A stretch of DNA of 64,000 nt from Effusibacillus dendaii (GTDB taxonomy: Bacteria > Bacillota > Bacilli > Tumebacillales > Effusibacillaceae): assembly GCF_015097055.1 (NCBI RefSeq), contig NZ_AP023366.1, forward strand, positions 372,001-436,000, given 5' to 3'. The notes under the pieces were generated by a model that worked only from the letters and a program-made list of their open reading frames with translations, had not been told where the DNA came from and ran no database searches. Shown one piece after another: positions 1-64,000 of this stretch; position 1 is the stretch's first letter; every line of letters starts with the position of its first letter. The position numbers were made by a program, and so were the translations under genes.

Positions 1-573
1 GCCGGTATTGACTATATCGGATTCGTGTTTGCCGAGAGTAAAAGACGGGTCACTGCGGAGCAGGTTGCCGATTTGTGCGCAGGCGTTCAAACACCCAAGC
101 GGATTGGCGTGTTTGTCAACGCAACGCTTCGCGAATTGCTGACGATCGGCGAGCAGGCCGGATTAGACGGTTTTCAACTGCACGGTGACGAATCACCCGA
201 TTTTTGCCGGGAACTGCGGGCTGCATCAGGCAAACCGGTCTGGAAATCCTGGTCCGTCAAATCGGATGGGACGGACGGGCAGATCGCCGATTTTCAAACG
301 GCGGTGGATGCGGTTCTGCTTGACACCTACCAGCCAGGCGCAAAAGGAGGCACCGGCCAGACTTTCGATTGGCAGGCGATTGATCGTTTTCGGGAACTGC
401 TGCCAAATATCCCGATTTTGGTGGCGGGCGGCCTGTCTGCCCAGAATGTGGGAGAGCTTGTGAAAAACTACCGTCCTTACGGCGTGGACGTTTCATCCGG
501 TGTGGAAACAGACGGTGTGAAAGATATTGAGAAAATGAACTTGTTTATACAGAAGGTGAGGGAGCAAAGCTGA
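1..573 (+). CDS. trpF: Phosphoribosylanthranilate isomerase (5'-truncated by window edge)
   Basis: TrpF isomerises phosphoribosylanthranilate to CdRP in tryptophan synthesis. The reading frame is open from base 1. The family signature GFVFA-x-SKRxV spans the GTG at 25, so that GTG is an internal valine and the true start lies upstream of the window. The catalytic cysteine (KICG region) is therefore not visible. The catalytic aspartate sits in [15 protein letters not shown] at about visible residue 108, and the phosphate-binding GGL and DVSSGVE segments are present near the C-terminus. About 190 residues are visible of the usual 200-210. The stop overlaps the trpB start by one base (TGATG), which implies translational coupling in a trp operon. 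Confidence 0.95.
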
Positions 574-1760
574 TGTATCCGGATAATAAGGGACGATTCG
601 GCAAATTCGGCGGCAAGTTTGTGCCGGAAACGTTGATGAACGCGCTTGACCAGTTGGAACAGGATTATTACAAATACCGGCAGGATCCGAATTTTCAGCG
701 GGAATTGCAGGAATTGCTGACCGAGTATGCGGGCCGTTCGACTCCGCTTTACTTCGCCAAACACCTGACGGAAAAATTGGGTGGCGCAAAAATTTACTTG
801 AAACGGGAAGATTTGAACCATACGGGTGCCCATAAAATCAACAATACGTTAGGGCAAGGGCTGCTTGCCAAATATACAGGCAAGAAAAAAGTGATTGCCG
901 AAACAGGAGCGGGCCAGCATGGTGTGGCATCAGCAACGATCGCAGCTTTGCTGGGCCTGGAATGTACTGTTTTTATGGGTGAAGAAGACATTAAACGGCA
1001 AGAACTGAACGTGTTTCGCATGAAGCTGTTGGGCGCGAGCGTGGTGCCCGCCGTATCCGGCACCCGTACGCTGAAGGATGCAACAAATGAAGCGATTCGC
1101 CACTGGGTGGAACATGTCGAAGACACATTCTACATTATCGGTTCGGTCGTTGGACCGCACCCCTATCCGATGATGGTGCGGGATTTCCAGCGTATTATTG
1201 GCGACGAAACACGCCAGCAATATTTAGAGAAAGAGGGCCGTTTGCCGGATGAAATCGTTGCCTGTGTAGGGGGCGGTTCGAATGCGATGGGGATTTTTTA
1301 TCCGTTTATTGAGGACGCATCTGTGAAGCTGACAGGCGTCGAGGCGGCCGGTGAAGGGGTGGATACGGAGCGGCATGCCGCTTCTATCACGAAAGGCAGA
1401 CCGGGCGTCATTCACGGGGCGTTGACGATGCTTCTGCAGGATCAATATGGGCAGGTGTTGCCTGCTCACTCCATCTCGGCTGGGCTTGATTATCCGGGGG
1501 TCGGGCCGGAGCATGCGCATTTGGCTGACTCCAACAGGGCTCAATACGTGTCGGTCACAGATCAGGAAGCATTGCAAGCGCTGCAGGAATTGGCCTACGT
1601 TGAGGGAATTATTCCGGCGCTGGAGTCGGCACATGCGGTGGCTCATGTGCTGAAAATCGCTCCTGCATTGCCGAAAGACTACGGTATCGTGATCTGCTTG
1701 TCTGGGCGCGGCGACAAAGATATGCAGAGCGTGATGGGCTATTTGGGGGTGGAGAAATGA
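573..1760 (+). CDS. trpB: Tryptophan synthase beta chain
   Basis: The PLP-dependent beta subunit condenses indole with serine in the cytoplasmic alpha2beta2 complex. The protein has 395 residues, the normal length. It begins [13 protein letters not shown], a typical TrpB start. The PLP lysine is K88 in HTGAHKINN, and the cofactor phosphate loop GGGSNAMG lies near residue 230. The start codon shares one base with the trpF stop, and trpA starts four bases before its end (ATGA), so trpFBA is one coupled unit. I see no sign of damage. Confidence 0.98.
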
Positions 1761-2581
1761 GCCGCATCGAAACGGTTTTCGCTGAATTGAAAGCAAAGGG
1801 GGAAAAGGCGTTCATTCCGTTCATTACGGTGGGCGACCCTAGTTTGGAATGGACAGAACGCCTGGTCCGCGATATGGAACAAGCGGGCGCCGATATTATC
1901 GAGTTGGGCATTCCTTATTCCGATCCGTTGGCGGACGGACCCGTTATTCAGGAGGCGGCACTGCGATCGCTTGCAAACGGCACCACAATGGAGGACGCGT
2001 TCTCGCTTGTAGCCCGTTTGCGGCAAGCGGGTGTAAAACTTCCCTTGATCCTGTTTACCTATGTAAATCCTGTCATGCAATGGGGAATCGAACGTTTTTT
2101 TGAAACCGCAAAACAAAACGGAGCAGACGGTGTTATCATTCCTGATTTGCCGCATGAAGAAAGTCTGGAGGCAAAACAGGCGGCAGCCAGATACGGTATT
2201 GACCTGGTGCCGTTGGTAGCTCCTACCAGTCAACAACGGATTGCCCAAATTGTGAAAGAAGCGAGCGGATTTGTTTACTGTGTGTCGTCACTGGGCGTAA
2301 CCGGCGTGCGCAACGAGTTGTCAGAAGGCTTGTCCGCTTTTGTAACGGACGTGCGTTCAGCTGCGACGGTGCCAGTGGCAGTCGGGTTCGGTGTCAGTAC
2401 GCCGGAACAGGCGGCTGTGATTCGTGAATTCGCGGACGGCGTAATTGTGGGTTCCGCCATTATTCGGCGCATCCAACCGCTGGCAGATGCAATCGCGAAA
2501 TGTGAGCAAGCGGAGATTGATAAAGCATATCAGGCTGTAATAGATTTTGTTGCATCGTTAAAGGAGCCGCTTCGGGGATGA
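1757..2581 (+). CDS. trpA: Tryptophan synthase alpha chain
   Basis: The alpha subunit cleaves indole-3-glycerol phosphate to indole and glyceraldehyde 3-phosphate and channels indole to TrpB. It is a 274-residue TIM barrel. The catalytic acids are E49 (in [11 protein letters not shown]) and D60 (in LADGP). The phosphate-binding GFGVSTPEQ and GVIVGSAI segments are present. It starts in an ATGA overlap with trpB, and tyrA starts in another ATGA overlap at its end, so the tryptophan operon is fused directly to tyrosine and shikimate genes, as in the B. subtilis aromatic supraoperon (without hisC here). Confidence 0.98.
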
Positions 2582-3687
2582 TTCATTTTAACAAAATTGC
2601 GATTGTGGGCTGCGGATTAATCGGCGGCTCACTGGCGCTTTCACTTCGCTTACACGGGGTATCAAACCAGATTCATGCGGTGGATGTGGACCGGCAGGGT
2701 CTGCAGCAGGCGCTTTCTCTTGGCGTTATCGATCATGCGGCAGACAGTTTGGAAGAGTTGGTAACGGATGCCGATCTTATTATATTGGCAGTACCGGTGC
2801 AGCAGGCAATCAGTTTGTTGGAAAAACTGGCCGAGCTGCCTCTCAAAAAAGGATGCATTGTGACCGACGCAGCCAGTACGAAAAAGGAGATTTGTGAATT
2901 TGCCCACAATCGCATGCCGGAAGGGATTTCTTTTATCGGTGGGCATCCGATGGCCGGTTCCGAACGGACGGGAGTTCTCGCGGCAAGCCCCAGACTGTTT
3001 GAAAATGCGGTCTATGTTTTGACGCCGTCTCCTGGCCAGGACCCGATTGCCGTGGAAACGCTCCGTAAAACGTTTGAACAGATTCGAGCCCATGTCCTTT
3101 TCATGGATCCGCTTGAACATGACCGGATTACGGCGGCAGTCAGTCACGTTCCACACCTGGTGGCAGGACTTTTGGTCGATCAGGTGGCCGATTTGGATCT
3201 TGAAAATCGGCTCTACAGTCAGCTGGCGGCAGGCGGCTTTCGCGATGTTACCCGTATCGCATCGGGGAGTCCGGTGATGTGGCGGGATATTGTTCTCACC
3301 AATAAAGAGCCGATTTTGCAGCTGTTAAAAGACTGGAATCACCGGGTTGCACAGTGGATCGAATGGATCGAATCGACAGATGTGGCAAACATGGAATCGT
3401 TTTTTACGAGGACGAGAGACTGGCGGGATGCGTTGCCGGCGAAAGCGAAAGGCGCTGCCGCCAATTATTATGAGATCGCGCTGGATGTGGAAGACAAACC
3501 GGGTATTATTGCAAACGTTACTACCGTTCTCGGCCAGCATCAGATCAATTTGCGAAATATTACGATCCTGGAGAACCGCGAAGAGATCAACGGTCAGCTG
3601 CTGTTGTCGTTTGCCTCCTGCAGCGAACAGGGGGAGGCGTTGCGCGTACTGCAGGAGCTTGGCTACAAAGTATTTGCCCTTGAATGA
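2578..3687 (+). CDS. tyrA: Prephenate dehydrogenase with C-terminal ACT domain
   Basis: TyrA oxidatively decarboxylates prephenate to 4-hydroxyphenylpyruvate for tyrosine synthesis. The N-terminal Rossmann domain shows the dinucleotide-binding GCGLIGGS at 11-18. The conserved active-site histidine is H123 in GGHPMAGSE, followed by the helical dehydrogenase domain. Residues about 295-369 form an ACT domain (YYEIALDVEDKPGIIANVTT), the usual site of feedback control by aromatic amino acids in Bacillota TyrA. Length 369. The start overlaps the trpA stop by four bases. Confidence 0.96.
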   Translation: MIHFNKIAIVGCGLIGGSLALSLRLHGVSNQIHAVDVDRQGLQQALSLGVIDHAADSLEELVTDADLIILAVPVQQAISLLEKLAELPLKKGCIVTDAASTKKEICEFAHNRMPEGISFIGGHPMAGSERTGVLAASPRLFENAVYVLTPSPGQDPIAVETLRKTFEQIRAHVLFMDPLEHDRITAAVSHVPHLVAGLLVDQVADLDLENRLYSQLAAGGFRDVTRIASGSPVMWRDIVLTNKEPILQLLKDWNHRVAQWIEWIESTDVANMESFFTRTRDWRDALPAKAKGAAANYYEIALDVEDKPGIIANVTTVLGQHQINLRNITILENREEINGQLLLSFASCSEQGEALRVLQELGYKVFALE

Positions 3688-3722
3688 AAGAGGCATGTCG
3701 GATGGGGAGTGGAAAGGCATAC

Positions 3723-5024
3723 ATGGACAATCAAATTTTAAAAATCGAACCGGTTCACAAACCGCTCAACGCTACCGTTGAAATTCCCGGATCGAAAAGC
3801 ATTACAAACCGCGCCTTGTTGATTGCCGCTTTGGCGGAAGGCAGAAGTGTTTTGCGCAATGTATTGTTTAGTGATGACAGCCATTATTTCATGCGTTGTC
3901 TGCAGACAATCGGCTATCAACTGGAGATTGACGAAACAAGCCGAACTGTGGCTGTAACGGGAACCGGCGGTCAAATCCCGAAACACGAGGGCTTGCTGGA
4001 ACTTTTTGTTGGCAATGCCGGAACGGCGGCACGATTTCTGACCGCTTTCGTTTCTTTGGCGGAGCAGGGCTCTTTCCGAATCGATGGCATCCCCCGCATG
4101 CGGCAGCGGCCGATTCAGGATTTGATCGACGCGTTGCAGACGTTGGGTGTTCGAATCGAATCGGAGCAGCAAACCGGCTGCCCGCCTGTACGAATCGAAG
4201 CGAAGGGACTGCAAGGGGGCCGCGTTTCGATTCCAGGAAACAAAAGCTCACAATATTTATCTGCCATTTTGTTAACCGCCCCTTACGCGAAAAATCCGGT
4301 TGATATTGAAGTCAGCGGCGAACTGTTGTCCGCACCGTATATTGACATGACGAAACGGATGATGGAACAATTCGGCGTGCATGTCGAGCGGACAGGCAAC
4401 GCATCGTACCGCGTCAGCAACCAGATGTATCAGAGACGTGAATATATCATTGAACCGGATGCATCGGGCGCTTCTTATTTTTTGGCAGCTCCGGCGATTG
4501 CAGGAGGAAAAGTGAAAATCACGAATCTGACGCAAAATTCGTTGCAGGGCGACGCCAAGTTTGCCGGTTTATTGGAACAGATGGGCTGCACAGTTCGCTG
4601 GGGAGCCGATTTTATTGAAGTGGAAAAAAAGGACGGACAGGTGTTAACCGGGATTGATGTCGATCTTAACGAAATGTCCGATACGACGATGACGCTGGCT
4701 GCAGTAGCTCCTTTTGCTTCGTCCCCCACTACGATCCGGAACATTGGCCATATCCGCATTAAAGAGACAGATCGCATACATGCGGTGGTTACCGAACTTC
4801 GCAAGTTGGGCGTAACAGTTGAAGAGTGGGAAGACGGAATGCGAATTGAACCGGCTAAGCAGTTGACACCTGCGGCAATCGATACGTACGACGATCATCG
4901 GATGGCGATGGCTTTTTCCTTGTTTGGATTGACAATAGAAGGACTGGAAATCAAAGATCCCGGCTGTGTTTCAAAGACATTTCCCAACTTTTTTGACGTA
5001 TTTGCGGATATGTGCAAACAGTGA
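3723..5024 (+). CDS. aroA: 3-phosphoshikimate 1-carboxyvinyltransferase (EPSP synthase)
   Basis: It transfers enolpyruvyl from PEP to shikimate 3-phosphate, the sixth shikimate step. The N-terminal motif IPGSKSITNRALLIAALA, the LFVGNAGTAARFL loop and the PRMRQRPI segment are diagnostic, as is the C-terminal DDHRMAMAFS. Three in-frame ATGs exist: 3684 (overlapping the tyrA stop, no ribosome binding site), 3702 (AAGAGG eight bases upstream) and 3723 (GGAAAGG five bases upstream). I chose 3723 because it gives 433 residues and the usual short tail before IEPV. 3702 is a real alternative. It ends the aromatic gene block. Confidence 0.95.
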   Translation: MDNQILKIEPVHKPLNATVEIPGSKSITNRALLIAALAEGRSVLRNVLFSDDSHYFMRCLQTIGYQLEIDETSRTVAVTGTGGQIPKHEGLLELFVGNAGTAARFLTAFVSLAEQGSFRIDGIPRMRQRPIQDLIDALQTLGVRIESEQQTGCPPVRIEAKGLQGGRVSIPGNKSSQYLSAILLTAPYAKNPVDIEVSGELLSAPYIDMTKRMMEQFGVHVERTGNASYRVSNQMYQRREYIIEPDASGASYFLAAPAIAGGKVKITNLTQNSLQGDAKFAGLLEQMGCTVRWGADFIEVEKKDGQVLTGIDVDLNEMSDTTMTLAAVAPFASSPTTIRNIGHIRIKETDRIHAVVTELRKLGVTVEEWEDGMRIEPAKQLTPAAIDTYDDHRMAMAFSLFGLTIEGLEIKDPGCVSKTFPNFFDVFADMCKQ

Positions 5025-5089
5025 TCTAAAACGGTGATCGACTAGGAATTTTTCTAACGAATTGACTTTTCTAAATTGTGAAAAAATAG

Positions 5090-5119
5090 TTGACAGACTT
5101 TCTGGTCGTCCGGTATTAT
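5090..5119 (+). promoter_or_regulatory. Sigma-A-type promoter
   Basis: TTGACA (5090-5095) is followed after 18 bases by TATTAT (5114-5119) and would start transcription near 5126. It lies between aroA and the membrane protein gene at 5290. A weak terminator-like hairpin sits about 40 bases downstream of the predicted start. Confidence 0.65.
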
Positions 5120-5125
5120 AAAGTT

Positions 5126-5189
5126 GTAAGACTTGAGTTCTGGTTTCTCTCCACTCCTATCTTTTCCGCTCTTATGGGCGGACTTTTTT
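5126..5189 (+). ncRNA. Short leader or small RNA ending in a weak terminator hairpin
   Basis: The transcript expected from the promoter at 5090 is about 65 bases, pyrimidine-rich in the middle. It ends in TCCGC (5165-5169), an eight-base loop, GCGGA (5178-5182) and six T residues. The stem is only five pairs, so termination may be partial and read into the gene at 5290. I recognise no known riboswitch or T-box element. Whether it is a regulatory leader or an independent small RNA cannot be told from sequence. Confidence 0.35.
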
Positions 5190-5289
5190 ATGTATCGTTC
5201 TATCATGTTCCGCAAGATTTACTCATACACTTGTCTTAAAGGAAATAGGACAAAGTACGCATTGCCTATACATTACAAGGAGGGGGAGC

Positions 5290-5820
5290 ATGGGTAGTCG
5301 CGGTTTATTCTGGCAAGCGTTCGGAGCGCAGTTTGTAATTTGCGGCTGGATTCTCCTCAAAATTTTTTTGCTTCCCTATTTAATATACAAATGGCTTGGC
5401 GCGTCTCCGTTGGCATCCAAAATCGGTGATCTGTCCGTGTTGGCGCTCGGCACACTGGCAGCTGTAACCATGGCGTTCATTGGTTATCTGCACGCGAGTC
5501 GGTTCGGGCAGGATTCGATCGTCAAAACAGCTTTAGTCTCGACCGGGCTGGTACATATCCCATTGTTTCTGTTTCTTTTATATAAATGGGTGTTTGGCAG
5601 TGCCTGGGACACCTATTGGACTCTTTATTTGTCAGGCTGGCTATCGATTGTTACACATCCGATGATACTGGTTGGATTTTACGGCAAATGGGTCGATCTG
5701 ATCGGCACCATTCTGTTGTGCGGCTGTTATCTGACCGGAATCTGGATGTATTATGACGACCATAAGGATTTCACAGTCAGACGAATCCCTTCTGAACGCC
5801 GATTTCAAAGCCGTCCGTAA
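5290..5820 (+). CDS. Multi-pass membrane protein of unknown function
   Basis: I do not recognise the family. The 176-residue product has about five hydrophobic segments (roughly 12-32, 46-66, 80-101, 108-127, 134-156), a positively charged C-terminal tail (RRIPSERRFQSR) and no obvious catalytic motif. The ATG follows a strong AAGGAGGGGG site. The gene stands alone between a leader-like region and a clear terminator, so it is probably monocistronic. Loop residues such as H69, W112 and W118 could matter, but no transporter signature is visible. Confidence 0.75.
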   Translation: MGSRGLFWQAFGAQFVICGWILLKIFLLPYLIYKWLGASPLASKIGDLSVLALGTLAAVTMAFIGYLHASRFGQDSIVKTALVSTGLVHIPLFLFLLYKWVFGSAWDTYWTLYLSGWLSIVTHPMILVGFYGKWVDLIGTILLCGCYLTGIWMYYDDHKDFTVRRIPSERRFQSRP

Positions 5821-5843
5821 ATAACCGAATGAATGCAAGAAGA

Positions 5844-5870
5844 GAATCGCGTAGAGCGGTTCTTTTTTTT
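5844..5870 (+). terminator. Rho-independent terminator after the membrane protein gene
   Basis: GAATCGC (5844-5850) pairs with GCGGTTC (5856-5862), one G-U pair, five-base loop, followed by eight T residues. Confidence 0.85.
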
Positions 5871-5885
5871 CTGCCTTTGTAAATA

Positions 5886-5970
5886 GCTTTGCGCTGAGGA
5901 GACAGGACTGCCATCTGCACGGCACATGCATAAACGGCTCTCTTACCGTGTGACCGAAACCCTGTCTCCT
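5886..5970. repeat. Inverted repeat in a non-coding gap, related to a motif at 16981
   Basis: AGGAGACAGG at 5897-5906 is inverted exactly as CCTGTCTCCT at 5961-5970, 54 bases apart. The 21 bases at 5886-5906 closely match the reverse complement of 16981-17000. The rest of the 5871-6135 gap contains no coding region I can support. Upstream in-frame codons of the helicase run through it but lack a ribosome binding site. Confidence 0.45.
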
Positions 5971-6135
5971 TCGACGTTAGCTTTCACGCAGTGCGGACCT
6001 TACACGTTACGAAATGCGTTTTCTAGCCCCGATGCTAAGCGGAGAGCGGATGCGTCTGCTTCACGCTACATTTGCATGAAAAGTGTGGCGCGACAAATAC
6101 TATACTTGCCAAAATTTGTACGAGGAGGGGCAACC

Positions 6136-7818
6136 GTGACCGTCGGCAAACCGTTGATTGTGCAAAGTGACCTCACGCTCTTGTTGGAAGTAAACAACCC
6201 TTTTTTTGAAACGGTTCGCGATATGATTCTGCGATTTGCCGAGCTGGTAAAAAGCCCGGAGCACTTCCATACGTATCGAATTACCCGGATTTCCCTATGG
6301 AACGCGTCGACAGCAGGCGTGTCTGCCGAATTTATTCTGCAAACGATGAGAACCTACAGCCGCTATCCGATTCCGCTTAACGTACAGACGTTTATTGTCG
6401 AGGAAACGGGAAAATATGGCCGGGTGGTGCTGGAAAAGAGGAACGGGCAAACGGTTTTGACAGGGGATCCCGAGTTGGTTAAGGTAATCGGGCAGCTTCC
6501 AGCAATCCGCAAGCTGGTAAGCAACCACGACAGCGAATCCCTTTTGGTAAAAGAATCGATGCGGGGAGAAGTGAAACGGCTGTTGGCCAAGCACGGATAC
6601 CCCGTAAAGGATTTGTTGGGATATGTGCAAGGTGAATATTTGCATGTGAAACTGAAGGAACATTTGACGGATGACAGGCGTTTCTCCCTGCGGCCCTATC
6701 AAATGGAAGCGGTAAATGCATTTCTGTCCGGCGGCGACGAAGGGGGATCCGGTGTGGTAGTTTTGCCATGTGGAGCGGGGAAAACCGTAGTTGGCATAGC
6801 CGCCATGGCTGCGGTCAAACAGCACACGCTAATACTGGTTCCCAATGTGGTGGCCGTTCACCAATGGCGGCGTGAAATTTTGGATAAGTGCGAAATTCCT
6901 TCCGACTGGGTCGGCGAATATACGACAGACGGCAAACAGATAAAACCGGTCCTCATCACCACGTATCAAATGTTGACCTATCAGAAAAGCAATCGGTTTC
7001 CCCACTATGAGCGGTTGAACGAAGGAAAATGGGGCCTTATCGTGTATGACGAAGTACATCTGCTGCCAGCGCCTGTCTTTCGATTGACAGCCGACTTGCA
7101 GGGCACCAGGCGGCTCGGATTGACCGCCACATTGGTTCGCGAGGATGGTACTGAAACAGAAGTGTTTTCGATGATTGGCCCGAAAAAATACGATCTGCCC
7201 TGGAAGCAGTTGGAGCAGCAGGGGTGGATTGCGGAAACCGTTTGTTTTGAAGTAGCCGTGCCGTTTGACGAAACAACTCGTACCCGATATTTGTCAGCCG
7301 CAGAGCGGCAAAAATATCGGATTGCGGCAGAAAATCCGAACAAACTTGCGACGATTCGGTCGTTGCTTCGTTTGCATCAGAAAGATCGGGTACTGATTAT
7401 CGGGCAGTACCTGGATCAATTGATGCAAGTGGCGGCAGACCTAAACGTCCCCTGCATTTCCGGCCAGACACCGACCAAAAAAAGGGAAGATCTCTATGAA
7501 AAGTTTCGATCCGGAGAACTTTCCACACTGGTCGTTTCCAAAGTGGCCAATTTGGCGGTCGATCTGCCGGATGCCAATGTTGCTATTCAAATATCCGGTT
7601 CCTACGGTTCCCGACAGGAAGAAGCGCAGCGTCTGGGGCGTTTGCTTCGGCCCAACCGGGATGGAGGCCGGTCCAGCTTCTACACGATTGTGACCAGAGA
7701 CAGTTATGAACAGGAACGCGCTATGCACCGGCAGCTTTTTTTAATTGAGCAGGGTTATGAATACCAGTGGATCAACGCGGAAGAATCGTTCGACTTTACC
7801 GGAGGTGCAGTGAGATGA
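6136..7818 (+). CDS. XPB-family SF2 DNA helicase
   Basis: This is an ATP-dependent 3'-5' DNA helicase or translocase of the bacterial XPB/Rad25 type. An N-terminal domain of about 180 residues precedes the two RecA folds. Walker A is GAGKT with K216, the Walker B box is DEVH at 305-308, and motif VI is QRLGR at 498-502. The tripeptide RED at 335-337 (LVREDGTE) is the XPB hallmark. The GTG at 6136 follows a strong GAGGAGGGG site. The frame stays open back to 5926, but nothing upstream looks like protein of this family. The stop overlaps the ATG of the next gene (ATGA), so the two are coupled. A role in repair or transcription-coupled processes is inferred from the family. Confidence 0.9.
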   Translation: MTVGKPLIVQSDLTLLLEVNNPFFETVRDMILRFAELVKSPEHFHTYRITRISLWNASTAGVSAEFILQTMRTYSRYPIPLNVQTFIVEETGKYGRVVLEKRNGQTVLTGDPELVKVIGQLPAIRKLVSNHDSESLLVKESMRGEVKRLLAKHGYPVKDLLGYVQGEYLHVKLKEHLTDDRRFSLRPYQMEAVNAFLSGGDEGGSGVVVLPCGAGKTVVGIAAMAAVKQHTLILVPNVVAVHQWRREILDKCEIPSDWVGEYTTDGKQIKPVLITTYQMLTYQKSNRFPHYERLNEGKWGLIVYDEVHLLPAPVFRLTADLQGTRRLGLTATLVREDGTETEVFSMIGPKKYDLPWKQLEQQGWIAETVCFEVAVPFDETTRTRYLSAAERQKYRIAAENPNKLATIRSLLRLHQKDRVLIIGQYLDQLMQVAADLNVPCISGQTPTKKREDLYEKFRSGELSTLVVSKVANLAVDLPDANVAIQISGSYGSRQEEAQRLGRLLRPNRDGGRSSFYTIVTRDSYEQERAMHRQLFLIEQGYEYQWINAEESFDFTGGAVR

Positions 7819-9221
7819 GGTTAAGCGAATGCCTGAATCTGTCCGATATCGACGCGCTCCGCAAAATCGCGGAAACTTACGAATTTGATTGTCACCGGAG
7901 TTCAAAAAATTCCCTCATGCAAGCGATTATGACGCATTTTTACAATCGTACTTTTATTGAGGAGCATGTAGTCGACATCTGCAGCGAAGAATATCGGGAA
8001 ACATTGCTGCAAATTACGATGGACAGACGGCAATCGTTTTCCAAAGAAGAACTGCATGCGTTGGTAAAACGCGCGATTGCGAACAAGACGGAAAAAGATG
8101 CTGCATGCGACCAACAGCTGATTAACCAACTGTTGCGGGAGGGATGGCTCTATCGTCTGTCCAACAGAGGCGGCCACAATGCCTATGTGGTGCCGGAAGA
8201 CGTACTGAAGAAACTGCAGGAATTTATCACGCGTCAATTGCAGACGCAGTTGGAGTTTGCTGATTCGCCACCCGTTGTTTACCGGTATGATGAATTTGCG
8301 ATTATACGGGATATGGCTCAGTTCCTTTCATTTGTCAAGAAACAGGATATAAAACTGACACAGGATGGCGTTATTTTTAAACGTCAACTGCAAACGCTGT
8401 TGGATACGTTTGAAATGAAGGAGGAACTGCAGGGAAAAGGTTGGAGATTCGGTTACGGTAGAAGGTTCCATGATTATCCGGACCGGTTTGCACTTTTCTA
8501 TGATTATTGTTACAGCCGCGGCTTGATTGAGGAACATCCGGAAGGAAACTTGCTGCTAACGGACGCTGCCGAAGATTGGTTGAACCGGACAAACAAGGAC
8601 AAGCTCGTCGATTTGTTTAAGTTTTGGCGGCTCTTGTACCGCAGACCGATCCCGCGGCTTCCGTTTGTTGTCACTGCGTTGGCGCGGGCGGTGCAGTCCA
8701 ACTGGACTTTTGTGCGGTCTGTCAATCGGCTGCTGGCTCCTTATGTGAGCGAGTATTATTACGACAGTCAAGAGCAGGTCATGGAGAAACGGATCTACCA
8801 GATGATGGTGAACTTGGGGCTGCTTTGTTACGGGAAGACGGCTGATGGGAGGGATGTCGTCAAATTGTCCGAATTAGGAAGCGAACTGCTGCTCATGGAA
8901 AATATGGCGGAAGAGTCTGACGGTTCCGCATATGAACAGGAAACGGCTCTCGTCATCCATCCGAATTTTGACATTCTGTTGCCGACAGTGGAGGCTGGCC
9001 GTATGGTCTGGGAATTAAACCAGTTTAGCGAACTGATTCGAGCCGATCTGATGAGAGTCTACCGAATCACCAAACAAAGCGTCGGCCATGCATTTAAAAA
9101 CGGTTGGACAGCGGAGACGATCATTCAGTTCCTGAATCGACATTCGGGAGATCTGGTGCCGTCAAATGTAAAAAGGATGATTCAATTTTGGAGTGAGGAG
9201 TATCAAAGACACTCGAACTGA
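7815..9221 (+). CDS. XPB-partner protein with helicase-associated C-terminal domain
   Basis: This 468-residue protein is translationally coupled to the XPB helicase. The ATG at 7815 overlaps the helicase stop and follows GGAGGTG eight bases upstream. It has no Walker motifs. The N-terminus (SECLNLSDIDALRKIAETY) and the long helical, winged-helix-like middle resemble the family annotated as helicase-conserved C-terminal or XPB/Ssl2-like domain proteins. The C-terminal third has LVIHPNFDILLP and SELIRADLMRVYRITKQSV, which is typical of those proteins. A non-enzymatic cofactor role that controls the helicase, analogous to archaeal Bax1, is inference. Confidence 0.75.
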   Translation: MRLSECLNLSDIDALRKIAETYEFDCHRSSKNSLMQAIMTHFYNRTFIEEHVVDICSEEYRETLLQITMDRRQSFSKEELHALVKRAIANKTEKDAACDQQLINQLLREGWLYRLSNRGGHNAYVVPEDVLKKLQEFITRQLQTQLEFADSPPVVYRYDEFAIIRDMAQFLSFVKKQDIKLTQDGVIFKRQLQTLLDTFEMKEELQGKGWRFGYGRRFHDYPDRFALFYDYCYSRGLIEEHPEGNLLLTDAAEDWLNRTNKDKLVDLFKFWRLLYRRPIPRLPFVVTALARAVQSNWTFVRSVNRLLAPYVSEYYYDSQEQVMEKRIYQMMVNLGLLCYGKTADGRDVVKLSELGSELLLMENMAEESDGSAYEQETALVIHPNFDILLPTVEAGRMVWELNQFSELIRADLMRVYRITKQSVGHAFKNGWTAETIIQFLNRHSGDLVPSNVKRMIQFWSEEYQRHSN

Positions 9222-9253
9222 TCGGCTGTTTCAGAACAATCGATAAGGGATCA

Positions 9254-9287
9254 AACCCGGCGGCGACTGCTGCCGGGTTGTTTTTTT
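9254..9287 (+). terminator. Rho-independent terminator after the helicase pair
   Basis: AACCCGGCGGC (9254-9264), loop GACT, GCTGCCGGGTT (9269-9279), then G and seven T residues. The following 9290-9526 stretch is A/T-rich and holds a possible TATAAT at 9432, but no convincing -35 and no gene. Confidence 0.9.
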
Positions 9288-9526
9288 CCTGATGTTTCCC
9301 TCTGGTCATACACAAAAGGAATAGAGTAAAATAAATGTAACCGGAATGAACCTGTTAAATGTGACATATTTCTATAAATTTCTACAAAATTTTGACCGAA
9401 AAAAAGAGGAAAACATAACGCTTTCGCCGAATATAATATTTCAAAGAATATTCCTAAAGTTTGGTGAAGGTTTTGTAAAAAGTGTGGCTGTCAATTCCTC
9501 AGGTCATAGGTAAGGAGGGAACGGCG

Positions 9527-10072
9527 GTGGGCGAAGTAATCAATATTGCGGAAAAGAAAGGTTTTATCAAGTGGTTTCTGGAAAAATATGAGTTGCAAAA
9601 CAAGGAAGCGGAGTGGCTTTTGCAGTATCTCGCTTCCAACGATCACATTTTGGAAATGGTTCATTTCATTGATAACTTCAAAAATCTTCCGAAGACCATT
9701 TTGATGTCGACTAAGTGTGTCCAGATGACTCCGTTTAAATTTTATAAGAACCGGCGTGTCACCTCGGATGTGGAAAAAGCGTTTCTCGACATCCACAACA
9801 ATCCAAAGGAAGATATTTATATCGGGCTGTTTTTTAAAGACAAGAGTACTTGTCCGGAGTATGCGGCTGTTTTGGAAACCAATGTACAAGTGGATACCAA
9901 AGAGACCGATGCTTTAATTGGACTGCAGGCAGAAATGATTCTTGATCACGTGCTTCGAAAATGTCGAATTGAAAAACTATACGAGCAAATAGACCGTTCA
10001 CTTGCAGAAAATAACCGACAACTGTTTTTCGAATTGACAGATGAATTGAAAAAATTACAGAAACTGGGCTAA
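9527..10072 (+). CDS. ypiB: YpiB, UPF0302 family protein
   Basis: This is a conserved cytoplasmic Bacillota protein with no firmly established biochemical function. The 181-residue product matches the length of B. subtilis YpiB, and the position directly before ypiF and qcrABC is the same. Recognisable stretches are EKKGFIKWFLEKYELQ at the N-terminus and a lysine-rich C-terminal helix. The GTG at 9527 is chosen because AAGGAGGG lies seven bases upstream. The earlier in-frame codons back to 9482 have no ribosome binding site. Its stop codon lies inside the loop of a terminator hairpin. Confidence 0.9.
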   Translation: MGEVINIAEKKGFIKWFLEKYELQNKEAEWLLQYLASNDHILEMVHFIDNFKNLPKTILMSTKCVQMTPFKFYKNRRVTSDVEKAFLDIHNNPKEDIYIGLFFKDKSTCPEYAAVLETNVQVDTKETDALIGLQAEMILDHVLRKCRIEKLYEQIDRSLAENNRQLFFELTDELKKLQKLG

Positions 10073-10085
10073 GCCCAGTTTTTTT
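10061..10085 (+). terminator. Terminator built over the ypiB stop codon
   Basis: AAACTGGGC (10061-10069) and GCCCAGTTT (10073-10081) pair perfectly, and the three-base loop TAA is the ypiB stop codon. A T tract runs to 10085. The hairpin would partly separate ypiB from ypiF. Confidence 0.85.
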
Positions 10086-10139
10086 GTTACACTATTGGAA
10101 AGAATATCACTTCCTCAATACAAAGAAGCGGTGAGGCAA

Positions 10140-10583
10140 ATGAAAATTACGGAACTTACGAATGAACAATTGGAACAGCTAAAACCTTATATTGATACGG
10201 TTCTCGTACCGATCGGGACGGTTGGCGGCGAGCCGGCAGCGGAACGGTTTGCACAGGATCTTTGGGAAGTCAGACAGATTGCGTCTGCGATTGAACAACG
10301 AATTGCCGGTCGATTGTACCTGTTTCCGGAAGTGGTTTTTGGGGGGGCAGGAAATGATTCGTTATTTTCGGATTACCTCTATCATTTAGTGCTCACATGT
10401 AAAGATTTTGGGGCTGATAAGGCGGTTCTCCTGTATCGCCAGGAGTCCGTCTGCCAGGCGGTGGAACAATCGGCCTTGCGATTGCGGGAACGGCAATTTC
10501 AAACACTTGCTGTGTCTGTTTTGAACCGAACGGAGCAGCAGATTGTGGATCAAATCGTGGCGCTTTGGCAAAACCAAAATTAA
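10140..10583 (+). CDS. ypiF: YpiF, DUF2487 family protein
   Basis: The 147-residue cytoplasmic protein matches YpiF by size, position (between ypiB and qcrA) and sequence, for example TVLVPIGTVG at the start of the conserved region. The function is unknown. The conserved link to qcr suggests, but does not prove, a role in cytochrome bc biogenesis. The ATG at 10140 follows GGTGAGG. Codons further upstream lie in the terminator and spacer region and are not counted. Confidence 0.85.
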   Translation: MKITELTNEQLEQLKPYIDTVLVPIGTVGGEPAAERFAQDLWEVRQIASAIEQRIAGRLYLFPEVVFGGAGNDSLFSDYLYHLVLTCKDFGADKAVLLYRQESVCQAVEQSALRLRERQFQTLAVSVLNRTEQQIVDQIVALWQNQN

Positions 10584-10710
10584 CAATTTTGTGAACAAAC
10601 CTCTTTGGTAAATGACGGTGTTTTCCGAAATTGGGTATACTTTTATTAGCAGGCGGTCACATCGTCATTAAATACGTTGGATAAAGCTAGAGAATTTGGC
10701 ACAAGTTGTC

Positions 10711-10739
10711 TTGACACGCTATAGGTCAGGCTGTAAGAT
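10711..10739 (+). promoter_or_regulatory. Promoter of the qcrABC operon
   Basis: TTGACA (10711-10716), an ideal 17-base spacer and TAAGAT (10734-10739) give a start near 10746 and a leader of about 75 bases before qcrA. This is one of the best sigma-A matches in the window. Confidence 0.8.
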
Positions 10740-10820
10740 GATAACGTACAAAATCCGGATGTCGAAACCGCTCGAATTCATCTAATCTGATTATCTTAAG
10801 AAGGCTGGGAGGTTTGTAAA

Positions 10821-11360
10821 ATGAGTGATGTACGTAACAGCAAAGACGGACTTTCCCGCCGCCAGTTTTTATCGTATGCATTGGGTGGAACAGGTGCATT
10901 TATGACGGCGGCAATCGTGGCTCCCTTGGTTCCCTTCGCAGTGGATCCGCTTACCAAGGCAGGCGCCAAGAATTTTGTTGAAGTTGGGAACGAAGCTGAC
11001 TTTTCGACAACACTCCCAAAACGAGTTGAATTCACCGTACACAAAAAAGATGGATGGTACGAGTCGGACGCAAAATTGAGTGCATGGATTATTAAAAAAG
11101 AAGATGGCAGTTGGCTCGCTATGTCACCGATTTGTACGCATCTGGGTTGCCAGGTGAACGGTTCGACTGATGCAGCAGGCAACCCGACGCCTCCACAAGA
11201 CGGCGAATGGTTTTTCCATTGTCCATGTCATGGTTCCTTTTTTAACAAATACGGCGTACCAAAACCGAATGTTCCGGCCACTCGTCCGCTAGACGCTTAT
11301 GCGGTGCAGGTTGAAAACGGTAAAGTGAAATTGGGGCCGATTAGTCAAAGAAAAGCATAG
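10821..11360 (+). CDS. qcrA: Menaquinol:cytochrome c reductase, Rieske iron-sulfur subunit
   Basis: QcrA carries electrons from menaquinol to the cytochrome c domain of the bc complex. The N-terminus has a twin-arginine type signal (SRRQFL at 12-17) before one membrane anchor at about 20-40, as expected for a Tat-exported Rieske protein. The [2Fe-2S] ligands are C105, H107, C134 and H137, with C110 and C136 placed for the usual disulfide (CTHLGC and CPCHGS boxes). Length 179, and the ribosome binding site is GGGAGG. It is the first gene of qcrABC under the promoter at 10711. Confidence 0.97.
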   Translation: MSDVRNSKDGLSRRQFLSYALGGTGAFMTAAIVAPLVPFAVDPLTKAGAKNFVEVGNEADFSTTLPKRVEFTVHKKDGWYESDAKLSAWIIKKEDGSWLAMSPICTHLGCQVNGSTDAAGNPTPPQDGEWFFHCPCHGSFFNKYGVPKPNVPATRPLDAYAVQVENGKVKLGPISQRKA

Positions 11361-11379
11361 CTGTAGGGAGGCCAATTAG

Positions 11380-12051
11380 ATGCTGAAGAAAACATATGAC
11401 TGGATCGACGAGCGGTTAGGGGTAACGCCGATTTGGCGCGACCTTGCGGACCATGAAGTTCCGGCCCACGTCAATCCGGCCAATAAAATGTCTGCATTTA
11501 TTTACTGTTTCGGCGGATTAACGTTTTTGATCATTATGACCCAGATTATCTCCGGAATGTTTCTTGCCATGTACTATGTTCCGGATATTATTAACGCTTA
11601 CAAATCTGTGAAGTATATCACCGATGAAGTTTTGTTGGGAAGTATCGTACGCGGCATGCATTTCTGGGGTGCCAGCTTGGTCATTATTATGATGATTTTG
11701 CATATGCTTCGTGTATTCTTCACGGGTGCCTATAAAGCTCCGCGTGAGCTGAACTGGGTCGTAGGTGTTCTGATTTTCGGGGTTGTAATGGGGTTTGGCT
11801 TTACCGGTTATCTGTTGCCTTGGGACCAAAAAGCGTATTGGGCAACTGCGGTAGGTGCTAAAATTGCCGCATCGGTACCTTGGATTGGGCCTTACATTCA
11901 AACGTTGCTGGTTGGTGGACCGGATCTTGGTGCAGTCACATTAACTCGATTCTTTGCGATTCACGTGTTCTTCCTGCCGGCAGCTCTCCTTGTGTTATTG
12001 GGATTGCACTTCTTTATGATCCGCAAACAGTCGATCGCGGGTCCTATGTAA
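11380..12051 (+). CDS. qcrB: Menaquinol:cytochrome c reductase cytochrome b subunit (b6-type)
   Basis: QcrB is the four-helix, b6f-like cytochrome b that binds the two b hemes and forms the quinone sites. The heme histidines are H94, H108, H195 and H210; the 15-residue spacing in the second pair is b6f-like. C43 (IYCFGG) corresponds to the cysteine that covalently holds heme ci in the B. subtilis and b6f proteins. The PWDQKAYWATAVGAKI segment near 147 is characteristic. Length 223. It follows qcrA by 19 bases with a GGGAGG site. Confidence 0.97.
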   Translation: MLKKTYDWIDERLGVTPIWRDLADHEVPAHVNPANKMSAFIYCFGGLTFLIIMTQIISGMFLAMYYVPDIINAYKSVKYITDEVLLGSIVRGMHFWGASLVIIMMILHMLRVFFTGAYKAPRELNWVVGVLIFGVVMGFGFTGYLLPWDQKAYWATAVGAKIAASVPWIGPYIQTLLVGGPDLGAVTLTRFFAIHVFFLPAALLVLLGLHFFMIRKQSIAGPM

Positions 12052-12090
12052 AAATGATTATTTTCAATAACTAAGGGAGGTTGCAAATCA

Positions 12091-12843
12091 ATGGCAGACC
12101 ATTCGGGTAAAGAAAGAATTCCGGGTGTTCCTCGATACCGCCGCCCTAAAGACATGCCGACGAGCGGTACAGAACCCTTTTTTCCTAACTTCTTGTTAAA
12201 AGAATGGATCGTTGGGTCCGTTATTCTAGTAGCTTTTATTCTCTGGATCATTTTTAACCCGGTTGAACTTACGGCGGTCGCTGACCCTGCCGACACTTCA
12301 TTTATCCCGGTTCCTGACTGGTACTTCCTGTTCTTGTATCAGTTGCTGAAATATATTCCGGGTGAAATCATTTGGTTGGGAACGGTAGTTATTCCGGGAA
12401 TCGCGTTCACATTGCTACTTTTGGCGCCTTGGCTGGATCGTCGCAAAGCACGTCATCCGATGAAACGGCCAATTGCCACATGGGGTATGGTAATTGCAAT
12501 GGTGTTCATGGGTTGGCTTACATATGAAGCGAGAATGCAGCATGAAGAGGCATTGGCTAAGAACCCGCCAAAACCTGCTGCGCCACAGGTTAAGGATACG
12601 GCGATTGTGGATCCGAACGATCCGGGAGCGAAAATATTTGCTCAAAACTGTGCTGCTTGTCACGGTGCTGAATTGAAAGGTCAAGTCGGTCCTTCTCTGT
12701 TGGGTGTGGGCAATAAATACACGGCTGAGCAGATTCAAGGAATTATCAAGAGCGGTAAGCCGCCGATTATGCCTGCGAACGTAGTGCAAGGAGACGACGC
12801 GGTGAAAGTGGCTCAGTGGCTGGCAAAACAAAAGCAGAAGTAA
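12091..12843 (+). CDS. qcrC: Menaquinol:cytochrome c reductase subunit IV fused to cytochrome c
   Basis: This is the Bacillus-type fusion of b6f subunit IV with a membrane-bound cytochrome c domain. The N-terminal half has three hydrophobic helices (about 39-56, 93-113, 131-145) and the Qo-site motif PDWY at 75-78 in place of PEWY. A proline-rich linker leads to the cytochrome domain with CAACH at 187-191 and the likely axial methionine M227 in PPIMPANV. Length 250. It completes the electron path from menaquinol through QcrA to cytochrome c. Confidence 0.97.
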   Translation: MADHSGKERIPGVPRYRRPKDMPTSGTEPFFPNFLLKEWIVGSVILVAFILWIIFNPVELTAVADPADTSFIPVPDWYFLFLYQLLKYIPGEIIWLGTVVIPGIAFTLLLLAPWLDRRKARHPMKRPIATWGMVIAMVFMGWLTYEARMQHEEALAKNPPKPAAPQVKDTAIVDPNDPGAKIFAQNCAACHGAELKGQVGPSLLGVGNKYTAEQIQGIIKSGKPPIMPANVVQGDDAVKVAQWLAKQKQK

Positions 12844-12859
12844 ACCTACTTACTATAGA

Positions 12860-12884
12860 AAAACTGGCCGATTGGCCAGTTTTC
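12860..12884 (+). terminator. Terminator of the qcr operon
   Basis: AAAACTGGCC (12860-12869), loop GATT, GGCCAGTTTT (12874-12883) is a perfect ten-pair hairpin, though the T run is short. The DUF1405 gene begins only 33 bases later. Confidence 0.75.
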
Positions 12885-12916
12885 TTCATATCGTTGTAAT
12901 GGAGGGAGGGGAGTTT

Positions 12917-13513
12917 TTGTATCGGGCGCAACTGAAGCAGCTCTTAACAAGCCGTTCATTTGTTTGGATTTTGTTTTGGATCAATTTAATGGGTACGGTC
13001 TACGGCTACTATTGGTACAAGGAGCAGATGGCAGAAACTGCTTGGCCGCTCTTGCCGTTTGTTCCGGATTCACCCACAGCCTCCCTGTTGTTCACTTTGC
13101 TGCTGGCGGTGTGGCTGTTGAGAAGGACATCACCGATCCTGGAAGCGCTTGCCTTGATGACTTGTTTCAAATATGGAGTATGGTGTGTGGCAGTGCTGCT
13201 CTTGTACGGGATAGATGATGGATATATCAGCGAACCGAATATCATGCTGATTGTCTCACATGCGGGGATGGCAATCGAAGTTTTGCTGTATTCGTTTATG
13301 TATCGGTTTCGAACCCGACATGTTTGGGTGGGGGCTGCTTGGCTTTTGATCAATGATTTTTTCGATTACGTGTTTCATGTTCACCCGTATCTGGAAGATG
13401 ACCGATTTATATCGCAAGTGGCTGTTTTTACCGTTTTATTGAGCTTACTGACAATTTTTATGGCATTTGGAATCAGCCAACAGGCTCAATCAAACTCAAG
13501 ATTTGTCCGTTAA
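12917..13513 (+). CDS. ypjA: YpjA-like DUF1405 membrane protein
   Basis: This is a polytopic membrane protein of unknown function that follows qcrC in B. subtilis as it does here. The 198-residue product has about six hydrophobic segments and the conserved WINLMGTVYGYYWY near the N-terminus, with a charged C-terminal region (DYVFHVHPYLEDDRF). The TTG at 12917 follows GGAGGGAGGGG at 12901. An in-frame ATG at 12899 has no ribosome binding site, and codons before that lie in the qcr terminator. The start is therefore likely but not certain. Confidence 0.8.
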   Translation: MYRAQLKQLLTSRSFVWILFWINLMGTVYGYYWYKEQMAETAWPLLPFVPDSPTASLLFTLLLAVWLLRRTSPILEALALMTCFKYGVWCVAVLLLYGIDDGYISEPNIMLIVSHAGMAIEVLLYSFMYRFRTRHVWVGAAWLLINDFFDYVFHVHPYLEDDRFISQVAVFTVLLSLLTIFMAFGISQQAQSNSRFVR

Positions 13514-13545
13514 AATGGCACACCCTCAGTGTGTCGTTTTATTTT
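13512..13545. terminator. Bidirectional terminator between convergent ypjA and yitT-type genes
   Basis: AAAATGGCACAC (13512-13523) pairs with GTGTGTCGTTTT (13529-13540) through two wobble pairs, with a five-base loop. A T-rich tract lies on the plus side and an A tract (T on minus) on the other. The minus-strand stop codon is in the loop. Confidence 0.8.
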
Positions 13546-14374
13546 TAAAAGAAGCAAATCCTTCTCCCAAAACTTCATGTACATCGGAAACGATAACGAA
13601 CGCGAACGGATCAAGCTGATGAACGATCTGCTTGACGCGGCTAATCTCGTCACGATTTACCACACAGTAAACGACATCTTTTTCTTGTCCTGTATAACCG
13701 CCTTTTCCTTTTAATAGGGTAGTTCCGCGTTCTAATTTCGTCTGAATGATAGCGGCAATCTCGGTAGCCCGGTCGGAAATAATCATCGCCGATTTGCTGG
13801 CTGAGACTCCTTCGATCACCACATCAATGACTCGCGCGGCAATAAATAGAGCGACTAACGAATACATGGCGATGGTGGTGCCCCGAATGGCGGCGACAAT
13901 CGTGATGACCAATATGTCAATCGTAAACAAAACCTTGCCCATCGAATGCCCCCATTTGGCACTGACAATTCGGGCAATGATGTCAGAACCGCCTGTTGTC
14001 GCACCAAATCGAAAAATCAATCCAAGACCGATTCCGTTTACGACTCCGCCATACAACGCGGCCAGCAATTTGTCTGATAATGCAGGTGTGATATCAGACG
14101 GTATAACCAATGAGAAAAATGAGACGAGTGCTACACCGACAAATGTTTTCAAAAGAAATTGCCATCCAAACATGCGGTATCCGATAAAAAATAACGGAAT
14201 GTTTAAGAGCAGAAACGTAACACCAAATTGAATGTGAAAGAGGTAGTACAACAGCAGGGAGATTCCAAAGAATCCCCCTTCTGCCAATCCGTTCTGAAGG
14301 AAGAAGTTGTTGATACCAAACGACAAAATGGCGGTGCCCAAGAGGATGCCAAGCCAATTTTTTAGTTCCCGCAT
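13526..14374 (-). CDS. YitT-family membrane protein with DUF2179 domain
   Basis: The protein has about 282 residues. The first 165 or so contain five to six membrane helices of the YitT/DUF161 family. The C-terminal part, from about 205, is a cytoplasmic DUF2179 domain (MIISDRATEIAAIIQ ... GGYTGQEKDVVYCVV ... VIVSDVHEVLGEGF). The function is unknown; a small-molecule transport or sensing role has been suggested for the family. B. subtilis has a member (ypjC) in this neighbourhood, but here it is inverted. ATG 14374 and TTG 14377 are both compatible with the AAAGGGAAA site. Confidence 0.88.
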   Translation of the reverse strand: MRELKNWLGILLGTAILSFGINNFFLQNGLAEGGFFGISLLLYYLFHIQFGVTFLLLNIPLFFIGYRMFGWQFLLKTFVGVALVSFFSLVIPSDITPALSDKLLAALYGGVVNGIGLGLIFRFGATTGGSDIIARIVSAKWGHSMGKVLFTIDILVITIVAAIRGTTIAMYSLVALFIAARVIDVVIEGVSASKSAMIISDRATEIAAIIQTKLERGTTLLKGKGGYTGQEKDVVYCVVNRDEISRVKQIVHQLDPFAFVIVSDVHEVLGEGFASFKNKTTH

Positions 14375-14413
14375 CAAGATTTCCCTTTCAGTTGAGGTGG
14401 TCTGATTGTTTCT

Positions 14414-14995
14414 TTAGTAAGGTTTTTTTTTTAACCGAAAAATCAGGAGGACAGCTGCCAACAAGAGGGCGGCCGCCAAAATCCACCAGAAATATCGGTG
14501 CATATAGATAAATAAAACATTCCAATGGGTTCCTAACATTCTACCCAACGCAAGGAAGGTAAAGGTCCAGATGAATCCTCCAATATAGGAGTAGAACATG
14601 AAGAATAGAATTGGCATGTTGCTCATTCCGGCCGAGAAAGCGGTTAAATGACGAACTCCCGGAATGAAATAGCCAATAATCAGGAGGGCAGGGCCAAATT
14701 TTTTGTAACCGCGCTGCACTCTTTCCAAATGCGCCTGTTTAATGCCCAATTTGCTTCCGAATTTATAGATAAAAGGAAGACCTACAAATCTGCCGATTGA
14801 ATACGAGATGGACATTCCGGTAACCGACCCCAGGAAGGAGACCAACCAAGCCATTCCAAAAACCATTCGCTCTTGAGAAATCAAAAATCCGACATAGGTC
14901 ATAATTACTTCATCGGGAATCGGAAGCCCGACAATGCCTAATACGAGTGATAAAAATAAGGCAATATAGCCATGAACACCGATCATATTCAACAC
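14414..14995 (-). CDS. DedA family membrane protein
   Basis: This is a DedA/SNARE-associated superfamily membrane protein; members are implicated in lipid (undecaprenyl phosphate or phospholipid) flipping. The core shows the GLPIPDEVIMTYVGFL segment and the conserved PGVRHLTAFSAGMSNM box, followed by a C-terminal helix and a lysine-rich tail. The frame is open up to 15127, overlapping the neighbouring ykvI gene. I prefer a downstream start because a GGGGAGGGGTGG site lies just upstream of 15004 (an ATC) and of the GTG at 14995. The GTG is 15 bases away, so the exact start is uncertain. The last codons contain a run of ten A residues. Confidence 0.85.
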   Translation of the reverse strand: MLNMIGVHGYIALFLSLVLGIVGLPIPDEVIMTYVGFLISQERMVFGMAWLVSFLGSVTGMSISYSIGRFVGLPFIYKFGSKLGIKQAHLERVQRGYKKFGPALLIIGYFIPGVRHLTAFSAGMSNMPILFFMFYSYIGGFIWTFTFLALGRMLGTHWNVLFIYMHRYFWWILAAALLLAAVLLIFRLKKKPY

Positions 14996-15107
14996 TGTAT
15001 GTTCGATGGGCCACCCCTCCCCGAGCCGAGTCCCATATAAAAAGAGCACCGGTTGTCCAGGTGCAAGATTCGCTTTTAATGTAGCACAAATTGGTACCTT
15101 GGACAAC

Positions 15108-16154
15108 TCACGATCTTTTTTGAACATTATGCGGCCAAAGCAGGAGAGTCATCAAGAGAAAACTGAGATAACCAAAAATCGGGTACAAATAGGTGACAAT
15201 TTTGGTAAATCCGATTTGGCTGACAAAAAAGGCCGATGTAAGGATCAGTACAATTAACAACGGGCCCTTTTCAGCAGGATAAGGAGCGATCAATTGACTG
15301 CCCAGTCCGTAAACATTGGCAATTAAAGTGCTGAAAATCTCACCCCATAAAACGAGAACAAATATAGTCTGCAGAAGTGCTCCTGATGTGGAGATGAGGA
15401 ACGCCATAGGCACTTGATAGTTTAAAACTGTCGGAAAATGTGTAGTTAATGCAAAATTTGCTCCCAAGAGCATGATCCCGAGGCCGACAGAACCGACACA
15501 TCCGCCGAGAACCAATGTTTTTCGATCTTTAATTTCGTTTCCCAGCGGTACCAGTACAGAAGAGGCTAATCCCAAATTGAACGCGGCGTAGGAAATGGCA
15601 GAAGTCAGCCAGGATCCGGAAGGTTGCGGAATCACGGTTGACGTTCTCATACCTGTCGTCCAGGCTGTTTTTAAGAAAATGAAGCAGACGAGCGTCATCA
15701 TAACCGGTACAATAATGGTGTTGGCTGCCAAAATGCCTTGCATTCCCCGCATGATCGTGAAATAGGTTGCGGCCATCGTAACCAGGACTCCCAATTCAAA
15801 CGGGAGTTGAAAATTTTCGTCAAACAATGCCCCTACTCCGGCCAGCATGGCGACTGTAACCCCAAACAGCATAACAAGCATAAACAGGTCGATCCATAAC
15901 GCCAACCGTTCGCCAAACAAATAGGCGTTCAACTCGCGGTAGGAATTGGCTTTCAATTTTGCGCCCAACAGCAGCATCTTGCCGCCTACCCAAGCGAACA
16001 GCAAAACTGAAATGAGAATCCCCAAATAGGACCATTCTCCATAAACGGTAAAAAACTGCAGAATTTCTTGTCCGGAAGCGAAGCCGGCACCAACAACCGT
16101 GCCGATATACGTAAAGCCGATCTGGAGAGATTGTTTGATTTGCTGTTTTTGCAA
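15108..16154 (-). CDS. ykvI: YkvI-family membrane transporter-like protein
   Basis: This is a polytopic inner-membrane protein of the YkvI family (APC-superfamily-like, substrate unknown). The 348 residues contain about ten helices. The N-terminus (IGFTYIGTVVGAGFASGQEI) is the family's most conserved segment and resembles the unwound first helix of LeuT-fold transporters. The TTG start follows AAGGAGG eight bases upstream. It lies upstream of dedA on the same strand. Confidence 0.82.
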   Translation of the reverse strand: MQKQQIKQSLQIGFTYIGTVVGAGFASGQEILQFFTVYGEWSYLGILISVLLFAWVGGKMLLLGAKLKANSYRELNAYLFGERLALWIDLFMLVMLFGVTVAMLAGVGALFDENFQLPFELGVLVTMAATYFTIMRGMQGILAANTIIVPVMMTLVCFIFLKTAWTTGMRTSTVIPQPSGSWLTSAISYAAFNLGLASSVLVPLGNEIKDRKTLVLGGCVGSVGLGIMLLGANFALTTHFPTVLNYQVPMAFLISTSGALLQTIFVLVLWGEIFSTLIANVYGLGSQLIAPYPAEKGPLLIVLILTSAFFVSQIGFTKIVTYLYPIFGYLSFLLMTLLLWPHNVQKRS

Positions 16155-16273
16155 GTTGTCCGCCTCCTTCTCAGAATCATGTTTATGTCAGGAAATCAAA
16201 AAGCATGTCTCTCCAAATGGCAGTCCCAATATACTGATAAAGGGATTTAATTGCCAAGATTGAGGAGGGACGT

Positions 16274-16850
16274 ATGGAAGAGCTGGCAAAATCGATTTTT
16301 TTAGGCATAATCCAGGGGGTGGCCGAATTTTTACCGATCAGCAGCACAGGACATCTGGTAATGGCACGCAAACTAGCAGGTCTTTCGGAAGCAGGACTGT
16401 TTTTGGACACGATGCTTCATCTGGGGACGCTGTTAGCCGTCGTGGTTGTATTCTGGCGGGATATTCTGGGTATGGTTCGTCAGCCGTTCAGCCGCTTACC
16501 ATGGCTGATCATCGTTGGTACCATACCTGGGTGGGAATTCCTGTTAACCGGCGCTATTCTGTGGACGGCTGACAATTTAAAAGGCGGCACGTTTTTCGTT
16601 TCTAATCTCCCTGCCGGCTATTTTGGGAGGCATCGTGCTTCAGGGGGCGAAACTTGTAGAGGGAGAAGTCACGGAAACGGTTCAGTTGCTGCCTTTGGCA
16701 GTTGGAGCCTTGGTGGCGGCACTTGCCGGATATCTGGCGGTAAAATGGATGTTGGCTCTTTTGCAACGCGGCAGTTTGAAAGGATTTGCCATATACGTAT
16801 GGGTTTTAGGGCTTGGCATCATTGTGGCGCAGCTCTTAGGTTATTGGTGA
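16274..16850 (+). pseudogene. uppP: Undecaprenyl-diphosphatase UppP (BacA), internally deleted and frameshifted
   Basis: Intact UppP recycles undecaprenyl pyrophosphate for cell-wall synthesis. The N-terminal 86 residues are intact (GIIQGVAEFLPISSTGHLVMA, LHLGTLLAVVVVFWRD), up to IVGTIP. About 23 residues usual in the family are then missing before EFLLTGAILW. After DNLKGG a further block of about 48 residues is missing, including the essential PGxSRSGxT active-site loop. The homology resumes in the +1 frame at FSFLISLPAILGG (about 16590) and ends normally at 16850 with RGSLKGFAIYVWVLGLG. The start has a GGAGGG site. The product cannot be active, so another UPP phosphatase must exist elsewhere. 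An assembly collapse is a formal alternative. Confidence 0.85.
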
Positions 16851-16868
16851 TTGACCGGGAGTGAAAGT

Positions 16869-16925
16869 GGACGTGTGGGTACCGCTTTTGTGGACAGATG
16901 CAACGTAAGCGGTACCCGCACGTCC
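16869..16925. repeat. Long inverted repeat directly downstream of the broken uppP
   Basis: GGACGTGTGGGTACCGCTT (16869-16887) and AAGCGGTACCCGCACGTCC (16907-16925) are complementary over 19 bases with one wobble, around a 19-base loop. No T run follows, so it is not a standard terminator. It could be a remnant or end of a palindromic element. I see no transposase. Confidence 0.6.
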
Positions 16926-16980
16926 GTTCCGGGCGATAGCGAACAACATCTGCGTTCCCCACCTGTATGTACGGTCCTGC

Positions 16981-17000
16981 CCTGTCTCCTGAGCGCAAGC
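16981..17000. repeat. Second copy of the 5886 motif
   Basis: The twenty bases CCTGTCTCCTGAGCGCAAGC are, in reverse complement, nearly the same as 5886-5906 (one base shorter plus one substitution). With the inverted repeat at 16869 it makes this gap look like remnant repetitive DNA. Confidence 0.35.
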
Positions 17001-17026
17001 GATACACGGCGCATAGCAAAAATGGA

Positions 17027-17054
17027 ATCGGCTGCCTCGCAAGAGGCAGCCGAT
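17027..17054 (-). terminator. Strong hairpin terminator downstream of ylbJ
   Basis: ATCGGCTGCCTC (17027-17038), loop GCAA, GAGGCAGCCGAT (17043-17054) is a perfect 12-pair stem. On the minus strand a short T run follows, which fits termination of ylbJ. Confidence 0.75.
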
Positions 17055-17074
17055 CATTTTCGTCAATCTTTCTC

Positions 17075-18337
17075 TTATTTTTCATTCATACGGGTGCGGA
17101 AAAATACGATGCGTACATTACGTACCAAGTAAACGGCAACGGAGAAGAGCGTCAGGCCGCCAATCAGCAGGAACCAATTTTTCAGAGCGCTTAATGAGGC
17201 CAGCCAACGGGCAGCGGTGGAAGGTTCCGCAACGGCTGTGGAAATGGTCGAAGGCAGCGGAGCCCAAACGCTGGCATCGGATTGGCCCACACCCCAGTTG
17301 AACAGAAGCACCGTGAACACGGCAGCCAATACGCCATGCAGCAAACGCGCCACCACATAAGGTGTAAAGCGGATGTCGGTGCCTGTCAATACGGATGCAA
17401 CCTGTGCGTGAACAGACAACCCGCTCCATGCAATTATAAACGAAACAATTAACAGTTGTTGAATGAGGGGGGCGTGTGTAACTGCCGCTTGCGCCGAGCC
17501 GATATCAATCTCAAAAATACCGGACAGGAATGGATTGACAAGCGATAAATCAATGCCGAACAAATTGAAGAGACCGACAATCGGGAGCGCGAGCAGCGGA
17601 ATTACCGCCGCCAGGGTTAATACTTTAATGACGACGGAGAAGAAGATAATAAACCCGCCAATCATCAGCAGCGTTTTGATCGAATCGTTCACGGCGTCGC
17701 CAAGCAGTTTTCCAAACGGACGTCCATCTTCCTCCCGTGCGCGAATCATCTCTCTGTAGGCGCGCGCAAACAGATTGCCAGTGGCCCGTTGTCCGACAGC
17801 TGCTTCTTTATCTTTGCCGAGACCGTAGAGTTTAAAGCAAATACCCACCAGAAAAGCGGCTATATAATGTGCTGCCGCCAACAGGCTGCCGATTGCCGGA
17901 TTGCGGAACATGCCTACCGCCACGCCGCCAAACATGAACATGGGATCAGCCGTGTTGGTGAAAGCGAGCAGACGTTCCCCCTCGACACGGGTACACAGTT
18001 TGCTTTCTCTAAACTTTGCGGTAATGACCGCATCCATCGGATAACCGGCAGCCAGCCCCATCGACAGCGCGAATGCCCCGACTCCTGGAACGCTAAATAA
18101 GGGGCGCATTAGCGGTTCTAACAGAACTCCCAGCGCATGTACGACTCCCGCACCTAGCAGCAACTCCGACAGGATAAAAAACGGAAGCAGGGAGGGAATT
18201 ATCACTTCCCAAAAAACTTTCATCCCCGACACGCCTGCCTCAAACCCTTCTTTCGGATAAAATACGAGTGAAAGGGTCATGAACACCACCACAATGGCCA
18301 ATAGCGGTGTTGTGGAACGTTTAAGTAATCCGGGCAT
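17075..18337 (-). CDS. ylbJ: Sporulation integral membrane protein YlbJ
   Basis: YlbJ is a sigma-E-dependent membrane protein of the nucleoside-recognition (Gate) family, needed for spore cortex formation in B. subtilis. The 420-residue product has about eight to nine helices, with FWEVIIPSLLPFFILSELLLG and the AAGYPMDAVITAKFRE motif that marks the family. The ATG follows AAAGGAG. A long C-terminal stretch (about 330-400) with alternating hydrophobic segments is present. It is transcribed divergently from ypjD and points to a spore-former. Confidence 0.92.
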   Translation of the reverse strand: MPGLLKRSTTPLLAIVVVFMTLSLVFYPKEGFEAGVSGMKVFWEVIIPSLLPFFILSELLLGAGVVHALGVLLEPLMRPLFSVPGVGAFALSMGLAAGYPMDAVITAKFRESKLCTRVEGERLLAFTNTADPMFMFGGVAVGMFRNPAIGSLLAAAHYIAAFLVGICFKLYGLGKDKEAAVGQRATGNLFARAYREMIRAREEDGRPFGKLLGDAVNDSIKTLLMIGGFIIFFSVVIKVLTLAAVIPLLALPIVGLFNLFGIDLSLVNPFLSGIFEIDIGSAQAAVTHAPLIQQLLIVSFIIAWSGLSVHAQVASVLTGTDIRFTPYVVARLLHGVLAAVFTVLLFNWGVGQSDASVWAPLPSTISTAVAEPSTAARWLASLSALKNWFLLIGGLTLFSVAVYLVRNVRIVFFRTRMNEK

Positions 18338-18459
18338 AATCTGACAACTCCTTTTTGATTTGCGGTGGACTGCTTATCCGTATCATTCATATTCGCAAAG
18401 GGCTTGTTTATTCTCACTTCTTATGGTGGAATGTTGGTACAAGGATCGGAGGGATAGGA

Positions 18460-18789
18460 GTGAATCGATTAACATTGTCCGCCATGCAAAAAGAGGTGGA
18501 CGAGCACATCTCCCAATTAAAAGAGGGTTACTTTCCGCCCATGAGTTTGATTGTCCGATTGACGGAAGAGTTAGGCGAACTGGCCCGGGAAGTAAACCAT
18601 CGTTTCGGCGAGAAAAAAAAGAAAGCAAGTGAAGAAGAAAGCAGTATCGCGGAGGAAATTGGGGACGTATTGTATTGTTTAACTTGTCTGGCGAATTCTT
18701 TGCAGATTGACATGGAAGCGGCTCACCGCAGTGTCATGCACAAATTCAAAACCAGAGATGCAAACCGTTGGACGAAAAAAGAGGAGTGA
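18460..18789 (+). CDS. ypjD: MazG-family nucleotide pyrophosphohydrolase YpjD
   Basis: This is a small all-alpha NTP pyrophosphohydrolase. The metal-binding helix motifs are visible as RLTEELGELAREVN and SIAEEIGDVLYCLTCLAN (the EExxE and ExxD pattern). The GTG at 18460 follows GGAGG seven bases upstream and gives 109 residues, close to B. subtilis YpjD. The upstream open frame from 18355 overlaps the divergent promoter region and is not counted. The next gene is dapB, six bases later, as in B. subtilis. Confidence 0.9.
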   Translation: MNRLTLSAMQKEVDEHISQLKEGYFPPMSLIVRLTEELGELAREVNHRFGEKKKKASEEESSIAEEIGDVLYCLTCLANSLQIDMEAAHRSVMHKFKTRDANRWTKKEE

Positions 18790-18795
18790 ATACAT

Positions 18796-19608
18796 ATGGC
18801 AAACTCAGATCGGCAAATTCGCGTGGCAGTTGCAGGTGCATTAGGAAAAATGGGCCGGGAAGTGGTAAAAACAGTGATGGCGGATCCGGCTTTTCAATTA
18901 GTGGCAGCCATTGATCCGTCAAGTGTGGGACAGGACATTGGAAGCCTGATTGGGACGGAGGAAGCAGGTGTGTTCGTTGCAAACAGCCTGGCAGAAGCGC
19001 TTCTGCAATCTTCCGCTGAAGTGTTGATTGATTTTACCACACCAAACGTGGTGACTCAGAATGTTTATATCGCATTGGAATATGGCGTACGTCCGGTAGT
19101 CGGAACGACCGGCATCAAACAAGAGGATCTGCAGGCGTGGGACCGTATTTTAAAAGAGAAACAGATTGGCGGGGTGGTGGCCCCCAACTTCGCAATCGGG
19201 GCGATTTTGATGATGAAATTTTCCGCGATGGCAGCCAAATATATGCCGCATGTAGAGATTATTGAACTGCATCATGACCAAAAATTGGATGCTCCCTCCG
19301 GAACGGCCGTTAAAACAGCGGAGATGATTGCCAAAGAGCGGGCTCGCATGCAGCAGGGCCATCCCGCAGAGGAGGAAAAGTTACAGGGAGCGCGGGGAGC
19401 CGATTTTGAAGGGATGAAAATCCATTCGGTTCGGTTGCCCGGTTATGTGGCCCATCAGGAAGTCCTCTTTGGCGGTGTGGGACAAACACTGGTTATCCGG
19501 CATGATTCGATCAGCCGTGAATCGTTTATGCCGGGGGTTGCCTTGGCGGCGAAAAAGGTAACAGGCATTACCGGCCTGGTTTATGGTTTGGAAAATCTGA
19601 TCGACTGA
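18796..19608 (+). CDS. dapB: 4-hydroxy-tetrahydrodipicolinate reductase
   Basis: DapB reduces the dihydrodipicolinate intermediate in lysine, diaminopimelate and dipicolinate synthesis. The NAD(P)H motif is GALGKMG (14-20). The catalytic ELHHDQKLDAPSGTA box has H159, H160 and K163. Length 270, and the ribosome binding site is GAGGAG. Neighbours are ypjD before and cca after. The methylglyoxal synthase and bacillithiol genes that sit between dapB and cca in B. subtilis are absent. Confidence 0.97.
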   Translation: MANSDRQIRVAVAGALGKMGREVVKTVMADPAFQLVAAIDPSSVGQDIGSLIGTEEAGVFVANSLAEALLQSSAEVLIDFTTPNVVTQNVYIALEYGVRPVVGTTGIKQEDLQAWDRILKEKQIGGVVAPNFAIGAILMMKFSAMAAKYMPHVEIIELHHDQKLDAPSGTAVKTAEMIAKERARMQQGHPAEEEKLQGARGADFEGMKIHSVRLPGYVAHQEVLFGGVGQTLVIRHDSISRESFMPGVALAAKKVTGITGLVYGLENLID

Positions 19609-19622
19609 CACAGGGCTGTGGT

Positions 19623-20870
19623 ATGGCGAAAATCGACTCACTCGGCTCAGCAAACGATAAACCGTATGTTGTCTACCATGTGCTCGATACGCTTCTGAAT
19701 GCCGGATTTGAAGCCTATTTGGTGGGGGGCTGTGTGCGGGACAAACTGCTGGGTCTGACTCCGGGCGATTATGATGTAGCCACAAACGCGCTGCCAGATC
19801 AGGTGCAATCCTTGTTTCCCCATACGGTGCCTACCGGTATTCAGCATGGTACGGTATCTGTATTGGAGGATGGGGAACGGATTGAAGTGACCACGTTTCG
19901 CCGCGAGGGAGTGTACAAAGATGCCAGAAGGCCGAGTGAAGTCAGATTTGATGCCTCGTTACAGGAAGATTTGGCGAGACGGGATTTCACCATCAATGCC
20001 ATGGCGCAGGACAGATTCGGTAACTTATTCGATCCGTTCGGGGGACAGTCTGATTTGGAACAACAGATCATTCGGGCTGTGGGCGATCCGTCTGCCCGAT
20101 TTCAGGAAGACGCTTTACGGATGTTGCGGGCTGTCCGTTTTTCTGCTGTTTTGGGGTTTCAGATCGAATCGGAAACGTGGCGGAGCATAATCCAACATGC
20201 GCCGATAATCGGACGAATCGCTCGTGAGAGAATACGGGATGAATGGAATAAAATGGTGTGCGCCGATCTGTCACTGGGGGTTGATCAACTCATTCGATCG
20301 GGGCTTTTCTCCTTTATTTTTGGCTCCATTCTGTCCCGTACAAAGGAGGAATGGCTGCGGGCCGCACAATTTGCAGACCGCTTGCCGAAAAAATTGGATT
20401 TGCGCCATGCGGCATTACTACTGGGGACAGACGTGCGTCTCGTGCAAAAATGGATGAATCAGATACGGCAGCCGAAACGTCTGACTCGTTCGGTTGTCGC
20501 CATCTTAGAGGCGATGCCTGACTCGAACCCGCTCCGCTGGTCTCCGTTTGATTGGCGGCAGTTTCTCTATCAACACGGGCAACATGCTGCCGAACAGGCG
20601 ATTTTGATCTATAGTCAAATGATACCGGTCGATGCGGATAAATTGATCGCAGTCTGTTTGGCTTCTATCGAGGACCAACCGATTTGGTCGCTTGCCGATC
20701 TTGCTGTGACAGGGCATGACATCCTTAAACATACTGGCAGACGACCAGGTCCCTGGTTGGGACCGCTGCTGAACCAATTGGCGCAATTGGTCCTGACAAA
20801 TCCCAATTTAAACCGGTCGCAGGAGTTAAAACATGCGGCCGAACATTTTTTGCAAAAAGGAAGTCTGTAA
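19623..20870 (+). CDS. cca: CCA tRNA nucleotidyltransferase
   Basis: It adds or repairs the 3' CCA end of tRNAs. The class II nucleotidyltransferase head has YLVGGCVRDKLLG followed by the metal-binding DYDVAT. RRDFTINAMA and the neck motif EDALRMLRAVRFSAVLGF follow. Length 415, with a helical C-terminal body. No HD phosphohydrolase domain is apparent, as usual for Bacillota. The ribosome binding site is weak (AGGG). birA starts two bases after its stop. Confidence 0.95.
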   Translation: MAKIDSLGSANDKPYVVYHVLDTLLNAGFEAYLVGGCVRDKLLGLTPGDYDVATNALPDQVQSLFPHTVPTGIQHGTVSVLEDGERIEVTTFRREGVYKDARRPSEVRFDASLQEDLARRDFTINAMAQDRFGNLFDPFGGQSDLEQQIIRAVGDPSARFQEDALRMLRAVRFSAVLGFQIESETWRSIIQHAPIIGRIARERIRDEWNKMVCADLSLGVDQLIRSGLFSFIFGSILSRTKEEWLRAAQFADRLPKKLDLRHAALLLGTDVRLVQKWMNQIRQPKRLTRSVVAILEAMPDSNPLRWSPFDWRQFLYQHGQHAAEQAILIYSQMIPVDADKLIAVCLASIEDQPIWSLADLAVTGHDILKHTGRRPGPWLGPLLNQLAQLVLTNPNLNRSQELKHAAEHFLQKGSL

Positions 20871-20871
20871 A

Positions 20872-21843
20872 ATGAGCGATATGAAGGAACGGATCTTGCA
20901 ACTGCTGCGAACACATCAAACAGATTACATATCGGGCGAGGAAATTTGCAAACAGTTTTCCGTCAGCCGTACAGCGATCTGGAAACATATTAAAGAGCTG
21001 CAGGATGAAGGATATCCAATTGATGCGGTGCGCAATAAGGGATACAAATTGCTGGCTCTGCCGGATCTGGTTACAGCCGCAGAAATTCGTGAGGGACTCA
21101 TGACCGAGAGGATGGGGCAAAAAATACTGTCTCTGAAAACGGTTGACTCCACCAACGTACTGGCAGCCAAAATGGCTGACGAAGGCGCGTCGGAAGGAAT
21201 GCTTGTCATTTCGGATATGCAAACCGGCGGTAAAGGACGCCGTGGCAAATCCTGGTTTTCTCCATCAGGAACGGGAATTTGGATGAGCCTGGTTTTGCGT
21301 CCCAAATTGTCTTTTTCACAGGCGCCTCAGCTGACATTGGTAGCTGCTGTTGCGGTCAGTCAGGCAATCAGTCAGCATATGGGGAAAAAAGCGGGCATCA
21401 AGTGGCCTAACGATATTTTACTGGACGATAAAAAATGCTGCGGCATCCTGACCGAAATGAATATTCGTTCGGAAGAAATCGATTATGTCATTTTGGGAAT
21501 CGGCCTCAACGTCAACCAAACAGCAGATGATTTTCCGGAGGAACTGAGATCGACTGCCACATCGCTCAGAATTTATTCGGGTACACCTTACAAAAGGGCG
21601 TCTGTGGTGCAAAGTATTCTTGAGCGATTTGAGACGCTGTATGATTCGTATGTGAAGCAGGGAAGTTTTGCAACGATTCGCGAACAGTGGAAAGCGCAGA
21701 GCGTCACAATCGGGAAACGCGTATCTGCCTATCTGGCCGAGGGCATCATAACGGGGACAGCGGTCGATATTGATGATGTGGGCGCGTTAATTCTGGAAAC
21801 AGAAAACGGACAGCGAAAGGTTTATTCGGCGGATATCAGTTAA
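20872..21843 (+). CDS. birA: Bifunctional biotin-[acetyl-CoA-carboxylase] ligase and biotin repressor
   Basis: BirA biotinylates the carboxyl-carrier protein and represses biotin genes. An N-terminal winged helix (GEEICKQFSVSRTAIWKHIKEL) precedes the ligase domain. The biotinoyl-AMP loop is GGKGRRG at about 119-125, followed by KWPNDILL and the C-terminal SH3-like domain. The ATG at 20872 is chosen (AAAGGAAG upstream, two bases after cca). The frame extends into cca but without a better site. The product has 323 residues. Confidence 0.94.
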   Translation: MSDMKERILQLLRTHQTDYISGEEICKQFSVSRTAIWKHIKELQDEGYPIDAVRNKGYKLLALPDLVTAAEIREGLMTERMGQKILSLKTVDSTNVLAAKMADEGASEGMLVISDMQTGGKGRRGKSWFSPSGTGIWMSLVLRPKLSFSQAPQLTLVAAVAVSQAISQHMGKKAGIKWPNDILLDDKKCCGILTEMNIRSEEIDYVILGIGLNVNQTADDFPEELRSTATSLRIYSGTPYKRASVVQSILERFETLYDSYVKQGSFATIREQWKAQSVTIGKRVSAYLAEGIITGTAVDIDDVGALILETENGQRKVYSADIS

Positions 21844-21847
21844 CCTC

Positions 21848-21876
21848 TATACAAGAAATCGTTTTCAGTCTATACT
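21848..21876 (+). promoter_or_regulatory. Likely promoter for the panBCD leader, overlapped by a palindrome
   Basis: TATACA (21848-21853, four of six matches to TTGACA), 17 bases, TATACT (21871-21876). The perfect inverted repeat GTTTTCAGT/ACTGAAAAC (21861-21869 and 21874-21882) covers the -10 box, so it could be an operator. A start near 21883 fits the structured leader that begins there. Confidence 0.5.
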
Positions 21877-21882
21877 GAAAAC

Positions 21883-22054
21883 AGGAGGCGGTATCCAAGC
21901 GTCGAATGTGCGATGGAACTGTACTCCGTATACAGAATTTTCGCAATGTCAAACTGTACGTTAATTCTGCTCTGAGCCGCCAATGGACCGAGACAGAGGA
22001 CCTTACGGGAGAATGTTCGTAAACCTTTTCGCGCTCTGGCCGAAAAGGTTTTTT
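21883..22054 (+). ncRNA. Structured 5' leader of panBCD (candidate pan-type cis-regulatory RNA)
   Basis: The 170-base leader folds on paper into an outer helix GGCGG (21887-21891) with CCGCC (21977-21981). This encloses a hairpin with CTGTA/TACAG (21919-21923, 21931-21935) and an outer GCGA/TCGC, separated by an internal loop with unpaired A residues. Next come TTACG/CGTAA (22004-22008, 22017-22021) and then a strong terminator, so attenuation is plausible. Bacillota panB operons are known to carry the 'pan' RNA motif, a stem with bulged adenosines. I cannot confirm its consensus here. It is not a T-box (no intact TGGNACCGCG). Confidence 0.5.
22021..22054 (+). terminator. Terminator inside the panBCD leader
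   Basis: AAACCTTTTCG (22021-22031) and CGAAAAGGTTT (22041-22051) pair perfectly with a nine-base loop, followed by T residues to 22054. It lies 46 bases before the panB start, so it either ends a small transcript or is the off-state of an attenuator. Confidence 0.85.
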
Positions 22055-22100
22055 GTACTTATCGGAAACAGACGGCTGCGGGGGTCAAGGGGGTCACACA

Positions 22101-22961
22101 ATGTCTGAACAGAAAGTAAAGCAGACAACTGTGTCATTAAGAGAAATGAAAAAAGAGAACAAGCGGATTGCAATGGTAACCGCCTATGATTATCCGTCTG
22201 CAAGTGCGGTGGAAGAGGCGGGCGTCGATCTCATCCTGGTCGGCGATTCACTGGGTATGGTGGTCTTGGGATATGACACTACCTTGCCTGTTACAATGGA
22301 AGATATGATCCATCATACGAAGGCGGTCAAACGAGGTGCCAAAAACACATTTGTGGTGACCGACCTGCCATTTTTATCCGCTCATATCTCACTATCAGAG
22401 ACGGTTCGAAATGCCGGCCGATTGATCCAGGAGGCAGGTGCCGATGCAGTCAAATTGGAAGGCGGCAGGGAGATGCTGGAGGAAGTTCGCGCCATTATTC
22501 GCGCCAATATTCCAGTGATGGGCCATCTCGGACTCACGCCTCAGTCGGTCAATCAATTGGGCGGTTTCAAATTGCAAGGCAAGGATTTGGACAGCGCCAA
22601 GCGAATTTTTGAAGACGCGATGCTGCTGGAGGAAGCAGGCTGCTTTGCGATTGTGTTGGAGATGGTTCCGACACCGCTCGCCGCATTGATTTCCGAACAC
22701 TTGAAAATCCCGACAATCGGAATTGGCGCCGGAGCAGGCTGTGATGGACAGGTTCTGGTGATTCACGATATGCTCGGCATTACTCATAACTATATGCCGC
22801 GTTTTGTCAAAACATACAGTCATCTGTACGGCTCAATGGTGGAATCGCTGCAAACTTACAGCCGGGAGGTAAAGGAAGGCGCATTTCCGACAACTGAACA
22901 TGAGTTTGGCATGAAAGAGGAAGTACTGTATCAACTGAAAAAGGAGCTTCAGTTGTCATGA
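22101..22961 (+). CDS. panB: 3-methyl-2-oxobutanoate hydroxymethyltransferase
   Basis: PanB makes ketopantoate from 2-ketoisovalerate and methylene-THF, the first committed pantothenate step. The 286-residue TIM barrel has MVTAYDYPSA, the metal and substrate loop VGDSLGMVVLGYD, KLEGG and the C-terminal GIGAGAGCDGQVLV segment. The ATG at 22101 follows AAGGGGG seven bases upstream. panC starts in an ATGA overlap with its stop. It lies downstream of the terminator-bearing leader. Confidence 0.96.
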   Translation: MSEQKVKQTTVSLREMKKENKRIAMVTAYDYPSASAVEEAGVDLILVGDSLGMVVLGYDTTLPVTMEDMIHHTKAVKRGAKNTFVVTDLPFLSAHISLSETVRNAGRLIQEAGADAVKLEGGREMLEEVRAIIRANIPVMGHLGLTPQSVNQLGGFKLQGKDLDSAKRIFEDAMLLEEAGCFAIVLEMVPTPLAALISEHLKIPTIGIGAGAGCDGQVLVIHDMLGITHNYMPRFVKTYSHLYGSMVESLQTYSREVKEGAFPTTEHEFGMKEEVLYQLKKELQLS

Positions 22962-23818
22962 AAACTTTGAATCAGATCCAAATTCTGCATACGATTGATG
23001 ATATTCGTCGTTTTGTAAAACAGCACCGGGCGGACGGCAGGTCAATTGGCCTCGTGCCGACGATGGGATCCCTGCATGAAGGTCATTTGGCGTTGGCAAG
23101 GCAAGCAAAGCAGCAATGCGACATAGCGGTGATGAGTATTTTCGTCAATCCGTTGCAGTTTGGTCCAGCAGAAGATTTTGACCGATATCCTCGAAATTTG
23201 GAGAATGATGCGAAATTGGCGGAAACGGCCCAAGTGGATGCGATTTTTGCGCCATCTGTACGGGAAATGTATCCAAATCAACAATTCACATACGTAGATG
23301 TCGAACTTTTAACGGAAAACCTTTGCGGGGCGTCCCGGCCAGGCCATTTTCGCGGTGTAACTACGGTCGTTTCCAAACTGTTCCATATTGTGCTGCCTGA
23401 CAAAGCGTTTTTCGGTCAAAAAGATGCGCAGCAGTTGCGTGTCATCCAGCAGATGACCGAGGATCTGAATATGCCGGTTGAAATCGTTCCTTGCCCGATT
23501 GTCAGGGAACCGGACGGATTGGCGATGAGTTCCCGCAACGTATTCCTTTCGCCGGAAGAGCGAAAACAGGCATTATCCCTGTTTCGTTCCCTGCAGGAGG
23601 CGGAGATGCTGTACCGGTCAGGCGAGCGATCCGCCCAAGCGATTTTAAACCATGTGGCGGCAATCATTAAACAACAGCCGTTGGCCGATATTGATTACAT
23701 CAAGATCGTCGATGCGAAAACACTGTCAGATGTTCAAACGATCGAACAAAAAGCTTTGCTCGCATTGGCGGTCCGATTTGGGCAAACCAGGTTGATCGAC
23801 AATACGTTTTTGGATTGA
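22958..23818 (+). CDS. panC: Pantothenate synthetase
   Basis: PanC joins pantoate and beta-alanine using ATP. The nucleotidyltransferase HIGH-like motif is in PTMGSLHEGHLALA, the KMSKS equivalent is LAMSSRN, and DKAFFGQKDAQQL is the family signature. Length 286, full size. The start overlaps the panB stop by four bases. panD follows after 12 bases, which gives the standard panBCD operon. Confidence 0.97.
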   Translation: MKTLNQIQILHTIDDIRRFVKQHRADGRSIGLVPTMGSLHEGHLALARQAKQQCDIAVMSIFVNPLQFGPAEDFDRYPRNLENDAKLAETAQVDAIFAPSVREMYPNQQFTYVDVELLTENLCGASRPGHFRGVTTVVSKLFHIVLPDKAFFGQKDAQQLRVIQQMTEDLNMPVEIVPCPIVREPDGLAMSSRNVFLSPEERKQALSLFRSLQEAEMLYRSGERSAQAILNHVAAIIKQQPLADIDYIKIVDAKTLSDVQTIEQKALLALAVRFGQTRLIDNTFLD

Positions 23819-23830
23819 GGGGGGACAGAA

Positions 23831-24214
23831 ATGTTTCGCACTATGATGAAAGGGAAAATTCACAGAGCGGTTGTCACACAGGCAAACCTGAACTATATTG
23901 GTTCCATTACAATTGATGAAGATATTTTGGATGCGGTTGACATATTGGAAAATGAAAAAGTGCAGATCGTCAACAACAATAACGGGGCACGGCTTGAAAC
24001 CTACGTTATTCCAGGTCCACGCGGCTCCGGCGTGATTTGTTTAAACGGTGCGGCTGCCCGTCTTGTGCAGGAGGGCGATACGGTCATTATCATTTCATAT
24101 GCCTTGGTTGAAGAGTCCAAAGTTCGGGAGCACCGGCCAGTGGTTGCGATTATGAATCCGGATAACACGATCCGGGAATTAATCAAACAGGAACAGCACA
24201 GTACCGTTTTATAG
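23831..24214 (+). CDS. panD: Aspartate 1-decarboxylase proenzyme
   Basis: PanD makes beta-alanine from aspartate. It is a pyruvoyl enzyme that self-cleaves between G24 and S25 (YIGSITID), leaving S25 as the pyruvoyl group. K9 and H11 at the N-terminus ([11 protein letters not shown]) are conserved. The 127-residue length is normal. It is the last gene of panBCD and is followed by a clear terminator. Confidence 0.97.
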
Positions 24215-24263
24215 TATCATCACAGGCAGCATCATGACACAAGTCAAACGAAACTGTAACGCC

Positions 24264-24292
24264 AAGAACCGGTTGCGAAAACCGGTTCTTTT
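24264..24292 (+). terminator. Terminator of panBCD
   Basis: AAGAACCGGTT (24264-24274), loop GCGAA, AACCGGTTCTT (24280-24290), followed by T residues. Confidence 0.85.
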
Positions 24293-24353
24293 GGTATGAG
24301 AACCGGAAGGTTGCCGCAAACTAATCCAAATGCAAAGTCCGGGGGTGAAAGTC

Positions 24354-25850
24354 TTGTTTGACAAACCGTTTGATCAATTGTTTCGGGCGCTTCAACGTAT
24401 CGAAAAGCAGCTGGCCGGTGCCGGTCTGGAAGAAAAACAGATTTTGCAGGAAGAACTGATTGCGTTGCGTGCGTTATGTGACCGATTTGTGGAAAAATGG
24501 CTGACTTTTGAAGAAAAAATCTCAAATTTGGCCGATCAATACAACCTTCAGATTGATACTGTGGAGTCTCCGGCCCCGGTTTTCAAACCGCAACCCCAAC
24601 CGCAAGCGCCTGAAAAAAAGATCGAATGGCAGCCAATATCCGGAAAGGCTGCAGATAAGCCGGTAAAAGTGATGGCGCCTCCTCTTCTGCCAAGGGCGGA
24701 AGAAGAACTCTTAATTCAATCCTTTCGAAAAGGGCTGGGATATTTTGATTTACTTATGTACCCGGATGCGATTCGCGAACTGGAGAGAGTGGTGGAGTTA
24801 GACGGAGATTTTATGATCGCGCGTCTCTATTTGGCGTTTGGGTATGCAGGCAAAAAAGAACACGGGAAAGCGATTGAACAGCTGCATGTAGTCGCGTCCG
24901 CTGTAAAGGAACCGTTCTTAGCCGCCACGGTGCATCATACGTTTGGCCATATTTATGCGGAACAAGAACAGTTCCAACAAGCAATTGAACAGTTTAAGCA
25001 GGCAGCTTCCCATTTTAAAGAGTTCCGCGATATACATTTTAATTTGGGCGTCTGCCAGTACAACTTAAAACAATACAACGAAGCACTGGCCTCTTTCCTG
25101 GCGGCGCTTGACCAGGAACCGAACGATTGGGAGGCGGAACGGATTGTATCGGCCATTTGGCGTCGGCTCGGTTCGCTGCCAAAAGCGATTGCGCACATTG
25201 AAAAAGCATATCGGTTGAATTCGACAGATTTTCATATTTTAATGCAATACGGGGATCTGATGCTGCAAAACGGGCAAGTTGGGCTGGCGTATTCCTTGTA
25301 TGAACGGGCAAACCGTTTTCATCCCTATGAAGTGGAGCCGATTGGAGCAATTGGTTGGCTTCATATGCGAGAAGGAAACTACCCGGATGCGATTGCCTGT
25401 TTTAAAAAACAACTGAGTTTAAAACGTGACCACATTCAATCCCAGATCAATTTGGGGTGGGCCATGCTGATGGCGGGAGACTATCAGAGAGCGGGCCGAA
25501 TCTTCACGCGGGTCATGCAGCGGTTCCCTCAATCGATAGAAGCGCAGATTGGAACGGCAAGAGTTCTGTTTCAAATGCGGCAAACCGACGATGCACATCA
25601 GATTGTTAGCCAGATCATGGAATCCGGCAATTTCACACAACGCAAAATCGGCTTGTTGCAATCCGGCTGTTTCGCGTTACAAGAGGGAGACTATCGGACG
25701 GCTATCGAACGTTTTGCCTCTGCTTTGCAAATTGATCCCCGTTGTAAAGAAACCCTGTTTTTTAAAGGTGTTGCCCATTCCGGTTTGGGAGAATCAGAGC
25801 TGGCCGAACAATGTTGGCATCGTTTGCAGGAAAACCCGGTCCCGTTATAG
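24354..25850 (+). CDS. Tetratricopeptide-repeat protein, unknown partner
   Basis: This is a soluble protein of about 498 residues. The N-terminal 75 residues look helical or coiled (RALQRIEKQLAGAGLEEKQILQEEL). A proline-rich linker near 80-100 leads to about eight to nine TPR units from about 115 to the end (for example AIEQLHVVASAVKEPF, AIEQFKQAASHFKEF, ALASFLAALDQEPND, AIACFKKQLSLKRD). TPR proteins are scaffolds and the target is unknown. The position between panD and dinG differs from B. subtilis. The TTG at 24354 is chosen because GGGGGTG lies five bases upstream; GTG 24345 and ATG 24330 lack a good site. Confidence 0.78.
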   Translation: MFDKPFDQLFRALQRIEKQLAGAGLEEKQILQEELIALRALCDRFVEKWLTFEEKISNLADQYNLQIDTVESPAPVFKPQPQPQAPEKKIEWQPISGKAADKPVKVMAPPLLPRAEEELLIQSFRKGLGYFDLLMYPDAIRELERVVELDGDFMIARLYLAFGYAGKKEHGKAIEQLHVVASAVKEPFLAATVHHTFGHIYAEQEQFQQAIEQFKQAASHFKEFRDIHFNLGVCQYNLKQYNEALASFLAALDQEPNDWEAERIVSAIWRRLGSLPKAIAHIEKAYRLNSTDFHILMQYGDLMLQNGQVGLAYSLYERANRFHPYEVEPIGAIGWLHMREGNYPDAIACFKKQLSLKRDHIQSQINLGWAMLMAGDYQRAGRIFTRVMQRFPQSIEAQIGTARVLFQMRQTDDAHQIVSQIMESGNFTQRKIGLLQSGCFALQEGDYRTAIERFASALQIDPRCKETLFFKGVAHSGLGESELAEQCWHRLQENPVPL

Positions 25851-25885
25851 AATTGTAACGAAATTATTAGTTCGGGGTGACCTGT

Positions 25886-28735
25886 GTGCAAAACCCTTAT
25901 GTTGTGATAGATCTGGAAACAACCGGCTTCTCGCTGAAGGAAGACTCCATTGTGGAAATCGGCGCTGTTCGTATAGAAAACGGCCAAATTTCCGATACGT
26001 TTTCTACCCTTGTGAAGCAGGATCGTCCTTTGACTGACATTTGCAAGGAACTGACAGGCATTACAGACGATGATCTGGCAGATGCGCCCACACTGGAAGA
26101 AGTGATTCCGCAATTTCTTAAATTTGTCGACGGTTACAATTTGATAGCTCATAACGCTTCGTTTGACGTTTCGTTTCTGAATGCAGCATTTGAACGTTGC
26201 GGCTATTTGCCTGTTTCCGGACGATGTATCGATACATTGGAACTCGCGCAGATTTTATGGCCGCAAGAAACCGGGTATGCGCTGGAAATGTTGACGTTTA
26301 AGTATGGCATTCCGCATGAGAAATCGCATCGAGCATTGTCGGACGCAAAAGCTACAGCCGAATTGTTTCTGCTTTTGCAGAGGCAGGCAAAACAGCTGCC
26401 GTTGTTGGTATTGCAGCAAATTGAACAGTTAAACATGTTTGCGGATTGGAACTTGCGGGATTTCTTTGCAGAGTTGTTACAGGACCCGGTCAAGTTGGCA
26501 CAAACGGAAATTCCTGAAGGATGTACAGTGATTCAGCAGCTTGTTCATCGGCCTGTGGAAATAGCGGAACGATCGGCCGATCGGCGTGAACCATTGGAGT
26601 TTGATGCGGAAACGGCAACGAGTATCCTGTCCAACCAGGGGCCGCTTGCCGATCAATATGCAGATTATGAAGAGCGTACGTCACAGATGGAAATGGCGCG
26701 TACAGTAGCGGATGCGCTGCTGTCGAACCAGCATTTGGTGGTGGAAGCGGGAACCGGAACAGGCAAATCGCTGGCCTATCTGGTACCCGCCATCTATTAT
26801 GCGGTGGCTAGCGGGGAACGGGTCGCAGTCGCGACCCATACCATCAATTTGCAGGAGCAGATTAAAGACAGAGACCTGCCGCTGCTGCAGCAGATTTTGC
26901 CTATTTCGTTTCGCGCGACTGTTGTCAAAGGACGAAATAATTATGTTTGCATGCGAAAAGTGGCGAACGGCATTCATTCACAGGGGATGGTCGGAGACGC
27001 CAGCGAACGTTCATTTTACGCCCGTATGCTTACGTGGTTGTTGGAAACGGCGGCCGGTGACAAAGAAGAACTGAATTTGCAGGGATCACACATCGAACTT
27101 TGGAACCGTGTGGCAAGCGACTCTGATTCCTGCATTGCCAAAAAATGTCCGTGGTTTCGCAATTGCTACTATTTTCGCAATCGGTCGGCTACCGAGCAGT
27201 CCGATCTTTTGATTACAAATCATTCGCTCGTTTTCACCGATTTAAACGCTGATCACCGGGTACTTCCCGCTTACAGCAGCCTGATTGTGGATGAAGCGCA
27301 TCATCTGGAAGACGAGGCAACAAAACATCTAGGGGAGGAGGCCGGATATTATCAGTCGATTGCCGCTTTAAACAGACTGGTCCGAGAAAACAAACAGGGT
27401 TTGATTGTGCAAATGCGTACCCTGATTGGTTTACACCCCGAATTTGCCTTGCTGGCTCGCATTCTCGACGAAATGACAGATACGATTGCAACGGTCCGCC
27501 AACATGCGGAAGAAACATTCCGGCTGCTGCAAACGTTTGCGATCGAACAGGCGAACAATCGGGAAGGCGGTCGGTGGACCGTCCGGATCCATCATATGCA
27601 CACAGAGCTGCCGATTTGGCAAGCAATTCTGTCTGCGTTTGATAATCTGCAAACGGATACAATGACGTTGCGGCAATTGATGAAACGTTTGGAACAGGAA
27701 GCGCGGGAACATGACGATGAAATTATCGGTTTCTCTACAGACATCTCCGGGCAGATTCAGGAATTTGATCGGCAAACCATGACCATGACCCGTTTTTTCC
27801 GTGAGGCGGCAGGTGTTTCAAACGAATCGGATCGGTCTGTTTTATGGCTGGAGGCGGACGAAAAATCGGTCAGGCCTGCTGTAAGTTTGCATGTGACTCC
27901 TGTCCATGTAGGTCAATTGCTAAATGAAAAGCTGTTCGAAAAAAAAGATTCGGTTGTGTTGACATCTGCAACAATTACTGTCAACCAGGGATTTTCTTAT
28001 CTAATAGACCGATTGGGCCTACGGCAATCGGAACAACAGGGAAGGCTCTTAACCCTTCAGGTCGAATCTCCGTTTGATTATAAAAAACAGGCCCTTCTCT
28101 GTATTCCTACGGATGTGGTACCGGTGAAAGGTGTTTCGGACGAAACATTTGTTGATTCGTTCTGTCAGTCGATTACTTCACTTGCCCGCATCTCCAAAGG
28201 GAGAATGCTTGTGCTGTTTACCTCTCATAAAATGCTGCGTGATGCGTATATGAAGGTGAAGCCAGCGCTTGCCGAGCATGGCATTCGGCTGTTTGCGCAG
28301 GGAATCGATTCCTCCTCCCGAATGCGGCTTGTTCACCAGTTTAAACAGGAAGAAAAAGCGGTTCTGTTTGGCGCCAACTCATTTTGGGAAGGTGTTGACA
28401 TACCGGGTGAAGATTTGTCCTGTCTGGTGATCGTAAGACTGCCGTTTTGGCCGCCCAACCATCCGATTGCGGAAGCCAGAACAGAAGCAATTGAAAAAGA
28501 AGGGCGAAACGCATTTATGGAATATTCGGTTCCGCAAGCAATCGTCCGTTTTAAGCAAGGTTTTGGCCGCTTAATCCGCTCCAAAAAAGATACGGGCGCG
28601 ATTGTCGTCTATGATCGCCGATTGGTAGAGGCAAGATACGGCCGCCATTTCATAAAATCCTTGCCAAACCCTTGGATTTATCAAGGACCGGAGCAGGATA
28701 TACTGAAAGTGATTTACAACTGGCTAAAAAATTAA
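25886..28735 (+). CDS. dinG: DinG-family helicase with N-terminal 3'-5' exonuclease domain
   Basis: This is a DNA repair helicase of the XPD-like SF2 family. Residues 1-165 form a DnaQ-type exonuclease (D9 and E11 in VIDLETTG, later HNASFDVSFL and HRALSDAKAT). The helicase has Walker A AGTGTGKS (K294) and DEAH at 469-472. Four cysteines, C355, C416, C421 and C427, are spaced like the iron-sulfur ligands of E. coli DinG (the last three five and six apart), so a 4Fe-4S cluster is likely. The GTG at 25886 follows GGGGTGA. GTG 25877 is an alternative. 949 residues. Confidence 0.93.
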   Translation: MQNPYVVIDLETTGFSLKEDSIVEIGAVRIENGQISDTFSTLVKQDRPLTDICKELTGITDDDLADAPTLEEVIPQFLKFVDGYNLIAHNASFDVSFLNAAFERCGYLPVSGRCIDTLELAQILWPQETGYALEMLTFKYGIPHEKSHRALSDAKATAELFLLLQRQAKQLPLLVLQQIEQLNMFADWNLRDFFAELLQDPVKLAQTEIPEGCTVIQQLVHRPVEIAERSADRREPLEFDAETATSILSNQGPLADQYADYEERTSQMEMARTVADALLSNQHLVVEAGTGTGKSLAYLVPAIYYAVASGERVAVATHTINLQEQIKDRDLPLLQQILPISFRATVVKGRNNYVCMRKVANGIHSQGMVGDASERSFYARMLTWLLETAAGDKEELNLQGSHIELWNRVASDSDSCIAKKCPWFRNCYYFRNRSATEQSDLLITNHSLVFTDLNADHRVLPAYSSLIVDEAHHLEDEATKHLGEEAGYYQSIAALNRLVRENKQGLIVQMRTLIGLHPEFALLARILDEMTDTIATVRQHAEETFRLLQTFAIEQANNREGGRWTVRIHHMHTELPIWQAILSAFDNLQTDTMTLRQLMKRLEQEAREHDDEIIGFSTDISGQIQEFDRQTMTMTRFFREAAGVSNESDRSVLWLEADEKSVRPAVSLHVTPVHVGQLLNEKLFEKKDSVVLTSATITVNQGFSYLIDRLGLRQSEQQGRLLTLQVESPFDYKKQALLCIPTDVVPVKGVSDETFVDSFCQSITSLARISKGRMLVLFTSHKMLRDAYMKVKPALAEHGIRLFAQGIDSSSRMRLVHQFKQEEKAVLFGANSFWEGVDIPGEDLSCLVIVRLPFWPPNHPIAEARTEAIEKEGRNAFMEYSVPQAIVRFKQGFGRLIRSKKDTGAIVVYDRRLVEARYGRHFIKSLPNPWIYQGPEQDILKVIYNWLKN

Positions 28736-28753
28736 GAGTCTATTAAATTTTGA

Positions 28754-28782
28754 TTGCGAAACTTTTTCACTTCCTCTATGAT
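28754..28782 (+). promoter_or_regulatory. Promoter of the SigH-like gene
   Basis: TTGCGA (28754-28759), a 17-base spacer, TATGAT (28777-28782). It lies directly after dinG, 36 bases before the sigma-factor start. Confidence 0.6.
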
Positions 28783-28817
28783 GAAGAATAAGACTCTCAT
28801 CATGTGGGGTGGTCATA

Positions 28818-29453
28818 TTGAACATGACTCACTTGGAAGCAGGAAATGTTGAGGAAGAGATTGTACTGGCACAGCAGGGGAACGCGCAGTCAGTAGAGAG
28901 AGTTCTGTCCCAATTTCAACCGTATGTCAGGTTGCGTGCACGTTCTTTCTTTCTTGCCGGTGCGGAATATGAGGATTTGGTGCAGGAAGGTATGATCGGT
29001 CTGTATAAGGCGATACGTGACTATCGGCGAGAGAAAGAAATCCCTTTTCGGGTGTTTGCCGAGATCTGCATTACCAGACAAATCATTACCGCCATAAAAA
29101 CGGCTAGACGGCTGAAACACCAACCTCTGAACCAGTATTTGTCGTTATATGGTCTTGCATCAGACGACGAATCGAACCGATCCTTGCTGGATACGATTCC
29201 TTCCCCGCACGGAAATGAACCGGATGAGATGATTATTCACCAGGAGCAGTTGATCGAGTTGCAATTAAAACTTCGGAAAATTCTGAGTTCGTTTGAGTAT
29301 CAAGTGCTTTCCTTGCATGCAGAAGGCCATTCGTACAAAGAGATCGCAACGTTGATGAATTCTTCCACAAAGGCGATAGACAATGCGTTATACAGAATTA
29401 AACGGAAGATGGATGGCCACCACCATTTGAACAAAGCAAAAATGTCGTCCTAG
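28818..29453 (+). CDS. SigH-like RNA polymerase sigma factor
   Basis: This is a sigma-70 family factor closest to the B. subtilis stationary-phase/sporulation SigH. Region 2 contains ARSFFLAGAEYEDLVQEGMIGLYKAIRDY and CITRQIITAIKTARR. Region 4 is a helix-turn-helix ending HSYKEIATLMNSSTKAIDNALYRIKRKM. The length, about 211, fits. In Bacillota sigH normally lies near rpmG-secE-nusG; here the gene is between dinG and rex, so it may be a second paralogue. TTG 28818 is five bases after GGGGTGG; ATG 28824 is also possible. Confidence 0.85.
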   Translation: MNMTHLEAGNVEEEIVLAQQGNAQSVERVLSQFQPYVRLRARSFFLAGAEYEDLVQEGMIGLYKAIRDYRREKEIPFRVFAEICITRQIITAIKTARRLKHQPLNQYLSLYGLASDDESNRSLLDTIPSPHGNEPDEMIIHQEQLIELQLKLRKILSSFEYQVLSLHAEGHSYKEIATLMNSSTKAIDNALYRIKRKMDGHHHLNKAKMSS

Positions 29454-29470
29454 AAATTGCGGGGGTGGAA

Positions 29471-30091
29471 ATGAAAACTCCAAAAATTTCAGAAGCGGTA
29501 ATCCGCAGATTACCTGTATATTTGAGATACTTGCAGCATCTTCACGAAATGAACATTACAACCGTTTCTTCGCTTGATCTGGGTCAACATTTGGAAATGA
29601 ACCCGGCTCAAATTCGAAAGGATCTCGCCTATTTCGGCGAATTCGGAAGAAAAGGCATCGGCTATGATGTGGAATACTTAATCGCCAAAATTAAGCAGAT
29701 ACTGAAATTGGATAGACGTTTAAACGTTGCCTTGGTGGGGGCGGGCAACCTGGGAACTGCGCTGTCAAATTACAACCGCTACACCAACGAGAAAATGAAA
29801 ATTGTCGCCATTTTCGATTCGTTCCCGGAGAAAATAGGCACCAAAATCGGAACGGTTAAGGTGCAGCCGATTCAAGAACTGGCAAAGACGGTCAAAGAGC
29901 AGGATGTAAAAATCGGCATCATCACGGTCCCGGCAACGGAGGCACAGAAAGTGGCGGATCAGATGGTGGAGGCTGGCATCAAAGGAATTTTGAACTTCGC
30001 TCCGATTACGATGCGTGTACCAAACCATGTGTATCTCCGCAACGCAGATTTGACCACCGAACTTCAATCGCTTGCCTATTATATCGGGTAA
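29471..30091 (+). CDS. rex: Redox-sensing transcriptional repressor Rex
   Basis: Rex binds DNA when the NADH/NAD+ ratio is low and represses anaerobic and overflow genes. The N-terminal winged helix (SSLDLGQHLEMNPAQIRKDLAYFGEFG) and a Rossmann domain with GAGNLGTAL are standard, as is the C-terminal NFAPITMRVP. About 206 residues. ATG 29471 is preceded by GGGGGTGG, and the GTG at 29465 is the alternative. It sits 17 bases after the SigH-like gene and ends in a terminator. I did not find a full Rex operator near qcrA or fadF. Confidence 0.95.
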   Translation: MKTPKISEAVIRRLPVYLRYLQHLHEMNITTVSSLDLGQHLEMNPAQIRKDLAYFGEFGRKGIGYDVEYLIAKIKQILKLDRRLNVALVGAGNLGTALSNYNRYTNEKMKIVAIFDSFPEKIGTKIGTVKVQPIQELAKTVKEQDVKIGIITVPATEAQKVADQMVEAGIKGILNFAPITMRVPNHVYLRNADLTTELQSLAYYIG

Positions 30092-30114
30092 CCCTTCCGC
30101 TGGAAGGGTTTTTT
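30090..30114 (+). terminator. Terminator after rex
   Basis: AACCCTTCC (30090-30098), loop GCT, GGAAGGGTT (30102-30110) and a T tract. The first bases overlap the rex stop codon. Confidence 0.88.
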
Positions 30115-30183
30115 CTATATCAAAACTGATAATATCACCCGGTCGGGGAAAACTACGGAAAACAGTCTCAACGGAGGGATCGC

Positions 30184-31107
30184 ATGCTGGAGACACTGCT
30201 CGCGGAATATCCCGTACGGCTTACCAATCTTGACAAATTGCTTTGGCCGGAAGCGGGTATTACAAAATCGGCCTACATCGAATATGTCATCCGGATGGCA
30301 GCGTACCTGCTCCCTCATCTGAAAGACCGACCTCTGACGCTGGTTCGCTTTCCGCACGGAGTATCGGGAAAATCGTTCTACCAAAAAAACGCTCCGCCGG
30401 ACACGCCGGAGTGGGTCGCCACATATCCGGTTTATTCGGCCGAAAGCAAACGGGTTGTCCACTATATACTGGCGAATAACACGGCCACCTTAATCTGGTT
30501 GGCAAATCAAGCCTGTATCGAGCTTCACCCGTGGTATTCCAAAATTCAGGCCCCAAACAATCCGACAAATATTGCGATTGATTTGGATCCTTCCGTACCT
30601 GGCTTCGAAAAAATCAAACATACCGCGTTTTTAATCAAAGAAATTCTCGACGATCTGCAGATGCCCAGCTATCCGAAAACATCCGGCGCCACCGGACTGC
30701 AGATTTTTATTCCGCTCCGTCCCGGATTTTCGTTTGAACAGACAAGAAAAGTCACAAAATTTATTGCTCATTTCATGGCCCATCAATATCCTGATTTGGT
30801 CACGGTAGAGCGGCTGGTCAAAAACCGGGGAGACAAAATCTATATTGATTATCTGCAGCATGCTCCGCATAAAACGCTGGTAGCTCCCTATTCTCCCCGG
30901 CCCCATCCGGATGCGAAAGTTTCCGCGCCGCTTACATGGCGGGAATTGGCACAAGGAGCCGTTCCGGAAGATTTCACAATACGTACGATGCCGGAACGGG
31001 TTCAACAGGTGGGGGATTTGTTTCAACCCATGGAACAAGCGGGTATCGACATTACCGAAATCTTACATTTCATCGAAAACCACCCTTATTTCGACGTGCC
31101 GTATTGA
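30184..31107 (+). CDS. Stand-alone LigD polymerase/primase domain protein
   Basis: This is an archaeo-eukaryotic primase-type polymerase domain as found in LigD, which fills gaps in Ku-dependent end joining. The 307 residues cover only that domain (usual about 290-300), with no ligase or phosphoesterase part. The metal acids are in IAIDLDPS. The SGATGLQIFIPL box and VERLVKNRGDKIYIDYLQH match Bacillus LigD polymerase domains. The start ATG has GGAGGG upstream. Neither ku nor a ligase is in the window, so partners must be elsewhere, or it may act alone in gap filling. Confidence 0.88.
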   Translation: MLETLLAEYPVRLTNLDKLLWPEAGITKSAYIEYVIRMAAYLLPHLKDRPLTLVRFPHGVSGKSFYQKNAPPDTPEWVATYPVYSAESKRVVHYILANNTATLIWLANQACIELHPWYSKIQAPNNPTNIAIDLDPSVPGFEKIKHTAFLIKEILDDLQMPSYPKTSGATGLQIFIPLRPGFSFEQTRKVTKFIAHFMAHQYPDLVTVERLVKNRGDKIYIDYLQHAPHKTLVAPYSPRPHPDAKVSAPLTWRELAQGAVPEDFTIRTMPERVQQVGDLFQPMEQAGIDITEILHFIENHPYFDVPY

Positions 31108-31187
31108 CATTTAGAATACCCGCTGTTTAAATGAAACCGTAACAGACAGATCGGACGAACACGGAAGTATTACCGGGGAGGATCGAA

Positions 31188-31976
31188 ATGAGGGCTGATT
31201 TTGCCATAATCGGGGGAACAGGCGTGTATGACGCTGGTTTATTGTCATCAGTCGATCACCTCCAGATCGATACGCCGTTCGGTGTTTCATTCATTGATAT
31301 AGGGGAGTATGCCGGACAACAAGTGGCGTTTCTCTCCCGCCACGGAAAAGGGCATGCGGTTCCGCCGCATCGGGTCAACTATCGTGCCAATATTGCCGCG
31401 CTCCGGCAGCTTGGCGTTAAGCAGGTGCTGGCGACAGCAGCTGTTGGTTCTTTAAAAGAGGAAATCGCTCCGGGCGAATTATTGATTGTGGACGATTTTA
31501 TAGATATGACCAAAAGCAGAGAAACCACCTTTTACGAAGGGGAAAATGGGGTGGTGCACATCGATATGAGCGATCCGTACTGCGGTCGGCTGCGCCGTCT
31601 TATCGCGGAAACGGCGGATCGAAATGGAATCGAAGTCAAGCCGGGAGGCGTCTACGTGTGCACAGAGGGGCCCCGTTTTGAAACGACGGCTGAAATTCGC
31701 ATGTATGCAAGGCTTGGCGGCGACGTTGTCGGTATGACATCTGTCCCGGAGGTCGTCTTGGCAAAAGAAGCGGAGATGTGTTATGCAACTGTCGCGATCG
31801 TGACCAATTATTGCACAGGCATTGCCGACTCATTTTTGACTCATCAGGAAGTGGCAGACACGATGAGAGCCAACATTGAAAAAGTGCGGCGTTTGTTTTT
31901 TGAGTTGATCAAACGCGGCCTGGAAGAGCGAACCTGCCGATGTCCACATGCTTTGGCGGAATTGGGATCGCTTTAA
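31188..31976 (+). CDS. mtnP: S-methyl-5'-thioadenosine phosphorylase
   Basis: MtnP phosphorolyses 5'-methylthioadenosine (some members also 5'-deoxyadenosine or methylthioinosine) to adenine and ribose-1-phosphate analogues. The family motifs are IIGGTGVYDAG, SRHGKGHAVPPHRVNYRANI and the substrate loop YVCTEGPRFETTAEIRMY. Length 262. It heads a tight cluster with mtnA, an aldolase and a deaminase. The ribosome binding site is GGGGAGGA. Substrate choice between methylthio- and deoxy-adenosine cannot be settled from sequence. Confidence 0.92.
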   Translation: MRADFAIIGGTGVYDAGLLSSVDHLQIDTPFGVSFIDIGEYAGQQVAFLSRHGKGHAVPPHRVNYRANIAALRQLGVKQVLATAAVGSLKEEIAPGELLIVDDFIDMTKSRETTFYEGENGVVHIDMSDPYCGRLRRLIAETADRNGIEVKPGGVYVCTEGPRFETTAEIRMYARLGGDVVGMTSVPEVVLAKEAEMCYATVAIVTNYCTGIADSFLTHQEVADTMRANIEKVRRLFFELIKRGLEERTCRCPHALAELGSL

Positions 31977-32014
31977 AAATTTACATAGATTAGTGGTTGG
32001 GATGGGGGATTGCC

Positions 32015-33052
32015 GTGCGGGCGATGGAATGGAACGGAGAAACACTTTTGCTGCTTGATCAATTACAGTTGCCCGGGGCAGTAAAATGGATCGAATGTTC
32101 GGACGTGGAACAGGTGGCAGAGGCAATTGAAACGATGAAAGTGCGCGGAGCGCCGGCGATTGGTGCGGCCGCCGCATTCGGTATTGTGATGGGAGCCCGA
32201 CAGGCTGTCAATCGCGATAAAAATGAATTTTTCAACCAAATAGAACGGATTTGTGACCGACTGGCCAGAACGCGTCCGACAGCAGTCAACCTGTTTTGGG
32301 CGATTCAACGTATCAAGTCGTTAATCGAGACTAATGCGGATCTGGATGTGCCGCAGATCGTGGAACTGATTCGACGGGAAGCGGAGTCCATTATGACGGA
32401 GGACATCGCGATCAATCAATCAATCGGTCAAAACGGTGAGCCTTATATCCCGAAGGGGGCCCGAATCTTAACGCATTGCAATACAGGTTCCCTGGCAACC
32501 GCAGGGTATGGCACGGCGCTTGGTGTGATTCGTGCCGCTCATTCAGCGGGCAAAGAAATTACCGTATGGGCGGATGAAACCCGTCCTTACCTGCAAGGTG
32601 CCCGTTTGACCGCGTTCGAACTGCAGCAGGATCAGATTCCTGTGACGATCGTCACCGATTCGATGGCAGGTCATTTAATGAAAGAAAAGAAGGTCGATTT
32701 GGTCATTGTAGGTGCGGACCGAATCGCGGCAAACGGTGATACAGCCAACAAAATTGGCACGTATTCACTCGCCGTCCTGGCGCATTATCATCACATCCCT
32801 TTCTATGTGGCGGCTCCCACGTCCACCTTGGATTTCTCCATCAAAAGCGGGGAGCAAATCGAAATTGAACAACGATCAGCCGATGAGGTGTTATCGATCG
32901 GCGGTATCCGAATTGCGCCGCCAGGTGTTGCTGCGTTGCATCCTGCGTTTGATGTGACACCGCATTCGCTTATTACGGCGATCATAACAGAAAAAGGTGT
33001 CGTAGAATCACCTGACGCCAACCGAATGGAATATCTCAGGGGGAAGGGTTAA
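32015..33052 (+). CDS. mtnA: 5-methylthioribose-1-phosphate isomerase
   Basis: MtnA converts 5-methylthioribose-1-phosphate to 5-methylthioribulose-1-phosphate; homologues also act on 5-deoxyribose-1-phosphate. eIF2B-alpha-like fold. The RGAPAIGAAAAFG motif is present near 45. The catalytic cysteine lies in LTHCNTGSLATAGYGTALG, and the aspartate is in VIVGADRIAANGDTANKIGT. GTG 32015 with GGGGG eight bases upstream is preferred and gives 345 residues. The upstream TTG at 31997 has no site. It is followed by the aldolase gene after five bases. Confidence 0.93.
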   Translation: MRAMEWNGETLLLLDQLQLPGAVKWIECSDVEQVAEAIETMKVRGAPAIGAAAAFGIVMGARQAVNRDKNEFFNQIERICDRLARTRPTAVNLFWAIQRIKSLIETNADLDVPQIVELIRREAESIMTEDIAINQSIGQNGEPYIPKGARILTHCNTGSLATAGYGTALGVIRAAHSAGKEITVWADETRPYLQGARLTAFELQQDQIPVTIVTDSMAGHLMKEKKVDLVIVGADRIAANGDTANKIGTYSLAVLAHYHHIPFYVAAPTSTLDFSIKSGEQIEIEQRSADEVLSIGGIRIAPPGVAALHPAFDVTPHSLITAIITEKGVVESPDANRMEYLRGKG

Positions 33053-33057
33053 ATCAG

Positions 33058-33726
33058 ATGGAGACACAAGTAAGGGAGATCAAGGAACAAGTCTTGCAAG
33101 CTGCCAAAGAAATGCATGAACAGGGACTGGTCGTATCCGTTTGGGGAAACTTGTCGGCGCGAATACCCGAAACGGATCAGATCGTTGTGACTCCCAGTGG
33201 GGTAGACTATCGAACGATGCAAATTGACGATCTGGTCGTCGTAGAAATGGGAACGGGAAACGTAATAGAGGGACGCCTACGGCCGACATCGGAACTCGCC
33301 CTGCATTTAGCCATACTGAAAGCGCGCAGCGATGTGAATGCGGTGATGCATACTCATAGCATCTACGCATCTGCCTGCTCCACCGTTCATAAGGAAATCC
33401 CGCCGATTGTTGAAGATTTGGCACAGGTGGTAGGCGGCTCTGTATCCGTTGCCCGTTATGCATTGCCGGGCACGCCAGAATTAGGTGCCTGTGCCGTCAA
33501 ATCACTCGGCAGAAAAAATGCGGTACTACTCTCCAATCATGGGGTTGTAGGAGTTGGTCCGAACGTGATGGAAGCGCTGCGAGTCTGCCAAATTGTGGAA
33601 AAAGGAGCCCGGATTTTTGCAATTGCAAAAACGATTGGCAGCCCGGCCCTGCTTTCCGTTGATGATGTAGAGTATCTTAGAAATAACTATCAAAACTGTT
33701 ATGGACAGGTTAAGCAGGAGGTGTGA
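33058..33726 (+). CDS. Class II aldolase (fuculose-phosphate-aldolase type)
   Basis: This is a zinc-dependent class II aldolase/adducin-family enzyme of 222 residues. E79, H98, H100 and H161 have the same spacing as the catalytic glutamate and zinc histidines of fuculose-1-phosphate aldolase. The classical MtnB dehydratase belongs to the same superfamily, but mtnW/X/D-like partners are not adjacent. With mtnP and mtnA, the likely reaction is cleavage of 5-methylthioribulose-1-phosphate (or 5-deoxyribulose-1-phosphate) to DHAP and an aldehyde, the 'DHAP shunt'. That assignment is inference from context. MtnB activity is the main alternative. Confidence 0.85.
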   Translation: METQVREIKEQVLQAAKEMHEQGLVVSVWGNLSARIPETDQIVVTPSGVDYRTMQIDDLVVVEMGTGNVIEGRLRPTSELALHLAILKARSDVNAVMHTHSIYASACSTVHKEIPPIVEDLAQVVGGSVSVARYALPGTPELGACAVKSLGRKNAVLLSNHGVVGVGPNVMEALRVCQIVEKGARIFAIAKTIGSPALLSVDDVEYLRNNYQNCYGQVKQEV

Positions 33727-33727
33727 C

Positions 33728-35017
33728 ATGAAAGACACTCTTTTAATAAAAAACGCATCCATCCTGCCGATGACAGAAGCCGGTTGGATCGAAACCGGCT
33801 ATCTGTTGATCGAAGGAAACCGGATCCGTGAAGTCGGGTCAGGGTCTTATCATGGGAAAGCGGACACGGAAATTGATGCAGCAGGCAAAGTGGTTATGCC
33901 GGGTCTTGTCAATACGCACGGCCATGCCGCAATGACATTATTGCGTGGTTATGCGGACGATCTTCCTTTAATGGAATGGTTGGAAACAAAATGTTGGCCG
34001 GTGGAAGACCGAATGACGGCAGACGATATTTATTGGGGAAGCCAGTTGGCGATTTTGGAAATGATTAAAACAGGCACCACCTGTTTTACAGACATGTACT
34101 TTTTTATGGACAGGGTGGCTCAGGCGGTTGAGGAGACGGGAATACGTGCTGTGCTGGGCAGGGGAATGATTGGATTTCCGCCCAAAGGGGAGCAGGCGCT
34201 GCGGGAAAGCGAACAGTTTGTCAGAACATGGAACGGTGCGGCTAACGGACGTGTTACCGTTACTTTGGCACCGCATGCCCCTTATACTTGCCCCCCCGAT
34301 TACGTAAAGCAGGTGGCTGAACTATCTGCAGAACTGAATGTTCCAATCCAAACCCATCTCTCGGAAACAAAAGGGGAAGTGGAACGCTGTCTGGCCGAAC
34401 ATGGCTGTACACCGATTCGCCTGATGGAACAGGTGGGTCTTTTTGAACGGCCTACATTAGCGGCGCATTGTGTTCACGTAACGGATGAGGATATCGAAAT
34501 CATGGCCCGCTACGATGTAAAGGTGGCGCATAATCCCGACTCGAACCTGAAACTGGGATCGGGCGTGGCGCCTGTATTAAAAATGTTGGACAAAGGGTTA
34601 ACGGTTGGCCTGGGAACAGACGGAGCCGCTTCCAACAACAATTTGGACATGTTTGAAGAAATGCGTCAGGCCGCCATGATTCACAAAGGAGTCCAATACG
34701 ATCCGGTTGCCGTTTCTGCCTATCAGGCATTGCAGATGGCGACTGTAAACGGGGCCAAAGCCGTATTCCTGGAAGACGGACATGGAACGCTGCAGCAAGG
34801 GGCGCCGGCAGACTTGATTTTGATTGACTACAACCGTCCTTATTATTATCCGCGGCATAATTTGATGGCGCATCTCGTTTATGCGGGACAATCGGGTGAT
34901 GTAACAGACGTGATTGTGGACGGTCGTGTATTGATGCGGGACCGACAGATGCTCACAATGGATGAGCAACGGATTTATCACGAAGTCGAGAACGTTTGTA
35001 AACGTCTTTTTGCTTGA
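33728..35017 (+). CDS. mtaD: 5-methylthioadenosine/S-adenosylhomocysteine deaminase
   Basis: This is an amidohydrolase of the TRZ/ATZ family that deaminates SAH, MTA or 5'-deoxyadenosine. The metal-binding NTHGHAAMTLLRGYADD is near residue 60, followed by LAPHAPYTC, the HLSETKGE segment, HCVHVTDEDIEIMARY and GLGTDGAASNNNLDM. The ATG at 33728 follows GGAGGTG and is two bases after the aldolase stop. About 429 residues. It feeds the same SAM by-product salvage route as the three genes before it. Confidence 0.9.
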   Translation: MKDTLLIKNASILPMTEAGWIETGYLLIEGNRIREVGSGSYHGKADTEIDAAGKVVMPGLVNTHGHAAMTLLRGYADDLPLMEWLETKCWPVEDRMTADDIYWGSQLAILEMIKTGTTCFTDMYFFMDRVAQAVEETGIRAVLGRGMIGFPPKGEQALRESEQFVRTWNGAANGRVTVTLAPHAPYTCPPDYVKQVAELSAELNVPIQTHLSETKGEVERCLAEHGCTPIRLMEQVGLFERPTLAAHCVHVTDEDIEIMARYDVKVAHNPDSNLKLGSGVAPVLKMLDKGLTVGLGTDGAASNNNLDMFEEMRQAAMIHKGVQYDPVAVSAYQALQMATVNGAKAVFLEDGHGTLQQGAPADLILIDYNRPYYYPRHNLMAHLVYAGQSGDVTDVIVDGRVLMRDRQMLTMDEQRIYHEVENVCKRLFA

Positions 35018-35030
35018 CAGGAAGAAACGG

Positions 35031-35065
35031 AAAAGGAACAATCACCCGTTATAAGCGATTGTCCC
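35031..35065 (-). terminator. Minus-strand terminator for the small ORF at 35094
   Basis: On the minus strand GGGACAATC (35065-35057) pairs with GATTGTTCC (35043-35035) around a 13-base loop and is followed by four T residues. On the plus strand there is no T run, so it best serves the minus-strand ORF, though it could also slow readthrough from mtaD. Confidence 0.6.
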
Positions 35066-35093
35066 GAATGATCCTACAGCTCTTGGGAAATCT

Positions 35094-35273
35094 TTAAAGA
35101 CAGGTATGAATCTTCCGGATGGATATGGGAATGGCTGTCGGATCACTAGATAGATGCGGGTTAACCCAATCTGAGGAGAACAGCAAATGGGTCACCCCCA
35201 GTTCCACTGCCTTTTGACGAGCCAATTCTTTAATCTGTTCAGCGGGGAGCGGCATGGGACTTGAATATTCCAC
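35094..35273 (-). CDS. Small hypothetical protein (59 residues)
   Basis: This is a short minus-strand ORF that begins at GTG 35273, with GGGGTGA six bases upstream, and ends at TAA 35094. The product starts MEYSSPMPLPAEQIKELARQ and continues with a short amphipathic helix and VTHLLFSSDWVNPH, ending CL. It has no signal peptide or known motif. A terminator hairpin follows directly on the same strand. I do not recognise the family. It fills the 380-base gap between mtaD and ypmA. Confidence 0.55.
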   Translation of the reverse strand: MEYSSPMPLPAEQIKELARQKAVELGVTHLLFSSDWVNPHLSSDPTAIPISIRKIHTCL

Positions 35274-35398
35274 TGTCGATCACCCCTTTACCGTGATAGC
35301 TATAGTATCCCTTTCGGTTTCTGTCGTATGTTAGCAGGATTTTACCATGACAGGGGTAAACAGGACGCGCTTTCATGTTATAATTGAGGTGAAATCGG

Positions 35399-35584
35399 TT
35401 GGAGTCCAATATAGTGGAAACGATTGCGACATTTCAATTCGCAGATGGCGATCACCTTTATCAAGTTGTGGATTTCCTGAATCGTACGCTGAAGTCTTAT
35501 GATTTGGCGTTTGGTCTTTCGAAAGAGACAGATGGCTGCCTGTATTTGTCTGTTTATGAAATAACAACATCCCCTGACACATAA
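35399..35584 (+). CDS. ypmA: YpmA-like small protein
   Basis: The 61-residue cytoplasmic protein of unknown function has a pattern (DHLYQVVDFLNRTLKSYDLAFGLS) that matches B. subtilis YpmA (about 56 residues), and the neighbour ypmB is the same. The TTG start follows GAGGTGA six bases upstream. A TATAAT just before that site is too close to serve as a promoter. In B. subtilis the order continues aspB-asnS-dnaD; here ypmA-ypmB is followed by other genes. Confidence 0.8.
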   Translation: MESNIVETIATFQFADGDHLYQVVDFLNRTLKSYDLAFGLSKETDGCLYLSVYEITTSPDT

Positions 35585-35600
35585 TGCGAGAGGAAGTTCC

Positions 35601-36110
35601 ATGCGAAAAATCCTATTTTACAGCCTGTCCGTGTGTGCAATTGTCATAATCGGAACCTTATTTCTGCTGCGGCAATTAACGTATGCGCAAATGCCCGATT
35701 TGCAGTCCGCCGCGCAAACCGCGGTTGACCATTCTGCGTTGTTCCAAATCGTGTCTGCAGAAGTGTATTCGAATGGACCCAGTTGTTTCGTGTTTACCGG
35801 AACGGATAAATTGGGCCGGGAAATGATTGTAGTGAGCAGCAAAGATCGGGTATTGGGATCCGAATATACGGATAAGGGGCTGAAACGGAGCGTCCTGGAA
35901 GACAAAGCGCGGGCAAACGGCTTTCAACGAATCGATCGGATGACACTCGGTATCGTGGACCCGAACGGGCCAAATCCGTTCAAGTCGAATGGCACTACGA
36001 CATTATTCTGGGAGATTTATGGAGTGAATCAACAGGGAAAGAGACAATACAGTTACCTTGATTTCTACACAGGTAATCTCCTTGCGACGTACAGTTTGGA
36101 AGCTAAATAA
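35601..36110 (+). CDS. ypmB: YpmB-like membrane-anchored protein (DUF5590)
   Basis: The protein has 169 residues: a single N-terminal transmembrane segment (about 7-25), then an extracytoplasmic region with two PepSY-like halves (VVDHSALFQIVSAEVYSNGPSCFVFTGTDKLGREMIVV ... ANGFQRIDRMTLGIVDPNG ... YGVNQQGKRQYSYLDFYTGNLL). Family function is unknown; a cell-envelope role is likely. The ATG follows GAGAGGAAG. ypmA lies 16 bases upstream, so the two are probably cotranscribed. Confidence 0.85.
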   Translation: MRKILFYSLSVCAIVIIGTLFLLRQLTYAQMPDLQSAAQTAVDHSALFQIVSAEVYSNGPSCFVFTGTDKLGREMIVVSSKDRVLGSEYTDKGLKRSVLEDKARANGFQRIDRMTLGIVDPNGPNPFKSNGTTTLFWEIYGVNQQGKRQYSYLDFYTGNLLATYSLEAK

Positions 36111-36132
36111 GATAGCAGACCTTTTAGGGGAA

Positions 36133-36169
36133 CTGTCCCGAAAGTGGATACGATCACTTTTCGGGGCAG
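36133..36169. terminator. Long hairpin after ypmB
   Basis: CTGTCCCGAAAGTG (36133-36146) pairs with CACTTTTCGGGGCAG (36155-36169), with one bulge and an eight-base loop. No proper T run follows on either strand, so termination is plausible but unproven. Confidence 0.5.
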
Positions 36170-36321
36170 CTCTATTTGTGTAAAGCAAATATCCGCTTGC
36201 AGGCAGTCCTTTCTTTTTCTGTAAGCTCTGGTCAAGATTACATATGAGAGATACAATTTATTTATGATATACTTATTTTGCTTTGTTTATGTAAACTATA
36301 TCGGGAAGGAGGGTTGTAACC

Positions 36322-36861
36322 TTGTCGCGAATACGGTTATTACCCACGTTGATATTTTTTGCTGCTGCTATGATTTTGTTGTTCGGCGGATGGACTTTAT
36401 ATCGGGATTTCGGCCTGGTTCGCCCTCTTGAACAGGAATTGAAAGGAACGCATCAGGTTGTGCAGGTTGATGTAACAGTAAAAGGTACGCAAAAATCAAT
36501 TACCGTATCCATGAATCGGGTGGATGATTTGCAAACGGCGTACCGGGATATTATCGACAAGGTGTCAGAAACGTTTAATACAGAAACAACTGTGAAAATT
36601 CGGGACAAACGTACACCTGAGATGGAAGCGTTGTTCCAAGCCTACCAGCCTGTAATCTATGAAGGGATTTCGAAAGGCAGTTTTACCGATATGATTGACA
36701 CGATCCAGAAACGAGCGAAACAGGACGGAATGTCGCGGGCCGTTGTAACAATGGATCGGGAGAATATATATGTACAACTGGAGCAAGCGGACCACTATCT
36801 GTACGAAGTGATCCCATACAATAAATTGCCTGTTTCACAGCAGGGGGTGAAAACTTTATGA
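36322..36861 (+). CDS. Single-pass membrane protein coupled to the FtsH-like protease
   Basis: I do not recognise the family. The 179-residue product has a positively charged start (MSRIR), one transmembrane helix (about 7-25) and an outward-facing soluble domain of about 150 residues with alternating beta and alpha character (VVQVDVTVKGTQKSITVSMN ... VSETFNTETTVKIRDKRT). The TTG start follows AAGGAGG. Its stop overlaps the ATG of the FtsH-like gene by four bases, so the two proteins are made together. It may supply the extracytoplasmic sensing part that the short FtsH lacks. That is inference. Confidence 0.75.
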   Translation: MSRIRLLPTLIFFAAAMILLFGGWTLYRDFGLVRPLEQELKGTHQVVQVDVTVKGTQKSITVSMNRVDDLQTAYRDIIDKVSETFNTETTVKIRDKRTPEMEALFQAYQPVIYEGISKGSFTDMIDTIQKRAKQDGMSRAVVTMDRENIYVQLEQADHYLYEVIPYNKLPVSQQGVKTL

Positions 36862-38339
36862 TTCGTGAAGCGATTCTCGGTATCGGTGCGGCTGCTACCG
36901 TATTTTGTCTATACCTGGGAATCAATGCATTTCCATTTGTCTTACTTGCTATCCTGTTGTTTGCGATGTCTGTTGTTGCGGAGCGGAAAGGTGCGCTGAC
37001 GACAGGAAGAAAGGAACGTACATCTACGCATCGGGTTGAATTTGGCAACATTGGCGGTCAGGAGATGGCGAAACGGGAGCTGATGGAAGCGCTCGATTTT
37101 CTGCGTTTTCGTGATAAAATCAGCTCGCTTGGCATTCGACCGTTAAAAGGGATTCTGCTTACAGGTCCGCCGGGAACAGGGAAAACCTTAATGGCCAAAG
37201 CGGCTGCCACTTATACCGATTCCGTATTTGTATCGGCGAGCGGTTCCGAATTTGTTGAGATGTATGTAGGGGTTGGAGCGTCCCGTGTTCGTGAATTGTT
37301 TAAAAAGGCAAGAACGCTTGCGAAAAACGAAAACAAGGATTCGGCGATCATTTTTATCGACGAAATTGACGTGATCGGTGGCAAGCGAGGCGGCGGGCAG
37401 GGGCATCAGGAGTATGATCAAACACTCAATCAGCTGTTGACCGAAATGGATGGCATGCAAACCACAACCAACCCGCTTGTGCTTGTCGTGGCAGCAACCA
37501 ACCGGGTAGATATGCTGGATCCTGCGCTGCTTCGACCTGGCCGGTTTGACCGTCAGATTAAGGTCGATTTGCCTGATAAAGAAGGACGACTGCATATTCT
37601 TAAAATCCAGACAGCAAACAAACCGCTGGCCGAAGATGTTGACCTGGAAACCATTGCAAAAGAATCGTACGGCTTTTCCGGTGCACAACTGGAGAGTTTG
37701 ACCAATGAGGCAGCGATTCTCGCCATGCGTGAAAACAAAACTAAAATTGAAACAGAACACCTCCGTGATGCGGTTAATAAAGTCCTGCTCGGTGAGAAAA
37801 CCGGCAAGCGTCCATCGCCGGACGAGTTGCTGCGTGTTTCTGTACACGAGTTAGGACATGCGATTGCATCTGAATCGGTCAGACCGAATTCGGTGGCTCA
37901 CATTACGATCGCCCCGCGCGGCAACGCACTCGGATTTGTTCGACAGATACCGGAAGCGGATGCTTATCTGTATACGAAGGAACAATTGGAAGGACAGATT
38001 ATGGTCGCGTTGGCTGGTACGGTTTCCGAAGAGCTTTTGTTTGGCAACCGTTCAACGGGAGCCTCCAACGATTTTGTGCAAGCGTCGCAACTGGCTCGAA
38101 CGATGATTTCCTGTGGGTTGTCATCACTCGGAATTGTGGATGCGGAAAACTTGCAGCGAAACGTATTGGATGAAGAAATCCGCCGTATCTTAGCAGAAAT
38201 GGAAGAGCGTACACGCCAATTGCTGGCACAGTACAAGCCAGGCATCGAAAGTTTATCCAAAACGTTGGTCGAAGAGGAAAGCATGACAGGAGAGGCTTTC
38301 CATGAATGGATGAAACAGCAAAAGGCAAAATGTGCGTAA
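36858..38339 (+). CDS. Compact FtsH-like AAA+ zinc metalloprotease
   Basis: This is a membrane-anchored ATP-dependent protease. Two hydrophobic helices (about 6-24 and 26-41) follow each other with almost no loop, unlike the 70-plus-residue extracytoplasmic domain of ordinary FtsH. The AAA module has Walker A GPPGTGKT (103-110), pore loop FVEMYVG, Walker B IIFIDEID (163-170) and the second region of homology (AATNRVDMLDPALLRPGRFD). The M41 domain has HELGH (329-333) and the third ligand D404. Total 493 residues against 600 or more for FtsH. It is coupled by ATGA to the preceding membrane protein. It is a paralogue, not the housekeeping ftsH. Confidence 0.92.
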   Translation: MIREAILGIGAAATVFCLYLGINAFPFVLLAILLFAMSVVAERKGALTTGRKERTSTHRVEFGNIGGQEMAKRELMEALDFLRFRDKISSLGIRPLKGILLTGPPGTGKTLMAKAAATYTDSVFVSASGSEFVEMYVGVGASRVRELFKKARTLAKNENKDSAIIFIDEIDVIGGKRGGGQGHQEYDQTLNQLLTEMDGMQTTTNPLVLVVAATNRVDMLDPALLRPGRFDRQIKVDLPDKEGRLHILKIQTANKPLAEDVDLETIAKESYGFSGAQLESLTNEAAILAMRENKTKIETEHLRDAVNKVLLGEKTGKRPSPDELLRVSVHELGHAIASESVRPNSVAHITIAPRGNALGFVRQIPEADAYLYTKEQLEGQIMVALAGTVSEELLFGNRSTGASNDFVQASQLARTMISCGLSSLGIVDAENLQRNVLDEEIRRILAEMEERTRQLLAQYKPGIESLSKTLVEEESMTGEAFHEWMKQQKAKCA

Positions 38340-38342
38340 ATC

Positions 38343-38384
38343 AAAACCGATTCAGGAGCCGTTCGCTCGCGAATCGGTTTTTTT
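38343..38384 (+). terminator. Terminator after the FtsH-like gene
   Basis: AAAACCGATTC (38343-38353) pairs perfectly with GAATCGGTTTT (38371-38381) and runs into T residues. The loop is 17 bases. Confidence 0.85.
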
Positions 38385-38390
38385 GCTTGG

Positions 38391-38469
38391 TCGATAGGAA
38401 TTTATAAATTTTATCCTATCGACATAAGTGCAACTAGGCTTCCGCCTGCGCTTAAGCCTGGCGAAAGCC
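38391..38469. repeat. Double-hairpin intergenic element
   Basis: TCGATAGGA (38391-38399) and TCCTATCGA (38414-38422) form one hairpin. GGCTTCCGCC (38437-38446) and GGCGAAAGCC (38460-38469), with one mismatch, form a second. There is no coding potential, and it looks like a mobile palindromic repeat or a structured RNA. A genome-wide copy count would tell. Confidence 0.45.
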
Positions 38470-38500
38470 AAGTTTTCTTTATTTGTAGGTCTACCGCTCT

Positions 38501-38529
38501 ATGTCAGAATACAGATAGTTTGCTATACT
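38501..38529 (+). promoter_or_regulatory. Probable promoter of the DnaD-like/DnaI operon
   Basis: ATGTCA (38501-38506, four of six), a 17-base spacer, TATACT (38524-38529), placing the start about 27 bases before the first gene. Confidence 0.5.
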
Positions 38530-38562
38530 AAAATCGGATTGAAATGAAAAGGACAGGTGCTC

Positions 38563-39684
38563 ATGAATAACCTCAGGACCTTATCGACTCGAATTGAAAA
38601 AGAGTACGATCCGATTCGTAACGTATGGGAGACCCGAGTGCAGTTCATACTGCATCAGGATGCGCTTTACTCCGGTTTCTTGGCGGAGATTCCGCCGCAT
38701 CTTCTTCACTCGTTGGTGTGTTTGTCGCTGTTTATGAATGAGAGCGGCAAGATTGAAATTTCTGTTGCGGATTTTGCTCGTGCGTTAGGCATCTCTTTAC
38801 AACTTGCACAAAAAAGAATTGAGGAATTGGCAGCATTTCGCTTTCAGGAGCAGCCAATTGTTCATATAAACAAAACACGGGTCATTCAATACGATGAAGA
38901 ACGGGTTTCGTTATCGATTCTCCCCATTTCTCCGATTACGTTTGTGGATGAACGTGACGAACAGCGCCGCCCCACGTTTACCGCCAAAAATTCTGATTAT
39001 CTGTATGAATATTTTCGAATGATGCTGGGGGTTGAACAACTGGCGGAGTCCGATAAGGAACTGCTCGCCACATTGCAAGGTTATCCGTATGAACTTCCGC
39101 CGCAGGTGATTGAAGTATTGATTGAACATGTAATGGAATACAAAAAAGGGTTTGATCGTCAATACTTGATGACAATTGCCCATTCCTGGTCGGTTGCATC
39201 GATCATCACGAAGGATCAGGCTTTGCAGTGGATCAAGGAAACCAAAACATTGTCCGTTCCCACTCTTGGAGAGGATTCATCTGAAAAGTACCTGTTGCAG
39301 TTTTTGCGCGACAGAATTCGAAGAGAACCGTCCGCTGTACAAATCAATATAATTTTGCAGCTCTTGGAGGAGCCGTTTCAGCTTGAACCGGGCTGTGTTG
39401 AAGCGCTGATTGATCATGTCACCTCACACTTTGCTTTGACCAAAGGGAAACCGGATTTTCCCAAAAACTATGTGGAGGCGGTCGTGCAGGATTGGCAGGA
39501 ACGGGGAATTCGAACACGAACAGAAGCGCTTCAGGCAATCGAAGAATGGAAACAGAAGTATGCGATCAAACCGGCTGACGCCACGGGCAAATCAAGGCAA
39601 CGGAAATCGGCTGCGAAAAGACAGGATGCGTCGAATTTTAAAAGCGACTATCTGGACAAGCTTCGCAAAGCTGGTTTGAAATAG
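38563..39684 (+). CDS. DnaD/DnaB-family replication initiation protein
   Basis: This is a DnaD/DnaB (primosome) superfamily protein of about 373 residues. The N-terminal part is winged-helix-like (ISVADFARALGISLQLAQKRIEEL). From about 145 there are two related DnaB_2-type helical segments (DYLYEYFRMMLGVEQLAESDKELLATL and the 245-320 region), with the YVEAVVQDWQERGIRT motif typical of the family. A basic tail follows. Such proteins help load the replicative helicase at origins or restarted forks. The dnaI-like gene follows after ten bases, which favours a DnaB-like role. ATG 38563 is used; GTG 38557 is possible. Confidence 0.82.
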   Translation: MNNLRTLSTRIEKEYDPIRNVWETRVQFILHQDALYSGFLAEIPPHLLHSLVCLSLFMNESGKIEISVADFARALGISLQLAQKRIEELAAFRFQEQPIVHINKTRVIQYDEERVSLSILPISPITFVDERDEQRRPTFTAKNSDYLYEYFRMMLGVEQLAESDKELLATLQGYPYELPPQVIEVLIEHVMEYKKGFDRQYLMTIAHSWSVASIITKDQALQWIKETKTLSVPTLGEDSSEKYLLQFLRDRIRREPSAVQINIILQLLEEPFQLEPGCVEALIDHVTSHFALTKGKPDFPKNYVEAVVQDWQERGIRTRTEALQAIEEWKQKYAIKPADATGKSRQRKSAAKRQDASNFKSDYLDKLRKAGLK

Positions 39685-39694
39685 GAGGGGCCGT

Positions 39695-40678
39695 ATGCAA
39701 CCGACGCCGATTGGATCTCTGTTGGGTAACCCGAATGCATGGAAACAACATGCCGATTCGTTAAACAGGCAGATGATGGAACAGCCGAAAGAGTATTGGG
39801 AATCTGTGTTTCCTGAGCTGAAGACGGCCGACCTGCCTCCCTCTTTCTATACGAAGAGTGTATCCCTGCAGCTGATGCATATTTTATCCGACCGCAAAAA
39901 ATGCGAGGGGTGTACAGGCTTCCTTGCTTGCCCGAAAGAGGAGGATGCGAAAGGCCATCAGTTCTCCATTGGTTTGGGGGAAACGGGGATATTCGAACAG
40001 GTCAGCAAATGCAGTTTTTATCAGGAATACCTGGCCGCTGAACTGGAGAATCGGCTGTGGTCCTTTTCCGGATTGAACGAAGGCCACCGGCGGATGACAT
40101 TTGACAATTTTCCTGACTCGCAAAAACGGTTGAACCGTGAACTGTGTTTGCAGGCGTTTCAGTTCGCCAATGAATATACGCCCGGTTCTTCCATGAAAGG
40201 GTTATATATATATGGCTCTTTTGGCACTGCGAAAACCCATCTGGCATCCGCCATTTTAAACCGGCTGATCGCTCGCAAAATCCGGGTCTTGTATGTACAG
40301 GCGGAAAAAACGTTTGCGGCGCTGTCTGATTTATATTTTCGGGAAAACAGGGATGGTCTGCCGACACGCTCGGAAATTCTCGACAAGTATATTTCTTCTG
40401 ACGTGCTTGTGATTGATGAATTGGGGCATGAAAATGTAAACGAATCGTCTATATGGGCGCTTTACACGATTTTGAACGGACGGGAACCGGAACGAAAACC
40501 GGTCATTATCACATCCAACTATTCTCCTGTTGAATTGGCGGATAAATACTTGAAGCGAGCTTCCGAAGAAACAGGGAAACGGGCAGCAGCGCTTGTTTCA
40601 CGGTTGCTCTGGTTAACCGAACCGTTTGAAATGTTTGGTGAAGATTACCGTTGGCAGGGTCTGAAAATTCAAGAGTAA
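39695..40678 (+). CDS. dnaI: DnaI/DnaC-like helicase loader
   Basis: This is an AAA+ ATPase that loads the replicative helicase. The N-terminal region carries C70, C73, C79, H88 and C106, matching the zinc-binding helicase-interaction domain of DnaI. The ATPase core starts near 165 with a Walker A GSFGTAKT (174-181), in which the usual glycine before lysine is alanine; Walker B is VLVIDELG. The C-terminus (ALVSRLLWLTEPFEMFGEDYRW) is the arginine-finger region. 327 residues; GGAGGGG site. The pair with a DnaB/DnaD-type gene mirrors B. subtilis dnaB-dnaI. Confidence 0.87.
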   Translation: MQPTPIGSLLGNPNAWKQHADSLNRQMMEQPKEYWESVFPELKTADLPPSFYTKSVSLQLMHILSDRKKCEGCTGFLACPKEEDAKGHQFSIGLGETGIFEQVSKCSFYQEYLAAELENRLWSFSGLNEGHRRMTFDNFPDSQKRLNRELCLQAFQFANEYTPGSSMKGLYIYGSFGTAKTHLASAILNRLIARKIRVLYVQAEKTFAALSDLYFRENRDGLPTRSEILDKYISSDVLVIDELGHENVNESSIWALYTILNGREPERKPVIITSNYSPVELADKYLKRASEETGKRAAALVSRLLWLTEPFEMFGEDYRWQGLKIQE

Positions 40679-40682
40679 ACAT

Positions 40683-40712
40683 ATGCTCCTGTGAGGAACA
40701 GGGGCATTTTTT
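40683..40712 (+). terminator. Terminator after dnaI
   Basis: ATGCTCCTG (40683-40691) pairs with CAGGGGCAT (40699-40707), one wobble, seven-base loop, followed by six T residues. Confidence 0.85.
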
Positions 40713-40771
40713 ATCGAATTTAATCTCAACCTGAAAAAGAGGAATTGATCCACTGCGCATCTAATTACATT

Positions 40772-40793
40772 ACATACCGACCGGATGGTATGT
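40772..40793. promoter_or_regulatory. Operator-like palindrome upstream of the TetR gene
   Basis: ACATACC (40772-40778) and GGTATGT (40787-40793) are exact inverted arms around GACCGGAT. The site ends 25 bases before the tetR start and is the natural candidate for autoregulation. The core TACCGACCGGATGG recurs inside the gene at 41305. Confidence 0.65.
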
Positions 40794-40818
40794 ACAGAAA
40801 GGGGGGATCCGAACAGGC

Positions 40819-41400
40819 ATGAATCTTCAGGCAAACTTGCTGCAAGTGGCTGTCGGTTTATTTGAAGAAAAGGGATATGCGAGAACTTCCGTACAGGATA
40901 TCGTATCAGCCGCTGGTGTGACGAAAGGCGCTTTCTATCATTATTTTACAGGGAAAGAAGACGTTTTGATGGCGCTGCATGAGCAATACATCAATGGATT
41001 GCTTGCAAAATCAACCGCCGTCACCGATTCGACCATGCATCCAACAGAAAAATTAAGCAGGTTGATGGAGATTCTGCTGGGGGAAATTGCTCACTATGGG
41101 GCGTATGCCAAAGTTTTTTTTACGGAAAAACATCATCTGCATCCTGACCACTTGCAGCACATCCGTGTGAAACGGGATGCGTATGCGAAGCTGTTTGAGG
41201 ATGTGATGCGGGAAGGAATGGAAACAGGGGAGTTTCGCGGCGATTTGGACCCTGTGATTGCCAGTTTGGGGATTTTGGGCATTTGCAATTGGACGTATCA
41301 GTGGTACCGACCGGATGGAAAGTATACGATCGATGCGATCACACGTTTTTTGAGGAGCATTGTGGAAACAGGTATTTTGGAAAAGGAAGCACGGCCATAA
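40819..41400 (+). CDS. TetR/AcrR family regulator of the acyl-CoA gene cluster
   Basis: The repressor has 193 residues. The N-terminal helix-turn-helix is LFEEKGYARTSVQDIVSAAGVTKGAFYHYFTGKEDVL. The C-terminal ligand domain resembles fatty-acid or aromatic-catabolism TetR regulators, with KVFFTEKHHLHPDHLQHIRVKRDAY. It probably senses an acyl-CoA and controls the genes that follow; ligand and targets are inferred from context. The ATG follows GGGGGGAT at moderate spacing. The palindrome at 40772 is its likely operator. Confidence 0.88.
   Translation: MNLQANLLQVAVGLFEEKGYARTSVQDIVSAAGVTKGAFYHYFTGKEDVLMALHEQYINGLLAKSTAVTDSTMHPTEKLSRLMEILLGEIAHYGAYAKVFFTEKHHLHPDHLQHIRVKRDAYAKLFEDVMREGMETGEFRGDLDPVIASLGILGICNWTYQWYRPDGKYTIDAITRFLRSIVETGILEKEARP
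41305..41318. promoter_or_regulatory. Second copy of the operator core inside tetR
   Basis: The 14 bases TACCGACCGGATGG repeat exactly the core of the upstream operator (40775-40788). Here they encode part of WYRPDGKY. This could be an auxiliary roadblock operator or chance; the flanks are not palindromic. Confidence 0.3.
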
Positions 41401-41423
41401 AACATAAAAGAGGGGGAGACAAT

Positions 41424-42200
41424 ATGCGAAGCATTCAGCAACTTTTTGATTTGAGCGGTAAAACGGCCATCGTAACAGGGGGAGGCCGCGGGTTAGGTGA
41501 ACAAATTGCTGTCGGTTTGGCGGAAGCGGGCGCTGATGTGGTCGTCTGTTCCCGCAAGAAAGAAAATTGTGACGAAGTAGCTGGAAAAATCAAAGCGATC
41601 GGACGCCAAAGCTTATCATTTGGCTGTGACGTAACCAATCCGGAAGATGCGGATCGGGTGGTAAAAGAAACGCTTAACGCATTCGGCAAAATTGATATTT
41701 TGATCAATAACTCCGGAATTTCCTGGGGAGCGCCGACAGAGGAATATCCGCTTGACAAATTTAATCAAGTGCTAAACGTCAATGTCACCGGTTTGTTTAT
41801 CATGTCCCGGGCGGTTGGGGTTGAAATGCAGAAAAGAAACTACGGACGCATCCTGAATGTTGCATCAGTGGCAGGGTTGGTGGGAAGCGACCCGCGTGCG
41901 ATGAACGCGATCGCATATAATGCCAGCAAAGGGGCTGTCATTTCTTTCACGAAAGATTTGGCCGTTAAATGGGCAAAGAAAGGGATTACGGTTAATGCGC
42001 TGGCGCCCGGATTTTTCCCAACCAAAATGTCGCAGGGATTGCTTAAAATGTATGGCGACGTAATCCTGGAGGGAACGCCGATGGGCCGCTTTGGAGCAGA
42101 AGATGAACTAAAGGGGGCGGCTGTATTTTTTGCTTCCGATGCATCCAGCTATATTACCGGTCAGGTGCTCCCTGTTGACGGTGGCGTCACAGCAAGCTAA
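41424..42200 (+). CDS. SDR-family oxidoreductase (first of three)
   Basis: This is a short-chain dehydrogenase of 258 residues, similar to gluconate 5-dehydrogenase/3-oxoacyl reductases. It has TGGGRGLG for NAD(P) binding, NNSG in place of NNAG, the catalytic YNASK, and PVDGG at the end. Directly after tetR, it probably oxidises a hydroxyl in the degraded acid. The ATG at 41424 follows AGGGGGAGA; the longer open frame overlaps tetR and is ignored. Substrate unknown. Confidence 0.88.
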   Translation: MRSIQQLFDLSGKTAIVTGGGRGLGEQIAVGLAEAGADVVVCSRKKENCDEVAGKIKAIGRQSLSFGCDVTNPEDADRVVKETLNAFGKIDILINNSGISWGAPTEEYPLDKFNQVLNVNVTGLFIMSRAVGVEMQKRNYGRILNVASVAGLVGSDPRAMNAIAYNASKGAVISFTKDLAVKWAKKGITVNALAPGFFPTKMSQGLLKMYGDVILEGTPMGRFGAEDELKGAAVFFASDASSYITGQVLPVDGGVTAS

Positions 42201-42207
42201 ATAAAAA

Positions 42208-42239
42208 AGGTCTGGCCCGTACAGGTCAGACCTGATTTT
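42208..42239 (+). terminator. Terminator after the first SDR gene
   Basis: AGGTCTG (42208-42214) and CAGACCT (42227-42233) with additional GCC/GGT pairing inside, followed by a short T run. Confidence 0.65.
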
Positions 42240-42290
42240 CGTGTTGCAAGCCTATCTTGTGTTGAGAGTCTATTTCGTGTTGCAAGGCTA
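42237..42290. repeat. Three tandem 18-bp imperfect repeats
   Basis: The units at 42237-42254, 42255-42272 and 42273-42290 share TTTCGTGTTGCAAGSCTA with a few changes in the middle copy. The last unit contains the stop codon of the minus-strand hydrolase. Confidence 0.65.
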
Positions 42291-43049
42291 TGGAATGAAT
42301 TTTCGAATGGCGTCCGCCAGTTCTTTCGGTTTTTCAAGCGGCAGATAGTGACCGGCGTCCGCGATCTGCACGAAAGTGGATTGCGGAATCTGTTCGTGCA
42401 TGAAAACGGAATAATGCGGCGGTGTTAATCGATCTTCCTCACCGGCTGCGATCAAAACAGGGATTTGAATTTTTTGCAGGTCGTTCCTTCTGTCAAATTG
42501 ATTACATGCCGAAAAATCATGGTATGTAATCTCCGTAGGGACAAACGCACGCTGAGCAATTACCTGTTCAATCAGATCCTGCGGGGAATTGCGGGCAAAC
42601 CCGATTTTTGCAAACGAGGGGTCGTACTGACCAGCGGCGAGCTGAGTCAGAAACTGATCGTTCACTTTTAAACGGGCGCCTGTCGTAACAAGGACAAGAT
42701 TGGTTAACCAGGCGGGAGGTATGGATTGACAGGCCAATTCAATGCCAATGGCACCGCCCATCGAGTGTCCCACATAAGTCAGGGAAGGATTCGCTGTTTG
42801 CGTTACTTCTTGGACGAATTGGTTAACCAGTCCGGAATATTCGATTATCGAAGTGCAGGTATTTCCTTCCGACCGGTGGTGAGCAGGCAGATCCAAAAGA
42901 ACGCAGTCAAAATCCGGCAAATATGTAATGAGACGGTGCCATGTTTCAGCGGAACCGCCTGCTCCATGAACGAACAACAGCGTTTTTCCGTCTGTGGCAC
43001 CGTGTCTTTCAAAGTAAATTTTTTCATTGTTCACTTGGCAAAAAGTCAT
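42288..43049 (-). CDS. Alpha/beta hydrolase
   Basis: This is a serine hydrolase of about 253 residues. The oxyanion segment is LLFVHGAGGSAETW, the nucleophile serine is in VGHSMGG, the acid is in GEEDRLTPP and the histidine is in DAGHYLPLEKP. The minus-strand ATG at 43049 follows GGTGGAG. It is divergent from the thiolase gene across about 180 bases. It may hydrolyse an ester or a ring-cleavage product in the same catabolic pathway. Substrate unknown. Confidence 0.88.
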   Translation of the reverse strand: MTFCQVNNEKIYFERHGATDGKTLLFVHGAGGSAETWHRLITYLPDFDCVLLDLPAHHRSEGNTCTSIIEYSGLVNQFVQEVTQTANPSLTYVGHSMGGAIGIELACQSIPPAWLTNLVLVTTGARLKVNDQFLTQLAAGQYDPSFAKIGFARNSPQDLIEQVIAQRAFVPTEITYHDFSACNQFDRRNDLQKIQIPVLIAAGEEDRLTPPHYSVFMHEQIPQSTFVQIADAGHYLPLEKPKELADAIRKFIP

Positions 43050-43110
43050 ACAAATCTCCACCTTCTTTTTCAAAACTTCTATTTTTCTGTTTTTTTCACA
43101 ATTACGACTA

Positions 43111-43140
43111 TTGACTCAACTTTAAGTATAAAGGTAGGAT
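43111..43140 (+). promoter_or_regulatory. Possible promoter of the thiolase operon
   Basis: TTGACT (43111-43116), 18 bases, TAGGAT (43135-43140), about 90 bases before the thiolase ATG in the divergent intergenic region. Confidence 0.45.
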
Positions 43141-43229
43141 AGAAATAACCACAAGAGAAATTCTGTTTCACAGGTGGAATTATTATTCGAAGAAGAGGTT
43201 GTCCATATTATTTTGGGGGAGCTGAGGGG

Positions 43230-44390
43230 ATGGAAGCTGTAATTGTTTCTGCAGTGCGTACAGCGATTGCGAGAGAAGCGGGTGCCATGCGCAGCCTATT
43301 GCCGCAACAATACGGAGCGGCTGTCATGAAAGAGGCATTAAGGAGAGCGAATCTTGACGGCAGTCAAATCGATGACGTAGTAATGGGGAACTGTTTGGCG
43401 GGCGGCGGCAATATGGCGCGTTTAACGCTTTTGGAAGCCGGTTTGCCCTTGGATATTTCCGGGTTTACGATTGACCGCCAATGCGGTTCCGGAATGAATG
43501 CGGTAGGTTTGGCTGCTGAGGGAATTTGGTCAGGCCGCGGCGAAATTTTCATTGCCGGCGGAACGGAGAGCATGACGCACAGACCGTTTATGATGGCAAG
43601 GGTTGAAAAAGCGTTTGACCGCAATCCACCCCGTTTTGTAAATGCTCGTTTGTCCCCGGATTCGATCGGAAATCCGCCGATGGGGATTACGGCTGAAAAT
43701 CTGGCTGAGAAATATTCGATTTCGCGCGAGGAACAAGACCAATTTGCGCTCGAAAGCCAACAAAAAATGGCACGCGCCATGCAGGAAGGGCGGTTCAAGG
43801 AGCAGATTCTGCCGTTAACCATAAAAGAGGGCAAGAATGAATTTGTCTTCGATACGGACGAACATCCACGTCCTGGAACAAGCATGGAAGCGCTTTCGAA
43901 ACTTCCGCCCGCGTTCAAGCAAGGCGGTTCCGTAACAGCAGGCAACAGTTCCGGAATTAACGATGGAGCGGCTGCGCTGGTTATTATGTCCCGTCAGAAA
44001 GCAGAATCACTGGGGCTTGAAATTCTGGCAAAAGTAACCGCTTACGACGTAGCTGGGGTTGACCCGAACATTATGGGGATCGGACCGGTACCGGCTGTTC
44101 AGAAATTGTTAAAACGGACCGGGCTGCAATTAGATCAAATCGACCTGATTGAATTGAATGAAGCTTTTGCCGCCCAGGTATTGGCGTGCAACAGAGAGCT
44201 GAAAATGGATATGAGCAAAGTGAACGTGAATGGAGGGGCGATTGCGCACGGTCATCCGATCGCGGCTACAGGCGCCATTCTTGTTACAAAAATGGTTTAT
44301 GAAATGAAACGGACCGATGCGAAGCGCGGTATCGTAACTGCTTGTATCGGCGGCGGTCAGGGAATTGCAGTCCTGATCGAAAGAGGTTAA
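43230..44390 (+). CDS. Thiolase (acetyl-CoA C-acyltransferase)
   Basis: It cleaves 3-ketoacyl-CoA to acetyl-CoA and a shortened acyl-CoA. The acylated cysteine is C85 (DRQCGSG). H342 ([10 protein letters not shown]) and C372 (CIGGGQG) complete the site. Length 386. First gene of a long operon with SDR, acyl-CoA dehydrogenase and MaoC-type genes, so it works in beta-oxidation rather than synthesis. Good GGGGGAGCTGAGGGG site. Confidence 0.94.
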
Positions 44391-44394
44391 TCCT

Positions 44395-45135
44395 ATGCGA
44401 TTCAAAGGAAAAGTCGCTGTTGTAACAGGCGCGGGAAGCGGAATCGGTGAATCGATCGCCGTCCGCTTTGCGCAAGAAGGGGCACAGGTCGTATTGGTTG
44501 GAAGAACCCAGTCCAAACTCGAGGCGGTTGCGAAAAAAATCGGCGAGCTGGCAATTCCATTCTCTGCTGATGTCAGCAATGAAAGCGATGTCAAGCAACT
44601 GGCTGCTTTTTTGAAAGAGCGGTTTGGCGAATTTGACATCCTTGTCAATAATGCGGGTGGTTCCAAACACGGCAAACTGCTGGAAATTCCCTTGCAGGAG
44701 TGGGAAGAGGTGCAAGCGTCCAACCTGCGCAGCGTATTCCTCGTATCCAAAGAATTAGCCCCGTTGATGATTGGCAAAAGTGGGCGCTCGATCATTAACA
44801 TGGCCTCTATCTCGGGAATCCAGTCAGGTGCCATGATTGCACATTATTCGGCGGCAAAAGCGGCTGTCATCAACTTAACTCGCTCGTTTGCTTTGGAACT
44901 GTCGCCGCTGGGAGTTCGGGTTAACTCCGTCAGCCCCGGTTTTGTCGAAACGCCGCTGACCGAAGAAGGGCTCAAAAATGACCGGTTTGCCGCCAGCATC
45001 GTTCGCAACACAGCGCTGCGAAGAGTGGGGCAACCGAATGAAATCGCAGGTGTGGTGGCTTTTCTTGCATCTGACGATGCGTCATACGTCACAGGTACGG
45101 ACATTGTGGCGGATGGTGGCTGGCTGATCATGTAA
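44395..45135 (+). CDS. SDR-family oxidoreductase (second of three)
   Basis: It has 246 residues, FabG-like, with TGAGSGIG, NNAGG, catalytic HYSAAK (tyrosine plus lysine) and a C-terminal VADGGW. It lies five bases after the thiolase gene, so it probably supplies a 3-hydroxyacyl-CoA dehydrogenase step. No paaH/fadB-type enzyme is encoded in the island. Substrate inferred only from the operon. Confidence 0.88.
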   Translation: MRFKGKVAVVTGAGSGIGESIAVRFAQEGAQVVLVGRTQSKLEAVAKKIGELAIPFSADVSNESDVKQLAAFLKERFGEFDILVNNAGGSKHGKLLEIPLQEWEEVQASNLRSVFLVSKELAPLMIGKSGRSIINMASISGIQSGAMIAHYSAAKAAVINLTRSFALELSPLGVRVNSVSPGFVETPLTEEGLKNDRFAASIVRNTALRRVGQPNEIAGVVAFLASDDASYVTGTDIVADGGWLIM

Positions 45136-45162
45136 ACAAGTCTGGGAAGAGGGGCCAAATTT

Positions 45163-46344
45163 ATGATCGATTTTGAACTGACAAAAGAACAGCGTGAAAT
45201 TCGAGACCTGGCACATGAATTTGCCGAGAAGGAAGTTCGCCCGGTTGCGGCACATTACGATGAAACTGAGGAAACTCCTTGGGAAATCATAAAAAAAGCT
45301 CATAAGATCGGATTAACCACATTTTCGTATCCGGAAGAATATGGCGGCGGTGGAATTGACGACCCGATCACCAACTTGCTGGTTACAGAAGAGCTGTCCT
45401 GGGGATGCGCCGGGATTAATGTAGCCATTAACGGTACGCATCTTCCCATGGCTGCCATTATGGCGATGGGTACGAAAGCACAAAAAGACAAGTGGATTCC
45501 TCAGTTTTGCGATCCGAACAACGTAAAAATCGGTGCTATGGGGTTGACCGAACCAGGTGCTGGTTCCGATGTGTCTTCCATTCAGACCACCGCCCGCCGG
45601 GAAGGCGATTACTACGTGTTGAACGGCACCAAGCAGTTTATTACGAACGGGGGTATTGCCGACGTTCATGTGGTGTTCGCTACGTTAGACCGCAGCAAAG
45701 GATGGGGCGGCGTGGCCGCATTCCTGATTGATGACAAGAACACGCCCGGTTTTTCAATGGGCCGCAAAGAGAGAAAAATGGGTGTTCGCGCTTCTCACAC
45801 GGCACAGCTGATTCTGGAGGATGTCAAGGTTCCTGTTGAAAATCGGCTCGGCGGGGAACCGGGGGATCCGGAATATGTGCCGGGAGCTTTGGGAGCGTTG
45901 AAGATGCTCGAACATACACGTCCGGGTGTTGCCGCTGCCGCGTTGGGGATTGCCCGTGCCGCTTATGAATATGCGCTGGATTATGCAAAGGAACGTATTC
46001 AATTCGGTCGGCCCATTATCGAACATCAAGCTGTGGCTTTCAAATTGGCGGACATGGCAACCAAAATTGATGCGGCAAGATTGCTGATTTGGCGTGCAGG
46101 ATGGTTGCGCCATAAAGGAATTGGCTTTAAACGTGGCGAAGGAAGTATGGCAAAGCTTTTTGCTGGTGATGTGGCGATGGAAACCACGATCGATGCGATA
46201 CAAATTCTCGGCGGCTATGGATATATCAAGGAATATCCGGTTGAAAAATGGGCCCGTGATGCAAAGATTTATCAAATCTGGGAAGGCACGGCGGAAATCC
46301 AGCGAATGGTAATCTCCCGCGCCATCGCCAAAATGGGACGGTAA
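45163..46344 (+). CDS. Acyl-CoA dehydrogenase
   Basis: This is an FAD enzyme that makes 2-enoyl-CoA from acyl-CoA and passes electrons to ETF. 393 residues: an N-terminal helical domain, the MGLTEPGAGSDVSS and QFITNG segments of the middle domain, and the C-terminal IQILGGYGYIKEYPVEKWARDAKI. The catalytic base E374 (IWEGTAEIQ) is in the short/medium-chain position. The electrons probably flow to FadF encoded at 58608. An ETF gene pair is not in the window. Confidence 0.95.
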   Translation: MIDFELTKEQREIRDLAHEFAEKEVRPVAAHYDETEETPWEIIKKAHKIGLTTFSYPEEYGGGGIDDPITNLLVTEELSWGCAGINVAINGTHLPMAAIMAMGTKAQKDKWIPQFCDPNNVKIGAMGLTEPGAGSDVSSIQTTARREGDYYVLNGTKQFITNGGIADVHVVFATLDRSKGWGGVAAFLIDDKNTPGFSMGRKERKMGVRASHTAQLILEDVKVPVENRLGGEPGDPEYVPGALGALKMLEHTRPGVAAAALGIARAAYEYALDYAKERIQFGRPIIEHQAVAFKLADMATKIDAARLLIWRAGWLRHKGIGFKRGEGSMAKLFAGDVAMETTIDAIQILGGYGYIKEYPVEKWARDAKIYQIWEGTAEIQRMVISRAIAKMGR

Positions 46345-46401
46345 CGGAAGGATATTCTTACAAAAATCCGGCTATCGGATTTGCGGAACGGGGGAATCAG
46401 A

Positions 46402-46839
46402 ATGAGTTTGGAGCTGTTTAAACCATTTATCGGCGTTGAATCAAAACCGGTTAAAAACGAAGTGGAAAAAGGGGCGATCCGCAAGTTTGCCGATGCGATT
46501 GGCGATCCGAATCCGGTCTACCGCGACGAGGAATTTGCAAAAACGACCCGTTACGGTCGGATTATAGCGCCTCCTACTTTCAGCCGTACATTTGAATACG
46601 GCAAAATTGAGGGTCTCTCCTACAAGCAGGAAGGTTTGATCCACGGAGAACAACAGTTTGAATATTACAAGCCGATCTACGCTGGAGATGTATTGTATTG
46701 TTCGACCAAGTTGGCTGATGCTTATGAACGGGAAGGGAAACTTGGCAAAATGATCTTCCTGGTGTATGAGCAAAAGGGAGTCAACGAGGCGGGCGAAACC
46801 GTCTTTATCGCACGTTCCAACATCATTTACAGAGGGTAG
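46402..46839 (+). CDS. FAS1-type/MaoC-like dehydratase, N-terminal half type
   Basis: The protein has 145 residues with a hot-dog fold of the MaoC_dehydrat_N kind. In AIGDPNPVYRDEEF the catalytic histidine position is tyrosine, as in HadA-like, non-catalytic partners. It most likely forms a heterodimer with the next gene product to hydrate enoyl-CoA. The ATG at 46402 follows GGGGGAA; the earlier in-frame start at 46381 lacks a site. The next gene starts ten bases after its stop. Confidence 0.83.
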   Translation: MSLELFKPFIGVESKPVKNEVEKGAIRKFADAIGDPNPVYRDEEFAKTTRYGRIIAPPTFSRTFEYGKIEGLSYKQEGLIHGEQQFEYYKPIYAGDVLYCSTKLADAYEREGKLGKMIFLVYEQKGVNEAGETVFIARSNIIYRG

Positions 46840-46849
46840 GTGACTGTGC

Positions 46850-47266
46850 ATGGCGAACAAAACGTTTCAAACGGGGGATACGATTGGCCCGCTGGTGAAG
46901 CCGGCCGTCACAAAAACCCAACTGGTCATGTACTCGGGTGCATCGGGTGATTTTAACCCGATCCATACGGTTGATGAATTTGCAAAGGAAGCGGGACTTG
47001 GCGGTGTGATTGCACACGGAATGCTGACGATGGCGTTTGTCGGTCAGCTTCTGACGGAAACTGCAGGTATCGAAGGCGAACTCCGTAAATTTGGCGTCCG
47101 TTTCATGAACATGGTACGGCCAGGCGATGTGATTACCTGTGAAGGAAAAGTAACAGATGTGAAAACCGAGTCAGGTCAGCAGATCGTTTCTTGTGATATC
47201 TGGGCATCAAACGAAAAGGGAGATAAAGTGGTGTCTGGCCGAGCGGAATTTGCGGTTCCCGCCTAA
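46850..47266 (+). CDS. MaoC-type (R)-enoyl-CoA hydratase, catalytic subunit
   Basis: The 138-residue hot-dog protein has the hydratase-2 motif YSGASGDFNPIHTVDEFAKEAGLGG, in which D34 and H39 are the catalytic pair. Hydratase-2 enzymes give (R)-3-hydroxyacyl-CoA. Together with the preceding non-catalytic half it replaces a crotonase in this pathway. A HadA/HadB-like heterodimer is inferred. Start ATG at 46850; spacing and upstream GGTGACTG are acceptable. Confidence 0.88.
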   Translation: MANKTFQTGDTIGPLVKPAVTKTQLVMYSGASGDFNPIHTVDEFAKEAGLGGVIAHGMLTMAFVGQLLTETAGIEGELRKFGVRFMNMVRPGDVITCEGKVTDVKTESGQQIVSCDIWASNEKGDKVVSGRAEFAVPA

Positions 47267-47324
47267 TGACGGCATCATTTTGGATCACAATCAATCAAAT
47301 TTGAAAAGCAGGGGGAATTAGAAA

Positions 47325-48077
47325 ATGAGAGTAAAAGATCGTGTTGCGATTATCACAGGATCCGGCCGTGGAATCGGTGCGGCAACTGCTGCCAGACTGG
47401 CAGAAGAAGGGGCAAAAGTAACTGTTACTGACATTCATGCAGCCAATTGTGAAGAAACGGCAGAACAGATCCGAAAAGCGGGCGGTGAAGCAATCGCTGT
47501 TCCTTGCGACATTACCCAACGCGATCAGGTAGAGGCAATGGTCAAAAAGACGGTTGACACATTCGGACGTCTCGACATTCTGGTCAACAATGCGGGTATT
47601 ATTCGCGACAACCTGGTCTACAAGATGACTGAAGAAGATTGGGATATGGTTATGAATGTTCATTTAAAAGGTGCGTTTTACGCTTCCCAAATCGCACAAA
47701 CCTACATGGTTCCGCAGCGTTACGGCAAAATTGTCAACTTCAGTTCGACATCCGCTTTGGGGAACCGTGGTCAGTTGAACTACTCCACCGCGAAGGCTGG
47801 CTTGCAAGGGTTCACCAGAACGCTGGCTATCGAGCTTGGACGGTACAATATTAACGTGAATGCGGTTGCACCCGGCTTTATTGAAACAGATATGACAAAA
47901 GCCACTGCGGAACGGATGGGAATCGATTTTGAGGACTTTGTAAAGCACGCGGCAGAACAGAGCCTGATTAAACGCACAGGTAAACCGATCGATATTGCCA
48001 ATGCGGTTCTGTTCCTTGTTTCGGAAGAATCCAGCTTTATTACGGGTCAGGTTCTATACGTACGCGGCGGAATTTAA
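47325..48077 (+). CDS. SDR-family oxidoreductase, FabG-like (third of three)
   Basis: It has 250 residues, with TGSGRGIG, NNAGIIRDNLVYKMTEEDW, the catalytic NYSTAK and a PGFIETDMT segment. This is the most FabG-like of the three SDRs and, next to the MaoC pair, the best candidate for oxidising the (R)-3-hydroxyacyl-CoA. The C-terminus is short (VLYVRGGI). GGGGGAAT site. Confidence 0.9.
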   Translation: MRVKDRVAIITGSGRGIGAATAARLAEEGAKVTVTDIHAANCEETAEQIRKAGGEAIAVPCDITQRDQVEAMVKKTVDTFGRLDILVNNAGIIRDNLVYKMTEEDWDMVMNVHLKGAFYASQIAQTYMVPQRYGKIVNFSSTSALGNRGQLNYSTAKAGLQGFTRTLAIELGRYNINVNAVAPGFIETDMTKATAERMGIDFEDFVKHAAEQSLIKRTGKPIDIANAVLFLVSEESSFITGQVLYVRGGI

Positions 48078-48080
48078 GCA

Positions 48081-48566
48081 ATGTTGACAGACTTTTTTAA
48101 GGAAGTGTTGGAATCGGGTTCCGATTCGGAAAGACTCCTGCTGGCACTGGTGCAACGCGCCATTTTGACAGCAAGAGAAAAACGAACCACTCATTTGCGA
48201 GAAATGGTCGGAATCGTTGGTGGGCCAATGGGAGACCGATCCGGCCAGTATGAAGTGGATATCACTCAGTTTACTCACAACTTGAATCAAGTGGCTCATG
48301 GCGGGGTATTGGCATATATTGCCGATACCGCCATGGGGTCCTTGCTGCACCGCATATTGCCGCAAGGGATCAGCGCAGTTACTTCTGAAATCAAAATGAA
48401 CTACATCGGAGCGATTAAAGAGGGACATTTGGTTGTGCAAACCGAAGTGCTTCATTTAGGCAAACGAACGGCAGTTGCAGAATGTAAGATGTTTAAGCGA
48501 GACGGCGGTCTTGTTGCCACGGCAAGCGCATCTTTTATTCTGTTAAATATAGAAAGAAACAGATAG
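48081..48566 (+). CDS. PaaI-like hot-dog thioesterase
   Basis: The 161-residue protein has VAHGGVLAYIADTAMGSLLH, the PaaI/YbaW thioesterase motif, and the KMNYIGAIKEG strand. It starts three bases after the SDR stop. It probably hydrolyses a dead-end or product acyl-CoA to free CoA. Two more thioesterases lie further along the island. Confidence 0.85.
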   Translation: MLTDFFKEVLESGSDSERLLLALVQRAILTAREKRTTHLREMVGIVGGPMGDRSGQYEVDITQFTHNLNQVAHGGVLAYIADTAMGSLLHRILPQGISAVTSEIKMNYIGAIKEGHLVVQTEVLHLGKRTAVAECKMFKRDGGLVATASASFILLNIERNR

Positions 48567-48593
48567 GACAACTCGGTAATGGAGGGGTTATGT

Positions 48594-50207
48594 ATGGTGG
48601 GCGTTACGGTTTTAAACAATGAAAGCTACGCGAAAGCAACAGATTACCGGCCTGAACTGATTTCATTACCCGTGATGTTGGACCGTACCTGCACCCGATT
48701 TGGCGATCGAACGGCATTGTCATTTTATCACTCGCAAATTACTTACAATCAGTTGCAAGCGCTTTCAAAACAGATGTCGGGAGCGCTGCATCAAGCGGGT
48801 GTGCAAAAAGGCGACCGGGTTGCCGTCATGCTGCCAAACTGCCCGCATTATGTGATCGCTTTTTATGGAACGCTGCGCCGGGGAGCGACCATAGTTCAGG
48901 TCAACCCTTTATACACAGAACATGAAATCGATTGCATTGTGAATGACTCCGGAGCAGACATCCTGATTGTATATGCCGATCTCTATCCTCGCGTAAAAAA
49001 TACAGAATCGTTTAAAAAGCTGAAAAAGATTGTGCTTGTCCCGTTCCACCCCTTAACGATTGAACTGGAAGACAATTCCGTTTTATGGGATGACTTTCTG
49101 AAAACGGCGGCACCTGTTCCGGATGAACCGGTAAACCCGACAGAAGATATTGCGGTGCTCCAATATACCGGCGGTACAACGGGACGTTCGAAAGGGGCCA
49201 TGTTAACCCACTACAATCTGGTTTCGAACGTGCAACAGATCAACGCCCACAATGAGGGACAACCGGTCACAGAAGAGGATAAGATTCTTGCCGTTATTCC
49301 GTTGTTTCACGTATACGGCATGACCTGTACGATGAATCTGGGTGTGCTCGGCGGCGCGAATGTCATTTTGCTTCCCCGTTTTGACACTTTGGAAGTACTG
49401 CAAACGATAAAGGCGCACAAACCGTCTCTGTTCCCAGGAGTCCCGACGATGTATGTCGCGATTAACGCATATCCGGGCGCGGAGCAATATGGAATCGACG
49501 CCATCCGGATATGCAACAGTGGATCTGCTCCGCTGCCGGTGGAACTGATGCATTCGTTTGAGGCAAAAACAGGCGCCAATATGCTGGAAGGATACGGGCT
49601 GTCGGAAGCATCGCCAACGACACATACGACTCCCTTTCAGGGACCCAAAAAAGCTGGCAGCATCGGCATTCCGTTGCCTGGCACGGAAGCGCGTATTGTT
49701 GACCTGGAAACGGGAACTAGAACACTGCCGATCGGGGAAACAGGCGAATTGATCATCCGCGGACCGCAGGTGATGAAAGGGTATTGGAAGATGCCGGATG
49801 AAACGGCTCATACACTCCGTGATGGCTGGTTATACACGGGCGATATTGCCCGCATGGATGAAGATGGGTATTTCTATATTGTCGACCGTAAAAAAGATAT
49901 GATCATTGCAAGCGGCTACAATATTTATCCGCGCGACGTAGAAGAAGTGATTTACACCCACCCAAGCGTTTTGGAAACAGTGGTAATAGGTGTGCCCGAT
50001 GAGTACAGAGGTGAAACGGTCAAAGCATTTATCGTTTTAAAACCTGGACAAACAGCAACAGCGGAAGAAATTGAACAGCATTGCCGACAACACTTGGCCG
50101 CTTATAAAGTGCCGCGGCTTATAGAATTCCGTGAATCCTTGCCGAAAACAGCAGTGGGAAAAATTCTGCGGCGGGTATTGGCGGAGGAAGCGAAACAAAA
50201 AAGGTAG
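48594..50207 (+). CDS. Acyl-CoA synthetase (AMP-forming)
   Basis: It activates the imported carboxylic acid with ATP and CoA. 537 residues, ANL family: ATP loop YTGGTTGRSKGAM, the aromatic EGYGLSEASP box, the YTGDIARMDEDGYFYIVDRKKDMI hinge region and the C-terminal lysine in PKTAVGKILRR. Most similar in style to long-chain fatty-acid ligases, but the specificity is not readable. The ATG at 48594 follows GGAGGGG; another ATG at 48579 lies in front of that site. Confidence 0.92.
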   Translation: MVGVTVLNNESYAKATDYRPELISLPVMLDRTCTRFGDRTALSFYHSQITYNQLQALSKQMSGALHQAGVQKGDRVAVMLPNCPHYVIAFYGTLRRGATIVQVNPLYTEHEIDCIVNDSGADILIVYADLYPRVKNTESFKKLKKIVLVPFHPLTIELEDNSVLWDDFLKTAAPVPDEPVNPTEDIAVLQYTGGTTGRSKGAMLTHYNLVSNVQQINAHNEGQPVTEEDKILAVIPLFHVYGMTCTMNLGVLGGANVILLPRFDTLEVLQTIKAHKPSLFPGVPTMYVAINAYPGAEQYGIDAIRICNSGSAPLPVELMHSFEAKTGANMLEGYGLSEASPTTHTTPFQGPKKAGSIGIPLPGTEARIVDLETGTRTLPIGETGELIIRGPQVMKGYWKMPDETAHTLRDGWLYTGDIARMDEDGYFYIVDRKKDMIIASGYNIYPRDVEEVIYTHPSVLETVVIGVPDEYRGETVKAFIVLKPGQTATAEEIEQHCRQHLAAYKVPRLIEFRESLPKTAVGKILRRVLAEEAKQKR

Positions 50208-50218
50208 GCAGATCTGAT

Positions 50219-50908
50219 ATGTACACGGTTCCGGCGGTTATAACGGCGTCCCGCATTCTCAAATTGTTGGCCCGATCAAAATATCGTCAATCCACCTTGA
50301 CTGAAATCGCCGATCATCTCGCGATTAACAAAAGTACTTGTTTACGGGTTCTGCGAACACTCCAACAGGAAGAATTGGTGCGCTACAACGAACGAACCCG
50401 TATGTACATGCTAGGTTCATATTTGATCGTATTGGGAAACCGGGCGGCTGACTTTTTGGATGATGTGGCGATTGCCAGGGTTCATTTAAGCAATTTGGCT
50501 CATGAAACCGGCCATACTGCGATTTTGGCACAAAAATCCGGGGCGGATAAATGGATTTGTATTGCGAAGGAAGAGCCCCCGGTTGATTTTCGGATTACGA
50601 TTACAATCGGGCAACAATTCCCGATCGATGGCACTTCTTTGGGGGCTTGTCTGCGGATGTTGGATGAAACGGTCAATTTTGAACAATCACAGGTTTTGGA
50701 AAAAGGATATGCGGTTAGTATGGATGGATTTCGTAAAGGGATCTCTTCCGTAGCCGCACCCATTATTTATAAAGATCAGGAGGTGAGATACGTTCTTTCC
50801 TTGCTGGCTGTTACTTCATCTGTCTCAGCAAGTGGACTGCAGAAGCTCGCGGAGCGGGTAAAAGCAGAAGCCCTGCGAATATCCGAACAAATTAGCCGAT
50901 TGGTTTGA
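50219..50908 (+). CDS. IclR-family transcriptional regulator
   Basis: The protein has 229 residues: an N-terminal winged helix (STLTEIADHLAINKSTCLRVLRTLQQEELVRY) and a GAF-like effector domain (RITITIGQQFPIDGTSLGACLRML, GISSVAAPI). IclR proteins usually respond to the carboxylic acid whose catabolism they control. Placed between the ligase and the Liv-type importer, it probably regulates uptake. Ligand unknown. Its ribosome binding site is weak. Confidence 0.9.
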   Translation: MYTVPAVITASRILKLLARSKYRQSTLTEIADHLAINKSTCLRVLRTLQQEELVRYNERTRMYMLGSYLIVLGNRAADFLDDVAIARVHLSNLAHETGHTAILAQKSGADKWICIAKEEPPVDFRITITIGQQFPIDGTSLGACLRMLDETVNFEQSQVLEKGYAVSMDGFRKGISSVAAPIIYKDQEVRYVLSLLAVTSSVSASGLQKLAERVKAEALRISEQISRLV

Positions 50909-50977
50909 ATTAAGAATTCCGAATTTTAGAGATTTACAAACTATTTCAAATACAGCTTGCATATGGGGGTGAGTGTT

Positions 50978-51838
50978 ATGGAACAGTTTTTTCAACAACT
51001 CATTAACGGTTTGGTTCTCGGCAGTATATACAGTTTAGTGGCGCTCGGACTCACAATGGTATACGGAATCCTGGAACTTCCCAATTTTGCCCATGGTCAT
51101 CTTTATATGGTTGGTGCTTATCTCACCCTGTTTATGATGACACTTTACGGGTTCAGTTACTGGCCGGCAATTGTAATTTCTGTTCTTGCACTTGTTGTAA
51201 TTGGGGTGATTCTCGAACGACTTGTATTTAATCCCCTAAAAGACGCGCCGCATATAAACGCCATGATTGCCGCCGTCGGTGTGATGCTGTTTATGGAGGC
51301 AACCGCCAGGGTTTTATGGGGATCCGATTTTCGGCGTTTGGAAAGTCCTTACGAGGGAGTTGTCAATATATTCGGACTTAGCATCACAGAACAGCGAATT
51401 ATTATTATCATCTCAGCTTTGATTTTGATGGTGGCTCTAAACCTGTTCCTCAAGAAGTCGGTAATTGGACAAACGATTGAAGCCATGGCCCAAAATCGGG
51501 AAGGTGCATTTCTGGTTGGAATTAATGCGAACAAAGTATCGATGCTCACTTTTGCGATCGCTGCCGGTTTGGCAGCCGCTGCCGCATCGCTTGCTGCACC
51601 GGTCAACCTGGTGTACCCGTCAATGGGGTCGATGGTCAACCTGAAAGCGTTTGTAATCATCGTGCTTGGCGGGATGGGAAGCCTTCCGGGTGCAGTCCTC
51701 GGTGGTTATATTTTAGGCTTATCGGAAGGCATGATCAGCATTGTGAACACGAATATGCAAGATTTGGTCGCCTTCTTGATTCTTGTAATCATTCTCGCCC
51801 TGAAACCGGCTGGACTTTTCGCTAAGGAGGCTCGCTGA
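50978..51838 (+). CDS. livH: Branched-chain amino acid-type ABC transporter permease LivH
   Basis: The 286-residue permease has about eight helices. The N-terminal QQLINGLVLGSIYSLVALGLTMVYGILELPNFAHG is the LivH signature, and the C-terminal LGGMGSLPGAVLGGYILGLSEG is the coupling-helix region. ATG 50978 follows GGGGGTGAG. First gene of livHMGFK. Members of this family also import aromatic acids, urea and amides, so the cargo need not be an amino acid. Confidence 0.93.
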   Translation: MEQFFQQLINGLVLGSIYSLVALGLTMVYGILELPNFAHGHLYMVGAYLTLFMMTLYGFSYWPAIVISVLALVVIGVILERLVFNPLKDAPHINAMIAAVGVMLFMEATARVLWGSDFRRLESPYEGVVNIFGLSITEQRIIIIISALILMVALNLFLKKSVIGQTIEAMAQNREGAFLVGINANKVSMLTFAIAAGLAAAAASLAAPVNLVYPSMGSMVNLKAFVIIVLGGMGSLPGAVLGGYILGLSEGMISIVNTNMQDLVAFLILVIILALKPAGLFAKEAR

Positions 51839-51840
51839 TC

Positions 51841-52845
51841 ATGAATCGCTTATCGAAATGGTTGCCTCTGGTCTTTCTGATTCTGGCTGTTGTGTATCCG
51901 TTTACCATTTCAGATTCCTATACGTTGACATTGCTTGCGATGTCATTTATCTGGACGATTGCCGTTTACGGAATGAACCTGATCGCTGGCTACACGGGGC
52001 AGCTTTCCTTGGCACAAGCCGGATTTTTTGGAATAGGCGCCTACACCTACGGGGTTTTGACTCTTAAACTGGGCGTCAACACAATAGTGGCCTTACTGGC
52101 GGCAATTGTGTTGACGGGATGTATTGGGTTTTTGGTGGGGCTGATTTCACTCCGGACAAAAGGTCATTACTTTACCATATTCACATTGTGCGTGGGGGTT
52201 ATTTTGTCCCTTATCCTTGAAAAATGGGAATCAGTGACAGAAGGTGTGAGAGGATTGATCGGAATTCCCGGCCTCTCAGTCGGCTCCTTCACGTTTGATT
52301 CCTATGTTTCACAATACTACTTGATTCTGTTCTGCCTTGTATTGTCAGTGTTTGTAAGTAAACGGATTCTTCATTCGCTGTTCGGCCGTACCCTACAGTC
52401 TGTTCGCAACAGTGAAGATCTTGCAGAAGCGCTTGGCGTCAATGTCATGCGAACAAAAATTCTCTCGTTTGCACTTTCCACTATGTATGCAGGTCTTGCA
52501 GGTGGACTCTATTCCATCATGATTCGCTTCATCGGTCCGGATATTTCGGTGATCGACCATACGTTTGACATGCTTCTGTACTTGATTGTCGGTGGTATCG
52601 GAACATTTTGGGGTCCGCTTGTAGGCACTCTGCTTGTTACCATCCTTACACAATGGATGCAGTTTTTGGCAGAATACCGAATGGTGATTTTTGGTCCGCT
52701 GTTGGTCATTCTGGTTATGTTCCTGCCGCATGGAATTATGGGCTCTATCGCAAAACGTCAAATGCAGCGCAATTTACGGAAGATGGAACAGGCAACTATT
52801 GCGGCGGGCGATTCCAAACGGGTGGGGAGGCAGCTCGATGCTTAA
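51841..52845 (+). CDS. livM: Branched-chain amino acid-type ABC transporter permease LivM
   Basis: The 334-residue second permease has YGMNLIAGYTGQLSLAQAGFFGIGAYTYG and LVGGIGTFWGPLVGTLLVTIL as the LivM family segments. It begins two bases after livH. Its last eight bases (ATGCTTAA) overlap the livG start. The C-terminal tail after about 310 is hydrophilic. Confidence 0.93.
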   Translation: MNRLSKWLPLVFLILAVVYPFTISDSYTLTLLAMSFIWTIAVYGMNLIAGYTGQLSLAQAGFFGIGAYTYGVLTLKLGVNTIVALLAAIVLTGCIGFLVGLISLRTKGHYFTIFTLCVGVILSLILEKWESVTEGVRGLIGIPGLSVGSFTFDSYVSQYYLILFCLVLSVFVSKRILHSLFGRTLQSVRNSEDLAEALGVNVMRTKILSFALSTMYAGLAGGLYSIMIRFIGPDISVIDHTFDMLLYLIVGGIGTFWGPLVGTLLVTILTQWMQFLAEYRMVIFGPLLVILVMFLPHGIMGSIAKRQMQRNLRKMEQATIAAGDSKRVGRQLDA

Positions 52846-53599
52846 AATTGAACAGTTGACGAAGCAATTTGGCGGAAACGTAGCAGTCAATTCGGTTGAC
52901 TTGGAAGTCAAACAGGGAAATATTACAGCAATTATAGGACCAAACGGGGCAGGTAAAACAACTTTCTTTAACTTAATCAGCGGTACGTTTCGTCCCACTT
53001 CCGGCCGCTTAATCCTGGAAGGGCAGGATGTGACGAACAAACCGTCCTATCAAATGGCTAGACTAGGCGTTGCCAGAACCTTTCAAACAACGAAACTATT
53101 TGAACAGGCAACCGTGATTGATAATTTGATTGTGGGACATCGTCTGAGAACCAAAACCGGACTTCTAGGAGCGTTATTCCGTACAAAACAATACAGGCAG
53201 GAAGAAGAAAAATGCCGGGAAAAAGCGATGGAGGCGCTTCGCTTTGTAGATGCGGAACAACTTGCACATCGCCCGGTTGCAAACATTTCGCAAGAGGCGA
53301 AAAAACGTGTTGCGATTGCGCTGGCGCTCGCCACCGATCCAAAAATCGTTCTGCTTGATGAACCGGCAGGCGGTATCAATGCGGATGAAACAAACGGATT
53401 GGCTGAACTGGTAAGAAAGATGAAACAGGCAGGTTATACCGTATGCATTATTGAACACAAAATGCAGATGATCATGAATCTTGCCGACCGCATCATGGTG
53501 CTTAATCAAGGGGCAAAAATTGCGGAGGGAACTCCAAGTGAGATCAGCCGAAACGAAACGGTGATCCAGGCGTATTTAGGAGGGGCGTACCATGCTTAA
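52838..53599 (+). CDS. livG: ABC transporter ATP-binding protein LivG
   Basis: The ATPase has 253 residues. Walker A is GPNGAGKT (34-41) and Walker B VLLDEPAGGI. The ABC signature is unusual: ISQEAKKR (150-157) instead of LSYGQQRR/LSGGQ. This degenerate signature may be normal in a LivG subgroup; I cannot check. The ATG at 52838 overlaps the livM end by eight bases after a GGGGAGG site. Confidence 0.92.
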   Translation: MLKIEQLTKQFGGNVAVNSVDLEVKQGNITAIIGPNGAGKTTFFNLISGTFRPTSGRLILEGQDVTNKPSYQMARLGVARTFQTTKLFEQATVIDNLIVGHRLRTKTGLLGALFRTKQYRQEEEKCREKAMEALRFVDAEQLAHRPVANISQEAKKRVAIALALATDPKIVLLDEPAGGINADETNGLAELVRKMKQAGYTVCIIEHKMQMIMNLADRIMVLNQGAKIAEGTPSEISRNETVIQAYLGGAYHA

Positions 53600-54299
53600 A
53601 TTAACGGATGTATCTGTTCGTTACGGCAGCTTTGAAGCTTTGCACCGTGCCTCGATGCAAATCGGGGAAGGTGAGCTGATCGTTCTGTTGGGTGCAAACG
53701 GCGCGGGAAAAAGCACAATTTTCCGAACGATTAGCGGCTTGATGAAGCCGTCTTCCGGGACAATCGAGTTCATGGGCAGGCGGATCAACAACATGTCCCC
53801 CGACAAAATCGTACAGTCTGGAATTGCCCAATGTCCAGAAGGGCGCAAACTGTTTTCCGGAATGTCAGTGCTCAAAAATCTGACATTAGGCGCCTATATC
53901 CACCGGAAAGATAAAGTGTCTTTTGAGAAAACATTGCAGTGGGTATTCGAGTTATTCCCGATTTTGTATGAGAAACGGGAACAAGCGGCAGGATCCCTGA
54001 GCGGCGGGCAGCAGCAAATGGTGGCCATCGGGCGCGCCTTGATGGCAAGACCGAAACTTTTGTTATTGGATGAACCGTCCGTAGGTTTGGCTCCCCTGGT
54101 AGTACAGTCCATGTTTGACACGATCAAAGAAATCAACCAACAGGGAACCAGTGTGATGTTGGCTGAACAGAACGCGTATGCCGCACTGCAAATAGCACAT
54201 CGTGGGTACGTCATTGAGGAAGGGAGAATCGTTCTGGAAGGAACCAGCGAAATGCTAAATGGCAATGAGGAGGTGAGGAAAGCGTATATAGGTGCTTAG
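53592..54299 (+). CDS. livF: ABC transporter ATP-binding protein LivF
   Basis: The second ATPase has 235 residues, with Walker A GANGAGKS, the canonical signature SLSGGQQQMVAIGRALM and Walker B LLLLDEPSVGLAP. It overlaps livG by the same eight bases (ATGCTTAA) as livG overlaps livM. It pairs with LivG to drive import. The lipoprotein gene follows after about 65 bases. Confidence 0.95.
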   Translation: MLKLTDVSVRYGSFEALHRASMQIGEGELIVLLGANGAGKSTIFRTISGLMKPSSGTIEFMGRRINNMSPDKIVQSGIAQCPEGRKLFSGMSVLKNLTLGAYIHRKDKVSFEKTLQWVFELFPILYEKREQAAGSLSGGQQQMVAIGRALMARPKLLLLDEPSVGLAPLVVQSMFDTIKEINQQGTSVMLAEQNAYAALQIAHRGYVIEEGRIVLEGTSEMLNGNEEVRKAYIGA

Positions 54300-54363
54300 T
54301 TCCCTAATTATGATGGACATGAAAAAACGGGGGTACATCAGAACAAACAAAGGAGATGTTTAG

Positions 54364-55569
54364 ATGAACAGAAAATGGAAATCTCTTCTGGCATTGACAA
54401 CCGTTTCCTCCATGCTGTTTCTGACAGCTTGCGGATCGGGCGGTGATAAACAAGCGGCAGGGGGCAGCGGCAGCACAAAAGAAGTAACGATCGGTTATAC
54501 GGGCCCGCTTAGCGGTGGTGCTGCACTTTATGGTAAAAACGCGTTGGACGGCATTGAAATGGCGGCTGAAGAAATCAACAATGCAGGCGGCATCAAGGTC
54601 GGCAAAGATACGGTAAAGCTAAAGGTCGTGTCTTTGGATGATAAATATTTGCCGAATGAGTCTGTTACAAACGCGAGACGTTTGAAACAGGAAAACAAGG
54701 CATCCATCATCTTCTGTCCTCATTCGGGAGGAATTCTTGCGCTGCAGCAGATTAACCAGCAGGAAAACTTCCTGATTGGCGCTTATACGTCCGAGCCGCG
54801 TGTTATCCAAACAAATAACGCATTGAGCGTTCGAATTCCGCCGGGATATGACAACTATCCGAAACCCTGGTCGGAAGAAATGATGAAACGTTTCGGCAAG
54901 AAGCTGGCGCTGGTTCCGACCACCAGCCAATATGGGAAAGACTGGTCGGCTCTGATGACGAAAACGTGGAAAGATCTGGGCGGCGAAGTAGTGGCTGACA
55001 GCGCAGTCGATTATAACAAACAAAGCGATTTCTCGGCTGCCATTACGAAAGCGCTGGCCGCAAACCCGGACGTACTGTTTGTCGGTGGTCCTTCGCAGCC
55101 GACCGCTCTGGTTATCAAAGCAGCCAGGGACCAAGGGTTTAAAGGCGGATTTATTGTAATGGACCAAGCAAAGGTCGAAGAAATTGAGCCGGTCGTAAAA
55201 GACGTGAAACTGTTGGAAGGATATATCGGCGTGTATCCGGCTTCCAAAGTTGATTCTGCTGGTGTGAAAGCTGTTGTTGCAGCTTATCAGAAGAAGTTTG
55301 GCGCCGATAAGCTGCCGACTTCGGAAACACTTTATAATTATGGCGCGTTGATTATTTTTGCGAAAGCGATGGAACTGGCTGGCAAAACGGATGATGCGAA
55401 GGCAATTCGTGCAAAGCTGGATGATGCTGCGAAGCAAGTATCGAAAGACAAACTTCCTTTCGACCTGCTCGGCGTGTCGCAATCTGGTGCATTTAACATC
55501 GTGCCCAGTGCGGTTACGGTTAAAGACGGCAAAGAAGTGGAAGTCAAATTGCCGGAACCGAAGTACTAA
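54364..55569 (+). CDS. Substrate-binding lipoprotein of the Liv-type transporter
   Basis: This is a periplasmic-binding-protein-like receptor, 401 residues, with a lipoprotein signal (lipobox LTAC, C23). The mature part starts IGYTGPLSGGAALYGKNALDGIEMAAEEINNAGGI, the type I leucine-binding fold. The ligand is probably the acid handled by the neighbouring CoA genes rather than leucine; that is inference. GGAGATG ribosome binding site. A strong terminator follows. Confidence 0.93.
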   Translation: MNRKWKSLLALTTVSSMLFLTACGSGGDKQAAGGSGSTKEVTIGYTGPLSGGAALYGKNALDGIEMAAEEINNAGGIKVGKDTVKLKVVSLDDKYLPNESVTNARRLKQENKASIIFCPHSGGILALQQINQQENFLIGAYTSEPRVIQTNNALSVRIPPGYDNYPKPWSEEMMKRFGKKLALVPTTSQYGKDWSALMTKTWKDLGGEVVADSAVDYNKQSDFSAAITKALAANPDVLFVGGPSQPTALVIKAARDQGFKGGFIVMDQAKVEEIEPVVKDVKLLEGYIGVYPASKVDSAGVKAVVAAYQKKFGADKLPTSETLYNYGALIIFAKAMELAGKTDDAKAIRAKLDDAAKQVSKDKLPFDLLGVSQSGAFNIVPSAVTVKDGKEVEVKLPEPKY

Positions 55570-55586
55570 TCGGACAGTGGTGAGCA

Positions 55587-55652
55587 AACACCCTGCTGCG
55601 GACAGATTGCTGAGATGTTGGCAGCAATATCGCCCGCAGCGGGTGTTTTTTT
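55587..55652 (+). terminator. Compound terminator after the Liv operon
   Basis: AACACCC-T-GCTGCGG (55587-55601) pairs with CCGCAGCGGGTGTT (55634-55647) with one bulge. An inner stem ATTGCTG/CAGCAAT (55606-55612, 55622-55628) sits inside, followed by a T tract. Confidence 0.85.
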
Positions 55653-55719
55653 CTGTCTATTGGACGATTGCAGTTTGATCGGGTACGATAGTAACAAAAG
55701 TGATAAATGAGGGTGAAAC

Positions 55720-56469
55720 ATGCGGCACGGCGACCGGATTAAAGTCGTTCGAGGCATCCATATTCGTGTTCTGAAACAATATCCGAACAGTCTTTTATTT
55801 GGTGGCGTATACGGGTCTACTGCGATCGGACGTGATACTGAGTTTTCCGATATTGAGATGCTGTATATACTGCCGTCCGGAGTATCGTTACCGGATAAGC
55901 AGTTTCTATATCGCGATATCGTGATCGAAGTCAATTTTCTATCGATTGACACCATTGAGAAATGGTTGAGGGAACCGGATTTACTTCTTCCGATTCGAAT
56001 GGGAAACCTGGCCAATCTGCAACTGCTTACAGGAGAAGCTAAACAACGGGACGAAATCATAGAACGTTACCGTGATTTAACAGATGAACAGGTGCAATCG
56101 TTTTTCTCGCTGCATGGGGCGATGATCGGATATGAATCGTTTAACAAAATCCGATCTTTAGAGCGTCGTGCGGGCAAACGGAATTTATCGATTTATAAGT
56201 ATGAGGTTCTTTCGGAAATGGCATCCGCTTTGGCGCTCATTAACCGTTTACCGATTGGGAGCGGATACTACGGTGCGGTAAACGAGAGTTTTGAATTTCC
56301 TCTTTTACCGGTTCGTTATAGGGAGGTCGCGGAGATGTTCCGCGATACGGATGAGTTGAAAGAGGTAATTGTTATAGGAAAGGAACTGTTCGATCAGTTT
56401 GAAAGCTTTCTGACCCAGCAGAACCTGCTGCTGTCACGGATGCAAACGCTGGATGAAATAAACTGGTGA
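55720..56469 (+). CDS. Nucleotidyltransferase related to kanamycin nucleotidyltransferase
   Basis: The 249-residue protein has a pol-beta-type nucleotidyltransferase head: GSTAIGRDTEFSDIEMLYI contains the GS pair and the D44/E46 metal residues, followed by IVIEVNF as in ANT(4')-type enzymes. The C-terminal helical part is of the KNTase kind. Whether it acts on aminoglycosides or on a cellular substrate cannot be told from sequence. It stands alone after the Liv terminator and is not an obvious part of the acid pathway. Confidence 0.8.
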   Translation: MRHGDRIKVVRGIHIRVLKQYPNSLLFGGVYGSTAIGRDTEFSDIEMLYILPSGVSLPDKQFLYRDIVIEVNFLSIDTIEKWLREPDLLLPIRMGNLANLQLLTGEAKQRDEIIERYRDLTDEQVQSFFSLHGAMIGYESFNKIRSLERRAGKRNLSIYKYEVLSEMASALALINRLPIGSGYYGAVNESFEFPLLPVRYREVAEMFRDTDELKEVIVIGKELFDQFESFLTQQNLLLSRMQTLDEINW

Positions 56470-56542
56470 AAAGTATTTCGAATATTTCAATAAACCGCTA
56501 CAATGGAATGGGACATCAATTTTGTGAAGGGCGGGGAAGTTG

Positions 56543-56971
56543 ATGGAAGGGTTCCGGTTTAATTACCGCCTTCGCGTCAGATACTCGGAGATCGACGGTC
56601 AAAAAATTGTGTTTAACGCTCATTATTTAACCTATTTGGATTGTGCGGTCACCGAATATTTTCGCGATGGATTGCAATTGGATATGATCAAGCTGGCAGA
56701 ACAGGACATTTTCGATGTGGTTCTGGCGAAAACCACGCTTGAATTTAAAAGTCCGGCCCATTTGGACGACTGGTTGCAAATTTGGGTGAAAACGGCGGAA
56801 ATGGGGAAATCGAGCATGAAGATCGATTTTGCCGTTTGTCGGGAAGGGGAACAAGAACCGCTGGTGTCAGCTCAAACCGTCTATGTCAGCTATGATGGAC
56901 ACAACAAAAGATCGCGGCCAATTCCCGATTTTGTAAGAGAACGAATTGAACGGTTTGAACAGGGAGAGTAA
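56543..56971 (+). CDS. YbgC-like acyl-CoA thioesterase
   Basis: The 142-residue hot-dog protein of the 4HBT type has RVRYSEIDGQKIVFNAHYLTYLD, the acidic residue and following NAHY matching YbgC/4-hydroxybenzoyl-CoA thioesterases. ATG 56543 follows GGGGAAG; TTG 56540 is possible. It is followed closely by the HSL-type hydrolase gene and is likely part of acyl-CoA turnover. Confidence 0.87.
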   Translation: MEGFRFNYRLRVRYSEIDGQKIVFNAHYLTYLDCAVTEYFRDGLQLDMIKLAEQDIFDVVLAKTTLEFKSPAHLDDWLQIWVKTAEMGKSSMKIDFAVCREGEQEPLVSAQTVYVSYDGHNKRSRPIPDFVRERIERFEQGE

Positions 56972-56993
56972 GCAGATTGATAGGAAATGGGGA

Positions 56994-57929
56994 ATGAGTA
57001 TGCCATTGGATCCACAGGCAAAGGCCGTACTGGAGTTGATGAAATCGGCTGGGGCGCCGCCGTTAAATGAGCTTTCACCGGAGCGGGCACGTCAAGTTTA
57101 TGTGGCTATGCGGGAAACGGGCGAAGCGGAGCCGGTAGGAAATGTGGAGAACCGAACAATACCAGGGCCGCACGGGCCTATTCCGATTCGTATCTATACA
57201 CCTGATCAGGAGGGGCCTTACCCGGTGTTGGTGTATTTTCATGGTGGCGGTTGGGTGATTGGCAATCTCGACTCGCATGACCCGATTTGCCGTTCGCTGA
57301 CCAATCTGGCTGGCTGTATGGTGATTTCGGTCGATTATCGGCTTGCCCCGGAACACAAATTTCCTGTTGCGTTGGAGGAATGTTATGTCGCTACCAGGTG
57401 GGTGTTCGAGCACACCGATGAACTGGGAGCCGACCCAGCCAGGATTGCGGTCGGCGGTGACAGTGCAGGCGGTAATTTAGCCGCTGTTGTCAGCTGTCAG
57501 TTGCGTGATCGGAATGAGTTTCAACCTATTTGCCAAGTGCTGTTTTATCCGGTTACCAACTTTGACTTTGATACGGAATCCTACCAGAGGAATGGGCAGG
57601 GATATTATTTAACGAAAAATTTAATGACATGGTTTCGAGATCACTATCTGCAAAATGAACAAGACTCCAGAAATCCGTTGGCGGCGCCGTTGCTGACCGA
57701 AGACCTTGGCGGACTGCCTTCCGCACTGGTCATTACGGCGGAATTTGATCCGCTTTGTGATGAAGGGGAAGCATATGCAAAACGTTTAAAAAACGCTGGG
57801 GTGCCAGTTGAGTATACGCGTTACAACGGCATGATTCATGGGTTTATCAGTATGGCGAACCGCTTGGATCAGGGGAAAAAGGCTTTACAGCAAGCAGCAG
57901 AATATCTGAAGAGCGTATTTGCTTCCTAA
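56994..57929 (+). CDS. HSL-family alpha/beta hydrolase (esterase)
   Basis: This is a hormone-sensitive-lipase-type carboxylesterase of about 311 residues. The oxyanion motif is HGGGW, the nucleophile serine is in GDSAGGN, the acid is in EFDPLCDE and the histidine is in MIHGF. The cap domain is the N-terminal 50 residues. ATG 56994 and ATG 57000 both fit the GGAAATGGGGA site. It may release the acid from esters before CoA activation. Confidence 0.9.
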   Translation: MSMPLDPQAKAVLELMKSAGAPPLNELSPERARQVYVAMRETGEAEPVGNVENRTIPGPHGPIPIRIYTPDQEGPYPVLVYFHGGGWVIGNLDSHDPICRSLTNLAGCMVISVDYRLAPEHKFPVALEECYVATRWVFEHTDELGADPARIAVGGDSAGGNLAAVVSCQLRDRNEFQPICQVLFYPVTNFDFDTESYQRNGQGYYLTKNLMTWFRDHYLQNEQDSRNPLAAPLLTEDLGGLPSALVITAEFDPLCDEGEAYAKRLKNAGVPVEYTRYNGMIHGFISMANRLDQGKKALQQAAEYLKSVFAS

Positions 57930-57941
57930 TTTGCAAAGTGG

Positions 57942-58433
57942 ATGGTTTTGCATGTGGATCGTCCTGGAAAAGGGGATAAAACAGAGTTGAATAAAGAACA
58001 GTTTTTGCGGCTTGTGGAAGCCGCTTATGACAAATCGGAATTAAAAATGGAAAGCATTTTTCTGTTTCATCTGTTTGGATTTCAATTTTCGTACAACGAT
58101 CAGGAGAAAACATGCAGCATCGAATGCCCGGTCAGCGAACCGATGTTAAACCCGGCTGGAATCGTGCATGGCGGTGTATTCACGTTGCTTACAGATTCGT
58201 CGATGGGACATCTTTTGATGCATGATAAACAAGCGTCTTACGTATCCTTAGAGTTAAAAACTTCCTATTTTAATGCGGCCCATACCGGTAAAATCAAGGC
58301 AACCGCCCGTTATATGCGAGACGGTTACCGGGTTGTATTTTTGGAGAGTACTGTTGTAAACGAGGGCGGAGAGTTATTATGCAAAACCACGGGAACGTTT
58401 TACCGTGCCGAGAAAAAAGGCCAGCTATCCTAA
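57942..58433 (+). CDS. PaaI-like hot-dog thioesterase
   Basis: It has up to 163 residues, with GIVHGGVFTLLTDSSMGHLL as the PaaI motif and SLELKTSYFNAAHTGKI. The start is uncertain: ATG 57942, GTG 57954 and TTG 57987 (nine bases after AAAAGGGG) are all in frame. This is the third thioesterase of the island and sits 12 bases after the esterase gene. Confidence 0.82.
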   Translation: MVLHVDRPGKGDKTELNKEQFLRLVEAAYDKSELKMESIFLFHLFGFQFSYNDQEKTCSIECPVSEPMLNPAGIVHGGVFTLLTDSSMGHLLMHDKQASYVSLELKTSYFNAAHTGKIKATARYMRDGYRVVFLESTVVNEGGELLCKTTGTFYRAEKKGQLS

Positions 58434-58607
58434 ATCAATGGTGTACGGCGGTGTAACAGCGGTGGCCGGCCTGCGAAAATTTTTAAAAAAAATGAAATTT
58501 TCCCTATGAACTCTTGATTTCTAAGCGAAGAAATAGGAAAATGAATTGGAAATCGTACAACCAGATTTGTTATATAACAGGCATTGAAAGAGGAGAGGTT
58601 ATTTTTA

Positions 58608-60782
58608 ATGCAGGCTACCAGTGTTATTTTCACTCTCGCGTTCTTGATTGTTTTGGGTTACGCGCTGTATTCATTCTGGAAAATCATGTATGCCCGTTAT
58701 CGGTTTATCATGCTTGGGCATTCGGAACCGTTGGGCGATTCAAGCGAACGGTTGAGAGTTACACTTCGTCAGGTATTTGGCCATACGAAACTGTTTAAGG
58801 ACCGGAAGAGCGGTTTTATGCACCTCTTTATTTTCTACGGATTCCTCATTCTGCAGTTAGGTGCGCTTGAACTGATCGTGAAGGGATTTATTCCCGGTTA
58901 CAAATGGCCGTTGGGACCGGTGCACCCGTTTTTCAGCTTGTTGCAGGAAATTACCGTACTGGCGATTTTCCTGGCAGTTGGGTATGCCGCTTACAGAAGA
59001 TTCGGTGAAAAATTGCGCCGCTTGAAACGGACAGAGAAAACCACATGGCTGTATTGGTTTATTTTCACTTTGATGTTGAGTGTTCTGTTCAGTCTCGCGT
59101 TTGAAAAAGTATGGCTGAATGAACCGTTGACTGCTGCTGCTCCGTTTTCTTCCCTGATTGCCAGCCCATTCCTCGGTATGAGTGAGGCTACTGCCAAAAC
59201 GTTGTTTTATGTGTTTTGGTGGGCGCATTTGTTAATCTTGCTTGCGTTTCTGCTTTATGTGCCGCAATCGAAACACTCGCATCTGTTGTTTGCGCCATTT
59301 AATATTTATTTTTCCAAAATGGGTCCGCCCAGCAAGCCGACCAGTCTTGATTTTTCCGATGAGTCGGTGGAAGAGTTCGGCGTCAACAAAATTGAAGATT
59401 TCAGCAAAGGTCAGCTGCTTGATCTATACTCTTGTGTAGAATGTGGCCGTTGTACCAATATGTGTCCGGCATCGAACACAGGAAAAATGCTGTCTCCCAT
59501 GCATTTGATGATTAAGATGCGTGACCATCTGAGTGAGAAAGCGGAAAAAATGCTTAACATACCGGCTTGGGCGCCGGGACGTATTATGGCCGCTCCCGCT
59601 GGAATGGCGCATGTTATGACAGAAGTTCCGTTTGCTAACGGCATGCCGGAAGGATTTTCTCCGAATCCGGACCTACATACCGACATTACGCCGACTATGC
59701 ATCGGCAATATGAAACGTGGAAAGTGCAAGACAAAGATGTGATGGAACTTGCGCTGATTGGTGACGTCATTTCTGAACAGGAATTGTGGGCTTGTACCTC
59801 TTGCCGCAATTGTGAAGACCAATGCCCGGTCGGCAACGAGCACCTCGGATTTATCTATGGTATGCGCCGTTACCTGGTGATGACAGAGGGCAGCATGCCG
59901 GCTGAAATTACCCGAACGTTGAATAATATTGAACGGCAAGGCAATCCCTGGGGCATCAACCGTCGCGAAAAAGCCAAGTGGCGTGAAGAATTCCCGGATG
60001 TAAACATTCCGACAATTGACGAAGTGGAAGAGTTTGAATATCTGTTCTGGGTTGGATCGATGGGTGCGTATGACAACCGGAACCGCAAAGTGGTTTCCGC
60101 TTTTGCCCGCATTATGAATGAAGGCGGCGTCAAGTTTGCGATCCTCGGCGAAGAAGAGTTTAACTCTGGGGATACGCCTAGACGGGTCGGCAACGAATTC
60201 TTGTTCCAGGAACTTGCCCGGCAAAACATTGAAATGTTTAAAGAGCTGGGTGTGAAGAAAATTGTGACATGCGATCCACACGCATTCAACTCGTTCAAAA
60301 ACGAGTACCCGGAATTTGGGTTGGAAGCGGAAGTTTTCCACCATACACAAATCATTGAAATGCTGATTAAAGAAGGCCGGATTAAACTGGAAAATGCCGT
60401 AAATGAACGTGTCGTGTATCACGATTCCTGTTATATCGGCCGTTACAACGGAATCTTTGATACCCCGCGAAATATTTTGGATGCGATTCCAGGCGTGGAA
60501 CGGGTAGAAATGGAACGTAATAAAGAAGATGCCATGTGTTGCGGAGCAGGCGGTGGTCGCATGTGGATCGAGGAACATGAAGGCCTGCGCGTAAACGTCA
60601 CTCGTACCGAACAAGCGTTGGACGGCAAACCGACTGTTATCGGCAGCAACTGTCCATATTGCCTAATCATGATGAGCGACGGTATCAAACATTTTGATAA
60701 AGATGAAGAAGTGCAAGCGCTCGATTTGGCCGAACTGGTAGAAAAATCGATGCGGAAGAAAGAGGCAGCGACTGTCGCGTAA
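58608..60782 (+). CDS. fadF: FadF-type iron-sulfur reductase (ETF:menaquinone oxidoreductase)
   Basis: This membrane protein of 724 residues matches B. subtilis FadF/YwjF and related EtfD proteins, which take electrons from acyl-CoA dehydrogenases via ETF to menaquinone. The N-terminal 230 residues form about six helices. Two 4Fe-4S motifs follow, CVECGRCTNMCP (C276, C279, C282, C286) and CTSCRNCEDQCP (C396, C399, C402, C406). C-terminal CCG-domain segments are HDSCYIGRYN and AMCCGAGGGRMW. ATG 58608 follows GAGGAGAGG; the upstream frame to 58584 is ignored. It supplies the electron outlet of this island. Confidence 0.92.
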   Translation: MQATSVIFTLAFLIVLGYALYSFWKIMYARYRFIMLGHSEPLGDSSERLRVTLRQVFGHTKLFKDRKSGFMHLFIFYGFLILQLGALELIVKGFIPGYKWPLGPVHPFFSLLQEITVLAIFLAVGYAAYRRFGEKLRRLKRTEKTTWLYWFIFTLMLSVLFSLAFEKVWLNEPLTAAAPFSSLIASPFLGMSEATAKTLFYVFWWAHLLILLAFLLYVPQSKHSHLLFAPFNIYFSKMGPPSKPTSLDFSDESVEEFGVNKIEDFSKGQLLDLYSCVECGRCTNMCPASNTGKMLSPMHLMIKMRDHLSEKAEKMLNIPAWAPGRIMAAPAGMAHVMTEVPFANGMPEGFSPNPDLHTDITPTMHRQYETWKVQDKDVMELALIGDVISEQELWACTSCRNCEDQCPVGNEHLGFIYGMRRYLVMTEGSMPAEITRTLNNIERQGNPWGINRREKAKWREEFPDVNIPTIDEVEEFEYLFWVGSMGAYDNRNRKVVSAFARIMNEGGVKFAILGEEEFNSGDTPRRVGNEFLFQELARQNIEMFKELGVKKIVTCDPHAFNSFKNEYPEFGLEAEVFHHTQIIEMLIKEGRIKLENAVNERVVYHDSCYIGRYNGIFDTPRNILDAIPGVERVEMERNKEDAMCCGAGGGRMWIEEHEGLRVNVTRTEQALDGKPTVIGSNCPYCLIMMSDGIKHFDKDEEVQALDLAELVEKSMRKKEAATVA

Positions 60783-60832
60783 TAGAGTTGACAAAGTGTT
60801 TATATTGGCAAAGTTATAATTATAATTGCACA

Positions 60833-60884
60833 AAAAAGGACGGTCCAAAAGCAGATTACATGCTTTTAGGTTCGTCCCTTTTTT
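60833..60884 (+). terminator. Terminator after fadF
   Basis: AAAAAGGACG (60833-60842) pairs with CGTCCCTTTTTT (from 60873). An inner AAAAGCA/TGCTTTT stem (60847-60853, 60861-60867) extends it. TTGACA at 60789 just upstream has no correctly spaced -10. Confidence 0.8.
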
Positions 60885-60982
60885 GTTTTCTTTAACAGCT
60901 TAGAAAGAACAAAATGTGATCTTCTTGAATCTCATTCGGTTAAAGGTTTTTTTATTTGTTCACAATTTGTATTATAACAGTA

Positions 60983-61011
60983 TTGACTGTATTAATCTGT
61001 TGTACTATAAT
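60983..61011 (+). promoter_or_regulatory. Strong promoter of a very small transcription unit
   Basis: TTGACT (60983-60988), exactly 17 bases, TATAAT (61006-61011). This is among the best promoters in the window, yet the only downstream plus-strand ORFs before 62585 are about 20 codons. Confidence 0.75.
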
Positions 61012-61141
61012 CGGATTATAAAGTAATGGAAGGATTCGCGATGATATTGACAGAAGCGAATCTGTTGTAAGTGAAAACTATCGTTGTCCAGGTCATTCGG
61101 AAGCATAAAATTTGAATTCAATTGAGAGGGGAACGAGAGCT

Positions 61142-61204
61142 ATGGAAACGACACAAACCATTATTGAACAAATTAACGATTATTATGGCCGTTCGAACGG
61201 TTAA
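61142..61204 (+). CDS. Twenty-residue peptide ORF
   Basis: The peptide METTQTIIEQINDYYGRSNG is preceded by GAGAGGGG (about ten bases from the ATG) and a leader of about 120 bases with a GATTCGC/GCGAATC hairpin, and is followed within 13 bases by a terminator. It has its own strong promoter at 60983. Known family: none that I recognise. It could be a small protein, a leader peptide of a non-coding RNA, or an unannotated peptide gene. Confidence 0.5.
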   Translation: METTQTIIEQINDYYGRSNG

Positions 61205-61216
61205 TGTGAAGATATG

Positions 61217-61242
61217 ACGCTCCGCTTGCGGGGTGTTTTTTT
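61217..61242 (+). terminator. Terminator after the 20-residue ORF
   Basis: ACGCTCCG (61217-61224), loop CTTG, CGGGGTGT (61229-61236) with wobble pairs, followed by seven T residues. Confidence 0.75.
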
Positions 61243-61279
61243 GTATGACGGGCATACTCCCTGTGGAGAGGTGCTAAAG

Positions 61280-61348
61280 ATGGAAAAACAGAAGTACATA
61301 TTCTGTCAAACAAACCGCCTCGCTAATTACGAGGCGGTTTGCCAGTGA
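61280..61348 (+). CDS. Twenty-two-residue peptide ORF overlapping a hairpin
   Basis: ATG 61280 is six bases after GAGAGGTG, a good site. The product is MEKQKYIFCQTNRLANYEAV followed by CQ, with two cysteines. The second half of the ORF is the inverted repeat at 61312-61340, so its codons may be a by-product of a terminator. Coding status uncertain. Confidence 0.3.
   Translation: MEKQKYIFCQTNRLANYEAVCQ
61312..61340. terminator. Perfect hairpin between convergent units
   Basis: AAACCGCCTCG (61312-61322), loop CTAATTA, CGAGGCGGTTT (61330-61340). The minus-strand oxidoreductase ends at 61368, so this probably terminates it. T content downstream is modest on both strands. Confidence 0.7.
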
Positions 61349-61367
61349 AGTGTACGGTTCGATCAGG

Positions 61368-62378
61368 TTAATCGTGGACTTTTACTAATTGTTTTCCCAG
61401 GTTTTCGCCGCGGAACAGACCCAGGAACGCCTCGACCGTATTTTCCAATCCTTCTACCACATTTTCTTTAAATTTCAGTTTTCCTTGTGTAACCCATTCA
61501 GTCAGTTGCGCTAAACCTTCTTGATTGCGATTGGCAAAATCGGATGCGATAAAACCTTTTGCCATGGCACTCTTAATTAACAACTGCGTAAACGGATTTG
61601 GCCGCAGATCCGGTTTCTCCATGTTATAGGCGGATATTTGTCCGCAGATGACGATTCGCGCTTGGTAATTTATCAAGGTTAATACGGCATCCGTGATCTC
61701 GCCGCCAACATTGTCGAAATAAACGTCAATTCCGTTTGGACATGCTTCTGCTAAGGACTGGCGCATGTTGGTCGTCGTTTTGTAGTTCACGGTGGCATCA
61801 AATCCAAGTTCGCTTCGGAGGTACTCGTTTTTCTCATCGGTTCCGGCAATGCCTACGACACGGCATCCTTTCAGTTTGGCAATCTGTCCGACCACCATGC
61901 CAACCGCCCCGGCTGCGCCAGAGACAACCACCGTTTCTCCCTCTTTCGGTTTGCCGATTTCAAGCAATCCAAAATAGGCGGTCAGACCCGGCATGCCGAG
62001 AATTCCGAGCGCATGAGTAACCGGAATGGCTCCCGTTTCAATTTTCTTGATGTTTTTTCCGTTCGAAATGGAATAATCGGACCAACCCAGCATCCCTGCT
62101 ATAATGTCGCCTTTAGCGAAGTTGGGGTTTTTCGATTCGACCACACGGCCGACTACGCCTCCGACGATCACTTCGTTGAGGGGAAAAGGAGGAACGTACG
62201 ATTTGACATCCCGCATACGGCCCCGCATATAAGGATCGACCGAAAGATACATGGTCTGGACAAGCACTTCGCCCTCAGCCGGTTGCGGAACAGGAGACTC
62301 GACCGTTTTAAAATTGCTTTTCTCCGGCATTCCTTCAGGACGGCTCACCAGATAAATACTGCGGTTCAGCTCGCTCAT
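61368..62378 (-). CDS. MDR-family NADP-dependent oxidoreductase (YfmJ/CurA-like)
   Basis: This is a zinc-free medium-chain reductase of about 336 residues related to YfmJ, prostaglandin/leukotriene B4 reductases and CurA. It has the MYLSVDPYMRGRM segment, VSGAAGAVGMVVGQIAKLKG for NADP binding and the YFDNVGGE motif of double-bond reductases. The ATG at 62378 (minus) follows GGAGAGAG; the frame upstream to 62426 lacks a site. Probably reduces conjugated enones. It is separated from the acid island by the small transcription unit. Confidence 0.9.
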   Translation of the reverse strand: MSELNRSIYLVSRPEGMPEKSNFKTVESPVPQPAEGEVLVQTMYLSVDPYMRGRMRDVKSYVPPFPLNEVIVGGVVGRVVESKNPNFAKGDIIAGMLGWSDYSISNGKNIKKIETGAIPVTHALGILGMPGLTAYFGLLEIGKPKEGETVVVSGAAGAVGMVVGQIAKLKGCRVVGIAGTDEKNEYLRSELGFDATVNYKTTTNMRQSLAEACPNGIDVYFDNVGGEITDAVLTLINYQARIVICGQISAYNMEKPDLRPNPFTQLLIKSAMAKGFIASDFANRNQEGLAQLTEWVTQGKLKFKENVVEGLENTVEAFLGLFRGENLGKQLVKVHD

Positions 62379-62584
62379 GACTCTCTCTCCTCTATGTACA
62401 TGGAATTCATTTCCTGTTGATAACAATACGGTTTTATTAACAGTGTGTCAAACAGAGATCGAACGGAAGTTTGTGAAACGGGATGCAATTGGGGGAACAA
62501 TCAGATTTTTTTGAACCGGAAATGAAATAAGGACAAGGTTACCTGTTATACTGTTACTAAACAGACAGGAAAGAAGGAAATGTT

Positions 62585-63880
62585 ATGTCACATCGAACGA
62601 GCGGCGAAAAATTTTATTTTGGATGGTATATCGTGCTGATCTCATGCATGATCACACTGCTTACGGTAGGTACCCGTTTGGGCATCGGCCCCTTTTTTAA
62701 ACCGATGGCGGACGAACTGGGAGTCAGCCGTACGTTCCTGTCTTTCGTCATTTCGGTCGGCATGCTGGCGTATGGGGCGGGAATGCCGGTGGCTGGGAAA
62801 CTGGTCGAACGTTACGGAACCAGGTTTGTGCTCTTGAGCGGTTTAGGGATGATTACTGTCGCTACTTTATGGACGATCTGGACGGCTGATACGGTCAGTT
62901 TTTTCCTTGCCTATGGTATTTTATTGTCCTTCGGACTTGCTTTTACCAGTCCAGTGGCGATGACGCCTGTCATAAGCAAATGGTTTACCCGTCAAAGAGG
63001 AAGGGCATTATTTTATTTGTCAACCGGCGCTATGGCCGGAATAGCAGTCATGACCCCTGTCTTTCAATGGCTGATTGGTTGGATCGGCTGGCGGGACACA
63101 TTGCTTGTTTTGGACATTGTATTCATAGTTATACTTATTCCTTCTGCCATCTGGATTATTCGAGACGAGGCACCGGCCGGTACCGATTTGCTGCCCGGTC
63201 AGTTGGCCAGCAGCCATTTGAGCCAGACTTTGTCCGCTAATCAGATGATTCCCTTGGTGGATTGGAAAGGTGCATTACGAACTAAACCGTTTTGGAACAT
63301 TGCGGCCGGACTGTTTGTTTGTGGCTTCAGCATGAACGTGCTGGGATCGCATGGCGTTCCGATGCTGACTGACCACGGTTTTTCGGAAATGACCGCCTCA
63401 TTCGGAGTCGGGCTGATCGGAATTGTGGCGGTGGGCAGTACAGTTGTTTTAGGTTCATTATCAGATAAACTGCCGCGCAAAAATTTGTTGTCCCTCATTT
63501 ACCTGATCCGCGGCATTGGATTTCTGCTGATAGCGGTTGTGATGACACCTTGGCAGTTATATTTGGTTTCCGTGATGGGAGGTTTGGCTTGGGCCGGAAG
63601 CACCGCACTTTCCTCCGCCATTTTGGGAGATGTATATGGTGTCCGCTGGGTAGGCGTCCTGTACGGTTGGACTTATTTTGTTCACCAGATTGGGGCTGCC
63701 GTCGGTTCTTTCTTGGCCGGTTGGGGGTATGAAACGTTTGGCACGCACCTGCCTTCCTTTGGATTGACTGCCTTGTTGCTTGCGGCAGCCAGTTTGCTAT
63801 CCTTCTACCTGCCAGTCCAGGTTCGCTATGCAAACCATTTGCAGCCGTCTGCCCATTCGTCCGTTTCCGGCTCCCGATAA
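62585..63880 (+). CDS. MFS transporter, monocarboxylate/OFA-like
   Basis: This is a twelve-helix major facilitator of 431 residues. The motif-A-like loop is GKLVERYGTR after helix 2 and SDKLPRKN after helix 8, and the N-terminal FYFGWYIVLISCMITLLTVGTRLGIGPFF resembles monocarboxylate or oxalate:formate type carriers. Such carriers often move carboxylates, so a link to the acid pathway is possible but not shown. The ATG follows AAGGAA. A terminator follows at 63897. Confidence 0.87.
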   Translation: MSHRTSGEKFYFGWYIVLISCMITLLTVGTRLGIGPFFKPMADELGVSRTFLSFVISVGMLAYGAGMPVAGKLVERYGTRFVLLSGLGMITVATLWTIWTADTVSFFLAYGILLSFGLAFTSPVAMTPVISKWFTRQRGRALFYLSTGAMAGIAVMTPVFQWLIGWIGWRDTLLVLDIVFIVILIPSAIWIIRDEAPAGTDLLPGQLASSHLSQTLSANQMIPLVDWKGALRTKPFWNIAAGLFVCGFSMNVLGSHGVPMLTDHGFSEMTASFGVGLIGIVAVGSTVVLGSLSDKLPRKNLLSLIYLIRGIGFLLIAVVMTPWQLYLVSVMGGLAWAGSTALSSAILGDVYGVRWVGVLYGWTYFVHQIGAAVGSFLAGWGYETFGTHLPSFGLTALLLAAASLLSFYLPVQVRYANHLQPSAHSSVSGSR

Positions 63881-63896
63881 CTTTTACGAGGCATAT

Positions 63897-63931
63897 GCTC
63901 CTTTCGACGGTGATTCGAGGGGGGCTTTTTT
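63897..63931 (+). terminator. Terminator after the MFS gene
   Basis: GCTCCTTTCGA (63897-63907) pairs through three wobbles with TCGAGGGGGGC (63915-63925), seven-base loop, followed by six T residues. The rest of the window to 64000 holds nothing I can identify. Confidence 0.8.
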
Positions 63932-64000
63932 ACTCTGTTTGTTTTATTTGGTAGAGTGTGTGGCACCTTACGGATTTGGTCCACGTCTCATCTGTAAAAT

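Follow-up and report, generated by a model that had tools for sequence, protein, structure and literature searches.

The OFF riboswitches and the protein-dependent attenuators of Gram-positive bacteria share a common layout, in which a promoter is followed by a sensor, a mutually exclusive antiterminator and terminator, and a biosynthetic operon. In the ANTAR systems, termination is prevented by a dimeric protein bound to two hairpins, the second of which overlaps the terminator. The predicted layout of the pan leader is that of the OFF attenuators, from which it differs in having no known ligand or protein. With the ANTAR targets it has in common two tandem hairpins ahead of a terminator. However, the second pan hairpin overlaps a proposed antiterminator rather than the terminator, and the predicted sign is therefore the opposite.

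In its original description, the pan motif is a stem from which two A residues bulge, found mostly in tandem, and its status as a riboswitch carries a question mark (Weinberg et al. 2010, PMC2864571). The passages of that paper considered here mention neither a terminator nor an antiterminator for pan, and the word antiterminator is absent from its main text. Passages of the transcriptome studies of Bacillus methanolicus (PMC4342826) and Paenibacillus riograndensis (PMC5670726) place pan before panB. In a 2024 paper on the CoA pathway of B. subtilis, the terms riboswitch, RNA motif and terminator are absent from the main text (PMC11487621). Among the literature matches listed, a scope that leaves supplements and subscription papers aside, none is a study of pan function later than that of Weinberg et al. 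While the pan family is thus already known, the comparison of leaders presented here suggests an antiterminator mechanism for it, which is new.

We analyzed a stretch of 64,000 nucleotides from Effusibacillus dendaii (the window), in which birA is followed by panB, panC and panD (Table 1). The gap between birA and the ATG of panB, which an earlier note made from the sequence had put at about 250 bases, is 257 nt by ORF coordinates. The longest birA ORF begins at 20833, and a named relative is Tumebacillus flagellatus, whose PanB is 69% identical at the protein level. We propose, with a probability of roughly two in three, that the pan RNA in this gap acts on panBCD as an OFF-type transcription attenuator, for which the comparative evidence is good but not complete.

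Table 1. Features of the birA-panBCD region, in window coordinates; the promoter and the antiterminator are predictions
Feature	Coordinates	Strand	Basis
birA (biotin protein ligase / repressor), upstream gene	20872..21843	+	Pfam HTH_11, BPL_LplA_LipB, BPL_C; ORF list
Predicted sigma-A type promoter, TATACA-17-TATACT	21848..21876	+	9/12 consensus matches
Inverted repeat over the -10, GTTTTCAGT ctat ACTGAAAAC	21861..21882	.	z -4.2
pan unit 1 hairpin, A21893 and A21923 bulged, loop larger in this genome	21885..21926	+	RF01749 alignment
pan unit 2 hairpin of the CUGCUCUGAGCC form, A21975 and A21993 bulged	21967..21996	+	RF01749 alignment
Proposed antiterminator 5' strand, GACAGAGG; unit 2 3' strand and tail, competes with unit 2	21992..21999	+	set-wide complementarity, register
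Proposed antiterminator apical stem, UUACG/CGUAA	22003..22022	+	read from alignments, energy computed
Proposed antiterminator 3' strand, CCUUUUC; part of terminator 5' arm	22024..22030	+	set-wide arm analysis
Intrinsic terminator: hairpin 22021-22051 and T run to 22054	22021..22054	+	hairpin/T-run finder
panB, ketopantoate hydroxymethyltransferase	22101..22961	+	Pfam PF02548
panC, pantoate-beta-alanine ligase	22958..23818	+	Pfam PF02569
panD, aspartate decarboxylase	23831..24214	+	Pfam PF02261

The earlier note had suspected a pan RNA, possibly a divergent one, and had left room for a different element. In a covariance-model search, the Rfam family RF01749 (pan) covers positions 21885-22000 over the full length of the model (1-92 of 92) with 38.3 bits, above the gathering cut-off of 36.2 bits; the E-value is 0.0048 over the whole window and 3.7e-5 over a 501-base stretch. 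As an Rfam scan of these 501 bases up to an E-value of 1 returned pan alone, a different or unknown RNA element was rejected. The match is the only one for RF01749 in the 3.45-Mb genome, and the B. subtilis genome, which was used as a control, likewise carries pan. A plasmid similarity search gave no match.

Like the members of RF01749, the leader contains tandem hairpins before panB, panC and panD in a bacterium of the Bacillota. Bulged adenosines, which had been noticed in one hairpin, are present in both, all four of them, and in each unit the bulged A residues on opposite strands lie five positions apart. The leader differs from the family description in the enlarged loop of unit 1 and in the CUGCUCUGAGCC form of unit 2, whose two pairs, U.C and G.A, are flagged as non-standard by Rfam. 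When the pan segment is folded alone, its minimum-free-energy structure is not the pan structure, so that the assignment rests on the covariance model and the relatives and not on energy. The leader is an ordinary member of a known, functionally open family.

Above the cut-off, pan is found in 10 of 14 genomes examined from the order (the source genome counted), in 158 of 299 genomes sampled from the class and in 107 of 299 sampled from the phylum. Two sets of leaders, whose linkers vary in length, were compared. The first consists of 130 loci, with L138 and L212 dropped as duplicates of L052 and L010. Named genomes, of which several are Clostridia, supply 16 of these loci, and each is counted as a single group; the 41 groups of the set are 29 families numbered by the tool and 12 named loci counted singly. 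The second set consists of 66 loci outside the class, which are new data, though the hypothesis arose with a few Clostridia in view. The CUGCUCUGAGCC form of unit 2 is present in at least 37 of the 130 first-set loci and in at least 17 groups, which rules it out as a local oddity of the window's order.

With PanB, PanC, PanD and BirA of the window as the only queries, the first recognized gene downstream of pan in the first set is panB at 120 loci and panC at seven, with none at three. At nine of these 120 loci another gene intervenes and the distance to panB is 0.86-1.14 kb; the three loci without a recognized gene are one that is cut by the contig end (L159) and two at which panB starts right at the end of pan (L169, L177). 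In the second set, panB comes first at 41 loci, panC at 17, birA at two and panD at one, with none at five. Pfam assignments for the downstream proteins of eight second-set loci (the seven with birA or none first, and L233) place pan before a component of an ECF-type transporter (ECF_trnsprt) in at least four cases: L278 has it directly after pan, L220 and L269 have birA in between, and L239 has a BioY gene in between. Against NCBIfam, these components gave sub-threshold matches only, of the folate and thiamine types. If pan controls both synthesis and uptake, the ECF contexts would suggest that it senses the end product, pantothenate or CoA, and not an intermediate. In some lineages, pan may thus be predicted to control vitamin uptake as well.

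The promoter-like pair seen earlier in the gap is supported by its place. Its score alone is not evidence, because a scan of 5.5 kb gave six sites of such a score against 6.4 expected by chance. The -10 element ends 8 nt upstream of pan, and among the 11 order loci whose upstream sequence is long enough this distance is 7-10 nt, with a match of 9/12 in nine loci and 8/12 in two. Over a wider range, a pair of at least 9/12 lies in the 70 nt before pan at 67 of the 129 loci that have sufficient upstream sequence, compared with 2.6% of control windows; at 50 of the 67 loci, the distance from the end of the -10 to pan is 5-9 nt. The controls, five windows per locus taken further upstream, are mostly coding and make this contrast a generous one; the fixed position is unaffected. 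The transcript is predicted to start at about 21884, at the first base of pan, and pan is therefore predicted to be the 5' end of its own transcript.

The perfect palindrome reported over the -10 is present, and its sequence is not conserved. Although the exact repeat is not common to the relatives, other dyads with z of -3.3 or lower occupy the same place in four of the 10 other order loci. Dyads of differing sequence thus sit on the -10 in five of 11 order loci (the window, L006, L007, L008 and L012; z -3.3 to -4.4), and in some of these they extend into the first bases of pan. As a general feature, a palindrome over the -10 is ruled out by the mean z of 0.06 outside the order. An operator and a structure in read-through transcripts are candidate explanations for the dyads.

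The strong terminator that had been placed 46 bases before panB was recovered at that distance. Its hairpin has an energy of -14.7 kcal/mol, and the TTTTTT run ends 46 nt upstream of the panB ATG. A simple terminator scan missed it, probably because of the bulge in its stem. Among the relatives, a hairpin of -10 kcal/mol or lower with a T run follows pan at 114 of 130 first-set loci, against 23 of 258 control windows, and at 55 of 66 second-set loci, against 8 of 130. A loose limit of -5 kcal/mol raises these counts to 122/130 and 63/66, which overstate the case because 61/258 and 38/130 controls are also called; the limit of -10 gives the better contrast.

The 122 and 63 loci were kept for the analyses of the terminator arms and therefore carry the looser limit and some choices made by hand. 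The eight of 130 left without a terminator are L015, L169, L171, L177, L201, L202, L207 and L210; five of these (L177, L201, L202, L207, L210) were excluded by name after inspection, and L201 and L202 show a CCUU-armed hairpin. At four of the 122 loci (L026, L039, L048, L054) an alternative hairpin call was chosen; all four have CCUU arms, which slightly favors our reading. Miscalls among the 63 include at least L253, where the wrong hairpin was taken, and L278, whose hairpin lies within the gene; L273 is doubtful. The background consists of 391 hairpins followed by a T run, many of them probably not real terminators. Its sources are the window, with the leader itself, and 20 loci out of the 80 numbered L056-L135.

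It is in the arm of this terminator that the evidence for an antiterminator lies. Terminators seldom conserve their sequence. After pan, the 5' arm contains CCUU at 102 of 122 first-set loci, representing 36 of 41 groups (98 of 118 loci when the four alternative calls are left out), compared with 23 of the 391 background hairpins. In a single register, this arm is the complement of the segment formed by the 3' strand of pan unit 2 and its tail. The duplex of the two has a mean energy of -11.5, against -5.9 with background arms; by this measure 72 of 122 loci, and 23 of 41 groups by their median, beat 95% of the background arms, and 71 of 122 loci beat every upstream window of their own leader. 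When the arms were aligned independently of pan, model positions 87-91 paired with CCUUYU in 103-119 of the 121-122 cells per position; pairing is found in 62/120 at position 92, 46/121 at 85 and 47/121 at 86. A role as antiterminator strand would account for the conservation of the unpaired tail in the Rfam model (89-92), as positions 89-91 pair in most first-set leaders.

Covariation in homologous leaders had been named as a check on such a leader, and within the first set alone it was not found. Arms swapped between families were as good as or better than the real ones in 81 of 500 swaps with all 122 loci, in 450 of 2000 for the 29 rare tails and in 440 of 2000 with one locus per group, and in another swap test, too, the swapped arms scored nearly as well as the real ones. 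The observed value was reached by 216 of 500 register permutations, and with one locus per group P was about 0.1 in one alignment and 0.60 in another. The swap tests are uninformative in this set because both strands are nearly constant there.

Between groups, the two strands do change together. In the second set, CCUU occurs in 41 of the 63 terminator arms, the mean duplex energy is -10.0, and 21 of 63 loci beat 95% of the background. Relative to the first set, these 63 leaders, all of them outside the class, have both strands altered together, typically with G-C in place of A-U. Unit 2 has C for U at the partner of model position 87 in 50 of 63 (CCG..CGG for CUG..CAG), and the arm and loop contain CCUUYC in 30 of 63 leaders, compared with 10 of the 122 first-set leaders, and CCUUYU in nine of 63, compared with 87 of 122. 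At model 87, the triplet made up of the unit 2 5' strand, the unit 2 3' strand and the arm is U-A-U in 72 first-set loci and C-G-C in 32 second-set loci. By group majority, A-U, A-C, G-U and G-C number 30, 7, 9 and 20 (66 of 73 groups, the other seven having other letters), for a Fisher P of 5e-5 that is uncorrected for relatedness. This position carries much of the change, and its association by locus in the second set alone is not significant (P 0.13).

In the register test with all 185 loci, 72% of the cells are paired, compared with 48-58% when the strands are slid, and none of 500 permutations reached the observed value, either for the whole set or for the second set. With one locus per group (n=73), 69.8% of cells are paired against 67.9% when permuted (mean P 0.002); the permutation P is 0.0025 when seven doubtful hairpins are dropped (70 groups), and 0.018 for the second set alone. 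These P values ignore relatedness, and one old clade split could account for part of the signal. We take the covariation between groups as support, not proof, for the predicted antiterminator. The attenuator layout read from this one leader is thus supported by the conserved promoter and terminator and by class-wide complementarity between unit 2 and the terminator arm.

In the window, the pairing would join GA[C]AGAGG with CCUUUUC, and the apical stem of the genus is UUACG or UUGCG with CGUAA in four loci, with one G-U change. The predicted energy of this antiterminator, -7.0, is far weaker than the -15.2 computed alongside it for the terminator, and the best fold of the segment is in a shifted register, GAGGA/UUUUC. 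In the window's order, tail and arm do not pair more strongly than background (median ranks of 0.35-0.39 for f1, f2 and f5), and the antiterminator segments fold no more strongly than shuffled ones (p 0.19-0.77). For the window itself the rank of the short pairing is 0.35 and the p of the segment fold 0.41, neither of them above chance. As the pairing in the window is at chance level, the claim that this leader would use it leans on the family.

Such a weak antiterminator, together with the fact that the terminator does lie after birA, would suit a simpler explanation, namely that the terminator just ends birA transcription and that pan has no attenuating role. We consider this very improbable, as the promoter, which holds a conserved position between birA and pan, would feed into that same terminator, the arm sequence of the terminator is kept across families, and the promoter scan listed nothing promoter-like downstream of the terminator as far as panB. 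The arrangement that would have spoken against attenuation, a birA terminator followed by a separate promoter for panB, is therefore not the one seen here, where the promoter lies upstream of pan.

In the attenuation mechanism that we propose, transcription would begin at the pan element. An effector signalling that there is enough pantothenate or CoA would hold both pan hairpins folded, so that the terminator would form and panBCD would be left unread. Upon release of unit 2, GACAGAGG would pair with CCUUUUC in the 5' arm of the terminator, and this antiterminator pairing would block the terminator and allow panBCD to be transcribed. The several mutually compatible stems described in the earlier note hold in part: the pan hairpins are compatible with the terminator, but unit 2 is not compatible with the proposed antiterminator. 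From this mutual exclusion comes the predicted sign. Because unit 2 shares bases with the antiterminator, and the terminator shares none with pan, a stabilized pan should terminate.

The opposite sign, in which bound pan would favor readthrough as an ON switch, is suggested by the resemblance of the two tandem hairpins before a terminator to the ANTAR layout. However, stabilizing unit 2, with its share in the proposed antiterminator and none in the terminator, should favor termination, and the occurrence of synthesis and uptake genes together suggests repression by the product. We therefore regard an ON switch as unlikely.

As for the effector in an OFF attenuator, there is a little under an even chance that a dimeric protein charged with a ligand of the CoA pathway holds unit 2 and so brings about termination. 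The simplicity of the tandem arrangement led Weinberg et al. (2010, PMC2864571) to suggest a motif bound by a dimeric protein, and the bulged A residues placed five positions apart on opposite strands in both units fit such a partner. However, the tandem design also fits two cooperating aptamers, and the genes observed after pan encode pathway enzymes, transporters and a few other proteins, with no candidate among them. More tentatively, pan may be a metabolite riboswitch with tandem, cooperating aptamers for vitamin B5 or CoA, with the 3' strand of unit 2 as the antiterminator strand, in which the ligand would switch off synthesis (panB, panC or panD) and, in some lineages, ECF-type uptake. 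If the antiterminator holds, pan would be the switch for vitamin B5 synthesis in much of the Bacillota, and its conservation provides a predicted sign and exact bases that are testable in B. subtilis.

Several leaders show other arrangements. Six genomes of one genus have two pan leaders each, one before panB and one before panC (L136/L137, L052/L139, L140/L141, L142/L143, L144/L145 and L146/L147), and each of these is then followed by a terminator-like hairpin. A gene for a Rossmann/DUF2520 protein (Pfam), perhaps a candidate ketopantoate reductase, lies between pan and panB or panC in L203, L207 and L233, and a similar-looking gene, judged by eye, is present in L240, L241, L274, L276 and L262. 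Downstream of pan there is also an OPT-family transporter gene in L246 (646-2085), an amidohydrolase gene in L264 (2-1366) and a short ORF without assignment in L243. Leaders without a convincing terminator are L169, L177, L278, L171 and L015. In the first three of these, the tail of pan falls on the ribosome-binding site or the gene start, a placement that suggests a translational version of the same switch.
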